A program made the position numbers and the translations under genes. The notes beneath the pieces were generated by a model that saw only the letters and a program-made list of their open reading frames with translations, made no database searches and was not told the DNA's origin. This document shows, in pieces, positions 1-64,000 of a stretch of 64,000 nt of DNA. How positions within the stretch are numbered: position 1 is the stretch's first letter; every line of letters begins with the position of its first letter. The DNA is taken from contig JAUTCQ010000015.1 in assembly GCA_030673845.1 (NCBI GenBank), forward strand, positions 124,001-188,000. Direction: 5' to 3'. Origin of the DNA: Verrucomicrobiota bacterium JB022. GTDB taxonomy: Bacteria > Verrucomicrobiota > Verrucomicrobiia > Opitutales > Oceanipulchritudinaceae.

Positions 1-528
1 GTCAGGGAAGGGCTCGATGGTCGACACGTCGTCGTCGAAATACCAGGCCTCGCTGGTGTCGAACGTTATCATACCGCCCCAGACGCCAAACTCGTCGGCG
101 TGGTCGCCCCGTGCATTGGCCTGCCCCCGGTCGAGCGAGGCGAGGAAGTCGGGGTCGGTGGAGTCGGTGCGGTAGAGGCCCCAACCGCCGCGCGCTGCCG
201 CTTGGCCGGGATAGTCGGTTGCGCCCACAAACACCAGGATCTCGTTGGCCCGCAGGTCGAAGCCGGGGATGTAGACGGATTCGAACGTATCGACGTCGTA
301 GACCTCAAACTCGTACTGGTTGCTGCCGCCGGTCTGGATCGCCGAAAAGTCGTCTACCAACAAACCTTCAAAGACATTCGCTGCCCGTTCGATATGGGCA
401 CGCCGCCACGCGTTCTCGCCGGAGAAAAATCCAGCTTCGTCGTAACGATAGTCGAAGGTAAACGAAATGGCCGAGACGCTGGCCGCGAGGGCCAGCATGA
501 GGATGGACAGAGACGTTGAACTGCGCAT
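1..528 (-). CDS. secreted metalloprotease-like protein, 3' end cut by window edge
   Basis: The reading frame opens with ATG at 528 and runs off the left edge, leaving 176 codons. The first 20 residues form a signal peptide ending in SVSA. The rest aligns along its length with the product of the neighbouring gene at 549-1475: both share an FSGENAW/FSGDNAY segment, a FDLRANEIL/FDLGGTTL region and a W-Y-F-D-D-D-V stretch. The zinc-binding part of the relative lies just beyond the point where this gene is cut. It lies 20 bp downstream of that paralog on the same strand, which suggests tandem duplication. Activity and the expected PEP-CTERM tail cannot be judged from this fragment. Confidence 0.75.
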   Translation of the reverse strand, partial: MRSSTSLSILMLALAASVSAISFTFDYRYDEAGFFSGENAWRRAHIERAANVFEGLLVDDFSAIQTGGSNQYEFEVYDVDTFESVYIPGFDLRANEILVFVGATDYPGQAAARGGWGLYRTDSTDPDFLASLDRGQANARGDHADEFGVWGGMITFDTSEAWYFDDDVSTIEPFPD

Positions 529-548
529 TGAGAGCGTGAAGAGGACGC

Positions 549-1475
549 CTAGAGACGGCGACGGCGGTAGCTGACGATGCCGAGGACAGAGAGACCAGCG
601 AGCAGGGCGTAGGTGCGCGGCTCAGGGACTGCCACAACGTAATCGGGGTGGATTTCCCAGCCTAGATCATCAAGGCCAGCGATGTCGAGGCGCGTGAGAT
701 ACTTGCGCACGTTGGCCGCGATGTCTGGATCCATGATCACTTCCTGCGTTTCGCCGTCGAGGGTTTCGCTGGTCACCCCATTGGCCCAGTGTCCTCCGGT
801 GCTGTTGACCGGCACGGCGCTGCCATAGAGCGCGATCGAGTTCTCGCCTTGGAAGAGGTTGTTGTCGTCGATCAGGTTTTTCCAACTGGCGGCTGTACCC
901 AGGCCGAAGACGTGGCCAAACTCGTGCACGGCGACCGAATAGAAGTCGAACCGGCCGGCGAAGTCTTCCACCGTGTCCACATCGTCGTCGAAATACCAGG
1001 GCGCGGTGGTGTTGAAGGTCATGAACCCGCCCCAGTTGGCAAAGTCGTCGGCTGTTTCGCCCGTGACGGAGCCTTGACCGCGATTCACCGTTTCGAAAAA
1101 GCTCTGGGTGCCATAGCCTTCCCAGCCGCCGTAGCCACCACGCCCGAGGGTCGTACCGCCCAAATCAAACCCGCCTGCGTAGATGATGACTTCGTTCGCC
1201 GCTACGGGCCGGTCCACGACGGTCGTGGTTGAGCCGTCCCCCGGGTTGTAAATGTATTGGGTGTAGGTGTTGGGCGCTGTGGGTTGGATGGCGCTCAGCT
1301 CGTCGACCAGCAAGCGTTCGTAGACTTTGGCGGCCTCTTCCAGATAGATCCGGCGATAGGCGTTATCCCCCGAGAAAAAGCTGTTGGTATCGTAGGTATA
1401 GTCCAGGGTGATCTGCAGGCCATGGGCCGCAGTCGTGATCAATCCAATCGTTATTAAAGGGAGAAGTGTGCGCAT
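549..1475 (-). CDS. PEP-CTERM secreted metalloprotease-like protein
   Basis: The product is 308 residues from the ATG at 1475. That start places a signal peptide (about residues 1-19) at the N terminus; an upstream in-frame start would add 24 residues that do not look like one. Residues 184-188 are HEFGH, followed by VFGLGT, resembling the metzincin zinc motif HExxHxxGxxH but with Thr in place of the third His. The C terminus carries VPEP, a hydrophobic stretch and RRRR, the classic PEP-CTERM signal recognised by an exosortase in Gram-negative bacteria. The protein is therefore probably exported and processed at the cell surface. Proteolytic activity is likely but unproven because of the altered third ligand. 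Confidence 0.85.
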   Translation of the reverse strand: MRTLLPLITIGLITTAAHGLQITLDYTYDTNSFFSGDNAYRRIYLEEAAKVYERLLVDELSAIQPTAPNTYTQYIYNPGDGSTTTVVDRPVAANEVIIYAGGFDLGGTTLGRGGYGGWEGYGTQSFFETVNRGQGSVTGETADDFANWGGFMTFNTTAPWYFDDDVDTVEDFAGRFDFYSVAVHEFGHVFGLGTAASWKNLIDDNNLFQGENSIALYGSAVPVNSTGGHWANGVTSETLDGETQEVIMDPDIAANVRKYLTRLDIAGLDDLGWEIHPDYVVAVPEPRTYALLAGLSVLGIVSYRRRRL

Positions 1476-1676
1476 GGTAAGATCCCGCGAGCAGGATGAA
1501 GGGTGAACTCGTTGATTTATATCGGCCGAACAGGATCGGAATCTCAATACTTCCGATGTCGTTTCTGGGTCGCAACTTTGTCAACGTAACGTAAACCAGC
1601 GCTCTGGCGGCGTGGGTGCTGCCGTCGCTTTTTGGATTTCCGGCGCGGGGCGGATGTGCTTAGCTGGAGGCTTTTC

Positions 1677-3626
1677 ATGATCGAGATCCAGCAGCTTTCC
1701 CTCCGCTACGGTCCCAAGGCGCTCTACGACGGCATCAGCGCCCGCTTGGGCGACCGCGACCGCATCGGCTTGGTGGGCAGCAACGGCTCCGGCAAGTCGA
1801 CCCTGCTCAAGGTGCTGCTCGGCAAGGTCGATTACGACGGCGGGCGGATCGACCGCAGCCAGGGCACCACCCTCGGCTACCTGCCGCAGGACGGCCTCGA
1901 AGCCCACGGCCAGCCCGTGCTCGAAGAAGTGATGCAGGCCGACGTGCGCACCTACGAGCTGCAGGCCGAGATGCACGCCGCCAGCGAACGCCTGCACGAG
2001 CTGCCCCATGACAGCGCGCCCTACCACCAGACGCTGGAGCACATCGGCGAGATCGAGCGCGAGCTGGAGGCCCGCGAGGCCCACAAGCTGCAGGCGCGGG
2101 CCGAAAAGGTGCTCAGCGGCCTCGGCTTTGCGCCCAAGGACTTTGTGCGCGATTGCGGCGAGTTTTCCGGCGGCTGGCAGATGCGCATTGCGCTGTCGAA
2201 GCTCCTGCTCGCCCAGCCCACTTTCCTGTTGCTCGACGAGCCGACGAATCACCTCGATTTGCCCTCCCAACGCTGGCTGGAGCAATACCTGCGCACCTAC
2301 CCCGGCGGCCTCGTCCTCATCTCGCACGACCGTGCCTTCCTCGACGAGCTGACGACCAAGACTTTCGCCCTCTCGCGCGGCAACCTCTACGTCTACAACG
2401 GCAACTACAGCTTTTACGAGGCCGAGCACGCCCAGCGCAAAGCCGTTGCGCTCGCCCAGCGCGAGAGCCAGGAGCGCCAGATGGAGAAGACGCAGGCCTT
2501 TATCGATCGCTTCCGCGCCAAGGCCTCCAAGGCCGCCCAAGTGCAGAGCCGGATCAAGGCGATGGACAAGATCGAGCTGGTCGAGATCGAAGACGACGAG
2601 GCGAGCGTCAGCTTCAAGTTCCCGCCCGCTCCCCGCTGCGGCGCCACCGTGCTCGAGATCAAGGGCCTGCACAAGGCCTACGGCAGCCTCCGCCTGTTTG
2701 AGGGCTTCGACCTCAAGATCGAGAAGGGCGAGCGCCTCGCGGTGGTGGGCGTCAATGGTGCCGGTAAATCGACCCTCGCCCGCATGATGGCAGGCGACGA
2801 GCCGATGGACCAGGGCACGCGCGAGCTGGGCCACCAGGTGCAGCTCAGCTACTTCGCCCAGCACCAGACGGAATCGCTCGACCCCAACGACAACGTGGTG
2901 CAGGCGGCACTGCGCGGTCTCAATGCCACCGAGCAGCAGGCCCGCGACGTCTTGGGCTCGTTCCTCTTCCGGGGCGACGAGGCCTTCAAGCCCGTGCGCG
3001 TGCTCAGCGGCGGCGAAAAGAACCGTCTCGCGCTCGCTCGCATGCTGCTCCAGCCCGCCAACTTCTTCATCCTAGACGAGCCGACGAACCACCTCGACAT
3101 GCAGAGCAAGCGCACCCTGCAGCAGGCGTTGCGGCTCTACGACGGCGGCTTTTGCATCATCTCGCACGACCGGGACTTCCTCGACCCGATCGTGCAAAAG
3201 GTGCTCGAAATCAGCCCCAGCGGCCACCGCATGTTCTGGGGCAACGTCAGCGAATACCTCGCCAAGGTGGAGGCCGATCAGGCGGCTGCCAGTGCCGCCG
3301 CCGCGGGCAAAGCCACCAGCGCCGCCGTGCCGGTCGACAATCTCAACGCCAAGGAGCGCCGCCAGCGCGAGGCCGAAAAGCGTCGCGTGCTCCAGCCCCT
3401 GCGCCAGAACGTGGAGCGTCTGGAGGCCGAAGTCGAGCGCCTCGACGCTGCCATTGCCACGTGGGAAGAAAAGATGAAAGATGCCGCCTTCTTCTCCCGC
3501 AGCGACGGCCTCAAGGAAGACATGCAGGCCTACGAGCAAACCAAGCGCGACCAGCAAAATGCGATGGAAGCCTGGGAATTCGCCCAGGTCGAACTCGAAG
3601 AAGCCGAAGAGCGCTGGCAGGGGTAG
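1677..3626 (+). CDS. ABC-F family ATP-binding protein (Uup/YheS type)
   Basis: This 649-residue protein has two ABC ATPase domains and no membrane segments, the hallmark of ABC-F proteins, which act on the ribosome rather than in transport. The first domain has Walker A GSNGSGKS (about 34-41), signature SGGW and Walker B LLLDEPTNHLD. The second has GVNGAGKS, LSGGEKNRLAL and FILDEPTNHLD. The C-terminal 120 residues are charged and predicted coiled coil, as in Uup. The ATG at 1677 was chosen over an in-frame start at 1632 because GGAGG lies 7 bases upstream and the ABC fold begins at once (MIEIQQLSLRYG). The precise subfamily is not settled. Confidence 0.93.
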   Translation: MIEIQQLSLRYGPKALYDGISARLGDRDRIGLVGSNGSGKSTLLKVLLGKVDYDGGRIDRSQGTTLGYLPQDGLEAHGQPVLEEVMQADVRTYELQAEMHAASERLHELPHDSAPYHQTLEHIGEIERELEAREAHKLQARAEKVLSGLGFAPKDFVRDCGEFSGGWQMRIALSKLLLAQPTFLLLDEPTNHLDLPSQRWLEQYLRTYPGGLVLISHDRAFLDELTTKTFALSRGNLYVYNGNYSFYEAEHAQRKAVALAQRESQERQMEKTQAFIDRFRAKASKAAQVQSRIKAMDKIELVEIEDDEASVSFKFPPAPRCGATVLEIKGLHKAYGSLRLFEGFDLKIEKGERLAVVGVNGAGKSTLARMMAGDEPMDQGTRELGHQVQLSYFAQHQTESLDPNDNVVQAALRGLNATEQQARDVLGSFLFRGDEAFKPVRVLSGGEKNRLALARMLLQPANFFILDEPTNHLDMQSKRTLQQALRLYDGGFCIISHDRDFLDPIVQKVLEISPSGHRMFWGNVSEYLAKVEADQAAASAAAAGKATSAAVPVDNLNAKERRQREAEKRRVLQPLRQNVERLEAEVERLDAAIATWEEKMKDAAFFSRSDGLKEDMQAYEQTKRDQQNAMEAWEFAQVELEEAEERWQG

Positions 3627-3656
3627 GGGAGTGGGTTGAAAAGCAAGTAGGTAGTA

Positions 3657-3753
3657 GGTGTCACGCGAAGTCGCCAAGATGCAAAAGAAAGATTTTTGAT
3701 CCCCCTTTTGATGAGGGGCTTCTTCGCGGCTCTGCGCCTTGGCGTGAGGCCTC
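3657..3753. repeat. imperfect inverted-repeat spacer element
   Basis: The spacer between the ABC-F gene and the convergent DUF2254 gene has a left arm at about 3661-3688 (TCACGCGAAGTCGCCAAGAT...) and a right arm at about 3722-3749 whose reverse complement starts TCACGCCAAGGCGCAGAGCC. About 20 of 28 positions agree. The right arm is nearly the same as 35761-35788 elsewhere in the window, so this is a dispersed repeat. Confidence 0.6.
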
Positions 3754-3757
3754 TTGT

Positions 3758-5020
3758 TTAGAGCGCTCTCCACTGCGCCACTTCCTGCAACCGTTCCTTA
3801 TCGGCGGCGAAGGTGAGGGCTTGCTCGGCGCGTGCGAGGGCTTGGGCGGCGTGCTCGTGGGAGTAGCGGATGAGTTCGGCGTCTCCCGTGCGGGCGAGGG
3901 CGGCGAAGGCCTTTTGGAGGCGGATCTGCACCTCGGGGGAGGTGGCACCGTCGCGTGCGATGGGCGGGAAAAAGTCGTCGAACATGTCGTCGGCCTTGAG
4001 TGGTGGCACGTAGACGCGCTGGTAAATGCGTTCCCCTTCGGGGGCGACCAGCTTCTTGCGCTCGGCCCAGCGGGACAGGATACGCACGCCTGTGCCGATG
4101 ACCTGGATTGCCGTGCCCGGATCGTTGATGGCCGGGGAGAGGGCGCGGATGGCGATCTCATGCAGCACGGCGAGCCCAAAGCGCGGATCCTGGCGGAAGG
4201 AGCGCGTGTGGCCCATGATGAAGCCGCGCCGGATCTCCGCCCACACCTCTTCGCCGGCGAGTTCGCCCCGCACGTGTGCCAAAGGGAGGGTGGCGTCGAG
4301 GAATTTACCGGGTAAGGCAGCCACGTAGATGTCGACGCCATATTCCTGGGCCGTCGCCGCGAGGTGCGGCATGTCGATGTGCTGGACGTAGGCGACGGTT
4401 TCGGCCGCCACCGGCACGGCGTCGGCGGGAATGGCATCATCTTGTAATAACGGCACGCCGCCGAGGTAGGGTGTGCGCAGACGGGTTTCGAGGGCTACGG
4501 TCGCCGCCCGCTCCACGCGGTCGATCGTTTCGGTAACACGGCCGAGCCGCGCGAGGTATTCGATCCAGCTCAAGAGGGCTACGACGATCATTACGATCAC
4601 ACCGATCGTGACGACGAAGAGGATCAGCCGCCCCTTTTCTCCATAGACTCCCGTCTGGAGGGTGACGATGCCTACGATGCTGAAGATGAAAGCGCCGAGG
4701 AAGGTGGAGAGCGCGCGATGCGAGAGCTTGTCTTCGATCAGCAGCTGGGTGGCGCGCGGGGTGACGTTGCTGGTGGCCGCCCCATACGCTGCCACCATCG
4801 TGCTGAGCGAGAAGATCGTGACCGAGAGCATGCTGGTCGCGAGGATGTTGAGGATGGAGCCCACCGAGTCGGCCCCGATCTTCTGCGGCAAGTCGAAGGG
4901 GATGAACTGCTTGAGCAGGATGGCCAGTAGCGGCGTGATCACCGCCACTACGCCATAGAGGCTGGCGTTCACCCAAAGGCGCGACGAGAGCTGCGAGATG
5001 ATCCAGAGAAAGCGCGACAT
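3758..5020 (-). CDS. DUF2254 family membrane protein
   Basis: The product is about 420 residues from the ATG at 5020; a TTG at 5089 would add 23 basic residues and is less likely. Hydrophobic segments near residues 20-40, 60-85, 105-130 and 135-160 give four membrane spans, followed by a soluble C-terminal half. The sequence between spans (ATSMLSVTIFSLSTMV, then SNVTPRATQLLIED) is the conserved core of DUF2254 proteins. Their function is unknown. It stands alone on this strand, downstream of the gyrA terminator. Confidence 0.85.
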   Translation of the reverse strand: MSRFLWIISQLSSRLWVNASLYGVVAVITPLLAILLKQFIPFDLPQKIGADSVGSILNILATSMLSVTIFSLSTMVAAYGAATSNVTPRATQLLIEDKLSHRALSTFLGAFIFSIVGIVTLQTGVYGEKGRLILFVVTIGVIVMIVVALLSWIEYLARLGRVTETIDRVERAATVALETRLRTPYLGGVPLLQDDAIPADAVPVAAETVAYVQHIDMPHLAATAQEYGVDIYVAALPGKFLDATLPLAHVRGELAGEEVWAEIRRGFIMGHTRSFRQDPRFGLAVLHEIAIRALSPAINDPGTAIQVIGTGVRILSRWAERKKLVAPEGERIYQRVYVPPLKADDMFDDFFPPIARDGATSPEVQIRLQKAFAALARTGDAELIRYSHEHAAQALARAEQALTFAADKERLQEVAQWRAL

Positions 5021-5101
5021 GCGTAAGGCACGTATGCTCAACTGGCTCGGGGTCGCAAGTTGTCGGCGCAAGGAGATGCGGCTGCGCAACCAGCCACGCG
5101 C

Positions 5102-5137
5102 AAAAAAGGCAGGCCCCGTGGTGGGAGCCTGCCTGCC
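5102..5137 (-). terminator. Rho-independent terminator of gyrA
   Basis: Read on the minus strand just after the gyrA stop, GGCAGGC pairs with GCCTGCC across a GC-rich loop and is followed by six T. Arms on the plus strand are 5108-5114 and 5131-5137 (alternatively 5127-5133), with the A run at 5102-5107. Confidence 0.78.
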
Positions 5138-5160
5138 AAAAACCGTCGAATCCGCCGTAT

Positions 5161-7593
<2,433 letters not shown>

Positions 7594-7625
7594 GAGGAGA
7601 AAGTGGGAAAAGGAAATTGATTAAT

Positions 7626-7656
7626 GAACAGGAGTTAAAAGGAGTTAAAAAGAGTG
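7626..7656 (+). repeat. left arm of perfect 31-bp inverted repeat
   Basis: Identical to the reverse complement of 8050-8080. It contains the stop codon of the GxxExxY gene (TTA at 7645-7647 on the plus strand). Confidence 0.9.
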
Positions 7657-8052
7657 CTGCTTTTCGTTCAGGTAGAGACGGTGGATTCCGTTTTTGAGCG
7701 AGACTTCGTGAAAATTCAGCAGAAGGCCTACCTCTAGGTTTAATAGCTTCATATAGCTCATGATTTGTGCTTTATGAATTGGTATGATGGCTTCGACAGC
7801 TTTTAGTTCTACGATGATTGCATTATTCACAATCAAGTCGCACTTCAGAGTGTGTTCCAAGACCAAGTCCCGATAACGAACTTTTACCAGCTTCTGTCGT
7901 TCGCATTTAAAACCTTGAGTGGTCAATTCGTAGGCGAGACATTGCTCGTAAAGAGATTCGAGCAGCCCAGGCCCCAGCGCGGTGTGAACGCTATAAGCTG
8001 CTTTCAGAATCGCAGCGCTAAGTTCCTGATGGGATGCTTGTTTCGCAATCAC
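7645..8052 (-). CDS. GxxExxY protein (PD-(D/E)XK nuclease-like)
   Basis: The product is 135 residues from a GTG at 8052, with GGAG 9 bases upstream inside the flanking repeat. It matches the GxxExxY family: the eponymous motif reads GLLESLY, and a following CDLIVNN...IVELKAV segment supplies the D...ExK pattern of PD-(D/E)XK nucleases. Family members are common in Verrucomicrobiota, Planctomycetota and related phyla, often in several copies per genome; their biological role is not established. The gene sits in the gyrB-gyrA transcription unit, in the same direction, and is bounded exactly by a 31-bp inverted repeat. Lower GC than its neighbours supports acquisition by transfer. Confidence 0.9.
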   Translation of the reverse strand: MIAKQASHQELSAAILKAAYSVHTALGPGLLESLYEQCLAYELTTQGFKCERQKLVKVRYRDLVLEHTLKCDLIVNNAIIVELKAVEAIIPIHKAQIMSYMKLLNLEVGLLLNFHEVSLKNGIHRLYLNEKQHSF

Positions 8053-8080
8053 TCTTTTTAACTCCTTTTAACTCCTGTTC
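8050..8080 (-). repeat. right arm of perfect 31-bp inverted repeat
   Basis: Reverse complement of 7626-7656. Read on the minus strand it supplies the ribosome-binding GGAG and the GTG start codon of the GxxExxY gene. Confidence 0.9.
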
Positions 8081-8099
8081 CAATTATTCCTATTTATTC

Positions 8100-10625
<2,526 letters not shown>

Positions 10626-10898
10626 TTAAGCCTGAATGTTAAACGTCCAGATTGCCGGAAACGGGCCCCCGTGGCCAGAGAAAAATGCGGTTCCCAAGGT
10701 CATCGCGGCATCTTTCTTCCCGCCGCTGCGCAAGCGGCTTCAGCAGCCATTTCACCGCTCGGCAAATTGCACCAATCTGACTCACTGTATATGGTTATTT
10801 CATACTGGGGCGATTTGGGTGACGAAGTGGTGTCTTTCCGCAAACTTTTGCGACTACTCTTGCCGGGGCTGGGATATCCCTCTACGGGGTAGGGCAAC

Positions 10899-11345
10899 AT
10901 GAAGATCAATTTCACCAACAAGGAATTCCGGACTCTCCTCGAACTCGTCCACGTGGGCGCCATGGTCGCCGAAGCGGCGGAGGCGAGCGAAGAGGGCCAC
11001 GATGAGCTGTGCGCCAAGCTGCGCGCCCTCGCCCCCGAGTTGGGCTGCGCCGACTGCGTCGAAAAATTCGACGACGAGATCGTGCCCAGCGAGGGCTTCG
11101 AGTTCGAGCTGCACGAGAAGATCCTCGACCCTTATGCCGACACCGTGTTCTGGAACGAGCTGGCCCTGCAGCTGGCCACGCGCGATCTCGGCCGCAGCAA
11201 CCCCGAGCTGGTGGAAGCCGACGACTTCAGCCCGCAGATCATCGAAGCCATGGCCCCGCTGATGCAGCGCTACAGCCTCGAATTTGCCGAAAACGGCCTC
11301 GAAAACCTCGAGCTGGTCGGCGGCGGCAAGAACAAGCGCGGGTAA
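10899..11345 (+). CDS. conserved acidic protein of unknown function
   Basis: A 148-residue, acidic, soluble protein without signal peptide or membrane span. It opens MKINFTNKEFRTLLELVHVG and is rich in Glu, Asp and Leu, which suggests an alpha-helical fold. I do not recognise a family. The start at 10899 is the first ATG in frame. It is transcribed away from gyrB across a 288-bp spacer and converges on the LolA-like gene. Coding potential is supported by the strong third-position GC bias. Confidence 0.7.
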   Translation: MKINFTNKEFRTLLELVHVGAMVAEAAEASEEGHDELCAKLRALAPELGCADCVEKFDDEIVPSEGFEFELHEKILDPYADTVFWNELALQLATRDLGRSNPELVEADDFSPQIIEAMAPLMQRYSLEFAENGLENLELVGGGKNKRG

Positions 11346-11351
11346 CGCTCT

Positions 11352-11369
11352 GGCACCCAATCGGGTGCC
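11352..11369. terminator. possible hairpin between convergent genes
   Basis: GGCACCC pairs perfectly with GGGTGCC across an AATC loop, 7 bases after the preceding stop codon and between convergent genes. There is no U tract, so terminator function is uncertain. Confidence 0.35.
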
Positions 11370-11387
11370 CGAGAGGCCACCTCGGCT

Positions 11388-12317
11388 CTAATTCGCCCGG
11401 CGGAGGTAGACGCCCTGGATGTCTCCGCTCGGCGCTTCCGTTTCGACGGGGGCCGGGCGGTTGGCAGAGCGCAAGAGCGCCTGACGGGGGACGTGGAAGA
11501 AGCTGTTGGGGAAGTCTGCGTTTACGCTGACGGAGGAGACGGTGGCGGTCCGGTAGGGCTGGCCGTCGATGCGCGCCTCGATCTCGACCGGCAGGAGCAC
11601 GCCTTCGTAGCGTTTGTAGCGTTTGTAGAAAAACATCGCCTCCTGCTTTACGCCGGCAAACTCGTCGGCCTGGCGCACGGCCACGGGCAAAAAGCGCTCG
11701 CTGTCGATAAAGTAGCGCGGCTGGCTGCCATCGGGTAGCGTCACGTCGAGCAGGTAGACGGGGCGGCCTGCGATCTCGCTCGTGCCCATGTAGCGAAAGA
11801 CGTAGCCCTTGTCGCGGTAATCGCCAAACGGGCCGCGAAAATCCGCCTTCTGCTGCAGCTTTCTCAGCTCTGGGCCCACCACGTAGTCACCCGGCTTGGC
11901 CTCCGGCTTCAGCTCGCGCGCCCAGCCAAACTGGCCATCCGTCACCTGCACCTGCAAGTGCTCCCAGCCGAGGTGGTAGCGGTAGCGCTCTTCGCGATAG
12001 CGCCCATCGGCCTGGGCAAAAGTCGTGATCGTGTATTCCTGCGTCGGCTCCACGAAATCCGTCACCACCTTGAGGCTCTTCAGGCTCGCGAAAGCTTCCT
12101 GGCCACCGAGGGCCTGCACCACGAGGTCGACAATCTTCGCTGCCGTCTCGTCGGTTTGGGGCGGGGGCGTCTGCGTCCGCTCGATCCTGCCGACCGCGGG
12201 AGGGTTGGACGGTTTGGGCGCTGAAGCCGTGCTTCCGGTTTGGGCTGGCAACGCGCAAACGGGCAACAGGATCGGGCACAGCAAGGACAGCAGGCGCAGG
12301 CGGGACCTTTTCAGCAT
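11388..12317 (-). CDS. secreted LolA/MucB-like outer-membrane protein
   Basis: The 309-residue product from the ATG at 12317 starts with a signal peptide (LLSLLCPILLPVCALPAQ). A longer in-frame start at 12473 would bury this signal and overlap the upstream gene, so it was not used. After a Pro/Thr-rich linker, residues from about 60 onward (VVQALGGQEAFASLKSLKVV, then repeated beta-strand patterns with paired aromatics) resemble the half-barrel fold of lipoprotein-sorting proteins. Binding of a lipid or hydrophobic ligand in the periplasm is plausible but inferred from fold-like features only. It may be the last gene of the minus-strand run beginning at 18384. Confidence 0.65.
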   Translation of the reverse strand: MLKRSRLRLLSLLCPILLPVCALPAQTGSTASAPKPSNPPAVGRIERTQTPPPQTDETAAKIVDLVVQALGGQEAFASLKSLKVVTDFVEPTQEYTITTFAQADGRYREERYRYHLGWEHLQVQVTDGQFGWARELKPEAKPGDYVVGPELRKLQQKADFRGPFGDYRDKGYVFRYMGTSEIAGRPVYLLDVTLPDGSQPRYFIDSERFLPVAVRQADEFAGVKQEAMFFYKRYKRYEGVLLPVEIEARIDGQPYRTATVSSVSVNADFPNSFFHVPRQALLRSANRPAPVETEAPSGDIQGVYLRRAN

Positions 12318-12396
12318 GACGGGCTTAGCGTAGGGGAGAAAACAGCGGGGGCAACGGCATTTCCCGCCGCCCAGGCAAGCATAAGCAGCCGTGCGC

Positions 12397-13020
12397 CTAA
12401 TCGGCAAGTCGTAGCTCTGCCTCGTAGGTGAGAAACCTCTGCAGGCTCTGAAGAGATGCCTTAGCGTGCGCATCTTCCACCGCTTCCAGCTCGCTCAGCG
12501 GATGGGCCAGCCAGTGGTAGGCCTCCGCCCGCTCTTCGTCCGGCAGCCGTGCCAGCCAACCTTCGTTGACAGGGTAGCCCTCGGCACGGGTCCAGCGAAA
12601 GAGCGCCTTTAGCAGCACGAGCGTCGGCTTGCGGCTGCGGATCAGCGCACGCCAGGTCTGGAGGGTCAGCTCGAACAACTCCGGCACCGGCTGGCCGTCG
12701 GGCACGTTGTCGCGCACCCAACGATTCCACTGCGCCGCGGCTTGAAAGGACGGGTAGTGCTGGGCCAGCTCGGGGTGACGCGCGATGTGGATCGCGTCCT
12801 TGAGAAAGCCGGGGCCGCTACCCTTGCGCCGGTCGAGGTGAGCCTCCGCATGGTCGAAGAGGTCGAGCGCGGCCAGCGGCTGGTTTTTGCGTTTGGCCAT
12901 GCGCTGCAGCAGCATCATGCGCCCATCTTCCCGCTCTAGGCACCAGGTGCGCAAATGGGCCTCGCCACCGGGCTCGCGACCCAGCACCAGCACTTCGAAG
13001 GTGCGCTCGGCAGAGGCCAT
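12397..13020 (-). CDS. recO: RecO-like DNA repair protein
   Basis: A 207-residue protein whose N-terminal half follows the RecO pattern: a beta-rich OB-fold start (FEVLVLGREPGGEAHLRTW, MLLQRMAKRKNQPLAALDLFDHAEA) with a basic linker, then a helical region. RecO anneals DNA and loads RecA with RecR in gap repair. The zinc-binding cysteines of many RecO proteins are absent, and the protein is shorter than the usual 230-250 residues, so this is a divergent member. It starts 4 bp after the DUF502 gene, consistent with co-transcription. The RecO call rests on pattern resemblance; an unrelated helical protein is possible. Confidence 0.55.
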   Translation of the reverse strand: MASAERTFEVLVLGREPGGEAHLRTWCLEREDGRMMLLQRMAKRKNQPLAALDLFDHAEAHLDRRKGSGPGFLKDAIHIARHPELAQHYPSFQAAAQWNRWVRDNVPDGQPVPELFELTLQTWRALIRSRKPTLVLLKALFRWTRAEGYPVNEGWLARLPDEERAEAYHWLAHPLSELEAVEDAHAKASLQSLQRFLTYEAELRLAD

Positions 13021-13024
13021 GGGG

Positions 13025-13720
13025 CTACTTGTGGTGCGATTTGTTGGGCGTGGAGGGCAAAACGGGGGCCGGGGCGGGGATACTCTCGCCCGTCACTGGA
13101 TCATAACGGGGCACGACCGCGCCGCCCGATATGATGACCTTCATGGCGTCGGCGATCGACATCTCCAGTTCGATCACTTCCTCGCTCGGCACCATGAGCA
13201 GAAAGCCGCTGGTGGGGTTGGGCGTGGTGGGCACAAAGATGTTGATCAGCTGCGCCTCGGTCTTGTGCTGCACTTCGCCCCGCCCGTCGCTGGTGAGAAA
13301 GCCGAGCACCCACACGCCCTTGCGCGGGTATTCGATCAGCACCGCCTTCTGGAAGACGGCCTTCTGCTGCTGTACAAACGTGTCGCGGATCTGCTTGACC
13401 GAGTTGTAGAGGCTGCGCACCACCGGCAGCCTGTCGACGATCCGCTCGAAGGTGTTGACGAGGAAGCGACCGAGCAGCAGTTGCGAGAACCAGCCGAGGA
13501 TCGCCACCATCAGCACCACGAGGAAGACCGACGCGATGTTGAGGCCTAGCTCGACGAAGGGATTCGCCAGGTAATTCGGCCGGATGAAATCGTCGAACAT
13601 CTCCCGCACCGGCACGCCCACGCGCTTGATGAGGAGGTTGAAGACAAAAAGGGTGACGCCGACCGGGGCGAGCAAAAGCAGGCCGGAGATGAACCAATTG
13701 CGCAGCGGCTTCAAAAGCAT
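13025..13720 (-). CDS. DUF502 family membrane protein
   Basis: The 231-residue product has two hydrophobic segments, about residues 10-30 and 58-82, followed by VVRSLYNSVKQIRDTF and GFLLMVPSEEVIELEMSIADAMKVIISGG, which are signature stretches of DUF502. Family members are inner-membrane proteins of unknown function. The C terminus is a short Pro-rich tail. It lies 97 bp after ybeY and 4 bp before the recO-like gene on the same strand. Confidence 0.88.
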   Translation of the reverse strand: MLLKPLRNWFISGLLLLAPVGVTLFVFNLLIKRVGVPVREMFDDFIRPNYLANPFVELGLNIASVFLVVLMVAILGWFSQLLLGRFLVNTFERIVDRLPVVRSLYNSVKQIRDTFVQQQKAVFQKAVLIEYPRKGVWVLGFLTSDGRGEVQHKTEAQLINIFVPTTPNPTSGFLLMVPSEEVIELEMSIADAMKVIISGGAVVPRYDPVTGESIPAPAPVLPSTPNKSHHK

Positions 13721-13817
13721 GATCGTGAAGCTAGCTTGGCACGGATTGGAGCCTTGGCAAGTACCCCCGGTACGGATGGTCGGGCGTAGCAGGCCTTTTC
13801 ACACACTGGCGGGCGTC

Positions 13818-14276
13818 TCAGCTATTCCAGCGCAGCTCGGGCCAGAGCTGTTCCTGGCCGATCACTTCGAGGCAGCGGGCTTCGGCGGCGCGCATGGCCT
13901 GGGTGTTTTCGGGCGTGTCGTCGCGCAGGCCAGCGAGATGCAGCCAACCATGCACGAGGTAGAGCGTTACCTCCTGGCGCAGGGTAAAGCCGTGCTGCGG
14001 AGCCTCTTCGGCGGCGAAGGGCAGGCAGATCGCGATGTCGCCTGCGTAGTCTTCTTCTTCGCCCGGGAAGGTCATGACATCGGTCACGCTCGGGTCGTCG
14101 AAAAAGTCGCCATGCAGTTGGCCGCACTCCTCTTCGTCGATCAGGGCGACACTCAGGTCGCCATCGGGCACGGTCCAGTCGCCCAGCTCGTCCAGGCGGT
14201 GGACGATGGCGGCGAAATCTTCTTCGACCAGCTCCAGGCCGTGGACGCGGTTCACTACTTCGACAAGGCGGGGCAT
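13818..14276 (-). CDS. ybeY: endoribonuclease YbeY, rRNA maturation factor
   Basis: The 152-residue product matches YbeY, a metal-dependent RNase that matures the 16S rRNA 3' end and takes part in ribosome quality control. The core reads DVMTFP (strand and substrate loop), GDIAIC and VHGWLHLAGLRDD. The usual metal site is H-x3-H-x5-H; here the third position is Asp. The gene begins 3 bp after the 7TM-HD hydrolase, in the widely conserved order phoH - HD hydrolase - ybeY, which supports the assignment. Confidence 0.9.
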   Translation of the reverse strand: MPRLVEVVNRVHGLELVEEDFAAIVHRLDELGDWTVPDGDLSVALIDEEECGQLHGDFFDDPSVTDVMTFPGEEEDYAGDIAICLPFAAEEAPQHGFTLRQEVTLYLVHGWLHLAGLRDDTPENTQAMRAAEARCLEVIGQEQLWPELRWNS

Positions 14277-14279
14277 AAA

Positions 14280-16844
14280 TTAGCGGTGTTCCTCGCGCGG
14301 GGAGGAGGGTGCCGGTTGCTGGCTGGGGGCCGAGGGCAGGCCGCCACCGCTGGAGGGCTTTTGCCGCGCTGCATTGGCGGGCGGGCTGGCCGTCTCCGTG
14401 TCGGCCGGGAAGGGCACGCGGGTCTCGCCGGGGAAGGGCGCGCGTGAGCCTCCGGCGCCAAACGGCGGGCGGGTCTTCTTGGCGCGCTTCTTGTCGCTGT
14501 CCGAATCCTTCGGGTATTCCACGCGGGCGTGGAGGCTGTTCAGCAGGGTAAAAGCGAAGCTTTCGCGTAGCTTCTTCAAGTCGCGGAAGGTCAGCGGGGT
14601 GGCGTCGAGCTGGCCGTCTTCGATCCGCGCGCGCACGATCTTTTCGATCAGCTCCTCGACGCTCTGGGGCGTCACCTTGCGGAGGCTGCGGCTGGCGGCC
14701 TCGATGGAGTCGGCCAGCATGATGATCGCGCTTTCGGTAAATTGCGGGGTGGGGCCCTCGTAGCGGTAAGTGTCCTCGTTTACCTTGTCCAGCTCGATAC
14801 GCGGGGTGCGGCCGGTCGGGTCTTCGACGATGGCCTCGCGCTGCTGCTCGATCGCCTTGTAATAAAAATACTGGATCAGGCTGGTGCCGTGGTGCTGGCG
14901 GATCACATCCATGATCACCTTGGGCAGGCGATACTGCTTGGCCAGTTGCACGCCCTCTTTCACGTGGCTCTTGATCACCAGGGCGCTCATCGAGGGGTTG
15001 CGCTCCAGGTGCGGATTGTAGCCGTCGCGCTGGTTTTCGGTAAAGTATTCCGGCTTGGCCAGTTTGCCGATGTCGTGGAAAAGCGCGCAGACGCGACAGA
15101 GCAGCGGGTTGGCCCCGATGGTGGCGGCGGCGTTTTCGGCCAGGTTGGCCACCATCAGGCTGTGGTGGTAGCTGCCGGGGGCCTCCATCTGCATCTTGCG
15201 GAGCAGGGGGTGGTTGAAGTCCGTCAGCTCCAGCAGCGTGATGTCGGTCGTGTAGCGGAAGATCGATTCGCCGAGCGGCAACAGGCCCACCACGATGATG
15301 CCGGTGATGAGGCCGGTGAGGATCGCGGAAATGATCTGGTAGACGATCACGACCGGTTCCTGAGCGTCGCGCAGGCCGATGAGCACTGCAAACACGGCCA
15401 TCGCCAGCCCGGTGGTGAAGCAGGCCCGCACCACGCGCTCGCGCAGTTGGATGCGGCGGCTCGAATAGATGCCGATCAAGGCTGCAAGCAGCGTGGCGAT
15501 CAGCATCGCCAGCGAGTTGCCTTGCATCATGGCCGTCATCACCGAGATCAGCGCGGCGGCTAGGATGCCCGGGCCGGTGCCGACGAGGATGGCGATCACA
15601 ATGGGCCCCAGCGCTACCGGGAAGAGGTAGGGCGCGAGCGAGGGCAACAGCGGATTCGTCTCGGCTAGCGGCCCCGTCCCCAGCTCGTACAACAGGCGGA
15701 TCAGCCCGAGGTTGAGCAGGATGGCGAAGCCGGCGGTGACGATGAACCGGCGGTTGTGCGAGTAGGCTTGATGGAAAGTATGGAGGTAGAGCGCGGCGCC
15801 GCCGACGATGATCAGCGTCATGATCATGCGCTCGATCAGCAGCGTTTCGAGGCCCACCTGCGAGACGCGGCTGGCGCGCAGCTCCTTGCGGTAGGCTTCC
15901 AACTGCTCCTTCTGTAGGTCCGTAACGGTGGTATTGGGCTCGATGATGATCTCGCCCTCGCGCACTTCGACCGAGACGGGCTCGATGGAGGCGACCGCCT
16001 TGGCAATGCGCTCGTTGGTGCGCTGCTCGTCGTAGAGGATGTTGGGCTGCAGGCCGGGGCGCAGCAGGCGAAAGAGTGCGATCGAAGACTCGCGGGGGAT
16101 GTCGAGGGCCGTCAGGTTGATCCGCAGCGAGCGCAGGGCGTCTTCGAGGCTGAGGATCTCGACTTGCTGGACGCGGCCCTGCCGGTCGTGCACATCGAAG
16201 AAGCGCAAACGGCCTTGCGTGGCCTGGAAAGCACCATTTTCGGCGTCGTAAATGCCCGTCTCCAGCAAGTCGCGCATCAGCACGAGGCCTTCCTGCACGG
16301 CTTCCTGCCGGCGCTCGGCGGTCAGCTTGTTGATCAGGATGGCCAGATCGCTGGAGTTGAAGCGGTAGGGGTTGCCGCCGTCTTCGCTTTCGAGGAAGCG
16401 GTTGACTTCGTCGGGCGTCAACGCGGTCAATTCGCTCTGTGCACCTTCGGGCAGGCCAGCGTAGGCAGCGAGCCGCTCCATCGTGCTGCCCAGGTTTTTC
16501 TCAAATTGCTCGAACTCTGCCAGATCGACCCGGAAGACCGGGGGCACCGTGCGGCGGACGGCTTCGACGCGGTCTTCCGTCAACAGCTTGCTCTCGTAGG
16601 AGAAGGGCAGCTCGGAAACGACGCGCACCCGGGCCACCTGGCCCACTTGCAGCACCGGACCGGCGGGGGAGAGGCCCACGAAGCAGATGATGACGGCGAG
16701 GAGCGCAAAGAGCGCAAAGATCCCCGTGTCCAGCAGACTCCCTTGGTGGCCCTTTTGCTGGGTCGGCTCAAGCCGGGGGCCCTTTAACCGCTTGCGGCGG
16801 TTGGCCTCGGCCTGGGCTTTCTTGGACTTGCGGAAAATCGTCAT
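14280..16844 (-). CDS. 7TM-HD family phosphohydrolase (PgpH-like)
   Basis: An 854-residue membrane protein: one N-terminal span (about residues 40-60), a large extracytoplasmic 7TMR-HDED domain (about 75-310), a cluster of seven spans (about 330-545), then a cytoplasmic HD domain with CALFHDIGKLAKPEYF. PgpH-type members hydrolyse the second messenger c-di-AMP; that substrate is inferred from the family. The last 80 residues are Pro/Ser-rich and probably disordered. Its ATG overlaps the phoH stop in an ATGA junction, so the two are translationally coupled, and ybeY follows after 3 bp. Confidence 0.9.
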   Translation of the reverse strand: MTIFRKSKKAQAEANRRKRLKGPRLEPTQQKGHQGSLLDTGIFALFALLAVIICFVGLSPAGPVLQVGQVARVRVVSELPFSYESKLLTEDRVEAVRRTVPPVFRVDLAEFEQFEKNLGSTMERLAAYAGLPEGAQSELTALTPDEVNRFLESEDGGNPYRFNSSDLAILINKLTAERRQEAVQEGLVLMRDLLETGIYDAENGAFQATQGRLRFFDVHDRQGRVQQVEILSLEDALRSLRINLTALDIPRESSIALFRLLRPGLQPNILYDEQRTNERIAKAVASIEPVSVEVREGEIIIEPNTTVTDLQKEQLEAYRKELRASRVSQVGLETLLIERMIMTLIIVGGAALYLHTFHQAYSHNRRFIVTAGFAILLNLGLIRLLYELGTGPLAETNPLLPSLAPYLFPVALGPIVIAILVGTGPGILAAALISVMTAMMQGNSLAMLIATLLAALIGIYSSRRIQLRERVVRACFTTGLAMAVFAVLIGLRDAQEPVVIVYQIISAILTGLITGIIVVGLLPLGESIFRYTTDITLLELTDFNHPLLRKMQMEAPGSYHHSLMVANLAENAAATIGANPLLCRVCALFHDIGKLAKPEYFTENQRDGYNPHLERNPSMSALVIKSHVKEGVQLAKQYRLPKVIMDVIRQHHGTSLIQYFYYKAIEQQREAIVEDPTGRTPRIELDKVNEDTYRYEGPTPQFTESAIIMLADSIEAASRSLRKVTPQSVEELIEKIVRARIEDGQLDATPLTFRDLKKLRESFAFTLLNSLHARVEYPKDSDSDKKRAKKTRPPFGAGGSRAPFPGETRVPFPADTETASPPANAARQKPSSGGGLPSAPSQQPAPSSPREEHR

Positions 16845-17902
16845 GTGATGTCGGGGACGGCACCGGCCTGGGTCGCCGTCGCTTCAGTGCGGCGGGCGGG
16901 GCGGGCGACCGGGAACTGGCTCTCGGCATCGCGCTGGTAGGCGTCGATAATGCGCTGCACGATGGGGTTGCGCACCACGTCCCGGCCCTCGAAGTAATGG
17001 AACTTGATACCGGGGGTTCCTTGCAGGATGCGTTCCGCTTCGCGCAGGCCAGAGACCTTGCTGCGGGGCAGGTCGATTTGCGTCTTGTCGCCCGTGATGA
17101 CCATGCGGCTGTTGTTCCCGAGACGCGTCAGGAACATCATCATTTGCTCGTGCGTGGTATTCTGGGCCTCGTCGAGGATGACGAAGGCGTCGGAAAGGGT
17201 GCGGCCCCGCATGTAGGCGAGGGGGGCGATCTCGATCTTGGAGGTACGCTCGCTACCCTCGCGTTTTTCCTGGTCCATCCCGATCAGGCGGCGCCCGTCG
17301 GCCTGGCCCAGCATGTCGTAGATCGCATCGTAAAGGGGCAGCAGGTAGGGCAGGATCTTCTCCGTCAAGTCGCCCGGGAGGAAGCCAAGCGCTTCACCGG
17401 CTTCGACGGCAGGGCGGGTGAGGATGATGCGCTCCACCCGCTCATTGAAGAGGGCGTCGAGCGCGGCGGCCACCGCGAGGTAGGTTTTGCCGGTGCCGGC
17501 GGGCCCGATGCCGAAGACCACCTCCTTGTCGCGAATCTCCTGCAGGTAGCGCTTCTGGTTGATCGTCTTGGGCACGACGCTCTTGCGCTTGAAGGGCAGG
17601 ACGAGGGGCTCGGCGAACACCCGGCGCAGCTCTTGCGCATGCCCTTCGGCCACTTCCTGGAAGGTATTCTGGTAATCGCTGACGGTGATGCGGATGCCCT
17701 GCTCGCGGGCCAGGCGCAGGATGTCGAACAGATCGGTCGCCTTGGCCACGCCCTCGTCGGCCCCGGCAAACTGGATCCAGTCGTCGCGCGTCACCACCTG
17801 CACGCCGAAGCCCGTCTCCAGCTGGCGCAGTAGCGCATCGTCCCCACAGTAGAGTTCCGCCAGGGCGCGCGGGTTCTGGAAGTAGAGGGTTTGTTCGGCC
17901 AT
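16841..17902 (-). CDS. PhoH family ATPase
   Basis: From the ATG at 17902 the product is 353 residues. It carries a PhoH-type P-loop (GPAGTGKTYLAVAAA), Walker B AFVILDEAQNT and the TRLGNNSRMVITGDKTQIDL segment. An N-terminal KH-like region precedes them, as in PhoL proteins; family members are ATPases linked to RNA metabolism. A start upstream at 18001 would overlap the HIT gene by 100 bp and was rejected. The chosen ATG shares one base with the HIT stop codon (TAATG), and the gene's own stop overlaps the HD hydrolase start. Confidence 0.93.
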   Translation of the reverse strand: MAEQTLYFQNPRALAELYCGDDALLRQLETGFGVQVVTRDDWIQFAGADEGVAKATDLFDILRLAREQGIRITVSDYQNTFQEVAEGHAQELRRVFAEPLVLPFKRKSVVPKTINQKRYLQEIRDKEVVFGIGPAGTGKTYLAVAAALDALFNERVERIILTRPAVEAGEALGFLPGDLTEKILPYLLPLYDAIYDMLGQADGRRLIGMDQEKREGSERTSKIEIAPLAYMRGRTLSDAFVILDEAQNTTHEQMMMFLTRLGNNSRMVITGDKTQIDLPRSKVSGLREAERILQGTPGIKFHYFEGRDVVRNPIVQRIIDAYQRDAESQFPVARPARRTEATATQAGAVPDIT

Positions 17903-18384
17903 TACAGGTTTGCTTTGAGCCGTTCCCAGGTCTGCTCCAACGCCTGGGGGAGGGTGCGGGTTTTGCCGATCACGGGGAGGAAATTGGTGTCGCCATCCCA
18001 CCGGGGCACGATGTGGGCGTGCAAATGGTGGGGGATGCCGGCGCCGGCGGACTTCCCGAGGTTGAAGCCCACATTGAAGCCGTCCGGCTTCATGGTGCGG
18101 GTCAAAAGCTCTTGCCCGTAGATGATCAGGTCCATCATTTCCGCCCGTTCGGGCTGGTTCAGTTCCTTAAGATCGGCCACCGCACGGTAGGGAATCACCA
18201 TTAAATGGCCCGGATTGTAAGGAAAGCGGTTGAGAATCAGGTAATGGTATTCTCCACGATGGACGATCAGGGCCTCCCGGTCGTCCTGTTTGGGCAAGTC
18301 CTCAAAGAGCCGGTCGTTACGCGACTTCTCCTTGGGAGCCGCCGTAACGTACTCCATGCGCCAATATGATTGCAATATATCCAT
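17902..18384 (-). CDS. HIT family nucleotide hydrolase/transferase
   Basis: The product is 160 residues from the ATG at 18384, preceded by GAGAGAG; an in-frame ATG 90 bases upstream adds unlikely sequence. The histidine triad HHLHAHIVPRW lies near the C terminus and NPGHLMVIPYR near the middle. The full-length form resembles bacterial AP4A-phosphorylase-like HIT proteins that act on dinucleoside polyphosphates or nucleotide monophosphate esters. It is the first gene of the phoH - HD hydrolase - ybeY unit and overlaps phoH by one base. Confidence 0.9.
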   Translation of the reverse strand: MDILQSYWRMEYVTAAPKEKSRNDRLFEDLPKQDDREALIVHRGEYHYLILNRFPYNPGHLMVIPYRAVADLKELNQPERAEMMDLIIYGQELLTRTMKPDGFNVGFNLGKSAGAGIPHHLHAHIVPRWDGDTNFLPVIGKTRTLPQALEQTWERLKANL

Positions 18385-18560
18385 AGTGCTCTCTCGGGCA
18401 ATCGATTCGGAGGTGAAGTCGCAAAATAAAAGGGGGTGGCTTGGGAAACGCAACCCCGGATGGTCTGGGAGCACTTGGTGGCGGCAACAAGTACCGCTCC
18501 TGTAGTGTGAGATCGTGTCCGCCGGTGTAAAGCAGAATCCTTAAATGACCTGCCAGCGCC

Positions 18561-18591
18561 AAAAAGCCCGCCAACGGAAAGTCGGCGGGCT
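18561..18591 (-). terminator. Rho-independent terminator of the BON-like gene
   Basis: On the minus strand, AGCCCGCC pairs with GGCGGGCT across an 11-base loop and is followed by a T run. It lies about 30 bases after the stop of the gene at 18622-19011. Confidence 0.78.
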
Positions 18592-18621
18592 GGGAAAGTC
18601 GGCTGGGCCGGCTGGCGGGCG

Positions 18622-19011
18622 CTAGCTGCGCAGGCGCAGGCGGCTGTCGACCTCGTAGGTCGTCACGGCACGAAGGTCGCTGAGGAGGTTGTCACGAGCG
18701 CGCTCATTGGCAGCGACTCCAGTGACGATGACGCGTCCTTCCTCGAAACGGAGGGCGATGTTGTCGTAGTCTTGCCGGATCTTGAAGTCGTAGTTCTGAA
18801 AGACGTCCATGCGGTTACGCCAGGTCGCCTTGAGGCGAGCGGCGACGGCCTCTTCGATCTCCGTGGGCGAGCCGGTCACGCGGTCTACCTGATTGCCGGA
18901 GTAGTCGGGAGCCAACGGGGTCGGTACATCATAGCTTACGCTCTCCTGGGCATAGGCAAAGGCGGGGAGAGTGAGGAGGCCGAGGGCGAGAATGCGGGTA
19001 GTCTTCTTCAT
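18622..19011 (-). CDS. small secreted BON-like protein
   Basis: From ATG at 19011 the product is 129 residues. MKKTTRILALGLLTLPAFAYA is a clear signal peptide, which is why the upstream ATG at 19047 was not used. The mature part has an acidic helix, then ALRFEEGRVIVTGVAANERARDNLLSDLRAVTTYEVDSRL, whose strand-turn-helix-strand pattern resembles a BON domain (phospholipid-binding, periplasmic). The BON assignment is a pattern judgement. The gene has its own terminator and stands alone on the minus strand. Confidence 0.7.
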   Translation of the reverse strand: MKKTTRILALGLLTLPAFAYAQESVSYDVPTPLAPDYSGNQVDRVTGSPTEIEEAVAARLKATWRNRMDVFQNYDFKIRQDYDNIALRFEEGRVIVTGVAANERARDNLLSDLRAVTTYEVDSRLRLRS

Positions 19012-19414
19012 GATAAGATGAGGGTTGAAGTTTTCGCCTATCATCAAGGCCGGACGCGTGCCATTTCTGAAGGGAATTGCGTTAACTCTTAGTTTTTAGG
19101 GGCATAGAGCATGTTTTATTGAATCTGAGTGGAAGGCTGGGCGCTTATTGGTGCTTTCCGCAAGGTAGTTGTGAGGTGTAATGTTGGCATTGTGCAACTA
19201 GGGGGTTTCCGCTCGGTAAAACGTTGTCAACGACACTTTGCACGATGCTTATGTGTAACGTTGCAGGCTGCATAAGGTGAAGTTTTACCGTGAGCAGGCA
19301 GGTCACCTTTCACCTGGGGCAACGGCGCGGGAGGCCGCTCAGGAAGGCCGTTATCGCGCCGGCGGTGGCGAATTCGGGAAATATTGGCACAATAATGGCA
19401 AACCCCCTCGCATC
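19012..19414. other. spacer with divergent promoter region, no convincing gene
   Basis: About 400 bases separate the divergent BON-like and glycosidase-like genes. The stretch around 19080-19270 is AT-richer than its surroundings and should hold both promoters, but I cannot point to a convincing -35/-10 pair. A GTG at 19277 is in frame with the downstream gene and could extend it by 46 residues. Confidence 0.4.
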
Positions 19415-21661
19415 ATGCTTTGGAAATGGTTGCCGTGGAACTACCTCATCCGCCGGGCCGCGCGTTCCTATGGGTTCGCAGACCCGGCGACGACGTTGGC
19501 GCGGGTGCGTAACTTCGCCCAACCGTCGGAATTTGAAATGCCGCTCGAAATTGTGCGGCACGCCGTGCTCTTCCATTCGCGCGGTTTGATCAACACCCGG
19601 GCGATCCAGCACAACCTCGACTGGATCTGGCCCTATTGGATCGAGCGACAATTCAACCCGCGCGATCCCTCTTTCCTGCCCCGGGCCTTTCATTTCAGCC
19701 ACATCAACCTCACGCACCGTAACTGGACGGCGGTGGGGCTGCCGGATCTCGGGCTCTATAGCCTTGTCGACCCGCGCGGGCTCGTGACCCCGATGCATGA
19801 TGGCTGGTCGATCGACGCCTGGATTCTGGGCGCCGACGGCCAACGCCTGATCCCCAGTCGGCGCGATCAAGCCAAGCAGCAACTGGCAGTGCAGAACCAT
19901 TGCCTCAAGACCCGGACCGAAAAGGACGGCATGCGGCTGCAGGGCGAGGCTTTGGGCCGGGCGGAGCAGACCCCGTGGCTGGAGCTGGATTACCACGCCT
20001 ACTCGCAGTCGGGTGGCTGGCTCGTGATCAGCCTGCGCCCGTACAACCCCGAGGGCATCTCTTTTATCGACAGTGTCGAAACCCGCCCGGACAACCGGAG
20101 CTGGCTGGTGAACAACCAGGACGAAGTCCGCTTCAAGACGCGCCCCGAATACTGCCTTGCCTCCAATTACCACGATGGCGACGTCTACCACGAGTTGCCG
20201 GTGTCGGAGGCCAGCGAGTCGGTCAAATGCCGCGTCGGCATGGCCACGGCGGCAGCGGTGTTCCCGCTCAAGCCGGGGGAAGAATTTCATGCCTCCATCG
20301 AGGTGCCGCTCGCGCGCCCGGCCAAGGAGATCCACCCGCAGTGGAAGCCTACCACCTGGGAGGCCGCCCGTCGCCCTTGCGCGCAGGCTCGCATCCCCGA
20401 CAAGCGTTTCCAGTTTGTCTACGACGCTTCGGTCAATTCCTTGATCCACCTTTCGGCGGAAAAGATCTATCCCGGCCCCTACACCTACCGCCGCTTCTGG
20501 TTCCGCGACGCCGCAATCATGCTTGGTGCCGTCATGGCGCTGGGCTTGAAAGACCGCGCGGCCAAGCACCTCAGCTATTTCCCCACCAAGCAGCGCGCCG
20601 ACGGCTACTTCGAGTCGCAGGAAGGCGAGTGGGACTCCAATGGCGAAGTCCTCTGGGCCTATGGCCGCTACCACCAGCTCTTTGCCGAAAAGCTGCCCAA
20701 CGAGTGGCTTAACGCGATGGAGAAAGCGGTCCGCTGGCTGGGCGACAAGCGCATGCCCAAGGACGATTCCGGCCACGCCGGGCTCCTCCCCGCTGGGTTC
20801 AGCGCCGAGCACTTTGGCCCCAACGACCATTATTACTGGGACGATTATTGGGCCATCGGCGGCATGCAACTTACGGCCGACGCTTTTGCCGAGGGTGGCA
20901 AGGCGGAGACCGCGCGCCTCTGCCGCAGCCTGGCGGAGGACTACAGCGCCTGCGTCGAGCGCTCCATCCAAAACTTTGCGCTGCGCAAGGGCAGGGGAGC
21001 CATTCCGGCTTCGCCCTACCGCCGCATGGACTCGGGCGCGATTGGCGTGCTCGTGGCCGACTATCCGCTCCAGCTCTACCCGGCGGGCGACGAACGCATC
21101 GCCAAGACGGTCGACTTCTTCCTCAAGAAGTGCTGGGTCGAAGGCGGCTTCTTCCAGGACATGACCCACTCGGGCATGAACATTTACCTGACGCTCGACA
21201 TCGCCCAGACGCTCTTGCGCCACGGCGACAACCGCTGGCAGGACGTCGTGCGCGCCGTCGTCGATATGGCCTCCGCCACTGGCCAATGGCCCGAGGCGAT
21301 CCACCCGCACACCAAGGGCGGTTGCATTGGCGACGGCCAGCATGGCTGGGCCTCGGCCGAATTCTTTATGTGGGTGCGCAACGCCTTCGTCCGCGAAGAG
21401 GGCGAGCGCCTGGTGATCGGCTCCGGCCTGCTGCCGGAGTGGATCGAGAGCGGCGAGCCGATGAGCTTTGGCCCCGCACCCACCCCGTGGGGCGAAGTCC
21501 GCGTCGCCATGCGCCACCTCGAGGACGAGCTGGAGGTGCAGGTGCTGGGCGAATGGCGCGGCCAGCGGCCCGAGATCGAAATTGCACTGCCCGGTTTTTC
21601 GCCGGAGCGGTTGCCGGAAGGCGCCGAGCGCGTCACTCTTTCCCTGCAGACGATCTCATGA
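19415..21661 (+). CDS. putative six-hairpin glycosidase-like protein
   Basis: From the ATG at 19415 the product is 748 residues (794 from a GTG at 19277). No signal peptide is seen. The N-terminal half is beta-rich; the C-terminal half from about residue 330 shows repeated helical pairs with YRRFWFRDAAIMLGAVMALGL, GEWDSNGEVLWAYGRY and NDHYYWDDYWAIGG. These acidic and Trp-rich motifs recall the (alpha/alpha)6 barrels of GH15/GH63-type enzymes, with candidate acids Asp and Glu in RDAA, GEWDSNG and YWDDYW. The substrate is unknown. It overlaps the GT4 gene by an ATGA, so hydrolase and transferase probably act on the same glycan. Confidence 0.7.
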   Translation: MLWKWLPWNYLIRRAARSYGFADPATTLARVRNFAQPSEFEMPLEIVRHAVLFHSRGLINTRAIQHNLDWIWPYWIERQFNPRDPSFLPRAFHFSHINLTHRNWTAVGLPDLGLYSLVDPRGLVTPMHDGWSIDAWILGADGQRLIPSRRDQAKQQLAVQNHCLKTRTEKDGMRLQGEALGRAEQTPWLELDYHAYSQSGGWLVISLRPYNPEGISFIDSVETRPDNRSWLVNNQDEVRFKTRPEYCLASNYHDGDVYHELPVSEASESVKCRVGMATAAAVFPLKPGEEFHASIEVPLARPAKEIHPQWKPTTWEAARRPCAQARIPDKRFQFVYDASVNSLIHLSAEKIYPGPYTYRRFWFRDAAIMLGAVMALGLKDRAAKHLSYFPTKQRADGYFESQEGEWDSNGEVLWAYGRYHQLFAEKLPNEWLNAMEKAVRWLGDKRMPKDDSGHAGLLPAGFSAEHFGPNDHYYWDDYWAIGGMQLTADAFAEGGKAETARLCRSLAEDYSACVERSIQNFALRKGRGAIPASPYRRMDSGAIGVLVADYPLQLYPAGDERIAKTVDFFLKKCWVEGGFFQDMTHSGMNIYLTLDIAQTLLRHGDNRWQDVVRAVVDMASATGQWPEAIHPHTKGGCIGDGQHGWASAEFFMWVRNAFVREEGERLVIGSGLLPEWIESGEPMSFGPAPTPWGEVRVAMRHLEDELEVQVLGEWRGQRPEIEIALPGFSPERLPEGAERVTLSLQTIS

Positions 21662-22938
21662 ACATTGCGATGTTTACCAATACATACCTCCCGCTGGTGG
21701 GAGGTATCGAAAAGTCGGTCCAGACTTTTTGCGAAGACTTTGGCCAGATGGGGCACTTCACGCGCATCATCACCCCCGAGGCGCGCGACGAGAATGGCGA
21801 ATCGGCCCGTTCGGGCAAAGGCGTGCTCCGTGTCCCGGCCATTACGGGCATTACCGAGAAGAACTTCTCGATCCAGTTCCCCACGCCCAGCCTGATCGAC
21901 CACTGGATGGAGGCCATCCAGCCCGACATCGTGCACGCGCACCAGCCCTTCATGCTGGGCGACACGGCGCTGCGCATGGCCCGCAAGTGGCGTGCACCGC
22001 TGATTTTCACCCACCACACGCTTTATGAGCGCTATGCCCACTACTTCATGGTGGACAACGAGAACACCCGCCGCTTTGCCGCCACGCTCTCCGTGCAATA
22101 TGGCAATTTGTGCGACCTCGTGATCGCTCCGACCGAGAGCATCAAACGCCTGCTCGAAGAGCGCGGGATCAAGAAGCCCGTGCGCGTCGTGCCGACCGGC
22201 ATCCAGGTGAGCGACTTCAGCAATGGCGACCGCGAGGGATTCCGCCAAAAGTGGAACTTGCCGCCCGAGGCCCGCGTGGTGGGTCAGGTGGGCCGCCTGA
22301 ATCGCGAAAAGAATCTCGATTACGTGGCCGAAGCCGTGCAACAGGCGATGGCGCAAGACCCCAAGCTCTACTTCCTGCTCGTTGGCGAAGGGGAGTTGGT
22401 GGAGCCGATCCGCGAATCGCTGCAGTCTGCGGGCCTGGCCGACCGCTTCGTCCACACCGGCGTGCTCAAGGGCCAGGATGTGATTGATGCCTATTCGGGC
22501 ATGGACCTCTTTGTTTTTGCCTCCAAGACCGACACACAGGGCATCGTGCTGGCGGAATCGTTTGCCGGCGGCACTCCGGTGCTCGCCATCGACGCCCCCG
22601 GCGCGCGCGATTGCATCGAAGACGGCTACTCGGGCCGCGTTTTGCCCGATACCACCTCTGCCGAAGGCTTCGCTGCTGCCATTCTCGACATGATGGGCGA
22701 CGACGATACTCGCCGCCGCTACTCCGAGCAGGCCCGCGCCGCCGCCAACCAGTTTGACCGGGGCGTTTGTGCCGAGCGCATGCTGGAAGTCTACCGCGAG
22801 GCCCGGGAAGCCTTCGACGCCACCCACCCGGTGGAAAACAAACCGAAGGATGCATGGAGCGAAATCATGGATCGCCTCGATTCGGAATGGAGCCTGCTAG
22901 CTGAAAAGTACGAAGCCGCAAAATCTTTGTTAGCCTGA
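21658..22938 (+). CDS. GT4 family glycosyltransferase
   Basis: A 426-residue retaining glycosyltransferase of the GT-B fold. The N-terminal domain opens NIAMFTNTYLPLVGGIEKSV with the glycine-rich acceptor loop. The C-terminal domain has VGQVGRLNREKNLDYV, LLVGEGEL and the nucleotide-sugar-binding DTQGIVLAESFAGGTPVLAID, where the E(x7)E-type motif is expected. The product is cytoplasmic, with no membrane span. The start overlaps the glycosidase-like stop (ATGA). Donor and acceptor are not identifiable from sequence. Confidence 0.92.
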   Translation: MNIAMFTNTYLPLVGGIEKSVQTFCEDFGQMGHFTRIITPEARDENGESARSGKGVLRVPAITGITEKNFSIQFPTPSLIDHWMEAIQPDIVHAHQPFMLGDTALRMARKWRAPLIFTHHTLYERYAHYFMVDNENTRRFAATLSVQYGNLCDLVIAPTESIKRLLEERGIKKPVRVVPTGIQVSDFSNGDREGFRQKWNLPPEARVVGQVGRLNREKNLDYVAEAVQQAMAQDPKLYFLLVGEGELVEPIRESLQSAGLADRFVHTGVLKGQDVIDAYSGMDLFVFASKTDTQGIVLAESFAGGTPVLAIDAPGARDCIEDGYSGRVLPDTTSAEGFAAAILDMMGDDDTRRRYSEQARAAANQFDRGVCAERMLEVYREAREAFDATHPVENKPKDAWSEIMDRLDSEWSLLAEKYEAAKSLLA

Positions 22939-22991
22939 TACAACAGCGAGGAAGTTGGGACACACACGTCAGAATCAATAGATATAGCCTG

Positions 22992-23024
22992 AAGGGCACG
23001 GCGTAGAAGCAGCGCCGTGCCCTT
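22992..23024. terminator. bidirectional hairpin between convergent genes
   Basis: A perfect 12-bp stem (AAGGGCACGGCG with CGCCGTGCCCTT) closes a 9-base loop between the GT4 stop and the convergent photolyase stop. Such a stem can end transcription from both sides. Confidence 0.7.
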
Positions 23025-23030
23025 CGCCGT

Positions 23031-24578
23031 TTAAACGGGCGTCTTCCGGATCTCTGCCGCCCGCTGGCGGATCGTCTTCAGTTCGGCGGGCGACTTGCGG
23101 CTGAGGTTCTTGAGCTGGAAGGCCATGCGCTGGTTTTGGGCGAATTTCTCCCGATGGCGGGCGAGGAAGTCGTAATACAGCGTGGTAAACGGGCAGGCCT
23201 TTTCGCCGGTCGCCTCCTTGTAATGGTAGCGACACTGCCCGCAGTAGTTCGACATCTTGTGGATGTAGTTGCCGGTGGCGCAGTAGGGCTTGGTGCCGAC
23301 GATGCCACCGTCGCCGTGCTGGCTCATGCCGAGCGCATTGGGCAGCGAGACCCAGTCGACCGCATCGGCATACATCGCCATGTGCCAGTCGTGAAATTTG
23401 CGGGGATCGACGCCGTAGAGCAGGCCGAAGAGCCCGAGCACCATCAGCCGCTGGATGTGGTGGGCGTAGGCATTGTCGAGCACGTTGCGCATGGCATCGC
23501 GCACGCAGGCCATGTCGGTCTGGCCGTCCCAGAAAAACGGCGGCACCTCCTCGTGGGCGTCCAGCTCGTTCATCTCGGCATAGTCGGGCATGTGAAGCCA
23601 GTAGATGCCCCGCACAAACTCCCGCCAGCCGAGGATCTGCCGCACAAAGCCCTCCACGCTGTTCAACGGCACATCGCCCTTTTCATAAGCCTCGACCGCT
23701 TTGGCCACGACTTCGCGCGGGTTGAGCAGCTTTACGTTGAGTGCGGCGGAGAGATACGAGTGGTAGAGGAAGTCTTCGCCCTGCCACATCGCGTCCTGAA
23801 AACGCCCGAACTGCTCCAGCCGCTGGTCGATGAATTCGCGCAACACCTGCAGCGCCTGCTCGCGGTTGACGGGCAGATGGAAATGGTCGAGCCGCCCGGG
23901 GTGGTCGCCAAAACGCTGCTTCACCAGCTCCAGCACTTCTCGGGTCGTGGCGTCGGGCTGGAAGCGGCGGGGCGGCTTGATGTGCTCCGGGCCCTCGCGG
24001 CGGAAGCTTTCGCGGTTGTCGGCGTCGTAGTTCCAGTCGCCGCCCACGGGCTCCTTGCCGTCCATCAGGATGCCTTCGCGGCGCCGCAAGTGCCGGTACC
24101 AGGTCTCCAGCACGAGGGCGCTGCGCCCCTGCGCCCAGTCGCGGAACTCCGCCACAGTGGCGTAGAAGTGGGTGTCGCTACGCACCTCCAGCTCCAGATC
24201 GAGCTCATCCGCCAGCTTTTCGAGCATCCGGCGCACGCGGTAATCTCCCGGCTCGACGACTACCAGCGCTTCCGGTTTCAGCTCGCGCACATCTCGGCGG
24301 AGGATTTCGGCAAAGTCCTTGCCCCGGTCCTTCCGACGGTTGGGCGTCAACGCGTGGTAGTGCACCGTGCGGCCCAGCGCGCGCATGTCGTCGCGGAAGT
24401 GCCGCATGGCGCTGAAAAAGAAGACCAGCCGCAGTTGGTGACACCATACGTGCGTCGCTTCCGTTTCGTTCTCGGCCATCCACACAGCGTCCCGCTCCGG
24501 GTCGAAGCCCTCAAAGAGCGGGCTGTGGAGGTCGAGCTGGTCTCCCAGCACCAGATGCAAGCGGCGAACGGACGACAT
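23031..24578 (-). CDS. phrB: Fe-S cryptochrome/photolyase, (6-4) photolyase type
   Basis: The 515-residue product belongs to the bacterial Fe-S cluster photolyase group. The N-terminal Rossmann-like antenna domain begins [12 protein letters not shown]. The FAD-binding helical domain contains [19 protein letters not shown] and [16 protein letters not shown]. Cluster ligands are visible near the C terminus as [10 protein letters not shown] and KACPF, with a further Cys expected upstream in MACVRDAM. Characterised relatives repair (6-4) pyrimidine photoproducts using blue light. It is divergent from opgG and ends at a strong hairpin. Light-dependent repair fits the bacteriophytochrome system 7 kb away. 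Confidence 0.9.
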
Positions 24579-24851
24579 GGGCTCAAGGTGCCGCCCTTCC
24601 GCGAGCCCTGCGAGGCATCTCTCAGCCTGAGGGCGTCAGAAGCGGGTAAGCGGTTGGCCGCGAAAACGAGCGGCTTCGTTGCGTGTTGCAATGTGACGGG
24701 TTATCTTGCCTGCAAGTTGCTGGAGTCCAAGAGGTGTATTCAAACGGTCAATTCGTTGATCCTGCTGTAAATGATGTGTTTATCGCATGGTACTAACCGA
24801 CTTGGCGCGGCTCTTGTTGATCAGGCGACACACTCAACTCAACTGTCATCC

Positions 24852-26399
24852 ATGACGTCCCGAATCTTCGAATGCTGGGTCAGCCGAGTCAGGTGGCTGA
24901 CCGCTCCTCTTCTTGCGCTTGTGACGGTCGGCCAGCCTGCCCTGCAGGCCATGCAGCCGGCCAACATCAATCTCGACTACGTGTCGCAGATCGCCGAACA
25001 AAAGGCGAAGGAGCCCTTCAAGGAATACCCGAAGGCGCCCGACTACCTGAAAGAACTGGATTACGACGCGTATCGCGACATCCGTTTCAACTCGCGCCGC
25101 GCTTTGTGGCGGGAAGAAGGGCTGCCCTTCCGGATCGAGTTTTTCCACCCCGGCCAGTTCTTCCAGGACATCGTCAAGATCAACGAATTTACGGCCTCGC
25201 ACGTGCAGGAAATCCGCTTCGTGTCGGATCTCTTCGACTACGGCCGCAACGACCGCCTCGCCGACCGCATCCCGCGCCCGCAAGGCTACGCCGGCATCCG
25301 CGTGCTTTACCCGATCAACAACCCCGACGTGTATGACGAGGTGGGGGTGTGGCTCGGCGCCAGTTACTTCCGCGTCCTGGGCCGCAACCAGCACTGGGGC
25401 CTCTCCGCCCGCGGCCTGGCCCTGAATACGGGCCTCGACATTGGCGAGGAATTCCCCGTCTTCCGCGAGTTCTGGCTGGGCAAGCCGCAGGCGGGCGATA
25501 CCGCCCTGACGGTTTACGCGCTGCTCGACAGCCCGAGCGTCTCCGGTGCGTATAAATTTGTGCTCACCCCCGGTGAGATGACGACCGTGGACGTGCGCTG
25601 CCGCCTCTTCTTCCGCAGCGAAATGCCTGAAGTGGGCATCACGCCTTTCTCCAGCATGTATTACTTTGGCGAAAACAGCTTCGACCCGCCCACCGATTTC
25701 CGCCCCGAAGTCCACGACTCCGACGGTATATACATCGAGACGGGCAGCGGCGAGCGCATCTGGCGCCCCTTCGTGAACGAAGCCCGCAACCGCACCAGCA
25801 TCTTTTCGCTCGAAGGCACGCCCAAGGGCTTTGGGGTGATGCAGCGCGACCGCGACTTCCGCAATTACCAGGACATCGAGGCGCACTACCACCAGCGCCC
25901 CAGCGTGTGGGTGGAGCCCAAGTCCGACTGGGGCCCGGGTAGCGTCCGCGTCTGGGAATTCCTGACCGATTCGGAAACGGCCGACAACGTGGCCGCCTTC
26001 TGGACGCCCAAGACGCCTCCGGTGCCCAACGAAGCCTTTGAGCTCGCCTACCGCCTCTACTGGATGATGCCGCATCGCAACCAGGACGGCTTTGTGAGCG
26101 CCACCCGAGTGGGTGACAGCGCCTTCAAGGAAGGCATCGTCGAATTTGTGGTCGACTTCCAGGGCAAGGCGCTTGAGGAACTGCCGCCCGTCACCGAGAT
26201 TGAAGGGATCGTGACGGTGGAGAAAGACGCCGAGCTGGTGGAAAAGATCGTGCAGAAGAATCCCTATACCAACGGTTGGCGCCTGATCCTGCACGTCAGG
26301 AAAAACAAACCTGAGGCCGGCACTGCGGAAATGCGTGCCTACCTGCGCCAGGGTGAGGAGACCCTTACGGAGACATGGAGCTACCAGTGGATTTGGTAA
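24852..26399 (+). CDS. opgG: periplasmic glucan biosynthesis protein OpgG
   Basis: From the ATG at 24852 the product is 515 residues; an ATG at 24771 would add 27. The chosen start gives a signal peptide (RVRWLTAPLLALVTVGQPALQA). The mature protein shows the MdoG fold markers YDAYRDIRFNSRRALWRE, LPFRIEFFHPGQFF, YCM-free FSSMYYFGENS, and the C-terminal Ig-like domain. OpgG modifies or branches the backbone of osmoregulated periplasmic glucans made by OpgH. The next gene starts inside its last 25 bases, and opgH follows, giving a three-gene operon. A weak promoter-like pair, TTGCGT and TTATCT with 16-bp spacing, lies at 24679-24706. Confidence 0.9.
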   Translation: MTSRIFECWVSRVRWLTAPLLALVTVGQPALQAMQPANINLDYVSQIAEQKAKEPFKEYPKAPDYLKELDYDAYRDIRFNSRRALWREEGLPFRIEFFHPGQFFQDIVKINEFTASHVQEIRFVSDLFDYGRNDRLADRIPRPQGYAGIRVLYPINNPDVYDEVGVWLGASYFRVLGRNQHWGLSARGLALNTGLDIGEEFPVFREFWLGKPQAGDTALTVYALLDSPSVSGAYKFVLTPGEMTTVDVRCRLFFRSEMPEVGITPFSSMYYFGENSFDPPTDFRPEVHDSDGIYIETGSGERIWRPFVNEARNRTSIFSLEGTPKGFGVMQRDRDFRNYQDIEAHYHQRPSVWVEPKSDWGPGSVRVWEFLTDSETADNVAAFWTPKTPPVPNEAFELAYRLYWMMPHRNQDGFVSATRVGDSAFKEGIVEFVVDFQGKALEELPPVTEIEGIVTVEKDAELVEKIVQKNPYTNGWRLILHVRKNKPEAGTAEMRAYLRQGEETLTETWSYQWIW

Positions 26400-26980
26400 G
26401 CCCCGTCGTTGCGGCGGGAGGAAAGGTCGATGAACAGGCGGATTATACCGCTTGGGACGAGGCCTATCGGCGCGTTGAAGCCTACTTCAGCGCCCTGCGT
26501 ATCCGAAACAAGCTGCTGTTGAGCACCCTCGTGCACCGCGTGCTCCAGCGCGCCGCCGAGCGCCAGCAGGAGGGTGAGGTAGGCGAGCCCATCGAGCTCG
26601 CGATGGACCAGGCTAACCGCGAGGTTACGCAATGGTTCGTCGAGATTCTCGGGCTCGATGAGGCCGACCGCACCGACCCGGCCCTTCGGGGCCGCCTCGC
26701 GCTGCTGCTGGCCGACATGCCTCGCCAGTGGCAGCACGAATTCCTGACCGACCCGCCTTGGCCGGAGCCCTTTATGCAGGCCATGCGCCAGAGCTTCCTC
26801 CAGGCCGGGCCCGACTTCCACCTCTCGCAAATGGAGGCCCGGCCGCTCGAGCTGGGCCCCATCCCTACCTTTACCGGCCAGGCGCTGCGCGACCTCGATG
26901 CGCGCCCCCACCTGCGCAACATCCTGATGCTGCTCGTGGTAATCGGCGCCGCCTTCCTCATCTTTTACCTCACTCGCTGA
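26375..26980 (+). CDS. single-span membrane protein between opgG and opgH
   Basis: A 201-residue protein with a soluble, Glu/Arg-rich N-terminal part and one hydrophobic segment at the C terminus (LMLLVVIGAAFLIFYL), suggesting a tail-anchored or type II arrangement. No family is recognised. It begins 25 bp before the opgG stop and ends 6 bp before opgH, so it is clearly part of the operon. In proteobacteria the OpgH protein has a long cytoplasmic N-terminal region that is short here. This protein could supply that regulatory part in trans; that is inference. Confidence 0.7.
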   Translation: MELPVDLVSPVVAAGGKVDEQADYTAWDEAYRRVEAYFSALRIRNKLLLSTLVHRVLQRAAERQQEGEVGEPIELAMDQANREVTQWFVEILGLDEADRTDPALRGRLALLLADMPRQWQHEFLTDPPWPEPFMQAMRQSFLQAGPDFHLSQMEARPLELGPIPTFTGQALRDLDARPHLRNILMLLVVIGAAFLIFYLTR

Positions 26981-26986
26981 TCTCTC

Positions 26987-29146
26987 ATGGCCACCGCCCA
27001 AGACCTCTCTGAGCACGGTCCCGAGGTGCTGCTCGGCTCTCCCGCCATGTCCGCCAAGCGGGCCAGCGTACGCCGCTTCATCTTTCTCGCCACCTTTTCG
27101 ATCATCTCCGTCGCCGGCATTCTGCTCTTTGCCGACTTTATGTGGCGCACGGCGATGACGGAGATCAAGTGGATCATCCTCGTTCTCTACGCGATCCTGT
27201 TCACGCACATCAGCCTCGGCTTTTGCAACGCGCTCTTCGGCTTCATGTCGCTGCGCGGCAACCGCTCGGTGGGCCGCATCAACGCCAGTATCCCGGCCGA
27301 CAGCGATACGCCGCTCGCGGCCACCGCGATCCTCTTCCCCGTCTACAACGAGGACGTGTCGCGGGTCTTTGCCGGGGTGCGTGCGACCTACGAGGCCCTG
27401 CGCAAGACGGGCCAGCACGAGCATTTCGACCTTTTCATCCTCTCCGACTCCACCAACCCCGACCGCTGGGTGGAGGAAGAGGTGGCGTGGCTGCGCCTGT
27501 GCAAGGACCTCAACGCGCTCGACCGCATTCACTACCGCCGTCGGATCAAGAACGTCGACAAGAAGAGCGGCAATGTGCGCGACTTCCTCGAAACCTGGGG
27601 CGCACGCTACCGCTACATGATCGTGTTCGATGCCGACAGCCTGATGACCGGCCCGACGCTCGTGCGCCTCGTGCAGCTGATGCAGGCCAACCCCGGCGTG
27701 GGCCTTATCCAGACGGCGCCGGGCCTGATCGGGGCCGACACTTTTTATGGTCGCCTGCAGCAGTTCGCCAGCCGCTTCTATGGCCGCGTCTTCACCAGCG
27801 GGCTCAACTACTGGCAGCAGAGCGAAGGCAACTATTGGGGCCACAACGCCATCATCCGCATCGAGCCCTTTATTGAGCACTGCGAACTGCCGGAGCTGCC
27901 CTACAAGGAGCCCATCGGCGGCAAGATCCTCAGTCACGACTTTGTGGAAGCGGCTCTCATGCGCCGCGCCGGCTACGCCGTATGGCTGGTCGACGACCTG
28001 GAAGACTCCTACGAAGAAGGCCCGCCCAACCTGATCGACAGCGCCGTGCGCGACCGCCGTTGGTGTCAGGGCAACCTGCAGCACAGTTGGCTGCTCTTCT
28101 CCGGCCAGCTCCATGCGGTCAACCGCGTACACTTCTTCAACGGGATCATGGGCTACGCGGGCTCGCTCTTCTGGTTCCTGTTCCTCGTTTTTTCGACCCT
28201 CTCCGTGGTGCGCTTCGAGCGCTCGGGCCTCACGCTGTTTGTATCGGAAGGCTTTACGCGCCCCCTCGGGCTCAGCTTGGCCGAGCACGGTACGCTTCTG
28301 TTGGCGTTTACGGCGGTGATTCTCTTTACGCCCAAGATCCTCGCCTGGCTCGACGCGGTGTGGGACAAGCAGCGGCGGGTGCGCTTCGGCGGCTTCTTCC
28401 GCGTTACCGGCAGCGTGCTGCTGGAGACCGTGACGAGTGCCTTGCTCGCCCCCCTGCTGATGGCCTTCCACAGTCGCTTCCTCGTTGAAGTGCTGCTGGG
28501 CCGCAAGTCGGGCTGGAACGCGCAAAACCGCGACGCGGGCGAAGGTACACCGTGGGTCGACGCCCTGCGCGCCCACTGGGGGCAAATGGTGCTCGGCCTC
28601 ATCTGGAGCGGCATCGCCTGGCACTACAGCACCACGTTTTTCTGGTGGCTCAGCCCGGTCAGCTTCGCGCTCGTCCTCTCCCCTGTGATCAGCAAGATCA
28701 CCAGCTCGCCGCACATTGGCCGCTCGCTGCGCCGCCACCGCCTCTTGCAGACGCCGGAGGAGCACCAACAGCCCACCATCTGGAGCACCTGCTGCCGTGA
28801 AGAAGCCCACCTGCGCGACATGCTCGAAAAGGGCCCGATGCAGGGCGCTGCGCTCGCCTTGGCCGACCCATACATCAACAGCCTGCACTACACGCTGCTG
28901 GAGCAAAACCCGGCTGGTGCCCCGATCGAAGCCCCGCCGGCGGAATTGGTCGAGCGCGCCCTGAGCGAAGGCTGGGACGAGTTGAGCAAGGACGAAAAGA
29001 TCTCCCTGCTGCTCCACCCGCCGACCTTGCGCCGCCTCCACCACGAGCTTTGGCACCGCTCGGCCCGTACCTTGGCCGATTCCTGGCGCGAACGCCTCTA
29101 TGCCTACCCGGCCACCAATCCGCAGCAATTGCTCGGGTTTGTGTGA
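26987..29146 (+). CDS. opgH: glucan synthase OpgH, GT2 family
   Basis: A 719-residue inner-membrane glycosyltransferase that polymerises the linear beta-glucan backbone of osmoregulated periplasmic glucans from UDP-glucose. Two spans at about 30-80 precede the GT2 domain with AILFPVYNED, VFDADSLM and the RDRRWCQGN (QxxRW-type) motif; further spans lie at about 380-570. The N-terminal tail before the first span is only about 28 residues, much shorter than in E. coli. It is the third gene of opgG - orf - opgH. A hairpin at 29177-29198 follows. Confidence 0.94.
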   Translation: MATAQDLSEHGPEVLLGSPAMSAKRASVRRFIFLATFSIISVAGILLFADFMWRTAMTEIKWIILVLYAILFTHISLGFCNALFGFMSLRGNRSVGRINASIPADSDTPLAATAILFPVYNEDVSRVFAGVRATYEALRKTGQHEHFDLFILSDSTNPDRWVEEEVAWLRLCKDLNALDRIHYRRRIKNVDKKSGNVRDFLETWGARYRYMIVFDADSLMTGPTLVRLVQLMQANPGVGLIQTAPGLIGADTFYGRLQQFASRFYGRVFTSGLNYWQQSEGNYWGHNAIIRIEPFIEHCELPELPYKEPIGGKILSHDFVEAALMRRAGYAVWLVDDLEDSYEEGPPNLIDSAVRDRRWCQGNLQHSWLLFSGQLHAVNRVHFFNGIMGYAGSLFWFLFLVFSTLSVVRFERSGLTLFVSEGFTRPLGLSLAEHGTLLLAFTAVILFTPKILAWLDAVWDKQRRVRFGGFFRVTGSVLLETVTSALLAPLLMAFHSRFLVEVLLGRKSGWNAQNRDAGEGTPWVDALRAHWGQMVLGLIWSGIAWHYSTTFFWWLSPVSFALVLSPVISKITSSPHIGRSLRRHRLLQTPEEHQQPTIWSTCCREEAHLRDMLEKGPMQGAALALADPYINSLHYTLLEQNPAGAPIEAPPAELVERALSEGWDELSKDEKISLLLHPPTLRRLHHELWHRSARTLADSWRERLYAYPATNPQQLLGFV

Positions 29147-29176
29147 GGCCAATCCTGGATCATCGTTTGCCTTCTT

Positions 29177-29198
29177 CAGCCGCCTAAATCTGCGGCTG
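29177..29198. terminator. possible terminator hairpin after opgH
   Basis: CAGCCGC pairs with GCGGCTG across an 8-base loop between convergent genes. No strong U run follows on either strand. Confidence 0.4.
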
Positions 29199-29222
29199 GA
29201 AAGCAAAATTCTCCCGCCGCCT

Positions 29223-30809
29223 CTACGGCCTCTTGATCCGGTAAACCGTGGTCAAGGGGCTGTTGGCAACGCTGATCTGGAGGACCATTTCGCCGCGATT
29301 CTCCGGGGCGAGGGGGCGGTTCATGGGGCGCTCGAGCTCCATGTAATAATCGGCTGCGCCCAGCATGGGGATCAATTTGTAGCGCTCGCGCACTTCCAAG
29401 GGCAGCATCTTGAAGTTGATGATCGCCGTATCGTTGGAAGCGTAGACGCGGATCTTGGGGCTCGAGTCGAGTTCGGCGAGCTTCCGTAGGGCCTCATACG
29501 AGCTGGTGCCCCAGTAGTCGCCTTCAAATTGTGCGGCGCGGTAGCCTGGTGCGTCGGAGACGAAGGCGTTGAAATACACGTTTTGGTAGGGGTGGTTACC
29601 TATCATGAAGGCGAGGGCTGGTAGGTAAGCGAGCCCAACGGCTCCCGCCGCCAGTGCACACGTCCTGATCCCTCGCTGGGCCAGCCATTGCCAGCCGAGG
29701 AACGCAACCGTAAGCCCTGTCAGGAGCAGGTAGGGGAAGCAAAAGTAGACGTGCCTCCAGCCGTCGTAGACGACCGAGTCTTGCACTACGATCAGCACGA
29801 TGGGGCTCAGCCCGCCAACCCACCACACCGCTCCGTTGCTCAGCTTCTGGTCCCGCCCGATCTGCTTCCAGCGCCGGAGGATCAACAGCGGCATACCCAC
29901 GATACCACCGATGAGCAGGGCGAGGGTAGGGAGGGGGATCGTCAGCCACATCCACAGCGGCAGGTAATACCAGGGGGCATCCGCCGCCGCGATCTCCCGG
30001 CCCATGAAGCGCATCTGCCCTGTCCAGCGGAAATGCGTCATGTTGGCCCAGATCTCGCGCACGCTCTCCAGCGGGTGTTCCCAGAGAAAAGGCCAGGTGC
30101 AGTAGTTGAAGGCGACCACGATCAAAGGCAGCGCCAGCAAGGTCGCGCCGAGGTGCCAGCGCTGCTCCGGGACACGCACAAGGCGCAAAAGGATGAAGCC
30201 CACCGTGAGGGCAATCGGCACTGCCGCCGCGATGCGAAGCTGGAGCGTCCAGGCCAGCAGGAAAGCCAGCAAGAGCCCGCGCAGGAGGTGCGGCCGCTCG
30301 AGCAGGCGTTGCAGCATGTAGAGGCACCAGATATTGGCCACCAGGAAAGGCAGGTCTTTGGAATTGAAGAACGAGTGCGCGTAGAGCCGCGGCATCAGCA
30401 GCAGGATCGCGGCCCCGGCCAGCGCAAACCATCGGCTGCCAAACTGGTCGCGCAGCAAGGCGTAAAAAGCGAAGACGCCGCCGAGGTAGAGCAGGTGCCC
30501 CATGAGGTGGCGGAAGGGGTAGACGCCTGTTTTCTCCTTGTAGCCCAACCACTCGCCGGCCTGGTAGAGCGCCACTTCGTAGACCGGCCCGTAGTCGCGG
30601 TTGTTGAGTTCGTAAATGTCGTATTCACCGATCGCCGCTTTATGGTTGTAGACGCCGATCCAGTGTTGCGCCGGCTCATCCCAGGCAATGCCGTAATCGT
30701 CGGCCACATTCACGCCCAGGAAGGTTGCGACGGCAAAAAAGGCCACCGCGCACCACCAGTCTCGGCGCTGGATACGAGCGCTCCACCAGTCGACGAAATG
30801 CGTTGTCAT
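29223..30809 (-). CDS. GT39-like membrane glycosyltransferase (PMT_2 type)
   Basis: The 528-residue product from ATG 30809 has about eleven hydrophobic segments. The first periplasmic loop carries the acidic YGIAWDEPAQHW motif typical of ArnT/PMT-like GT-C enzymes. Such enzymes use lipid-linked sugars and transfer them to proteins or lipids on the periplasmic side. A GTG at 30833 would add 8 residues and is less likely. It stands alone on the minus strand between opgH and the HNH gene. Acceptor and donor are unknown. Confidence 0.8.
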   Translation of the reverse strand: MTTHFVDWWSARIQRRDWWCAVAFFAVATFLGVNVADDYGIAWDEPAQHWIGVYNHKAAIGEYDIYELNNRDYGPVYEVALYQAGEWLGYKEKTGVYPFRHLMGHLLYLGGVFAFYALLRDQFGSRWFALAGAAILLLMPRLYAHSFFNSKDLPFLVANIWCLYMLQRLLERPHLLRGLLLAFLLAWTLQLRIAAAVPIALTVGFILLRLVRVPEQRWHLGATLLALPLIVVAFNYCTWPFLWEHPLESVREIWANMTHFRWTGQMRFMGREIAAADAPWYYLPLWMWLTIPLPTLALLIGGIVGMPLLILRRWKQIGRDQKLSNGAVWWVGGLSPIVLIVVQDSVVYDGWRHVYFCFPYLLLTGLTVAFLGWQWLAQRGIRTCALAAGAVGLAYLPALAFMIGNHPYQNVYFNAFVSDAPGYRAAQFEGDYWGTSSYEALRKLAELDSSPKIRVYASNDTAIINFKMLPLEVRERYKLIPMLGAADYYMELERPMNRPLAPENRGEMVLQISVANSPLTTVYRIKRP

Positions 30810-30979
30810 GCGGGTGAGGTATACAAACGGCACATGGCACCTGTAAAGGCTGCTTCATGGTCACCTGCCCTTGGGATGGCCTAAATAAGCCTCTGCTGTC
30901 ACTGGCGAGGAAATGCAGCCTGTGCTAGGATATTGGGAATGTATTCTCTGCCGGTCTCACCCGTCTGCCCGTCTCAATC

Positions 30980-31264
30980 CTAGCCCCGTCTTTTCTTTTT
31001 CGTTTTCATCGCAAATTCAAACCCAGGCTGCCTTCGCACCCAGCGGACCCAGCGCTGCACACCCTCGTGCGCGCGCAGGCGCTCCACGGTGTAGTAATGC
31101 GCCGCCAGCTCTTCCAGCGTAAACAGCCGGTGCACCTGATCGCCGCAGTTGCGGCAGACGAGAATTGTCTCGGTGCCACCCTTTGCACGGGGGATCAGGT
31201 GGTGCTCCTCCTGATGCCGTTCGGGCGTCAGGCGTCCGCAAATGCTGCAGGGTAAGGCCGGCAT
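30980..31264 (-). CDS. small HNH endonuclease-like protein
   Basis: A 94-residue protein with an HNH fold: a CxxC knuckle (CSIC), EEHHLIPRAKGG as the HH core, and a second CxxC (CRNC) before the final His (VHRLF). These ligands hold zinc and the catalytic metal in nucleases. The second half, including ERLRAHEGVQRWVRWVRRQPG, is basic and may bind DNA. Short stand-alone HNH proteins of this kind are widespread and their targets are unknown. No partner methylase or phage genes are nearby. Confidence 0.82.
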   Translation of the reverse strand: MPALPCSICGRLTPERHQEEHHLIPRAKGGTETILVCRNCGDQVHRLFTLEELAAHYYTVERLRAHEGVQRWVRWVRRQPGFEFAMKTKKKRRG

Positions 31265-31381
31265 TTCCTTTAATTAACGACTCTTTTATCGCGAGCTGCA
31301 AGTGGGGTTAAAGACCTACGTTTGAAAATCTTCTGGTAGAAGTACAATCCCTTGCAGCTTCGCCACCTTGGAATACTCTTT

Positions 31382-33652
31382 ATGAAGATGGCCGAAGTGA
31401 CGCTTGAGAACTGCGACCGCGAACCGATTCATATCCTCGGCCGTGTTCAATCCCATGGGGTGCTGTTTGCCGCCGACCTGCATACCCTGCAAGTCGTCCA
31501 GGTAAGTCAGAATATTGAAGATGTGCTGGGGCTGGCCGTTGACGATGTGCTCGAGCACAGCTTGATCGAGCTGTTGCCCGAAGCGACGCGGACCGACTTC
31601 GAGAACTTTTTGAAGGAGCCCTTCCCGGAGCAGGTGCCGCTCTGCATCTGCAAATTTCAGCATCCGGTGACGGGGTCTTACTTCAACTGCCTCGCGCACA
31701 AGCAGGACTACCTTCTCGTCATCGAACTGGAACCCTGCGAGAAGGATGGCCCCTCCGACGGGCATCTTTCGCTGCTGCGCGCCGCCATCGCCGAGGCCCG
31801 GCAGTCGCACGACCTGGGCGAGTTTTGCCAGATCGGGGCCCAGTATTTCCGCCGCTTCACCGGCTTCGACCGGGTGATGATCTACCGCTTCAAGGCCGAC
31901 CATTCGGGCGAAGTGCTGGGCGAAGCGAAGCGCGACGATCTGGAGAGCTTCCTGGGCCTCAATTACCCGGCCAGCGACATCCCCTCCCAGGCGCGCCGCC
32001 TCTACACGCTCAACCCGATCCGCCTGATCGCGGACATCAACGACCAGTCCGTCCCGCTCGCGCCCAACCTCAACCCCGTGACGCATGCGCCGCTCGACTT
32101 GAGCTTCAGCTCGCTGCGCGCCGTCTCGCCCATTCACATCGAATACCTGCGCAACATGGGCGTGGCGGCCTCCATGTCGGTCTCGCTGCTAGATGGCGAC
32201 AAGCTGGTCGGGCTGATCGCGTGCCACCACTATTCGCCGCGCTACCTGCCCTTCAACGTTCGCACCTCCTGCGAGTATTTTGCCCACGCCTTCGCCCTGC
32301 AGTTTCGCAACAAGGTCGATCGCGACATCATCGAACGCCAGCGCCGCTCCAAGCGCATCGCCCACGAGATGACGCTCTCGCTACGCAGCGACGAGCCCGT
32401 GCAGCGCACCTTGCAGGCGGAGAGCGAGCACCTTCTTGCGATGGTCAACGCCCAGGGCGTGGCGTTCAAGGTCGGCAACCACCTCGTCACGCGGGGAGAG
32501 ACACCGGCCGCCACCGGCATCAAGCGACTCGTCGCCTGGCTGCGCCAGCAAAAGGTGCGCGGCGTGTGGCACAGCAGCTCGCTCCGCAAGGACTTTCCGC
32601 ATTACGAAGAGCTCGAAGAACACGCCTGTGGCGCGCTGGTAGTGCCGCTGCAGGACAACTGGCAAAGCTTCATCGTCTGGTTTCGCGGCGAATACGAGCG
32701 CACCGTGCGCTGGGCAGGCAAGCCGGACGAAAAGGAAATGCGCGAGCTGGAAAACGGGCAAGTCCGCCTCAGCCCCCGCCGCTCGTTCGCCGTCTGGCGC
32801 GAGACGGTGCGCTACCACTCGCTGCCCTGGGAGCCGCACGAGATCGACAACGCCGAGCAGTTTACGCTGACCCAGCTCGCCCTGCGGGTCGAAAACGAGC
32901 GCCGGCGCAAGGCCGAAGACCGCTACCGCCGCGCGGTCGACCAGCTCAAGCGCTCCAACCACGATTTGCAGCAATTTGCCTACGTGGCTTCGCACGACTT
33001 GCAGGAGCCGCTGCGTGCCGTGGCCGGCTGCCTGCGCCTGCTCGAACGCCGCTTTGGCGAAAAGCTCGACGGCACCGCCGGGGAGCTGCTGCAGCACGCG
33101 GTAGAAGGCTCCATCCGCATGCAGCGCCTGATCGAAGGCCTGCTCGCCTACTCGCGGGTGAACAGCCGCGGTCGCCCCTTTGCAGAGGTGGAGATGGAAG
33201 GCGTGCTCGAAGAAGTGCAGCACAACCTCACCGTTGCGATCGAAGAAAACAAGGCCCGCATCACGCACGACCGCCTGCCGGCCGTGCGGGGCGACCGCCT
33301 GCAGCTCGTCCAGCTCATGCAAAACCTGCTGGGCAACGCGCTCAAGTTCCGCTCCGAGGATACGCCGCGCATCCACATTTCCACCCAGCCCGATGGCGAC
33401 TACCACCACCTGTTCGTCACCGACAATGGTATTGGGGTGGAGCCTGAGTATGCCGAACGCATCTTCGACATGTTCAAGCGCCTGCACTCGCGGCAGGAAT
33501 ACCAAGGAACGGGCATCGGCCTCGCCATTTGCAAAAAGATCGTCCAGCGCCACGGCGGCGCGATCTCCTGCGAACAGGCAGAGCCGCACGGCGCGCGCTT
33601 CCACTTTACGCTCCCGCGTTCCGACCTGAGCCTATCTCCCTCCGCCGAATGA
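31382..33652 (+). CDS. bacteriophytochrome histidine kinase
   Basis: A 756-residue red/far-red photoreceptor kinase in the order PAS (about 10-120), GAF (140-310), PHY (330-510) and HisKA-HATPase (530-750). Cys11 in [12 protein letters not shown] is the expected thioether site for biliverdin. The GAF domain has the conserved [10 protein letters not shown], and the PHY tongue has PRRSF. The phosphoacceptor His lies in [10 protein letters not shown]; the ATP lid carries [13 protein letters not shown] 31382 is preferred to the TTG at 31352. The stop overlaps the response-regulator start (ATGA), so receptor and regulator are coupled. Confidence 0.95.
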
Positions 33653-34098
33653 GCCTCGAAGCCCAAATCCGCCCGATCAATATCCTCTTGGTCGACGACA
33701 GCGAGACGGACGTCTTGCTGACCCGCGAAGCCTTGGCCGATGCCAAGATCCGCAATCATATGGACGTCGTGCACGACGGCGAGGAGGCCCTCAAGTTTCT
33801 CCGCCAGCAAGACCCCTACAAGAACAAGACCCGCCCCGATCTGGTGCTGCTCGACTTGAACATGCCCAAGAAGGACGGACGCGAAGTCCTCAAGGAAATC
33901 AAAAGCGACCCCAAGCTCAAGACGCTGCCGGTCGTCATCCTGACCACCTCCAAAGCCGAGGAAGATATCGCCCGCTCTTACGCCTACCACGCAAACTGCT
34001 ATGTGACCAAACCTGTGGATTATGAGCAGTTCAGCGTAGTAGTTCGGTCGATTGAGAGTTTCTGGTTGAGCGTGGTCACTTTTCCTCCTCACCTTTAA
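33649..34098 (+). CDS. single-domain response regulator (Rcp1-like)
   Basis: The 149-residue product is a lone REC domain: acidic pair in LLVDDSETD, phosphoacceptor Asp in [13 protein letters not shown], then [10 protein letters not shown] and the Lys of YVTKPVD. The long insert after the second helix ([11 protein letters not shown]) is typical of Rcp1-like partners of phytochrome kinases. Its start overlaps the kinase stop, which makes it the likely direct phosphate acceptor. It has no output domain, so signal must pass by protein contact, perhaps to the hybrid kinase that starts 7 bp later. Confidence 0.93.
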
Positions 34099-34105
34099 GA
34101 CATAC

Positions 34106-35680
34106 ATGTCGCAACTGATCCACCTCCTCATCATTGAGGACAACCCGACCGACGTCATCCTCCTGCGCGAGCAGTTGAAGGAAGTCCCCGGTATCCGCTT
34201 CTCCTTCGATACGGCAGATACCCTCCGTGCGGGGCTGGAGCGGATGGGCAAGCGCAACTACGATGCCGTGCTGCTGGATCTGGGCCTGCCGGATGCAGAC
34301 GGCCAGGAAGGGATTGCGCGCCTCGTCGAGGCCGATCGCACCATGCCCCTGATCATCCTGACGGGGCTGGCGGACGAGGAGGAAGCCTTGCGAGCCGTTT
34401 CGCTGGGCGCACAGGATTACCTGATCAAGGGCGACGCCGAGCCCAGCCTGCTCGTACGCTCCATCCGTTATGCGATCGAGCGCAAGAACATGCAGGTGGA
34501 GCAGGAGATGATGGAGCGCCAGATCCAGCAGACGCAAAAGCTGGACGCCATCGGCACCCTCGCCGGTGGTATCGCGCACGACATCAACAACATGCTCACC
34601 CCGGTGCTCGCGCTGGCCGAGGTGGGGCGGATGCAGGACCACAAGGATTTCAACATGATCTTCGACGAGATCCGCGACAGCGTGCTCCACGCGTCCGACC
34701 TCGTGCAGCAGATCCTCGTTTACAGCCGCCGGGCGCACGACGAAGAGCCCGAGCCTGTGCCGATCCACTATGCCGTAGCCCAGGCGATGAAGCTCGTGCG
34801 CAAAACCATCCCCAGCACGGTGCATATCCATCAGGAGATCCCGCTGGAGGCCGGCATCGTGCGGGTCGACCGCACTGCGATCCAGCAAGTGGTGATCAAC
34901 CTCTGCATCAACGCCGCGCAGGCGATGCAGGAAAACGGCGGCACCCTCACCATCGAAGTCAGCGATTGCCTGCTGGGCGAGCAGGAGGTGCGCTACTTCC
35001 GGCCCGACGGCAAGGGCGGGGCCTACTCCCGCATCCGGGTGCAAGACACCGGCACCGGCATCCCGGATAACATCCTCAAACGCATTTTCGACCCCTTCTT
35101 CACCACCAAGGAAGTGGGCCAAGGCACCGGCCTCGGGCTCACCGTGTCCCAAGGTGTGGTCAAGCGCCACGGCGGCTTCATCACGGTGGACACCGAAGTG
35201 GGCAAGGGCTCGACCTTCTCCGTCTACCTCCCCCTGATGGAAGACGAAGACGCCCTCCCCGGCGAGACCGACTCCACCGCCCCCCATGGCGAAGAGCGCG
35301 TCCTTTTGATCGACGACGAGCCCAAGCTGCTCGAAGCCGTGCAACTGCTCCTGACCCGCCTCGGCTATCAGGTGACGAGTTATCAGGATAGCCGGGCCGC
35401 CTGCGAGTGGATAGAAGCCCACCCAGACTGCCCCGTGGACCTCGTGATCACCGACCAGACGATGCCCCGTATGACAGGCCTGCAAGTCGCCCGTCGCGTG
35501 CGCGAGCGCTGGCCCAGCGTGCCCGTGCTGCTGACCACCGGTTACAGCGACGTCGCCAAGCCCGAAGTGGCCGAAGCCGCTGGAGTCAAAAGCATTATCA
35601 TGAAGCCCTTCCAGCCCCGTGAACTCGCGCGCGCCCTCCGCCGCATCCTCGACGGGTCGGTCGATTCATTGATGGCGTAA
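34106..35680 (+). CDS. REC-HisKA-HATPase-REC hybrid histidine kinase
   Basis: A 524-residue soluble hybrid kinase. The N-terminal REC domain (1-125) has LIIEDNPTD and LLDLGLPDADG. A linker leads to HisKA with AGGIAHDINNML, the HATPase with LCINAAQAMQENGG and GQGTGLGLT, and a second REC (about 395-515) with LLIDDEPKL and VITDQTMPRMTG. Having REC domains at both ends suggests it both receives phosphate and relays it. It follows the phytochrome response regulator by 7 bp, so the three genes probably form one light-signalling pathway. No DNA-binding output is encoded in the operon. Confidence 0.93.
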   Translation: MSQLIHLLIIEDNPTDVILLREQLKEVPGIRFSFDTADTLRAGLERMGKRNYDAVLLDLGLPDADGQEGIARLVEADRTMPLIILTGLADEEEALRAVSLGAQDYLIKGDAEPSLLVRSIRYAIERKNMQVEQEMMERQIQQTQKLDAIGTLAGGIAHDINNMLTPVLALAEVGRMQDHKDFNMIFDEIRDSVLHASDLVQQILVYSRRAHDEEPEPVPIHYAVAQAMKLVRKTIPSTVHIHQEIPLEAGIVRVDRTAIQQVVINLCINAAQAMQENGGTLTIEVSDCLLGEQEVRYFRPDGKGGAYSRIRVQDTGTGIPDNILKRIFDPFFTTKEVGQGTGLGLTVSQGVVKRHGGFITVDTEVGKGSTFSVYLPLMEDEDALPGETDSTAPHGEERVLLIDDEPKLLEAVQLLLTRLGYQVTSYQDSRAACEWIEAHPDCPVDLVITDQTMPRMTGLQVARRVRERWPSVPVLLTTGYSDVAKPEVAEAAGVKSIIMKPFQPRELARALRRILDGSVDSLMA

Positions 35681-35710
35681 GAGGGGGCTTTTCACAGAAA
35701 AAGAAGGCGT

Positions 35711-35788
35711 CTCTCACCAAGAGCACCAAGGCACAAAGGTTTCTGATGGGCTCAGTTTCTTGGCGGCTCCGCGCCTTGGCGTGAGGCC
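35711..35788. repeat. imperfect inverted-repeat spacer element
   Basis: The spacer after the hybrid kinase has a left arm TCACCAAGAGCACCAAGGCA (from about 35714) and a right arm whose reverse complement starts TCACGCCAAGGCGCGGAGCC. The right arm almost repeats 3722-3749, so the two loci share the same dispersed repeat. Confidence 0.55.
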
Positions 35789-35805
35789 TCAAGGATTCCA
35801 CATCC

Positions 35806-36786
35806 TCAAAAATCGTCCGGCTTCTGTGCCTTCCAGTCCTTCAGGCTGGTGGCGAAGTCGTATTTGAAGACGAAACCGTGGTCGATCAGCCACTGCGGCA
35901 CGATGTGGGTGGGCATGGCCGCCTTGCGCACGCGCTTGGGGTGGATGCCGGACTTGCCCTTCGTCAGCCACTGGACGACGTGGGCGGCAGGCACGAGAGC
36001 CCAGAGGGGCAGGGGCACCGTGGCCGATTTGCGCCCCAGGATTGCCTCGATGTGTTTCACCAGGTCGACCAACGGTTCGGTCGGGTGCTCCACGTAGTTG
36101 TAGCGGATGATCTTTTCCTCCCGCTCCAGGGTAAACTCGACGCTGTCGAGCAAACCCTCGATGTAGGCGTAGCTCTTGTAGATCTGCGGGTTGCCGGGGA
36201 AGAAGAAGATCCCCTTTTTCACCGCCTGGATCATGCGCAGGATGTTGCCGGGGTCGCCGGGGCCGTAGACTACCCCGGGGCGGCAGGTGACGAGGCGACG
36301 CTCGGGCGCGCCCATCGCCCAACGCTCGTGTATCAGCTCCGCCGCCAGCTTGGAGATGCCGTAGCCGGAATTTGGATACTTGGGCGTGCTTTCATCCGTC
36401 GCCGTGCGGGTAGGCCCGTAGACGGCGATGGAAGCGGTAAAGAAGATGTTGGGCACGCGGTAGTGCTCGGCAAAAGCCGTCACATGCTCCGCCCCGGGCA
36501 AGTTGGTATCGAAATACTCTTCAAACGCGTGGCCCGGTTCGCGGTGTACGGCCGAGTAGTGGTAAATCCACTCGATCTGGCCCACTGCGGTCGGCCCCAG
36601 CGCGGCCTCCAGTTGCGGGATCACCGGCTGGCGCACGTCGCAGGTCACAAACGTGACGCCTTCGGGCAACGGCTCGGTTGGCGGCCGCACATCGGCCAGC
36701 ACAAAGCGGTCGAACCGGGCGCGCAGGCGCTTCCACGTCCACATGCCGATGTAGCCGGCACCTCCAAAGATCACAGCCGTCTTCAT
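35806..36786 (-). CDS. NAD-dependent epimerase/dehydratase (extended SDR)
   Basis: A 326-residue extended short-chain dehydrogenase. The Rossmann motif is GGAGYIG; the catalytic pair is in SGYGISKLAAE, with Ser/Thr in FTASIAVYG. Such enzymes epimerise, dehydrate or reduce nucleotide-sugars. The ATG at 36786 overlaps the stop of the upstream GT4 gene (ATGA); an earlier in-frame start at 36906 was rejected because it runs deep into that gene. Coupling with a glycosyltransferase points to a role in sugar-nucleotide or polysaccharide metabolism. Confidence 0.87.
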   Translation of the reverse strand: MKTAVIFGGAGYIGMWTWKRLRARFDRFVLADVRPPTEPLPEGVTFVTCDVRQPVIPQLEAALGPTAVGQIEWIYHYSAVHREPGHAFEEYFDTNLPGAEHVTAFAEHYRVPNIFFTASIAVYGPTRTATDESTPKYPNSGYGISKLAAELIHERWAMGAPERRLVTCRPGVVYGPGDPGNILRMIQAVKKGIFFFPGNPQIYKSYAYIEGLLDSVEFTLEREEKIIRYNYVEHPTEPLVDLVKHIEAILGRKSATVPLPLWALVPAAHVVQWLTKGKSGIHPKRVRKAAMPTHIVPQWLIDHGFVFKYDFATSLKDWKAQKPDDF

Positions 36787-37886
36787 GCGGGGCGTTTGGT
36801 GGGGAATTGCAGGCCCGTTTCGCGCTCCATCAGGCCGAGCATCTTTTCGAGAAAGGCCTCTTCGGAGAACTGCTCCGCGTGGCGACGGATCACATCGGGG
36901 TTCCACGTCTGGCGCTCAAACTCCGGCACGATCGCGGCGAGGCTCTCCGCCGTACCTTGGTGGAAGAACATCCCGGTGACGCCGGGCTTGACCGTCTCCA
37001 GGGCACCACCGCCGCCAAAGGCGAGGACGGGCTTGCCGCTGGCCTGGGCCTCGACCGGCGTAATGCCGAAGTCTTCGAGCCCGGGGAACACGAAGGCATA
37101 GCAGTTTTGCATGTGCCACGTCACCTCCTCGTCGGAGAGGCGGCCCTTGAACTCGACCGTGGGGCCGGCGAGCGACTGCAGGCGCGCCTTGTCCGGCCCG
37201 CTGCCGATCACGATCAGGCGCTTGCCCAGCTTCGAAAGGCCCACCACGGCACGCTCCAGCCCCTTGTAGCCCACGAGGCGCGAGACGATGAGGTAAAAGT
37301 CTTCCGACTGCCGCGACACCTGAAAGCGCTCGACATTGACGGGCGGGTGGATCACGACCGAGTCGCGCTGGTAAAATTCCTTGATCCGCTGCTGCACGGT
37401 CAGCGAATTGGCGATCAGGTGGGTCATGCGCTGGGCGGCCTTGAAGTCGGCCTTGCGCATACTGGGCAACATGGTTTTGACCACGGCCTGCACCGCCTTG
37501 TTGGGCACCTCGTAGGGCAGGTAGCCTTCCGGCTGCCAAAAGAAGCGCGGCGGCGTGTGGCAGTAGCAGAAAACGGGCGTCTCTGGCGTGAACTCGGCCC
37601 ATTTGGCAAAGCCGCTACTGCTCATCCACACCACCTCATCGCTGATCTTGCCGAGCGATTTGAAGGCAAAGGGGTAGAGCGGGAACAGCTTTTTGAAGTG
37701 CTGGTTGATGCCCGGGATGTGCTGCATCCAGCTGTTGCGGATCTTCCGCCCCTGGAATTCGGGAAAGAGCGTCTCGTACTGGGTCGCGCTGGTGAGAATC
37801 TCGGCGTCGGGAAAGGCTTCGGCCATCAGGGCGACGACCCGTTCGGCACCGCCCATCTGGATAAAATAATCGTGAACGATTTTCAT
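36783..37886 (-). CDS. GT4 family glycosyltransferase
   Basis: The 367-residue product is a GT-B glycosyltransferase. It starts MKIVHDYFIQMGGAERVV with the Gly-Gly-Ala-Glu acceptor loop. The C-terminal half has YLIVSRLVGYKGLERAV, LIVIGSGPD and the donor-binding EDFGITPVEAQASGKPVLAFGGGG. It resembles WbaZ/mannosyl-type transferases of exopolysaccharide or O-antigen loci. It is followed without a gap by the epimerase. A short ORF upstream overlaps its ATG (see 37883-38080). Confidence 0.92.
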   Translation of the reverse strand: MKIVHDYFIQMGGAERVVALMAEAFPDAEILTSATQYETLFPEFQGRKIRNSWMQHIPGINQHFKKLFPLYPFAFKSLGKISDEVVWMSSSGFAKWAEFTPETPVFCYCHTPPRFFWQPEGYLPYEVPNKAVQAVVKTMLPSMRKADFKAAQRMTHLIANSLTVQQRIKEFYQRDSVVIHPPVNVERFQVSRQSEDFYLIVSRLVGYKGLERAVVGLSKLGKRLIVIGSGPDKARLQSLAGPTVEFKGRLSDEEVTWHMQNCYAFVFPGLEDFGITPVEAQASGKPVLAFGGGGALETVKPGVTGMFFHQGTAESLAAIVPEFERQTWNPDVIRRHAEQFSEEAFLEKMLGLMERETGLQFPTKRPA

Positions 37887-38080
37887 TTGGTTTCCAGCCG
37901 GGCACCCGGGCGGCTACCGCCCCGCAAGGGGGATTCCGGGCAGCGAGCAGAGACGTTGGTCACGGTGCGACACATGTTGAACAGCGAGTTGACGAGAGCT
38001 TGCATGAGCGGGAGAGGGCTTTGGCCGGCGAGCATCCACGAGCGGCCATCCGACAATGCAATAGTCGAGTGGGGATACAC
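37883..38080 (-). CDS. possible small ORF coupled to the GT4 gene
   Basis: A 65-codon frame whose TGA stop overlaps the ATG of the GT4 gene at 37886. An internal ATG gives a 40-residue version starting MQALVNSLFNMCRTV. There is no recognisable domain and composition does not clearly favour coding. The stop-start overlap is the only support; it may be chance in GC-rich DNA. Confidence 0.25.
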   Translation of the reverse strand: MYPHSTIALSDGRSWMLAGQSPLPLMQALVNSLFNMCRTVTNVSARCPESPLRGGSRPGARLETK

Positions 38081-38144
38081 ACTCGGGGAGAGGGCGGCAA
38101 GGTCAAAGATGGCCCGGCGAAATGGCGCCTGGGGCGGCCCGGCG

Positions 38145-40388
38145 TCAGGCGCCGACCAGCTCGTGATCGTGCTCTTCGTTGGCGTGCGTATGGCCCAGCA
38201 AGTCGGGCGGCACGTTGGAGAGGGCCTCGATGACGGTCGAGGTGCCTTCCTTGACCTTCAGGATGCTGTCCTGGTGCAAGGTTTTCATGCCGTTGGCCAT
38301 CGCGATGCGCTTCAGCTCCGCCGTGTCGGCCCCGCGATTGATGGCGCGGGTCAGCTCGTCGTTGTTGCGCATCAGCTCGTGGATGCCCACGCGGCCTTTC
38401 ATGCCCTTGCCGCCACACACGGGGCAGCCGCCGGGCTTGGCCTTGTAGATCTTGCCGTGCCAGCCGTCGAGCGCTTTGGCGATGATCTCCGCTTCGTTGC
38501 CCTCGGGCAGGTATTCGACCCGGCAGCTCTTGCAGGCGCGGCGCATCAGGCGCTGGGCGCAGACGACGAGCATGGAGGCCGAGATCATGAACGGCTCGAT
38601 CCCCATGTCCGTAAAACGGGCAATGGTGGACGGCGCGTCGTTGGTGTGCAGCGTCGAGAGCAGCAAGTGACCGGTGAGCGCGGCTTCGACCGAAATTTCC
38701 GCCGTTTCCTGGTCCCGGATTTCGCCCACGAGGATGATGTCCGGGTCCATCCGCAGGTAACAGCGCAGTGCTCGGGCGAAGGTGAGCCCGATCTGCTTGT
38801 GCATCTGCATCTGGTTGATGCCCGGGATGGTATACTCGATCGGGTCTTCTGCGGTCTGGATGTTGATCTCGGGCGAGACGACTTCGCGCAAGGCGGAGAA
38901 CAGCGTCATGGACTTGCCGGAGCCCGTGGGGCCGCAGTGCAGGATCATGCCGTAGGGCTGGACGATGCACTCGCGGTAGAACTTCAGGTTCTCCTCCGAG
39001 AAGCCCAGCATGGTGATCGGCAACGCGCTCTTGGTCTTGTCCAGGATACGCATGACGACTTTTTCGCCGAAGTTCATCGGGCCGCAGGCCACGCGCAAGT
39101 CGATGTCGATGTTCTTCTTCGTAAAGCGTTTGAAGACGATACGACCGTCTTGGGGCAGGCGTTTTTCGGCGATGTCGAGGTCGCTCATCACCTTGATGCG
39201 GGCGACGAGTGCCCCGGCCACCTTTTTGGGCAGCTTCAGCTTTTCCGCACACACGCCGTCGATGCGGTAGCGCACGACGACGCCGTCTTCCTGGGGCTCG
39301 ATGTGGATGTCGGACGCGCCGGAAATGTAGGCGTCTTCGATCACGCGGTTGGCCAGCTGGATGATCGGGGCCGAGTCTTCGTCGCCGCCATCGTCGACGA
39401 TTTCCGTCTGCGCCTCGGCGTATTCCATGCCGATGACGTCGGCGATCTCCGCCATGTCGCTGTCCATCGCCGCCTGGTCGACCTGGCCATCGGCGTCTGC
39501 TGCGCCGCCCTGGCCGGTGTATTTACGCAGCAGCTCATCGATCAGCGAGGCGGGAGCGACGGCCACTTCCTCGATAAAGAGGTCGGTGCTGGTGTGGAAG
39601 CTCTCGCGACTCGGGTAGTCGAGCGGGTTGGTCATCAGCGCGGCCACGCTGCTGGGCGAGAGCCGCTTGTAGGGCAGGATGTGCGTGCGGCGCACAATGG
39701 CCTCCCCCGTCACCTCGATCAGCTTTTCGTCGATCGCGATCTGCGCTTCGCTGGTAATGAGCGGGCTGTCGGTAAAGCGGGCGACGAACTTGGCCGTCTC
39801 ACGGTCGTCGATCTGGAAATTCGGGTCCAGCATGCGCTGGAGCAGCGGGGTGGAGTATTCCGCCACCTCTTCGACGATATCGAGGTCGTCTTCGGTAAAG
39901 ATGTCGTCGTCGGCGTCCGGCTCCTTGTTCAGCACCTGGATGGCGCCGACGCAGGTGCCGTCGGAGCCCCGGAGCGGCACGGTGAGCATCGAGTGGATCT
40001 CGAAGCCCGTCTGCCGCGCCATCGAGTGGAAGTTGTCTCCATCCAGCTCGCGGGAGAAAATGAAGGGCTGGCCGGAGTCGATCACCTTGCCCACGATGCC
40101 GGTGCTGCGCGGCAGGCGCATCTTGAGCAGGGTCTGGCGCTTTTCGGAAAACTCCTCCTGCCGCGAGGGCTCGTCTTCCCACAAGGTGGGGGAGTAGTAG
40201 ACGTATTTGAACGAGATCGCGTCGCTCTCCAGCAAGTACAGCGTCATCGACTGGGCCTGCAAGGCCTCCACCACACGGCTGGAGGTCAGCTCGATTACCG
40301 TCTCGACGTCTTCGCGCGTCGGCTGGGGCTTCGAGATGACTTTTAGCAGCAAGGTGCGTCGGAGGGCGCCGGAAATGTTCTGTCTCAT
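38145..40388 (-). CDS. PilB/GspE-type assembly ATPase with N-terminal GAF domain
   Basis: The 747-residue product has three parts. Residues about 26-185 form a GAF-like domain ([24 protein letters not shown]). Residues about 205-295 match the MshEN/T2SSE N domain ([21 protein letters not shown]). The rest is the secretion ATPase with Walker A GPTGSGKS at about 486-493, an Asp box, [12 protein letters not shown] as Walker B, and a tetracysteine zinc site (CKSC...CPVC). Such ATPases drive assembly of type IV pili or type II secretion pseudopili. No other pilus genes are in the window. The GAF domain is not part of standard PilB. Confidence 0.93.
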
Positions 40389-40494
40389 GAGAAGGGGAGC
40401 AAGGGCCAGTGGTTGCGCTTGGATCGTTGTTTGCCGGTCAACGTTACCCCTTTAAATAGGAAGTTTGACGGACGAATAAACCAATTTTTCGCGT

Positions 40495-41154
40495 TTATAG
40501 CCTTCTTGGTGAGTTTACCTCAACTACCTCGCGTCCGGCAATCGCGAAACATTGATGGGCGTGCGGCAGGCCCTTTTGGCTGCTGATGCCGTCGGTAAAG
40601 GCGCTGAAGGCCGGCAGCACGCCCACCTCCGAGCCGATGGCAAAGCAGGGCAGCCGCAGGCTCTCGCGCCTCCGTCCGACATTTACGGTGGGGTGCACGT
40701 GCCCCGCCCAGACGAACGCCCCCGGCACCGGCTCCGGATAGTGCGCCAAGTGAAACGGCCCGCGCACCAATGGCGGCGGCATCCGTTCGATCTGCCAGGC
40801 CGGCGGCAGCTGCGGCGCGTGACGGTCGTGGTTGCCCTCGATCAGGGTAATCGGCAGCGTCAGCTCCGTCCGCCAGGCGGCCACGGCCTCGATCACGCTC
40901 GGGTGCAACGACGCGCGGGCATGGATCAGGTCGCCCAGGATCAGGATTTCGCGCGCATCATGCGCCTCGACCAGCCGGGACAGCCGTTGCAGCTCCTCGC
41001 CCAACAGCCCCTCTGGCAAGGCCACGCCCGCGGCCCGAAAAGCCGCATCTTTCCCCCAATGCAAGTCGGCCACCAGTAGGGCTCGCTCTTCGCGCCAAAA
41101 CACGGCCCGCTCGGGCAGGAGGTCGAAGGTGTGCTCGTGGATCGTCAGGTGCAT
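40495..41154 (-). CDS. pdeM: ligase-associated DNA damage response endonuclease PdeM
   Basis: A 219-residue calcineurin-like phosphoesterase. Metal motifs are ADLHWGKD, GDLIHAR, GNHDRH and AGHVHPTVN, in the order and spacing of PdeM. This family is co-encoded with an Lhr-type helicase, an exonuclease-like protein and an ATP-dependent DNA ligase as a DNA repair set. Here the helicase gene lies 199 bp upstream on the same strand. Ligase and exonuclease genes are not in the window. The spacer holds an inverted-repeat element. Confidence 0.88.
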   Translation of the reverse strand: MHLTIHEHTFDLLPERAVFWREERALLVADLHWGKDAAFRAAGVALPEGLLGEELQRLSRLVEAHDAREILILGDLIHARASLHPSVIEAVAAWRTELTLPITLIEGNHDRHAPQLPPAWQIERMPPPLVRGPFHLAHYPEPVPGAFVWAGHVHPTVNVGRRRESLRLPCFAIGSEVGVLPAFSAFTDGISSQKGLPHAHQCFAIAGREVVEVNSPRRL

Positions 41155-41169
41155 GGGATAGTGGTCTTG

Positions 41170-41340
41170 GCCACGGATGAAACACAGATGTGCACTGATT
41201 TATTCGATCAAAGACAGAGTGAAGGATTTGATTGCAGTTAAACCTTCAACATACCTTCTGCCTCCCCTCCAGTCCCAGCGAATTTTCGTGAAAGGGCCGA
41301 AAGGGCCGTCATCCGTGCTGATCCGTGTTTCATCCGTGGC
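41170..41340. repeat. inverted-repeat element between pdeM and the helicase gene
   Basis: The left arm at about 41170-41199 (GCCACGGATGAAACACAGAT) and the right arm at about 41309-41340 are inverted. The outer 16 bp match perfectly and the rest partly. The same motif occurs at 43878-43885 and in both arms at 59124-59245. Confidence 0.75.
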
Positions 41341-41353
41341 TCAAAAAACCTCC

Positions 41354-43807
41354 CTACTCCCCTTCCTTTGCGGCCTGTTCCTGCTTGCGTCCGGTGAGGC
41401 GGGCGAGGCGGGCACCGAGGTCTTCGGTGGAGAGCTCGGCTGTGAGGCGGTCGGCGATGAGAGGGGTGGAGAAGGGCGTCGGGCGCTTCACTTCGCGCCA
41501 GAGCAGGGTGCTGCGTTGCAGGCGGCGGAGGGTGGCCTCCAGTCGGGCCTGCTCGAATTGCTCCTCCAGCACCTCGCGCTGGGCCTGTTGCAGCAGGAGG
41601 TTGGCCGGGTCGAAGCGGGCGAAGACGTCGTAGATCAGCCCGCTCGAAGCCTGAAGCTGGCGGAGGCTTTTGCGCTGCGTCGGGTAGCCCTCGAAGACCA
41701 GCCCGGCCACGCGCGCAATGGTGCGGAACTGCCGCCGCGCCAGCTCTGCGAGGTTGATGCTCTCCAGTGTATCGCGGAGTAGGTGGCGACGCGACAGCAG
41801 GCGCAGGAGGCGGTCGGGCGTTTGCAGCCACTCGCCAAAAGGGAAGCCGCTCGGGCAGAGCAGCTCGAAGCCGTAGTCGTTGGCCGCGTAGGTGAAAGTG
41901 GCGGGCGTAAGCTGCGAGAGTCGATAGGCCAGCAGCGCGGCGAGCCCCGTGTGCACCCGCCGCCCCTCGAAGGGGAAGATGAAGGCGTGGTCGCCCTCGC
42001 GCGTGTGGCAGGTCTCGACCAGGATCTCGTGGGCGCGGGGCAGGCCGCTCATCTCCTGCTGGGTGGCGAAGATCGGGGCCAGCCGCTGGAGTTCCTCGCT
42101 CTGCAACTCGCCTCGGGCCGCCGCGTCCAGCTCGCGCCGTAGGGCGGCGGAGAGCTCGTTGCTCAACGGCATGCGGCCACCGGCGTAGTGGGGCACGTAA
42201 GTGCGGCGGCGCTTGGCCAGCGTCACCTGCAGCACAAGATCGCGAAAGCGCACGTATTGCAGCAGGCGCCCGGCAAACAGAAACACATCGCCCTTGCGCA
42301 TCTTGGCCACAAAGCCCTCCTCGACTTGCCCGATGGTGCCGCCGTGGCTGAAGCGCACCGTCACCATGCCGTCGCTCGTGATCGTGCCGATCATCGCCCG
42401 GTGCATGCGGGCCAGTTTGGCGGTGGCGATGTAAGTCCCGTCGTCGAGCCGCGTCAGCCGGTGATGCTCCGGGTAGGCCATGAGGGTGCGCCCGCCCGTC
42501 GTGAGGTGATCGAGCACCCACTGGAAGGCTTCGGGCGTCAGGCTTCGGTAGGCGGTCGTCGTGCGCAGCTCCGCCAGCAACGCCTCCGGCTCGAACGGCC
42601 CCTGCAGGCCCAGCGTCACCAGGTGCTGACACAGCACGTCGAGCGGCTGGTGCAGGCTGGGCGTGTGCTCGAGTTCGCCGCGCTTCAACGCCTCGCGCGC
42701 GGCGGAAAATTCGGTGATCTGCAGCACGTGGGTCGGCACGCAATAGAGGTCGCTCTCCGCCACCCCTGGCCGGTGACGCGCCCGCCCGCCGCGTTGCCGT
42801 AGGCGTGCCACGCCCTTGGGCGAGCCGAGCTGGAAGATGTGCTCCACCGGCGAGAAATCGACTCCCAAATCGAGCGACGAGGTGCTAACCACCAGCCGGA
42901 TCTCGCCCGATTTGAGGCCCGATTCCACCCGGTCGCGCTCGTCGCGGTCGAGGGAGCCGTGGTGGATCGCCAGATGCGGCGCCCAGTCCGGGCGTGCCTT
43001 GAGGATTGCCTCGTGCCACAGCTCGGCCTGCGAACGGGTATTGGCAAATAGGATCGCCGGTTCCGCCGGGTCGAGGTGCTTCAGCACGTGAGGCAGCATC
43101 TGAGTGCCGAAGTGCCCGGCCCACGGCATGCCTTCGATTTCGGTCGGGAAAATCGTGCGGATGTTGAGCCGCCTCTCGGCCTCCGCCTGGATCAGCGTAT
43201 AGCTTTGGCCGACGCCCACCGCCGCTTGCGCCGCGTCGTGCGGATTGGCGAGCGTGGCGCTGAGGGCCCACGTGCGCAGGGTGGGGTTCCAGGCGCGGAG
43301 ACGGGCGAGGGCCAGCTCGGTCTGGGTGCCGCGCTTACTGGTCAACAGCTCGTGCCACTCGTCGACGATCACGCAGCGCAGCCGCCCGAAAAACTTCGGC
43401 GCGTCGGCATACGACAGCAGCAGCGACAGGCTCTCGGGCGTGGTGAGGAGCACATGTGGCGGTTTCTGGCGCTGGCGGGTGCGCACGCTGCTGGAAGTGT
43501 CGCCCGTGCGCGCTTCGACTCGCAGCTCCCAGCCCATTTCCTCCGCCGGGGCCTGCAAGGCCTTCTCCAAGTCGCGCGTCATGGCCCGCAGCGGCGTCAG
43601 GTAAAGGATCGCGAGGCCGTCCTGCGGGTCTGCCAGCCATTCGTCGATCGGGCCGCCATAGGCCGCGTAGGTCTTGCCCGATCCCGTCGCAACCTGCACC
43701 AAGCCGTTTTGCCCGGCGGCATACGCCTCCCACGCCTCGCGCTGGAACGCCTTCGGCTCCCAGCCCTTGTGCGCAAACCAGGTGTGGAGGGAGGCGGTGG
43801 GTTTCAT
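41354..43807 (-). CDS. ligase-associated DEXH-box helicase (Lhr-core)
   Basis: An 817-residue superfamily-2 helicase. RecA-like domain 1 has VATGSGKTYAAYG (motif I), YLTPLRAM (Ia) and VIVDEWHELL (motif II, DEWH in place of DEAH). Domain 2 has LVVSTSSLDLGVDF and RLRQRGGRARHRPG (motif VI). The winged-helix and Lhr-core C-terminal regions follow. Lhr-core proteins unwind DNA-RNA and DNA duplexes 3' to 5'. With PdeM downstream it belongs to the ligase-associated DNA damage response set. Confidence 0.92.
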   Translation of the reverse strand: MKPTASLHTWFAHKGWEPKAFQREAWEAYAAGQNGLVQVATGSGKTYAAYGGPIDEWLADPQDGLAILYLTPLRAMTRDLEKALQAPAEEMGWELRVEARTGDTSSSVRTRQRQKPPHVLLTTPESLSLLLSYADAPKFFGRLRCVIVDEWHELLTSKRGTQTELALARLRAWNPTLRTWALSATLANPHDAAQAAVGVGQSYTLIQAEAERRLNIRTIFPTEIEGMPWAGHFGTQMLPHVLKHLDPAEPAILFANTRSQAELWHEAILKARPDWAPHLAIHHGSLDRDERDRVESGLKSGEIRLVVSTSSLDLGVDFSPVEHIFQLGSPKGVARLRQRGGRARHRPGVAESDLYCVPTHVLQITEFSAAREALKRGELEHTPSLHQPLDVLCQHLVTLGLQGPFEPEALLAELRTTTAYRSLTPEAFQWVLDHLTTGGRTLMAYPEHHRLTRLDDGTYIATAKLARMHRAMIGTITSDGMVTVRFSHGGTIGQVEEGFVAKMRKGDVFLFAGRLLQYVRFRDLVLQVTLAKRRRTYVPHYAGGRMPLSNELSAALRRELDAAARGELQSEELQRLAPIFATQQEMSGLPRAHEILVETCHTREGDHAFIFPFEGRRVHTGLAALLAYRLSQLTPATFTYAANDYGFELLCPSGFPFGEWLQTPDRLLRLLSRRHLLRDTLESINLAELARRQFRTIARVAGLVFEGYPTQRKSLRQLQASSGLIYDVFARFDPANLLLQQAQREVLEEQFEQARLEATLRRLQRSTLLWREVKRPTPFSTPLIADRLTAELSTEDLGARLARLTGRKQEQAAKEGE

Positions 43808-43888
43808 ATCAGCCGCAGATGGGCGCAGATTTTCGCAGATGATTGGCCGATTCCATCCGTGCCCGTCCGTGTTTCATCCGTGGCCCAA
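43806..43888. repeat. degenerate inverted-repeat element
   Basis: The spacer upstream of the helicase has CAGCCGCAGATGGGCGCAGA on the left and a right arm (about 43852-43885) ending TTTCATCCGTGGCC, whose reverse complement matches the arms at 41170 and 59124. Left-right complementarity is weak. Confidence 0.5.
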
Positions 43889-43897
43889 TTCAACGCT

Positions 43898-45241
43898 TCA
43901 CCGGGGCGAGGCCTGGCCTTCGCGGGGTTGCACGTCGAGGGGGATTTCGGTTTCGGGTTCAACGCCGGTATCGACATCCATCACCTCGGGCTTGCGGCCT
44001 TCGCGGGCGAGTTTTTCGAGGGCTTCGACGGCAGCGGCGGGGCCGTCTTCGTTGGCGAGGATCTCGGCCATTTTTTTGGCGCGGGCATTCATGCGCTTGC
44101 TGGCTTCGACCTTGCGCACGCTGCGGGCAAGATTCTCGGGCCACTTCTTGCGCTTCAGCTCCATGCCTACTCCCAGGCGCTCCATCTCGTCGGCAAAGAA
44201 CCACTGGTCGCCGATGTGCGGGATGATGATGTGGGGCACGCCGGCGTGCAGCACGGTGCCGGTAGTGCCGGCGCCGCCGTGGTGGATCACGCATGAGGCG
44301 TGGCGGAAGAGCTGGTCGTGGCTCACCTTGCCGATGAACTTCACGTCGGGGCGCGGGGTCTCGAAAGTGAGGTTGGCCCAGCCAGCCTGCACGATGATCT
44401 TCTTGCCGCGCGGCCAGTTCGTCATGAAGCGGTGCATGACGTGGCGGGCCTGCTCGAAGGTCACGCTGCCGAATGTCAGGACAGGCACCTTTTCGCCCTC
44501 GCAAAATGCATTGACAGCCGCCTCGATCTCCGGATTGGGCTCGCTTTGCCACCGCAGGTAGCCAGTGAAGACAAAGCGGTCGCTCCACAGCGTCTTGGGC
44601 TGGAAGAGGGCTTTCGAGACCATCACGAGGGCCACGTCGGCCGGCTCCAGGAGGAAGCTCTGCGGCAGCGGCACGTCGTTGCGGTCATAGGCCGGGTGAA
44701 TGGCCTGATGGATGCGCCAGACGATAAACTTGTCGACAATCTTCCAGAGCAGCTTGTTCCACGGGCGCCGCACGATCTTGGGCCACAACAACAGGCGCGG
44801 CAGCGGCTCCGGCGGGTATTGGGAAGAGGGGATGACGTGGTGCGCAAAGTTGGCCGTCGCCACCGGCACGTCGCACATGCGGGCGAGCTGCCCCATGGGC
44901 CCAAAGACGTAGCTCAGGCAAAACACGTCGGCCCACGGCAGGTTGTCGAGCAGGATCTGGAAGATCTCGTCGGCGTAAGGCAGTGCCTCGTCGTAGATCT
45001 TCTGCAGGGTTTCGAGCCCGTTCTTGGCGTGGGTCAGCTCACGCATGGCCTCGGCAAACCCGGCCTGATTCCAGTCGGGCGGCAGGCGCACGAAGGAGAT
45101 GCCTGCCCGTTCCACCTCTTCGCGGAAGAAGGGGGTCGTGGCAAAGCGGCATTCGTGGCCGGCATCGATCAAAGCCCGGCCCAGGCGAATCATCGGGTAG
45201 ATGTCGCCGGTGGAACCGTGGGACGTAAGCAGAACGCGCAT
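43898..45241 (-). CDS. UGT-like glycosyltransferase (GT1 family)
   Basis: A 447-residue GT-B enzyme like macrolide, sterol or rhamnolipid glycosyltransferases. The N terminus is MRVLLTSHGSTGDIYPMIRLG, with the acceptor-side His. The donor site is CVIHHGGAGTTGTVLHAGVPHIIIPHIGDQ-like (about 320-350). The C-terminal 60 residues are charged and end in an acidic, Pro-rich tail. It is the only gene between the repair set and the TonB receptor. The acceptor could be a lipid or small molecule. Confidence 0.88.
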   Translation of the reverse strand: MRVLLTSHGSTGDIYPMIRLGRALIDAGHECRFATTPFFREEVERAGISFVRLPPDWNQAGFAEAMRELTHAKNGLETLQKIYDEALPYADEIFQILLDNLPWADVFCLSYVFGPMGQLARMCDVPVATANFAHHVIPSSQYPPEPLPRLLLWPKIVRRPWNKLLWKIVDKFIVWRIHQAIHPAYDRNDVPLPQSFLLEPADVALVMVSKALFQPKTLWSDRFVFTGYLRWQSEPNPEIEAAVNAFCEGEKVPVLTFGSVTFEQARHVMHRFMTNWPRGKKIIVQAGWANLTFETPRPDVKFIGKVSHDQLFRHASCVIHHGGAGTTGTVLHAGVPHIIIPHIGDQWFFADEMERLGVGMELKRKKWPENLARSVRKVEASKRMNARAKKMAEILANEDGPAAAVEALEKLAREGRKPEVMDVDTGVEPETEIPLDVQPREGQASPR

Positions 45242-45376
45242 GCGAGGAGGGTCAGCTGTAAGGTAACTCCCTGCTACTTATGCAAGGAATGGGCCAGCTT
45301 GCAATCCGCGAAGTAATTCTGCTGCAGCGAGTAGGGCGGAGAGGGGGAGATGAGCGCCCCCTTTCCGCTCCAGGGG

Positions 45377-47968
45377 CTAGAAGTAGCGCGTCACGCTGAC
45401 TTTCCAACTGCGGGGCTCGCCGGGGATAATAAGGGTGCCGGCGGAGAAGACCGGGTCTTGCCCCAGCCAGTAGTGCTCGTCGAACACGTTGTCGACCCGC
45501 AGGTTGAGGCGCCAGTCGCCGATCTCGTAAAACACGGAGGCGTCCCACACCCAGGCGGAGGGGATGTGCAGCTGGCGGTTGATGTCGTGATAGTAGCCGC
45601 TACGCCAGGTCGGGCCAAACGCCCCGCCCCAGCCGCCCTCGGTCTGGTAGCGCAGATAGAGGTTGGCCGAGAGTTCGGGGAAGCCGCCGTAGACGCCCTG
45701 CGGGTTGTTCGTCAGCGGGCGGTTGCTGTCGCCATTGAGGATGCCGCCGTTGAGCGCGAACTCTTCCTCACTCTGCACATAGGCTCCAAAGCCGGCCGTC
45801 TCGTCTTTCTGGTAAACGCGCTGGGCGGTGAAGGCCCCGAGCACGACGAAGCGCTCGCTCACGTTGTAGGTAAACTCGAATTCGGCCCCCTTGGCACGCA
45901 GCGGGCGTGCCTCGGCGTCGCGGCTGCTGATCACGGCCTGATCCCAGTGGTAGCCGGCGAGGCTCAGATAAAGGCGCTCGTCGAAGAGGCTGGCCTTCAC
46001 GCCGCCCTCGAACAGCTCCACGTTGGTGAAGCTTTCCTTGCCCGCGATGGTGCCGCCGTCGCCGGGCGAGAACGCCTTGCCGAGCTGGGCCGCACCGTAG
46101 AGGTAGATGTCGCGCCAGATGCGGACGGTGGGGTTGATCGAGCCGTTGAGGTAGGCCGTGTCGTCCTTCGCGTATTTGTCGGCGTAATCGGCCTCCGTCG
46201 CGAGGTCCATCCCGGCGGGCAGGCCCTTTTCAAACCACACCTGCTCGGCGCGGATCGCGTAGCTGAGGCTGAAGCGGTCGGGCACGATCTGGGTGCGGGC
46301 CTGGGCGAAAGCGGCCAACTGGTAGAGGCGGCTGTATTCGCTGGCCCCGCCGAAGGTCGACCACAGGTTGTTGCCGTCCGGGCCGGTCTGGCTGCCGGCC
46401 GTTACCACGCTGTTATCGCTGATGGTGTCGCGCGAAAGGTCGCGACGCGAGAAGGGCTCGGCGTCGAAGTCTTGCCGCATGACGGAGTAGGAGCCGCGGA
46501 ACGCCACGCCCGTGGTCACATCGGTGCGCAGGTCGGGCAGCTCCAGCTCCAGGCTCAGGCGCTGGCCCACCATAAACTGCTTGGTGTTGTGCGCGTAGCC
46601 GTAGGACGAGGCCTTTTCGGTCTCGAGGCCCTCGCTCAGCAGCTGGTAGCGCAGCATCGCCTCCGGGCCCACCTCGTGGGTCAGCTCGGTAAAGAAGAGG
46701 AAGTCTTCGGAGTCGGCCTTGTCGCGCGGGTCGGACAGCACGCGGCTGCGGTCGAGCTGCTCCGTCAGCACCTCGCCACCCGCCGCAAAATATTCGGGTG
46801 TGTAGACGTAGGCGTCTTGCGGAGCCGCATCGACGGTCGCGAGCGTGGCGGCGGCCGTGGCCTGTTCCTGCGCATAGCCTTCACGGAACTGTAGCCAGCT
46901 CCACGCCGGGTCGGCCGCGATCTCCGCATCCGTGCGCACGCGGTAGAGGTTGGCTACCTGGGCGGGGTCGTTGAGGTCGATCATCAGGCCGCGCAGCTCG
47001 GGCGAAATCCGCTGGCGGGCCGTGTCTCCCGGGATGGCGAGCGCGTGCAGCCCCGGCTGGACGTAGCCCGTATAGGGGAACACGGTTACCGGGCGGGCCA
47101 CGGTGCCGCCCCAGGCGCTGGAGGTCAGGTTCGGCGCTTCCCCGATCACGTATTCGCCGGAGTCGATCAGCCGCTGGGTAGGGCGGTTGATGCCCGGCAC
47201 CTCGCTGGAGCGGAAATTGTAGTATTCGCCGCCGAGGAAGAGGCGCGTCTTGTCGCTCAGCTTGACCTTCAGGGCGCCGTAGACGCTCTCGTAGTCGTTC
47301 TGGACGTGCTGGTAATAGCGGTCGCTGCGTTGGCCGGAGACGGAGACGCGGTAGGCCGCCGGCATGTCGCCGAGCAGGAAGGGCGCGCCGTAATCGAGCT
47401 GGGCGCGGTAAAAGTCCCACTTGCCGACTTCCAGCTCCACGCTGCCGCGCGCCTCGTCGAAATAGGGCGACTTGGGCCGCATGTTGACGAAGCCGCCCAC
47501 GAGGGTGGGCGAGAGGTAGGCCGGTGCGGGGCCTTTCACCAGGTCGAGGCCCTCCGTCGAGCCGAAAGAGGTCGGCATCTCGTTGCGCTGATAGAGGCGC
47601 AGCATGCCGTTGTAATACAGGCCGGCCTTGGTGCCGCGCAGGGCGGGGGCGCCGGGCAGGCCAAAGTAGTCGATACGCTGGGTGCCGGCCCCGTAGCGGG
47701 AGAGGTCGCCAAAGTCGTCGAGGTCAAACGCCGCCATCGTCTCGGGCGTGATCTGGGTGACCGCACGCGGCAGCTCGACCAGCCGGCCTTTGAAGCCGAG
47801 GCTGTCTTCGACGCCGGCGGCGAGCGGGGAGAGCGACTCGTGGGTTGAGTTGGCAGTCTCTTCGGTGATGAACGCTTCAAGCTCGTACACCGGATCCGAG
47901 GTCTGCCCTCCCAGGCTGGTTGCTGCGAACAGCCCGACCACCGCCGTGGCGTAATGGTAAGTCTTCAT
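45377..47968 (-). CDS. TonB-dependent outer-membrane receptor
   Basis: From the ATG at 47968 the product is 863 residues with signal peptide MKTYHYATAVVGLFAATSLG. The plug domain follows (RAVTQITPETMAAFDLDDFG, then GLPGAPALRGTKAGLYYNGM and EGLDLVKGPAPAYLSPTLVGG). The remaining 650 residues show alternating aromatic strands of a 22-strand barrel, ending SVTRYF with the C-terminal Phe needed for outer-membrane insertion. Family members import siderophores, vitamins or glycans with TonB energy. No transport partner genes are adjacent, so the substrate is open. A candidate operator lies at 48099-48111. Confidence 0.93.
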   Translation of the reverse strand: MKTYHYATAVVGLFAATSLGGQTSDPVYELEAFITEETANSTHESLSPLAAGVEDSLGFKGRLVELPRAVTQITPETMAAFDLDDFGDLSRYGAGTQRIDYFGLPGAPALRGTKAGLYYNGMLRLYQRNEMPTSFGSTEGLDLVKGPAPAYLSPTLVGGFVNMRPKSPYFDEARGSVELEVGKWDFYRAQLDYGAPFLLGDMPAAYRVSVSGQRSDRYYQHVQNDYESVYGALKVKLSDKTRLFLGGEYYNFRSSEVPGINRPTQRLIDSGEYVIGEAPNLTSSAWGGTVARPVTVFPYTGYVQPGLHALAIPGDTARQRISPELRGLMIDLNDPAQVANLYRVRTDAEIAADPAWSWLQFREGYAQEQATAAATLATVDAAPQDAYVYTPEYFAAGGEVLTEQLDRSRVLSDPRDKADSEDFLFFTELTHEVGPEAMLRYQLLSEGLETEKASSYGYAHNTKQFMVGQRLSLELELPDLRTDVTTGVAFRGSYSVMRQDFDAEPFSRRDLSRDTISDNSVVTAGSQTGPDGNNLWSTFGGASEYSRLYQLAAFAQARTQIVPDRFSLSYAIRAEQVWFEKGLPAGMDLATEADYADKYAKDDTAYLNGSINPTVRIWRDIYLYGAAQLGKAFSPGDGGTIAGKESFTNVELFEGGVKASLFDERLYLSLAGYHWDQAVISSRDAEARPLRAKGAEFEFTYNVSERFVVLGAFTAQRVYQKDETAGFGAYVQSEEEFALNGGILNGDSNRPLTNNPQGVYGGFPELSANLYLRYQTEGGWGGAFGPTWRSGYYHDINRQLHIPSAWVWDASVFYEIGDWRLNLRVDNVFDEHYWLGQDPVFSAGTLIIPGEPRSWKVSVTRYF

Positions 47969-48091
47969 TTTCTGGTACAGTTTTGGTTGGGAAGGTAATG
48001 AACTGAACTGAAGCTTCCCGACCATGCTGCGCGCCTTTCGCAACGCAAGTACAACCCGCATTAGCAATGGTCATAACGCCAACTCGGTCGA

Positions 48092-48111
48092 TTTTATACA
48101 GCGTAACGCTG
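48092..48111 (-). promoter_or_regulatory. candidate promoter with overlapping palindromic operator
   Basis: On the minus strand, CAGCGTTACGCTG (a 6+1+6 palindrome at 48099-48111) sits directly before TATAAA (48092-48097), about 125 bases upstream of the receptor start. No good -35 box is seen 17 bp upstream. A regulator binding here would touch RNA polymerase. Confidence 0.35.
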
Positions 48112-48128
48112 CTTTGCGTTGATTCGAT

Positions 48129-48224
48129 TTCACCAGAAAAGCCAGAGAGAGGCATCAGGAAAGCAACAAGGGGCGGTTCCTCTAAATGCTATATATTCTG
48201 TCTTCCTCTGCTTTTTCTGGTGAA
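48129..48224. repeat. inverted-repeat element upstream of the TonB receptor
   Basis: TTCACCAGAAAA at 48129-48140 is the reverse complement of 48213-48224, and similarity continues inward with gaps. A third related copy (TTCATCAGAAAAGGCAGACA) lies near 50018. Confidence 0.6.
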
Positions 48225-48235
48225 TCCTGGATAAC

Positions 48236-48271
48236 AAAAACGCCCGCCGGGATCTACCGGAGGGCGTTTTT
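48236..48271 (-). terminator. Rho-independent terminator after frr
   Basis: CGCCC-CCGG pairs with CCGG-GGGCG (48241-48266), flanked by five A and five T. It lies 24 bases after the frr stop and is strong in both directions, so it also insulates the receptor gene. Confidence 0.85.
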
Positions 48272-48294
48272 CAAAAATCGACGAAAGGATCGCC

Positions 48295-48861
48295 TTACAC
48301 TTGCAGCAGCTCGGCTTCCTTGTCCTTCAGGGCCTGGTTGATCTGCTCGATGTGCTTGTCGGTCATCTCCTGGATTTCCTTTTCGTGACGCTTGATGTCG
48401 TCTTCAGAGACGCCGCCATCGGTCTTGAGCTTCTTGAGGCTGTCCATTGCCTTCTGGCGGGCCTTGCGCACTTGCACGCGGCCATCTTCGGCGTGGCCGG
48501 AGCAGACCTTCACCATCTCCCTGCGGCGCTCACCCGAGAGCTCGGGCACGGGGACGATGATCACGCTGCCGCGCACGACCGGGTTGAGGCCGAGGCTGGC
48601 TGCGCGGATGCCCTTTTCGATCGGGCTGACCGTGCTCTTGTCCCACGGCTGAATGCTGATGGTGCGGCTGTCGGGCGTGGTGATGGCCGCGATGTCGCGG
48701 ATCGCCATGCTGGTGCCGTAGGCCGGCACGTCCACCTTCAGGCCGTCGACCATTGCGGGGGAAGCCTTGCCGGTGTGAATGTTGGTGAATTCGCGCCAGG
48801 TGTGGTTTACGGCGCCTTCCATCAGTTCGAGGGTCTCGAGTTGGATTTCTTCAAAGTCCAT
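48295..48861 (-). CDS. frr: ribosome recycling factor
   Basis: The 188-residue product has the RRF length and fold. FTNIHTGKASPAMVDGLKVDVPAYGTSMAI covers the first long helix and hinge to domain II; VRKARQKAMDSLKKLK lies in the C-terminal helix of domain I. RRF splits the post-termination ribosome with EF-G. It follows pyrH by 75 bp in the common pyrH - frr order and ends at a strong terminator. Confidence 0.97.
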   Translation of the reverse strand: MDFEEIQLETLELMEGAVNHTWREFTNIHTGKASPAMVDGLKVDVPAYGTSMAIRDIAAITTPDSRTISIQPWDKSTVSPIEKGIRAASLGLNPVVRGSVIIVPVPELSGERRREMVKVCSGHAEDGRVQVRKARQKAMDSLKKLKTDGGVSEDDIKRHEKEIQEMTDKHIEQINQALKDKEAELLQV

Positions 48862-48936
48862 GATAAATCAGCGAAAAAGGGTGGATATACGGCAGAGAAT
48901 AGGGAAGTGAGCGAGAAACAAAAGCCTCTTTGCGGC

Positions 48937-49677
48937 TTAATTGGTGACGAGGGTCCCGATCTTTTCGCCCATTACGGCGCGGCGGATCGAGCCAGACTCG
49001 TTCAGGTTGAAGACGAGGATGGGCATGTTGTTGTCCTGGCAGAGGGCGAAGGCGGTGGCGTCCATCACCGCGAGGCGCTGCTTGAGGGTATCCTGGAAGC
49101 AGATCTCGTCGTATTTGACGGCGTCCTGGTGCTTCATCGGGTCCTTGTCGTAAATACCGTCGACCTTGGTGGCCTTGAAGATTACGTCGGCCTCGATCTC
49201 GCTCGCACGGAGGGCGGCGGTCGTATCGGTCGAGAAATACGGGTTGCCCGTGCCGCCGGCAAAGACGACCACGCGACCCTTCTCCATGTGGCGCACGGCG
49301 CGGCGCAGGATGTAGGGCTCGGCCACCTTGTTCATCTCGATGGCGCTCATCACGCGCACCGGCACATCCATCTTTTCGAGGCTGTCCATGATCGCGAGGC
49401 CATTGATGACCGTGGCGAGCATGCCCATGTAGTCGCCCGTGGTGCGGTCGACGCCCCGGTTGGCGCTGGCTGCCAGGCCGCGGAAGATGTTCCCGCCGCC
49501 GACCACGACGCCCACCTGCACGCCCAGTTCGAAGACGTCCTTGATCTCCTTGCACACGCGGTCGAGGATATCGGCGTCGATCGTTTCGCCGGAGGCGGCG
49601 GATTTGAGCACTTCACCGCTGATCTTGAGGACGATCCGGTGGAATTTCGGTTTGGGAGAGCCAGCTTCAGGGTTCAT
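48937..49677 (-). CDS. pyrH: UMP kinase
   Basis: The product is 246 residues from the ATG at 49677; an earlier in-frame start would add 17. It is a bacterial hexameric UMP kinase of the amino-acid kinase fold, converting UMP to UDP with ATP. Motifs are RIVLKISGEVL, VVGGGNIFRG, GDYMGMLATVINGLAI and the uridylate-binding GTGNPYFSTDTTAALRA. KATKVDGIYDKDP lies in the ATP site. frr is the next gene. tsf and rpsB, often upstream, are not present here. Confidence 0.97.
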   Translation of the reverse strand: MNPEAGSPKPKFHRIVLKISGEVLKSAASGETIDADILDRVCKEIKDVFELGVQVGVVVGGGNIFRGLAASANRGVDRTTGDYMGMLATVINGLAIMDSLEKMDVPVRVMSAIEMNKVAEPYILRRAVRHMEKGRVVVFAGGTGNPYFSTDTTAALRASEIEADVIFKATKVDGIYDKDPMKHQDAVKYDEICFQDTLKQRLAVMDATAFALCQDNNMPILVFNLNESGSIRRAVMGEKIGTLVTN

Positions 49678-49829
49678 CAAAGAAACTATTGATGGACAAC
49701 CATGAGGAAGCGTCAACCTCTGGCTCAAATGGAACTGTTTTATCCTGAAACCCGATGAGGGATATCAGCCGGTCAGGCGATAGCTACGGCCCGCCTGCAA
49801 AATTTTTTCGCTTTGGGTCGCCAACGCTC

Positions 49830-49858
49830 TTGACGCGCATCGGGTTACCTGTTCTTAT
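49830..49858 (+). promoter_or_regulatory. sigma-70-like promoter of tRNA-Gln
   Basis: TTGACG (49830-49835) and TCTTAT (49853-49858) are separated by 17 bp, and the tRNA begins 13 bases further on. Spacing and -35 match are both near consensus. Confidence 0.68.
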
Positions 49859-49871
49859 GTCTGACTTTCAC

Positions 49872-49946
49872 AGGCCGATGGTGTAATTGGCAACACAGCG
49901 GGTTTTGGTCCCGTTATTCAAGGTTCGAGTCCTTGTCGGCCTGCCA
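49872..49946 (+). tRNA. tRNA-Gln (anticodon UUG), CCA encoded
   Basis: The sequence folds into a full cloverleaf: acceptor AGGCCGA with TCGGCCT, D stem GTGT/ACAC, anticodon stem GCGGG/CCCGT with loop TTTTGGT giving anticodon UUG, and T arm AAGG-TTCGAGT-CCTT. The discriminator is G and CCA is encoded. It reads CAA codons. A promoter precedes it and a terminator follows. Confidence 0.96.
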
Positions 49947-49951
49947 CTTTC

Positions 49952-49993
49952 AAAAAAGCCGCGTTTCTCTTTCGCAGAAAACGCGGCTTTTTT
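49952..49993 (+). terminator. Rho-independent terminator of tRNA-Gln
   Basis: A long stem, AAAAAAGCCGCGTTT with AAACGCGGCTTTTTT, starts 6 bases after the CCA end and finishes in six T. Confidence 0.9.
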
Positions 49994-50087
49994 GTGCACT
50001 GGAAGGTGCCTTTTTTGTTTCATCAGAAAAGGCAGACAAGACGGAAAAGGGAAGTAGCCCGGTGTCTTGAGCGGGTGCGGCTGAAGA

Positions 50088-50239
50088 GGATTTAACCACA
50101 GAAGGCACAGAAGACACAAAATCTTCAGCGAATGTCTGCTGCCTGATTCTCTTCTTTATTCGAATTGAAGCAGAATCGATTTCAGGACCACTGCCGATCC
50201 TGCATTTTTGTGTCTTCTGTGCCTTCTGTGGTTAAATCC
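50088..50239. repeat. 152-bp element with perfect 34-bp inverted terminal repeats
   Basis: The arms at 50088-50121 and 50206-50239 are perfect inverted repeats; each begins GGATTTAACCACAGAAGGCA. The 84-bp interior has no ORF and shows further complementarity (CTGATTCT near 50135 with AGAATC near 50172), so the whole unit could fold into one long hairpin. It lies between tRNA-Gln and the TPR lipoprotein gene. It looks like a non-coding relative of the GxxExxY unit at 7626-8080. Confidence 0.85.
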
Positions 50240-50268
50240 CTTGCTCCGCCCCTTGAGTGTCCGGCCCG

Positions 50269-51195
50269 CTATTCCTGCCCCTGTTTCTCCCGGGCTTCGG
50301 CATCGTCGATGGCTTCCAGTAGAGCCTTCTTGTTGGCAGCGAGGCCTTCCTGCACGACGAGTTGGAGCACGTCGCGGGCATCCTGGTAGCGGTGCAGCTC
50401 ACCTAACACGCGGGCGGTGTGGAGCCGGACGGCGTCGGACTGGATCAGCGAGAGGTCGTTGCGGCTCTGCAGCTTGCGCCAGTGCGCGAAGGCTTGCTCC
50501 CAGTCAGGCTCCGGCAGGTCGTAAAACGCTTCGCCGTAGCGGAACTGCAGCTCCAGAAGCTCCGGGGCCAGCTCGGCAGCGCGTTGGTAAGAGCGGAACA
50601 TGTCCTGGTCGAGCTGGTCGGGCTGGAGGATGCCCGCTTCGAGCAGCCCCGGGCGGTAGGTGTAGAGCAGCTCGCCGAGCGCGTAAAAGTAGAGGGCCTC
50701 GTTGGGCGCCAGCTCGGTCGCACGCAGGTAATAGGCGAGGGCTTCGCCGAAGTTGCCCTCCTCGGCGTGGAAGGTGCCCATGTACTGGTTGACCACCGCG
50801 AGGTTGGGGTTGAGGCGGAGGGCGTAGGCAAACTGGGTCTGCGCGCCCTCGCGGTCGCCGAAGAAATCGAGCAGCTTGCCGTAGAGCACGCGCGCTTCGA
50901 CCTTGTCGGGGTTGTCGCTGATAATGCTGTCGAACTCGCGGCCCACCTCGTGGAAGCGGCGGGCGACGTTGCCCTGGTCGATCTGGTCGTCCGGGCGTTG
51001 GGCGTATTCCAGCAGCGACTGGTAGTTGGCCGCGACGCGCGCCATGCGCTGGTCGTAGAGGCTGTATTCGGGCTCCTGCCGTGTCTGGGCGGCGGGGGCG
51101 GCGGAGTCGGCCTGCGCGTTGGACGAGCTGCAGCCGGCAAAGCTGCCGAGGCCAGCCAGCGCGAGGAAAAGAGTCGTGGGGCGGATCAAGCGCAT
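50269..51195 (-). CDS. TPR-containing lipoprotein
   Basis: From the ATG at 51195 the product is 308 residues. The signal peptide ends with lipobox FAGC, so it is lipid-anchored. Tandem TPR-like helices cover about residues 70-290; clear repeats are GKLLDFFGDREGAQTQFAYALRLNP and MGTFHAEEGNFGEALAYYLRATELAP. TPR lipoproteins scaffold envelope complexes; no partner is evident. The start chosen is the only one that gives a signal peptide. It is 5 bp after the zinc-ribbon gene on the same strand. Confidence 0.85.
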   Translation of the reverse strand: MRLIRPTTLFLALAGLGSFAGCSSSNAQADSAAPAAQTRQEPEYSLYDQRMARVAANYQSLLEYAQRPDDQIDQGNVARRFHEVGREFDSIISDNPDKVEARVLYGKLLDFFGDREGAQTQFAYALRLNPNLAVVNQYMGTFHAEEGNFGEALAYYLRATELAPNEALYFYALGELLYTYRPGLLEAGILQPDQLDQDMFRSYQRAAELAPELLELQFRYGEAFYDLPEPDWEQAFAHWRKLQSRNDLSLIQSDAVRLHTARVLGELHRYQDARDVLQLVVQEGLAANKKALLEAIDDAEAREKQGQE

Positions 51196-51200
51196 GCCTT

Positions 51201-51416
51201 CTAGTTGAGCCCGCACATGCCGGGCATGTTGCCGCAGGCGCAGGGCGGCATGGCCGGAGCCGAAGCGCCGCTGCCCATGGAAGGGGCAAAGGTCGACCAC
51301 TTTTTCGCCAGCTCGGCACTGCCGCAAGACGGGCAGCTTGGCTGACTCTGGGAGCCCTGCACCAGCGCTTCAAACGCGTGGTCGCAGGATTGGCAGGTAT
51401 ATTCGTAGAGGGGCAT
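51201..51416 (-). CDS. FmdB family zinc-ribbon protein
   Basis: A 71-residue protein that starts MPLYEYTCQSCDHAFEAL, the hallmark of the FmdB/CxxC putative regulatory family. Two knuckles, CQSC and CPSC, bind zinc. A Gly/Pro/Cys-rich tail (CACGNMPGMC) follows. The role is unknown; a regulatory function has been proposed for the family. It is followed after 5 bp by the TPR lipoprotein gene. Confidence 0.9.
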   Translation of the reverse strand: MPLYEYTCQSCDHAFEALVQGSQSQPSCPSCGSAELAKKWSTFAPSMGSGASAPAMPPCACGNMPGMCGLN

Positions 51417-51466
51417 GGGAAATACGGTGCGCTCTCAGTCTCAGACGCGTTGGGTGGCGTGCAAGT

Positions 51467-52219
51467 TCAATCCTGGGCGAAGAGCTGGTCCATGAAGTCG
51501 AGCGCGCGCTCGCGGATCGGCTCCACCGGCTCGACCAGCCGCGCGTCGTCGGGCCGGAACGAATTGACGCGGGTAGACACGGCGTGGCGCTGCCAGCCCT
51601 TGGCCGGGGTGGGGCGGCAGAGGGCGGTGGCTTCGGCGGGCTTGAGCCGTTCCGGGTGGAGCCAGGCGTCGTGGTGCTCGCGGGGCAGGATCACGGGCAT
51701 CCGGTGGTGCAAGTCGGCCAACAAGTCGCTGGCGCGGGTGGTCAACAGGCTGCAGCTGCGCAGCTCCGAGCCGTCGGGGGCAAGCCAGATCTCCCACAAG
51801 CCGGCAAGGGCAAAAGGCTGGCCGTCTTCGCGCGAGAAGTAATAGGGCTGCCGCTGCCCATCGACTTCCGTCCATTCGTAAAAGCCGGTGGCGGGTACCA
51901 GGCAGCGCCGATGTCGCATCGCGCCGCGAAAGGCGGGCTTCACGGCGGCCTCCTCGCTGCGGGCGTTGATGTGACGCTGGGCGGGCTGCGTCTCGCGGAT
52001 CCAGCCCGGCACGAGGCCCCACTGGAAGACGTCGAACACGGGCGGGTTGTCATCTGCCGGGCGCACGCCCATTTCGGCGCAACGCAGCGACACCACCGGC
52101 TGAGTCGGGGCGATGTTGTAGCGGGGTTTCTCCAGTAGCCTGGCCTCGAGCGCCGGCCAGTCGGGCATCGCCTCCGCCAGTTGCGCGGGGCTGCATTTGA
52201 GGGTGAAACGGCCACACAT
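51467..52219 (-). CDS. SRAP/HMCES-type peptidase, abasic-site DNA-protein crosslinker
   Basis: The 250-residue product is a SOS response-associated peptidase (YedK/HMCES family). It shields abasic sites in single-stranded DNA by covalent attachment of Cys2. MCGRFTLK gives Cys2 directly after Met, which fixes the start at 52219. YNIAPTQ holds the conserved Asn, and RSEEA, VPATGFYEW and HHRMPVIL supply the other active-site residues. It is divergent from the YcfL-like lipoprotein gene. Confidence 0.94.
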   Translation of the reverse strand: MCGRFTLKCSPAQLAEAMPDWPALEARLLEKPRYNIAPTQPVVSLRCAEMGVRPADDNPPVFDVFQWGLVPGWIRETQPAQRHINARSEEAAVKPAFRGAMRHRRCLVPATGFYEWTEVDGQRQPYYFSREDGQPFALAGLWEIWLAPDGSELRSCSLLTTRASDLLADLHHRMPVILPREHHDAWLHPERLKPAEATALCRPTPAKGWQRHAVSTRVNSFRPDDARLVEPVEPIRERALDFMDQLFAQD

Positions 52220-52351
52220 GTTCCTGATGTTGGGAAGCTCGCCGCAGTGCGTCAAATCGACTTGCGTTTCACCCGTATGGAGGAGTTTTATAAAGTCGTC
52301 CGCCCCGGCTGCTTCGGGGGTTGTTTTTGTGCGCTTCCATCTGCTGAATCC

Positions 52352-52963
52352 ATGTTTTCTGCTGTGTCTGTTCGTCGTGCGCTGCCTTTTTGCAGCTTGC
52401 TTTCTCTGCTAACGTTTTCAGGGTGCGAAACCACGCCACCTGCGACCGTTCCAGCCGGCCCGGTCTCCACTGCGGTGGCCGCTCCCGCGCCGCCTCCTCC
52501 CGCCCCGGTTCCAGCCCCCGAGCCGGTGATCGAGGCAGCGGCCGACCTGCCGTTGCAGACCATGTCGCCCCCGCGCCGGGGCGATGTCGACCTGCCCTTC
52601 GACTTCGCCAACGCCAACGCCCGCGTCGGCCTGCTGCGCAACCGCGAAGGCCAGCCCTCGATCTTTCCGCTCAACTCGACCGGCGGTAACGTAGCCTTTT
52701 ATCAGGACGTGGTCGGCCTGCCCAAGCTGGAGGTGCAGGAGCTGGACGACGGCCGCATCCGCATCTGGGTGCGCGTGCTCAACCGAGCCACGCGCGACAT
52801 CGCCGTGCGCGTGCAGTGTGTCGCCGCCTTCGACGAGCAACACGAGGAACGCCGCGCCTACGACGAGGTCATCTTCCAGCGCGACGTCTACCGCGACTTC
52901 AGCTTCATCCTCGACGGCCCCAAAGACCGCCGCTTCACCATCCTCGTGCGCGAAAACGGGTAA
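52352..52963 (+). CDS. YcfL-like (DUF1425) lipoprotein
   Basis: From the ATG at 52352 the product is 203 residues, with a signal peptide ending LLTFSGC (lipobox). A Pro/Ala-rich linker of about 50 residues follows. The C-terminal domain (LEVQELDDGRIRIWVRVLNRATRDIAVRVQ, ending in FTILVREN) resembles the Ig-like fold of DUF1425/YcfL proteins. An upstream in-frame start at 52181 was rejected because it overlaps the divergent SRAP gene and hides the signal peptide. Confidence 0.78.
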   Translation: MFSAVSVRRALPFCSLLSLLTFSGCETTPPATVPAGPVSTAVAAPAPPPPAPVPAPEPVIEAAADLPLQTMSPPRRGDVDLPFDFANANARVGLLRNREGQPSIFPLNSTGGNVAFYQDVVGLPKLEVQELDDGRIRIWVRVLNRATRDIAVRVQCVAAFDEQHEERRAYDEVIFQRDVYRDFSFILDGPKDRRFTILVRENG

Positions 52964-53020
52964 GGCGCGAATGGTTTGGAGCCGCCGCGTTGAGATTCGA
53001 GATCGAGCCGCCGAAGCGGG

Positions 53021-53401
53021 CTATTGCGCGAGTGCTTCATCCGCCAGCCGGGTGCCGGCGGCCTGGACATGGAGCGCACTCGGGAGATCCTCCGTCGGCG
53101 GCAGCAGCACCCGCACGCCTTCGATTTCCCAGCTGCGGCGCCAGTCTTCGGGGATCGGGGCGCCTGCGAGCCAAAGCACCGCCTGCCAAGTCCGCAGGCG
53201 CCAAAGCGGATCGCTCGGTCCCTCCGGGGCAATCTCCAGTTGCGGCAGGGGGGCATCGCGCGCAAGGGCTTCGTCGGCCAGCCGTTGACGGACGCCAGCG
53301 AGCAGGGGCGCAGGCGTGTCGGCATCGTGGACGATGGCGATTTGCGCCCGCAGGAGGGCAGTGCTGGCCAGCAAGAGGATTAATGATCGGATGAGCACCA
53401 T
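53021..53401 (-). CDS. small secreted protein of unknown function
   Basis: A 126-residue product with a signal peptide (LIRSLILLLASTALLRAQ) and a short mature part rich in Leu, Ala, Pro and Arg. No family is recognised. WRLRTWQAVLWLAG and EIEGVRVLLPP are the most structured stretches. It is divergent from rmuC, with 47 bp between starts, and convergent with the YcfL-like gene. Confidence 0.6.
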   Translation of the reverse strand: MVLIRSLILLLASTALLRAQIAIVHDADTPAPLLAGVRQRLADEALARDAPLPQLEIAPEGPSDPLWRLRTWQAVLWLAGAPIPEDWRRSWEIEGVRVLLPPTEDLPSALHVQAAGTRLADEALAQ

Positions 53402-53448
53402 TTCGCGTTTGCCTCCTCAGAATCTCCGGCGCTAGGCTGTGCGACAAG

Positions 53449-54849
53449 ATGGAATTGCTGATCGCCGCATGTGTCGGGTTGCTCGGGCTGGTTTTGGGCG
53501 GGGCGGGTGCCTATCTTTGGGCCACCCAAGGGGCCCGTCAGGAAGTCGCTGCGCTGCAGGAGGAGCTGATCACCCTGCATACGACGGGCGCCCACCTGCG
53601 CGAGAGCCTCCAGCAGGCCGAGGCTCGCTACGAGCAGGCGCGCGAGACCTTGGCCGACCGCGACGAAGAGTTGGGCGACGTGCGGACACGGCTGGCGCTG
53701 CTCGAAAGCCAGCGGCGCGGCGAAAAGCAGATGCTGGAGGAGAAGGTCGAAGAGCTGAAGCAGCTGCGCGAGAAGTTTGAGACGACCTTTCGCGCCCTTT
53801 CCAGCGATGCCCTCAAGGCCAATCGCGAAGAGTTTATGGCGCTGGCCAAGAACGCCTTTTCGCAGCTCATGCAGACCTCGCAGGGCGACCTCGATAAGCG
53901 GCAAACGGCGATCCAGACGATGGTCGACCCGATGTCGAAGACGCTCAAGGAGTTCGACGAAAAGGTGCAACACCTCGAACGCGCCCGCTCCCAAGCCTAC
54001 GTGGAGCTGCAGCAGCAGGTGAAGGCGCTGCAGGAGACCAACCACATGCTCCGCGGAGAGACCCAGAGCCTCGTCCAGGCCCTGCGCACCCCGCAAGTCC
54101 GGGGCCAGTGGGGCGAGCTGCACCTCAAGCGTGCGATCGAAGTGGCCGGGCTGGCCGAGAGGGTCGACTTCGACGTGCAAGTCTCGACCCGCACCGACGA
54201 AGATCGCGTCTTGCGGCCCGACATGGTCATCCGCCTGCCCAGCGAGCGCGTGATCGTGGTCGACTGCAAGACCCCCGCCGATGCCTACCTTGCCGCCTTG
54301 CAGACGGAAGTGCCCGAAGAGCGCACCGCCCAGCTCCGCCGCCACGCCCAGCATGTGCGCAAACACATCGAGCAGCTTAGCGACAAGGCTTACTGGCGCC
54401 AGGTGCAGGAGTTGAACCCCGAGTTTGTGGTGCTCTTCCTGCCCAACGAGGCCTTCTTCAGCGCCGCCGTGCAACAGGACCCCGGCCTGATCGAATACGG
54501 CGCCTCCCGCAACGTCATGATCGCGACCCCCACCACGCTCATCGCGCTGCTCAAGACGGTGGCCTTTGGGTGGCGGCAAGAGCGACTGGCGCAGGAGGCC
54601 AAGGAAACCTCCGACCTCGCGCAGGAGCTATACGAGCGCGTGGTGACTTTCGTCGGCTACTTCGACGACCTGGGCCGCAGCCTCGGCAAATCGGTCGAGC
54701 ATTACAACAAGGCGGTCAACAGCTTCGAAAAGCGCGTCAGCGTCACCGGTCGCAAGCTCGAACACCTCTCCCAGAAACAGCTCCCCGACATTACCCCCAT
54801 CGACAAACTCACGTCGTCCCCCTCGCTGCCCGACGGCACGGGCAGTTGA
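53449..54849 (+). CDS. rmuC: DNA recombination protein RmuC
   Basis: The 466-residue product matches RmuC, which limits inversions at short repeats and has a nuclease-like fold. One N-terminal membrane span (about 3-25) is followed by a coiled coil (about 30-200) and the RmuC domain (about 205-400), with MLRGETQSLVQALRTPQVRGQWGE and VIVVDCKTPADAYLAAL, the latter carrying the D...DxK nuclease signature. The C terminus is again helical. Confidence 0.94.
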   Translation: MELLIAACVGLLGLVLGGAGAYLWATQGARQEVAALQEELITLHTTGAHLRESLQQAEARYEQARETLADRDEELGDVRTRLALLESQRRGEKQMLEEKVEELKQLREKFETTFRALSSDALKANREEFMALAKNAFSQLMQTSQGDLDKRQTAIQTMVDPMSKTLKEFDEKVQHLERARSQAYVELQQQVKALQETNHMLRGETQSLVQALRTPQVRGQWGELHLKRAIEVAGLAERVDFDVQVSTRTDEDRVLRPDMVIRLPSERVIVVDCKTPADAYLAALQTEVPEERTAQLRRHAQHVRKHIEQLSDKAYWRQVQELNPEFVVLFLPNEAFFSAAVQQDPGLIEYGASRNVMIATPTTLIALLKTVAFGWRQERLAQEAKETSDLAQELYERVVTFVGYFDDLGRSLGKSVEHYNKAVNSFEKRVSVTGRKLEHLSQKQLPDITPIDKLTSSPSLPDGTGS

Positions 54850-54866
54850 GCGCAGGCGGCTTGAAA

Positions 54867-56090
54867 TTACCCTTTCTGCTCCGCAGTTGCGGCGATGATT
54901 TGGGCGTGGGTGAGGGCGAGGAGGGCGTTGCCTCCGCCAAGGATGGCGTCGCAGTCGACCAGTTCGCCCGCGAAGTAGAGGCGCCCGTGTTTGCGGCTGC
55001 CCATGGTGCGGAAGTCGATTTCGTCGCGGCTGACCCCTCCGGCGTAGGTGTGCTCGGGCTTGTGCATCGCGTAGCCGTTGGCACTGAAACGGCCTTGGGT
55101 CAGCTGGCCGACCAGGGTGGAGAGGTAGCGCTTGTCGACGCTGCCCCAGGTCTCCTGCGGGCCGATCTTGGCTGCTTCGACCAGGCGAGCCCAGAGCTTT
55201 GGCGGCAACCCGGCCTGCGGCTCTTCGGCGATCACCCCCTTGGTATGGTGGAGCGCACGCTGGCTCAGCTCGCGAGCAATCTGCCCACCGTATTGCGGCA
55301 CCCAATTGATCTGAAAGGGGAAGCGGTAACGTGCGCCCGCCAGCTCCGGGGCGGCCCAAGCCGTCAAGTTGGCAATGGCGGGCCCGCCGATGCCGTGGCC
55401 CAGGATTTCGACCTGCCCACGCTCCACTCGGTCAGCCGGCAGGCCTGGGCGGTCGGCAAAGCGCACCTCCGCCTCGACGGGCGGCTGACCCTGCAGGTGG
55501 CGCAGGCGGGCGTCTTTCAGCTTTAGCGCAAGCAGGCTGGGGGAGAGCGGTTGGACGGTGTGGCCAAACGCTTCGGCCAAGGCCAGGCCCCGGTGTGGTC
55601 CAGTGCCGGTGGCCAGCACGAGAGCTTCGACGATCAACGGCTCGCCCTCTTCGAACCACACCTGAAACCCGTCCGGGCGAGTGGCGACTTCCAGTGCGTT
55701 ATGGCCGGTGCGCACTTCGATACCGCGCCGATCCAACTCGCGGCCCAGCAAATCGACCAGGGCACTGGCCGCTGTTTCTGCCTGTGCCCCCGGGCTTGCG
55801 GCGGGGCTTTGGATCGGCAGCCCCAGGCTCCGCAGCCAAGCCAAGGTCTGTTCTGCGGGGAAATGGTGCCACGGGCCCAGCATCTCCTGATGGCCGCGAG
55901 GCAGGCGGCTGGCCCACTCGGCTGGCGTTGCGCCGGCAGGGGCCAAGGCAAAAGGTGCCGCCTCTTGACGCCGGAGCCAAGGTAAGGGCTGAGCCTGTCG
56001 ATCCACCAGCACGACCTCGTGCCCACGGGCGTTCAATAGCATAGCAAGCGCTGTTCCCGCCAGCCCGGCTCCGATGATTCCGTATCGCAT
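54867..56090 (-). CDS. YhiN/HI0933-like flavoprotein
   Basis: A 407-residue FAD-binding protein. The dinucleotide motif is GIIGAGLAGTALAM at the N terminus. GYAMHKPEHTYAGGVSRDEID and GRLYFAGELVDCDAILGGGNALLALTHA, with the C-terminal FAD site, match the TIGR03862/HI0933 family. The oxidoreductase substrate is unknown. Its stop is 17 bp from the convergent rmuC stop. Confidence 0.9.
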   Translation of the reverse strand: MRYGIIGAGLAGTALAMLLNARGHEVVLVDRQAQPLPWLRRQEAAPFALAPAGATPAEWASRLPRGHQEMLGPWHHFPAEQTLAWLRSLGLPIQSPAASPGAQAETAASALVDLLGRELDRRGIEVRTGHNALEVATRPDGFQVWFEEGEPLIVEALVLATGTGPHRGLALAEAFGHTVQPLSPSLLALKLKDARLRHLQGQPPVEAEVRFADRPGLPADRVERGQVEILGHGIGGPAIANLTAWAAPELAGARYRFPFQINWVPQYGGQIARELSQRALHHTKGVIAEEPQAGLPPKLWARLVEAAKIGPQETWGSVDKRYLSTLVGQLTQGRFSANGYAMHKPEHTYAGGVSRDEIDFRTMGSRKHGRLYFAGELVDCDAILGGGNALLALTHAQIIAATAEQKG

Positions 56091-56218
56091 CAGACAGTTA
56101 CGTAAAAGCTCCTTAAATTCTACTTACAATGCGCCAAATCTCGTTTCAAACGAGTTTTTGGGGTTGTCATCTTACGTTCGCAATTTACCATAAAAGTTTT
56201 GGAGAGTCATTATCTTTT

Positions 56219-56662
56219 GTGAAAGCCAGCGCCGTTCACCCATATCGTCTAAAGAAGTTAGACCCTGCAGATAAGCCCACGTTTTCGGAGCGTTATTGTC
56301 ATTATGTTCAATGCCCTCTGGAGGAATACGAGGACCATTTGCTTAGGAGGGTTCTCCTGAAGCGTACGCGGGTGTTAGCGGCTCTTTTCTTGAGTGGTTC
56401 GCCTCACATGCTGCATGCTGAACGAAATGTGGTGAGGCAATCCGGCTACGCTTATCGTTGTGGGGATATTCAGGGCGTGATCGAATTTTATCGTCACAAG
56501 TTTGTCGGTGGCGACTGGTATCGCGATACCTTGGGCTTTCGCCTTTCGGGCAAAAAGCTGATGAAGATCGCGCGCGAAGTCTTCGACGCCACCGAGGCGG
56601 AAGTCGAAAAACTGGCCGCCTCGCCCGATGCCGACTCAGTCGACCGCACCCAGCAGGGCTGA
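56219..56662 (+). CDS. unknown conserved-looking protein, AT-rich 5' half
   Basis: From a GTG at 56219 with GGAGAG 12 bases upstream, the product is 147 residues; an in-frame ATG at 56129 would add 30 residues of unconvincing composition. It has no signal peptide or span. YCHYVQCPLEEYEDHLLRRVLLKRTRVLA and WYRDTLGFRLSGKKLMKIA are the most regular stretches, alternating helix and basic clusters. The first 200 bases are markedly AT-richer than the surroundings, the rest is GC-rich. Its last 27 bases overlap the convergent antiporter gene. Confidence 0.55.
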   Translation: MKASAVHPYRLKKLDPADKPTFSERYCHYVQCPLEEYEDHLLRRVLLKRTRVLAALFLSGSPHMLHAERNVVRQSGYAYRCGDIQGVIEFYRHKFVGGDWYRDTLGFRLSGKKLMKIAREVFDATEAEVEKLAASPDADSVDRTQQG

Positions 56663-59053
56663 TGAGGATGACTTCGGGTCGTCGCTGCCCGGCTTTTCGC
56701 AGCGGTTGACAAAGATCTTGAGGGATTTGGGCGCGCCGACCACGTAAACGATGTCGCCCGCCTTCAACAGCAGATCCGGGCGCGGCGAAGTGATGCGTTC
56801 TTCGCCCCGCTGGATACCCACGACGGTCACGCCAAAGCGCTGCCGCACTGAGGCGCCGGCCAGCGTGTTGTCGTCCAGATAAGTGCCGGGGTTGACGAGT
56901 ACCGAATCAATGGCGAATTCCTGATCGTTCTGCACCGGTTGGGTGCCGTCGACGGGCGTTTGCAGTAAGGTGTTGGCGGCGTCGAGCTGTTCGGTGGTGC
57001 CGAGCAGGAAGAGGTGGTCGCCCGGGAAGAGAGGCGTGTCGGCCCCCGGGTCGAGCACCTGACGGCCTTCACGGCCCACCGCCACGATGCTGGCACCGGT
57101 TTCGGCGCGCAGGTTGAGATCGCGGATGCGGCGGCCTACGGCGACGACATTGTCGGTCAGCACCACTTCCTTCACCTGTACCGGCCAGGGGTATTTGTCG
57201 CGGATGTCGCTGATCAGGGCCTCCCGTTTGGCGCGGGCCGCATCCTGCACCTGCATGGAGAAAGTCTCCATAAACCAGTATTCCATCTGGCTGTTGATGC
57301 GGATGAGCTGGCGCCAGCCAAGGATGGCGGCGATGCCGAGGATCACCAGAAACAGCACCAGCACGGAGGTGGCGGGCAGGAAGGGCGCGGCCGTGGCCAG
57401 GTAGATCGCGCCGGTGATGAAGAGCACCAGCCCGAGCAGCAGGTTGTTGAAAAAGATGCGCAGGTGCTTGGGGAAGATCGGGCGTGGGCTGTTTTGCGCA
57501 AACATCGCATCGGTCAGGATAAAGACGATCGCGTTGAGGTTGCGCACCACGGCGAGCACAAGCGGGGCACTGAGGGCGGCGGCAGCCACCCAGATCGCGG
57601 GGGTGGCGTAGGTCGTCCACTCGGCCTCGATCTTTTGCACCATGTTGGAGGCAACGTAGGCGCAGACAATGATGCCGTTCTGGATAAAGAAATAGAGCGT
57701 GATCTGGAAGAGCGGGCGCTTGATCAGCCGCAGCACCATGTTGCGCCCCAGCGAGGTGGTGATGTTGTCGAGGAATTCGCGGTAAAAGCGAGCCCAGCCC
57801 TGAGCGCGCGGCGGCACGAGGCGCACCATCAGGTCGAAGGCCTTGTTCGAATGCTTGTAGAGCATCGGCGAGGCGAAAATGCTGGCGAAGGCCACCCCAA
57901 ACGCGAGGTTGGTCAGGCGCTGATCGGTTACGCCCAGCGTCTGGCCGAGCGAGGCGATGATAAAGCTGAACTCCGCGATGGCAAACTTGGCGATCATGCC
58001 GCGAAAGGCACTGCGCGGGGGCTGTCCGGCCAGGGCAAGGCCGGCCGTGCCGGCCGCTACCTTGCCCATCAGCATCAGGGCGGTGATGATCAGCACCCAG
58101 TGCCAGTCCTGCAGGATCAGCTTGGGCTGCAGCTGCATGCCGATCGTGACGAAAAAGATAGCGGCAAACAGGTCGTGCAGGCTGCGGTTGATGTCTTCGA
58201 TCCGGCGCGCCACGGAGGTCTGCGAGAGCACGGCCCCGGCAAGGAAGGCCCCAAGGGCGGGCGAGAAGTTGGCCTTGAAGGCCATCACGCTCAGCCCCAG
58301 CACGAGACCGACACTGACGACCGTGACCGCTTCGCGCGACTTTTCGTCGGTCCCCAGCTTCACAAACATGCGCGGCGCGATCAGGCGCCCGATCACGAAC
58401 ACCAGCACGACGAACACGCCCATCAGGAAGATCACCACCCCCGCGCTGGCCCAGTCGAAGCTACGGCTGACGGCCACACCGGTCAGGATCACGAGCAAAA
58501 GGACGCCGAGCACGTCTTCGAGGATCGTCAGGATCAGGGCCAGCTGCGCGTGGTTGGACTGCAGGTTGCCCCCGTCGCGCAAGACCTTGATCACCACCAT
58601 CGAGGAGCTCATCGCGAGCAGGCTGCCGAAAAACAGGCTCTCCGTCGTATCCCAGCCCAGCGGGATCGCGATGACCTGCGCCAGGTAGATCATCGCCACC
58701 GTCTGCCCGATCAGGCCGAGCACGGCAGGCCCAAGAATGGATCTTACGCGTTTGAGGTCGAAGTCGAGACCGATGAAGAAGAGCAGGAAAATGACGCCCA
58801 GATCGCTCAGCTGCGTGATCGTGTCGATACTGGAGATGAACGAGGGCTGGAACACATTGGGCCCGAGCAGAGCGCCGGCGGCCAGATAGCCGAAAATGAC
58901 CGGGAACTTGAAGCGCTGGCTCAGCAGCACAGCCAGAGCCGCCCCCACCATTACGATCCCGAGATCCGCAACGAGGTTGTTGGTCTGCGAGACGGCGGGA
59001 GTCTCGGCGGCGGCTTGGGCCAAGGTCAGCATCCAGTTCAGGCCAAGGTGCAT
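56636..59053 (-). CDS. Kef-type cation:proton antiporter with TrkA-C domains
   Basis: An 805-residue CPA2-family membrane protein. About twelve spans in the first 400 residues show FKFPVIFGYLAAGALLGP, LGVIFLLFFIGLDFDL, EDVLGVLLLVILTGVAV and NFSPALGAFLAGAVLS, the ion-path motifs of Kef/CPA2 exchangers. A second membrane group follows at 440-590. Two TrkA-C (RCK_C) modules lie at about 620-790. Such proteins exchange K+ or Na+ for H+ and protect against electrophiles or alkaline pH. No TrkA-N domain is obvious. Confidence 0.92.
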   Translation of the reverse strand: MHLGLNWMLTLAQAAAETPAVSQTNNLVADLGIVMVGAALAVLLSQRFKFPVIFGYLAAGALLGPNVFQPSFISSIDTITQLSDLGVIFLLFFIGLDFDLKRVRSILGPAVLGLIGQTVAMIYLAQVIAIPLGWDTTESLFFGSLLAMSSSMVVIKVLRDGGNLQSNHAQLALILTILEDVLGVLLLVILTGVAVSRSFDWASAGVVIFLMGVFVVLVFVIGRLIAPRMFVKLGTDEKSREAVTVVSVGLVLGLSVMAFKANFSPALGAFLAGAVLSQTSVARRIEDINRSLHDLFAAIFFVTIGMQLQPKLILQDWHWVLIITALMLMGKVAAGTAGLALAGQPPRSAFRGMIAKFAIAEFSFIIASLGQTLGVTDQRLTNLAFGVAFASIFASPMLYKHSNKAFDLMVRLVPPRAQGWARFYREFLDNITTSLGRNMVLRLIKRPLFQITLYFFIQNGIIVCAYVASNMVQKIEAEWTTYATPAIWVAAAALSAPLVLAVVRNLNAIVFILTDAMFAQNSPRPIFPKHLRIFFNNLLLGLVLFITGAIYLATAAPFLPATSVLVLFLVILGIAAILGWRQLIRINSQMEYWFMETFSMQVQDAARAKREALISDIRDKYPWPVQVKEVVLTDNVVAVGRRIRDLNLRAETGASIVAVGREGRQVLDPGADTPLFPGDHLFLLGTTEQLDAANTLLQTPVDGTQPVQNDQEFAIDSVLVNPGTYLDDNTLAGASVRQRFGVTVVGIQRGEERITSPRPDLLLKAGDIVYVVGAPKSLKIFVNRCEKPGSDDPKSSSSALLGAVD

Positions 59054-59123
59054 AGTTACCTGCTACCGCGTATCGATTCAGACGCAAGAGTAACCTCGTA
59101 TTTGGGCGAGACAGTGTTTTTTA

Positions 59124-59245
59124 GGCCACGGATGAAACACGAATTTGCGCGGACTGCCACGAAAGGGAACTGGAACAGGCAATGCCGATCAGAGAATGCT
59201 TCCCACGATTCTTCCATCTGTGAAGATCCGTGTTCATCCGTGGCC
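59124..59245. repeat. inverted-repeat element upstream of the antiporter
   Basis: The left arm (about 59124-59153, GGCCACGGATGAAACACGAA) and the right arm (about 59213-59245) are inverted, with a perfect outer 13 bp then partial pairing. The outer motif is the same as at 41170 and 41340. Confidence 0.75.
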
Positions 59246-59265
59246 CAATAATCTAGAGACTGTTT

Positions 59266-60138
59266 CTACGCGGGCAGCAGTTCGAGCAGGCTGACTTCGG
59301 GGCGGCAGTTGAAGCGCACGCCATGGAGGTTGCCGACGCCGCGGTTGACGTAGAGGTGGCGGCCTTGCCAGCGGTAGTAGCCGGAGTAGGTGCTCTGGTC
59401 GTTGACGGGGGTGAACCGGCCCTCGATGAAAGGCAGGCACACCTGGCCGCCGTGGGTGTGGCCGCAGAGGAGCAGATCCCAGTCGTAATCGAGGAGGCGG
59501 CTCTTCACATCGGGGTTGTGGGCAAGCACGACGACGGGCTGCGGGCGGGCGCGGCGGGCGTTGAGTGCTTTTTGCGGGCTCAGCACCCCACTCCACAGGT
59601 CGTCGAGGCCGGCAATCGTGAGGCTGGGCCCGGCGGTCAGATCGACCTGGGCCGCTTCGTTTTGCAGCAGGCGCGCGCCGCCTTCGCGGATCACGGCAAT
59701 CATTTCGTCGGCCAGCACGCGGTCGCTGGTGCCCTCTTCGCGCGGGCGCCCATCGTGGTTGCCCAGCACGGCAAAGGTGGGGGCGGCAACGGAGAGGCGC
59801 TTGAAGGCCCGTACCATTTCGGCCCTCTCCAGCACGGCATTGGTGATGAAGTCGCCCGTCAGGCAGATGATGTCGGGCTCCTGATCAAGGGCGAGCGTCA
59901 CCGCCTCGTGGATGAAGCTGGCCGGGACGTCGCTCGACACGTGCCAGTCCGAGAGCTGGACGACGCGCACGACGCGCTGGAGGTGAGGCAGGCGGATGCG
60001 CGTACGGGTCACCTCCAGGTGACGTGGCTCATAGGAGGTCGCGTAGTGGAGGCTGCCATACGCGGAGCCGCTCAACCCGATGCAACCGGCGAAGAGCTTC
60101 AGGAAGCGGCGACGCGGCAACTGGAGGGCAGGGGCCAT
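59266..60138 (-). CDS. Tat-exported metallophosphoesterase (YaeI-like)
   Basis: A 290-residue calcineurin-like phosphoesterase. The N terminus has RRRFLK then a hydrophobic stretch, a twin-arginine signal, so it probably folds in the cytoplasm and is exported with bound metal. Metal motifs are LSDWHVSSD, LTGDFITN, GNHDGR, LAHNPD and GHTHGGQV. YaeI-like enzymes hydrolyse phosphodiesters and some act on lipid-linked substrates. It starts 9 bp after dxs. Confidence 0.88.
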   Translation of the reverse strand: MAPALQLPRRRFLKLFAGCIGLSGSAYGSLHYATSYEPRHLEVTRTRIRLPHLQRVVRVVQLSDWHVSSDVPASFIHEAVTLALDQEPDIICLTGDFITNAVLERAEMVRAFKRLSVAAPTFAVLGNHDGRPREEGTSDRVLADEMIAVIREGGARLLQNEAAQVDLTAGPSLTIAGLDDLWSGVLSPQKALNARRARPQPVVVLAHNPDVKSRLLDYDWDLLLCGHTHGGQVCLPFIEGRFTPVNDQSTYSGYYRWQGRHLYVNRGVGNLHGVRFNCRPEVSLLELLPA

Positions 60139-60147
60139 GCGGGCGGC

Positions 60148-62061
60148 TTAAGCCGTGGCAGGCTGGGGAGCGAGGCCCAGCGCATGGAGGCGCTGCAACA
60201 GGCGACGTTGCAGCGATTCCGGGTCTAGGCCCACGCTCGCGCGCAGGTCGGCGACGCCGTCGCCGTGGTCCACAAAGGTATCCGGGTAGCCGATGCGTTC
60301 GAGCGGCACCGCAAGGCCCGCCTCGGAGAGGGCTTCGAGCACGGCAGTGCCGAACCCGCCGACGACGGTATGCTCTTCGAAGGTCACGATCAGCTTGGCC
60401 TGCTCGGCCTGTTGCTGCAGCAGCACGTGGTCGACCGGCTTCGCAAAGCGCGCGTTGACGACGCCTACGCTGAGGTGCTCGCTGTTTTCTTCCAGATAGG
60501 CGGCCAGCTTTTCGGCCTCCTGTACCCAGGGGCCGAGCGCCCACAGCTGCACTTCCACACCCGACTTGATGATCTCGGCCTTGCCGATCGGCAGGATCTC
60601 GCCCTGTGTTGGCAGGTCCGTACCAGTGCCGTTACCACGCGGGTAGCGGATAAACATGGGGGCGGGCGTGTTGAGGCTCGTCCACAGCATATTGGCGAGT
60701 TCGGCCTCGTCCTTGGGCTGCATCACGATGGTGTTGGGCACGCAGCGCAGGTAGGCGATATCGAAGAGGCCGTGGTGGGTCGCGCCGTCGTTGGGCGAGA
60801 GGCCCGCGCGGTCCATGCAAAACGTGACGTGCAGGTTTTGCAGGCACACGTCGTGGACGATGCAGTCGTAGCCGCGCTGGAGGAAAGTCGAGTAGATCGC
60901 GACTACCGGCTTGTAGCCCTCGCAGGCGAGGCCGGCGGCAAACAGCACCGCGTGCTCTTCGGCGATGCCCACGTCGAAGAACTGCTCGGGCAGCTTTTCG
61001 CGCAGGTAGGAGAGGCCCGTGCCTGGGGGCATGGCAGCGGTGATGCCCAGCACCTTCTTGTCGCGCTCGGCATACTTCAGCAGGCTGAGGCCAAAGGCAT
61101 CTTGATAGGCGAGGCCGGGCGTCTTCTCGCCCTTGATCGAAGCACCCGTCTGCGGGTCGAAGGGCCCGAGACCGTGGAACTTCTCCGGCGAGGCTAGGGC
61201 GGGCTCGAAGCCTTTGCCCTTTTTTGTGAGCAGGTGGAGAATGATCGGCGCGTCGCTGTCGCGGGCAAACTCCAGATGCTTGATCACCGCGTCGAGGTCG
61301 TGCCCGTCGACCGGGCCGATGTAACGCAGCCCATAGGCTTCGAAGAGGCTCGAATTGACGAAAAAGTCCTTGGTCTCGCGCTTCCAGCGGCGGCCCAGCT
61401 CCAGCATCTGCTGCCCGCCCGGCACCTTCCCGAGCATGGACTGGATGTCCTTGTCGAGGCGGTTGTAGACGGGGTTGGTGATGATCTCGTTGAAGTAGCG
61501 AGAGAGCGCGCCCACGTTCTTGGCGATCGACCACTCGTTGTCGTTGAGGATCAGGATCAGCCGCTTGGTAGTGCCGTCGATGTTGTTCAGCGCCTCCATC
61601 GTGATGCCGCAGGTAAAGGCGGCGTCGCCCAACAGGGCCACCACATGGCTGTCTTCGCCCGAGCGGTCGCGCGCGGCGCACATGCCGAGGGCGGCGCTGA
61701 GAGCCGTGCCCGCGTGGCCGGCACCATAGGCATCGTGCTCGCTCTCGCTGCGGTTGAGAAAGCCGCTGAGGCCGCCCTGGCGGCGGATCAGGTCGAAGTC
61801 CGGCCCCTTGCGGCCCGTCAAGAGCTTGTGCACGTAGCCTTGGTGGGCCACATCGAAGACAAACTTGTCGCGCGGGGTCGTGAAGACCCGGTGCAGACCG
61901 AGGGTGAGCTCGACGACGCCGAGGTTGGGGCCGATGTGGCCGCCATTGCGCGCCGTCACCTCGATGATGCGGGTGCGGATCTCCTGCGCCAGCGTCGTCA
62001 ACTCAGCGCGGCTGAGCTGCTGGACGTCGGCGGGACCTTCGATCTTTTCAAGAATGGCCAT
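60148..62061 (-). CDS. dxs: 1-deoxy-D-xylulose-5-phosphate synthase
   Basis: The 637-residue product condenses pyruvate and glyceraldehyde-3-phosphate with thiamine diphosphate, the first step of the MEP isoprenoid pathway. GGHIGPNLGVVELTLGLHRVF carries the His of the active site; GDAAFTCGITMEALNN is the ThDP motif; the central LLTKKGKGFEPALASPEKFHGLGPF and RAGLSPNDGATHHGLFDIAYL are conserved Dxs regions. The C-terminal transketolase domain is complete. The ATG at 62061 is 7 bp after the xseB stop. Confidence 0.97.
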   Translation of the reverse strand: MAILEKIEGPADVQQLSRAELTTLAQEIRTRIIEVTARNGGHIGPNLGVVELTLGLHRVFTTPRDKFVFDVAHQGYVHKLLTGRKGPDFDLIRRQGGLSGFLNRSESEHDAYGAGHAGTALSAALGMCAARDRSGEDSHVVALLGDAAFTCGITMEALNNIDGTTKRLILILNDNEWSIAKNVGALSRYFNEIITNPVYNRLDKDIQSMLGKVPGGQQMLELGRRWKRETKDFFVNSSLFEAYGLRYIGPVDGHDLDAVIKHLEFARDSDAPIILHLLTKKGKGFEPALASPEKFHGLGPFDPQTGASIKGEKTPGLAYQDAFGLSLLKYAERDKKVLGITAAMPPGTGLSYLREKLPEQFFDVGIAEEHAVLFAAGLACEGYKPVVAIYSTFLQRGYDCIVHDVCLQNLHVTFCMDRAGLSPNDGATHHGLFDIAYLRCVPNTIVMQPKDEAELANMLWTSLNTPAPMFIRYPRGNGTGTDLPTQGEILPIGKAEIIKSGVEVQLWALGPWVQEAEKLAAYLEENSEHLSVGVVNARFAKPVDHVLLQQQAEQAKLIVTFEEHTVVGGFGTAVLEALSEAGLAVPLERIGYPDTFVDHGDGVADLRASVGLDPESLQRRLLQRLHALGLAPQPATA

Positions 62062-62068
62062 GGTGGAC

Positions 62069-62335
62069 TCACTCGCCGCCCTGCGGGAGTTGCATCGGTT
62101 CAAAAGACACGTTGTCGCCGCCTTCCCGCAGCTTTTCAATCTTCAATTCAGCATCCTTGAGCCGCGCTTCGCAAACTTTCACCAGTTTGCTGCCCTCTTC
62201 ATACTTCGCGACCAGCGTGGCCAGCGGCAACTCGCCCGCCTCCATCGCAGTCACGAGCGCTTCCAGCTGATCCAGCGCCGCCTCAAACGCGAGCGGCTGG
62301 TCTTCGGCCTGTGCAGACTCTTTTGCGGACGACAT
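62069..62335 (-). CDS. xseB: exodeoxyribonuclease VII small subunit
   Basis: The 88-residue product has the XseB core AFEAALDQLEALVTAMEAGELPLATLV-like, followed by YEEGSKLVKVCEARLKDAELKIEKL, a two-helix coiled coil. XseB binds XseA to form the single-strand-specific nuclease ExoVII. XseA is not in the window. The ATG at 62335 was chosen over a TTG at 62371. It is the first gene of the xseB - dxs - phosphoesterase operon. Confidence 0.93.
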   Translation of the reverse strand: MSSAKESAQAEDQPLAFEAALDQLEALVTAMEAGELPLATLVAKYEEGSKLVKVCEARLKDAELKIEKLREGGDNVSFEPMQLPQGGE

Positions 62336-62419
62336 ATTATCTTTGTATGACAGATTTTCTGCCGCCGACAAGCTGGAATCCCTCGGACGGTGTGGGGTTC
62401 TGCTTGGCCTAGTGCCGCT

Positions 62420-62435
62420 GGCGCTTGAGAGCGCC
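62420..62435. other. short perfect hairpin in divergent spacer
   Basis: GGCGCT pairs with AGCGCC across a TGAG loop between the divergent xseB and propeller-protein genes. There is no U run; a regulatory site is possible. Confidence 0.3.
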
Positions 62436-62519
62436 TACGCGGTTGTTTGCGATAATTAGGGTTGCTCCTTCAGAAAAGTCGCGTGTTAGATGGGGCATAA
62501 CCGTCTTCTACACTAGATA

Positions 62520-64000
62520 ATGCCTCCTTTTGCTTCACTTTTTCGCCGCTTCTGCTGGAGCGGCCTGATTTTTGGTGCTTCGCTTACGTGCTCGGCCTAC
62601 GACGCCCTTATTCTCGGTAGTGAGGCGGTGGGCTTCTGGGCTCCAGACGATCTCAAGGCGCCCTATTACCGCGATTTGGTGCGGACGTTCGGTACCGGGG
62701 TGGGCCTGCGTGAAAATAGGGAGCTGGTTTTCTGGGCAGGGAGGAATTACGGCTTCCAATACCACTCTACGGTTCAGAATGTAAGAGATTTTCGTTACCC
62801 TTTCGTTCTGAAGGAAGACGGAAGGGTGTTCCGTCTGGTAAGGCGTTCGGGTGCACTGCTCATGGAAGCCGAAGCGGTGGACGTGGGGGGACAAGCTCTC
62901 CAGATTCTCACCATCGGTGGGGAAGGCCTTTTGGTGCTGCGCGTGGATGGAACCGTAGCGGCCTATGACAAGACCGGGGCGGTCATACCCCAAAAATTGC
63001 GCCCGGGAAAGGCAATCGCTTGCACGGAAGGCGAAGTCGCGGCGGTCTTGCATCTCGACGGGACCGTGACGGCGTTCAACCTGAACAACGGCAACCGTCT
63101 GGCGTGGGCTGATGAGTTGCGGAACATCTCCCAGATCAGCGCCGCAGATGACTTGGTCGCCTTGGATGCAGAGGGTAAGATAGCGCGATGGGGCGATAAT
63201 ATCGGGGCGCCGACTGAAGTCGAAGATTTTGTCCAGATCGGGAGTTTTTCTGGCCTCAATGTGGCTGAGAAGGAGATCCGCTGCCACTATGGCCTGAGGT
63301 CTGACGGCCAACTCGAAGTGTGGGGTGCTGGAGCCGACGATTCGGCGCTGAAGGGGCTGACGAACGTCGTGCATGTCTGGGACGGGGGTGCCCGCCTCGC
63401 CAATGGTGATATAATAGCCGAGTGGCCATCGACTTATTGGAGGGGTACGCAGGCCGTTTTACCTGCTTATTTGCGTGGCGTTCAGGACGTACAAATCAGC
63501 AACGGACACGGCATCGCTTTATTGGAGAATGGCACTGTGCGCACGTGGCGCAGCGGTGGGGCTATTGAAGTCGATGTGCCAGCAGACCTGAATAATGTGT
63601 TGCAGGTTGCGGTGGGCCGATCTTTTTGGCTCGCGCTGGATGACAGCGGTACCGTTCATGGCTGGGGTTCCAACGAATTTGGACAGCTCGACCTCCCGGT
63701 TGATCGTGGACCCGCTTCTTTTATCTCTGCCGGACGTGATAGCAGCCTGATCACCTACGAAGATGGCACCGTAGCACACCTCGGCGCTGGTGCCAGCGCG
63801 CTCCCTCAAGGTCTGGCTCTGGTGAAAGAGGCAGTCACTAACGGCGATTACAGCTTTGCACGCCACGGAGATGGTACCCTTACCGGCTGGGCGGTGCACC
63901 CCCGCGCGTTGCCGCCAGGCCTTGGAAAAGTGACGAAGATCGGGATTTCCGACTATATGGCTACGGCTATCGATACCGCAGGTGCCGTACACTACTGGTG
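62520..64000 (+). CDS. secreted RCC1-like beta-propeller protein, 3' end cut
   Basis: The frame opens with ATG at 62520 and stays open for 493 codons to the window edge, so the C terminus is missing. The first 27 residues form a signal peptide (SGLIFGASLTCSA). The rest shows repeated segments such as VLHLDGTVTAFN, ALDAEGKIARWG, ALLENGTVRTWR and ALDDSGTVHGWGSNEFGQLDLP, the last a good RCC1 repeat. This pattern predicts a beta propeller outside the cytoplasm, possibly a surface or adhesion protein. Its GC content is a little below its neighbours. Confidence 0.85.
   Translation, partial: MPPFASLFRRFCWSGLIFGASLTCSAYDALILGSEAVGFWAPDDLKAPYYRDLVRTFGTGVGLRENRELVFWAGRNYGFQYHSTVQNVRDFRYPFVLKEDGRVFRLVRRSGALLMEAEAVDVGGQALQILTIGGEGLLVLRVDGTVAAYDKTGAVIPQKLRPGKAIACTEGEVAAVLHLDGTVTAFNLNNGNRLAWADELRNISQISAADDLVALDAEGKIARWGDNIGAPTEVEDFVQIGSFSGLNVAEKEIRCHYGLRSDGQLEVWGAGADDSALKGLTNVVHVWDGGARLANGDIIAEWPSTYWRGTQAVLPAYLRGVQDVQISNGHGIALLENGTVRTWRSGGAIEVDVPADLNNVLQVAVGRSFWLALDDSGTVHGWGSNEFGQLDLPVDRGPASFISAGRDSSLITYEDGTVAHLGAGASALPQGLALVKEAVTNGDYSFARHGDGTLTGWAVHPRALPPGLGKVTKIGISDYMATAIDTAGAVHYW

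Follow-up and report, generated by a model that had tools for sequence, protein, structure and literature searches.

Next to the tRNA-Gln gene of Verrucomicrobiota bacterium JB022 lies a short stretch of DNA without a gene, whose two ends are perfect inverted copies of each other. The locus raises the question of whether this unit is a local RNA gene, the remnant of an element that once carried a gene, or a member of a dispersed hairpin family that is served by an enzyme encoded elsewhere. We have analysed the unit in its window, the whole stretch of 64 kb of DNA under study, and compared it with its relatives in the same genome and in other genomes.

Structure of the unit and its locus

The unit at 50088-50239 and its neighbours are arranged as follows.

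49872 to 49946, forward strand: tRNA-Gln (TTG), upstream of the unit and conserved in the same-genus genome G001
49951 to 49994, forward strand: terminator-like hairpin of tRNA-Gln, conserved in G001 and distinct from the unit
50088 to 50121, forward strand: left arm of 34 nt, consisting of GGATTTAAC and then three heptamers (CACAGAA at 50097-50103, CACAGAA at 50106-50112, CACAAAA at 50115-50121) with the spacers GG and GA
50122 to 50205, no strand: interior of 84 nt, geneless
50206 to 50239, reverse strand: right arm of 34 nt, perfect inverted copy of the left arm with the same heptamers and spacers
50269 to 51327, reverse strand: tetratricopeptide-type (TPR) gene, convergent with tRNA-Gln, start codon uncertain

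The preliminary description of this DNA reported a non-coding unit with perfect 34-bp inverted ends adjoining tRNA-Gln, and both points are borne out. The arms are complementary at 34 of 34 positions with 84 nt between them, no gene lies within the 152 bp, and the open reading frames touching the unit all extend beyond it. From base composition, such perfect inverted repeats are expected about 4e-13 times per 64 kb; those of at least 18 bp in the window are the ends of this unit and those of a GxxExxY unit at 7626-8080, and there are no others. Within each arm the heptamers stand in tandem with a period of 9 (CACAGAA GG CACAGAA GA CACAAAA), a design that is shared with the arms of GxxExxY elements. 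The unit is located 3' of tRNA-Gln and of the terminator-like hairpin belonging to that tRNA, and the stop codon of the TPR gene is 30 bp away.

When folded as RNA, the 152-bp unit reached -79.2 kcal/mol (z -12.5 against shuffles), and when folded as DNA it gave a z of -12.2. The interior had also been thought to fold on itself, but the 84 nt alone gave a z of only -1.26, and 27 of 200 shuffles folded equally well. A transcribed structured RNA, which had been proposed as well, found no backing: an Rfam scan over the unit returned no family at the gathering score (the best overlap, a plant miRNA model, was far below the cut-off), the interior folds like shuffled sequence, and the corresponding locus of the same genus is empty. 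In a check for a stem followed by a T run, the unit was not called terminator-like.

In G001, the sole same-genus genome compared, the pyrH-side flank, tRNA-Gln, the terminator and the TPR gene are collinear with the window (identities of 81%, 92% and 72%), and the unit is absent. Considering that it is missing from the same tRNA-Gln neighbourhood, the unit is not a conserved local RNA gene; the empty locus and the lack of an Rfam match above the gathering score together rule out that candidate. A hairpin kept at this locus with compensatory changes in relatives, as a local RNA gene would show, was sought and not found. The absence fits either a gain here or a loss in G001. A comparison of this region in relatives for empty sites had been suggested, and it succeeded in part: G001 provides the tRNA-Gln locus without the unit, but the junction is not base-exact. 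Neither a base-exact insertion nor a target-site duplication was found, and the intergenic DNA of G001 at the empty site is too diverged. Other same-genus pairs compared for empty sites are 66-77% identical, and in a genome set that we take to be Akkermansia-like the flanks searched for a base-exact empty site were not syntenic. Among the relatives scanned, a tRNA beside the TPR gene was found in none besides G001.

Sister hairpins and GxxExxY genes with inverted arms

A genome-wide pattern search recovered 15 arms, which make up the window unit and another seven pairs measuring about 96-180 bp from core to core. The genome contains at least eight dispersed geneless hairpins of this arm type, including the window unit. 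Their arms agree at 18 to 31 of 31 positions, with 18 to 30 in the copies other than the window unit, and they have these arms in common while their interiors resemble neither one another nor GxxExxY genes. Such unrelated interiors within one genome are unexpected, because a recent burst of copy-and-paste would give shared ones. The units with Pfam-typed neighbours are intergenic, and 17-104 bp separate them from the stop codons of neighbours such as leuA-, pilB- and cysS-like genes. The interior of the window unit shows no similarity to the other units or to the GxxExxY genes of the genus, and no GxxExxY gene or remnant was found in it; geneless members of the family are common. The perfect arms of the window unit are compatible with youth and with hairpin-mediated homogenisation alike. 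Arm concordance within units was considered as proof of correction and rejected, since likeness within units did not differ significantly from that between units (p 0.07). Elsewhere in this genome, a GxxExxY gene has a geneless hairpin of 177 bp, with arms of the CACAAAG type, immediately upstream of it (L003 1256-1432, C1).

The GxxExxY element of the window is composed of the following parts.

7626 to 7656, forward strand: left arm, tandem GGAGTTAAAA, same architecture as in the unit with another sequence
7645 to 8049, reverse strand: GxxExxY gene (PD-(D/E)XK_3), coding part of the related element
8050 to 8080, reverse strand: right arm, perfect 31-nt inverted copy

The preliminary description saw the same design in the unit and in this element. 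This likeness is well supported, yet the arms of the element differ from those of the unit and its protein belongs to another clade. Six genes of the genome match the GxxExxY family TIGR04256, and each is flanked by inverted arms of short tandem repeats whose sequence differs from gene to gene. In a sample of the phylum, flanking inverted arms scored above all 100 shuffles at 59 of 68 GxxExxY loci, as against 0 of 26 TPR genes taken as controls. Inverted arms were present at 35 of 40 loci in a second set, and both sets, which contain near-copies (L218/L286, L200/L205), together gave 94 of 108. The repeat periods that passed the shuffle test at the GxxExxY loci of the phylum were mostly 8, 9 or 10.

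The arm type of the window unit is itself associated with these genes. At the level of the order, GxxExxY was present in 10 of the 11 genomes with CACARAR arms and in 17 of the 44 without such arms (Fisher p 0.002). CACARAR arms directly adjoin six GxxExxY genes, and in some genomes the gene lies directly inside such arms. One genome (G014, 84% complete) has the arm pair and no GxxExxY match. In another, a cluster of arms (AACCACAGATAGCACAGAAA..., G019:C73:118566-120206), often about 112 bp apart, flanks a GxxExxY gene on both sides.

Across 91 loci, the arm sequence tracks the clade of the protein (Mantel r 0.32, 0 of 2000 permutations). In the two sets taken separately, with pairs more than 70% identical excluded, protein identity and 4-mer similarity of the arms correlated with Mantel r of 0.349 and 0.356 (0 of 2000 permutations each). 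On the protein tree of the 91 loci, 22 changes suffice for the six arm classes, whereas shuffling gave a mean of 55.6 (0 of 200 as low), and the clades of this tree mix host families. Accordingly, arms and gene form one unit across large divergence. A protein that recognises its own arms would be the natural reading of this co-variation; arms and gene that simply move together, with no recognition involved, would produce it as well. One clade with full support (L004, L458, L466, L467, L468, L292, L293 and L460) has arms of the CCAC(A/G)(A/G)AA type. The arms of the window unit match this clade, and among all GxxExxY arms tested they are nearest to those of L458, which belongs to G001. The L458 gene lies between two geneless hairpins of about 100 bp, which have almost the arms of the window unit, are 87% alike and stand in direct orientation. 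L004, from the genome and the contig of the window, belongs to the L458 clade, has variant arms and is 75% identical to L458. The membership of the window unit in the GxxExxY arm family is well supported.

The GxxExxY protein is assigned to PF13366, PD-(D/E)XK_3, by Pfam with the exact sequences, and a sequence search found no relative of solved structure. In an AlphaFold model based on four sequences (pLDDT 79), the predicted fold is nuclease-like, and the archaeal Holliday-junction resolvases Hjc were among the best matches (Foldseek E 0.013). The comparison with Hjc resolvases gave a VIA Z of 6.8, tied with restriction enzymes. The modelled fold is thus weakly suggestive of an enzyme that may act on extruded palindromes.

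Related units in other genomes

In G101, one complete GxxExxY unit is accompanied by two copies with internal deletions of 210 and 261 bp, which share the ends of the element and whose deletions show microhomology of 1-3 bp. A GxxExxY element of the same genome lies amid a larger inverted repeat that recurs in the genome (GACGCGGAATTT..., L266 1637-2341). In the fcl-gmd spacer of Bacteroides ovatus and B. finegoldii (L446, L452), an orthologous 74-bp CACAGAG hairpin has been inverted in place, with 70 of 74 positions identical when flipped against 58 of 74 when direct, and with flanks identical at 56 of 60 and 57 of 60 positions (95%). Arms could be homogenised by a hairpin-linked inversion of this kind. 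In Pseudoalteromonas, one and the same spacer ranges from empty to holding a single unit or several, showing both an empty locus and a change in copy number.

Exact matches to the arm occur in Alcanivorax, Planctomycetes, Chloroflexi, Acidobacteria, Chlamydiae, Desulfobacterota and Methanosarcinales, where the paired units are mostly 63-190 bp and geneless. A paired unit of Pyrinomonadaceae encloses a GxxExxY gene, and on a Bacteroidales contig a GxxExxY gene lies between two short hairpins. In other phyla, the two arms of the short units differ in their 2-nt spacers, although this test is biased by the search pattern, and strict hairpin pairing is therefore not a conserved feature.

On viral contigs of a related group (L330-L443), mostly single CACAGAG arms occupy the narrow gap from a stop codon to the following start codon. 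Paired units numbered only 12 there, the orientation of the arm differs at one shared site, and a search for base-exact empty sites gave one near-case, a single arm against a pair. The mostly single viral arms are unexplained by a model of paired hairpins. CACAGAG arms and GxxExxY are also present on plasmids, whereas the plasmid search gave no match to the window unit itself and a search of E. coli gave none. The plasmid and Bacteroidales matches of GxxExxY rest in part on an L128 query that is 83% identical to the real L128 protein.

Possible mobilisation of the unit and alternative explanations

We consider it probable that the unit is a REPIN-like, non-autonomous hairpin for which a GxxExxY nuclease, rather than a Y1 transposase, acts in trans. 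The family would consist of dispersed hairpins with an inverted array of short repeats at either end, in this case CACARAA with a period of 9 nt, in which the gene-bearing members carry a PD-(D/E)XK nuclease of the GxxExxY type and the window unit would be a geneless member. The nuclease clade that matches the arm type may recognise the heptamer array in both arms, probably on the palindrome extruded as a hairpin or cruciform, and may cut or resolve the extruded structure. Subsequently, the hairpin, with a gene inside it, a gene beside it or none, could be copied, inverted or spread between genes in trans. From the arms and the protein clades we infer this recognition, cutting and mobilisation by the nuclease.

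This proposal has a close counterpart in the REPIN, an inverted doublet that forms a hairpin between genes and whose partner is a Y1 transposase (PMC3116915). On the one hand, the two systems are alike in their short inverted doublets, in hairpins that are dispersed between genes and non-autonomous, and in a partner gene beside copies of the same hairpin, as for L458 in G001. On the other hand, the partner here is a PD-(D/E)XK protein instead of a Y1 HUH transposase, the arms contain heptamers every 8-10 nt where those of REPINs are palindromic REPs, and they vary with the protein clade and occur in many phyla and in archaea. MITEs of DDE transposons are likewise short geneless units with terminal inverted repeats, but the interiors here are not common to the copies, no target duplication was seen at the diverged empty site of G001, and the partner gene is no DDE transposase. 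The TAACTGA repeats of Beggiatoaceae and Cyanobacteria are also intergenic heptamer arrays with a patchy distribution that suggests horizontal transfer; they differ in that the arrays are direct, precede start codons and hardly ever form inverted pairs, and in having no recognised partner gene (PMC4679880).

The most serious alternative is that the unit derives by internal deletion from one GxxExxY element, which lost its gene, kept its arms and some interior, and became immobile. The preliminary description raised this as well. The process does occur elsewhere, as two of the three copies of one GxxExxY unit in G101 are internally deleted, and in some genomes the gene lies directly inside CACARAR arms. 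The window copy, however, keeps no trace of a gene, its interior resembles neither the GxxExxY genes of the genus nor the other units, and the geneless hairpins of G001 lie beside the gene rather than around it, so that the geneless state may be the basic form. We regard an origin by deletion as unlikely for this copy, though deserving of weight.

The intervening sequences (IVS) of 23S rRNA follow the same plan, with a 28-bp terminal stem and an optional small ORF, and have been called a selfish element (PMC4990558). Like the units described here, they have terminal inverted repeats forming a long stem and are horizontally scattered (PMC4990558). An element of this kind would spread by an unknown route and be tolerated since RNase III cuts it from transcripts. 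In the phylum, genes of the four-helix 23S-IVP family (PF05635/TIGR02436; L226-L255) that lie outside rRNA likewise have inverted arms of short tandem repeats on either side, at 20 of 27 loci, but with a period of 7 or 14 rather than 9-10. The classic site of the IVS is 23S rRNA, whereas the window unit neither lies in 23S rRNA nor carries an IVP (PF05635) gene, and at the threshold used the genome gave no TIGR02436 match. We consider this explanation improbable for the window unit.

A local structured RNA or 3'-end element, such as a terminator or mRNA stabiliser, would be kept for the hairpin in its transcript. The hairpin is indeed very stable and the units of this genome lie close to stop codons, but the empty locus in G001, the separate conserved terminator of tRNA-Gln, the shuffle-like interior, the Rfam and terminator results, and the spacers of the short units, which show no co-variation, make this explanation highly improbable. 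It is hardly credible that the unit is a REPIN moved by the Y1 (RAYT/IS200-like) transposases of the genome: such genes are present and the inverted doublet in an intergenic hairpin looks like a REPIN (PMC3116915), but the arms are tandem heptamers, of the two best Y1 genes, one is accompanied by inverted repeats of another kind and neither has a CACARAR arm nearby; therefore the unit was not filed as a REPIN, an assignment that is largely refuted for these two genes.

Beyond this locus, we tentatively suggest, with some doubt, that GxxExxY nucleases and their arms may constitute a class of minimal mobile elements that spans bacteria and archaea and has gone unrecognised. Each clade would read a heptamer of its own that recurs every 8-10 nt in two inverted arms, the geneless hairpins would be non-autonomous members, and the 23S-IVP four-helix proteins would represent a parallel system of 7 nt. 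GxxExxY is a very common annotated family that is unstudied and without a known role, and our search of the open literature found no paper linking it or these repeats to an element. A DNA repeat matched to the clade provides a testable substrate for the family, and the arm-to-protein code of the 91 loci would make recognition testable by arm swapping. The link also offers a possible origin for the interspersed repeats of the CACAGAG type in many phyla and archaea, and suggests a new type of partner for miniature hairpin elements. Units of different arm types can also be nested, as seen at one locus of G054 (L323 1549-2173), where CACAGAG arms are outermost, CGCAAAG arms lie inside them and a CACGGAT arm is found within.
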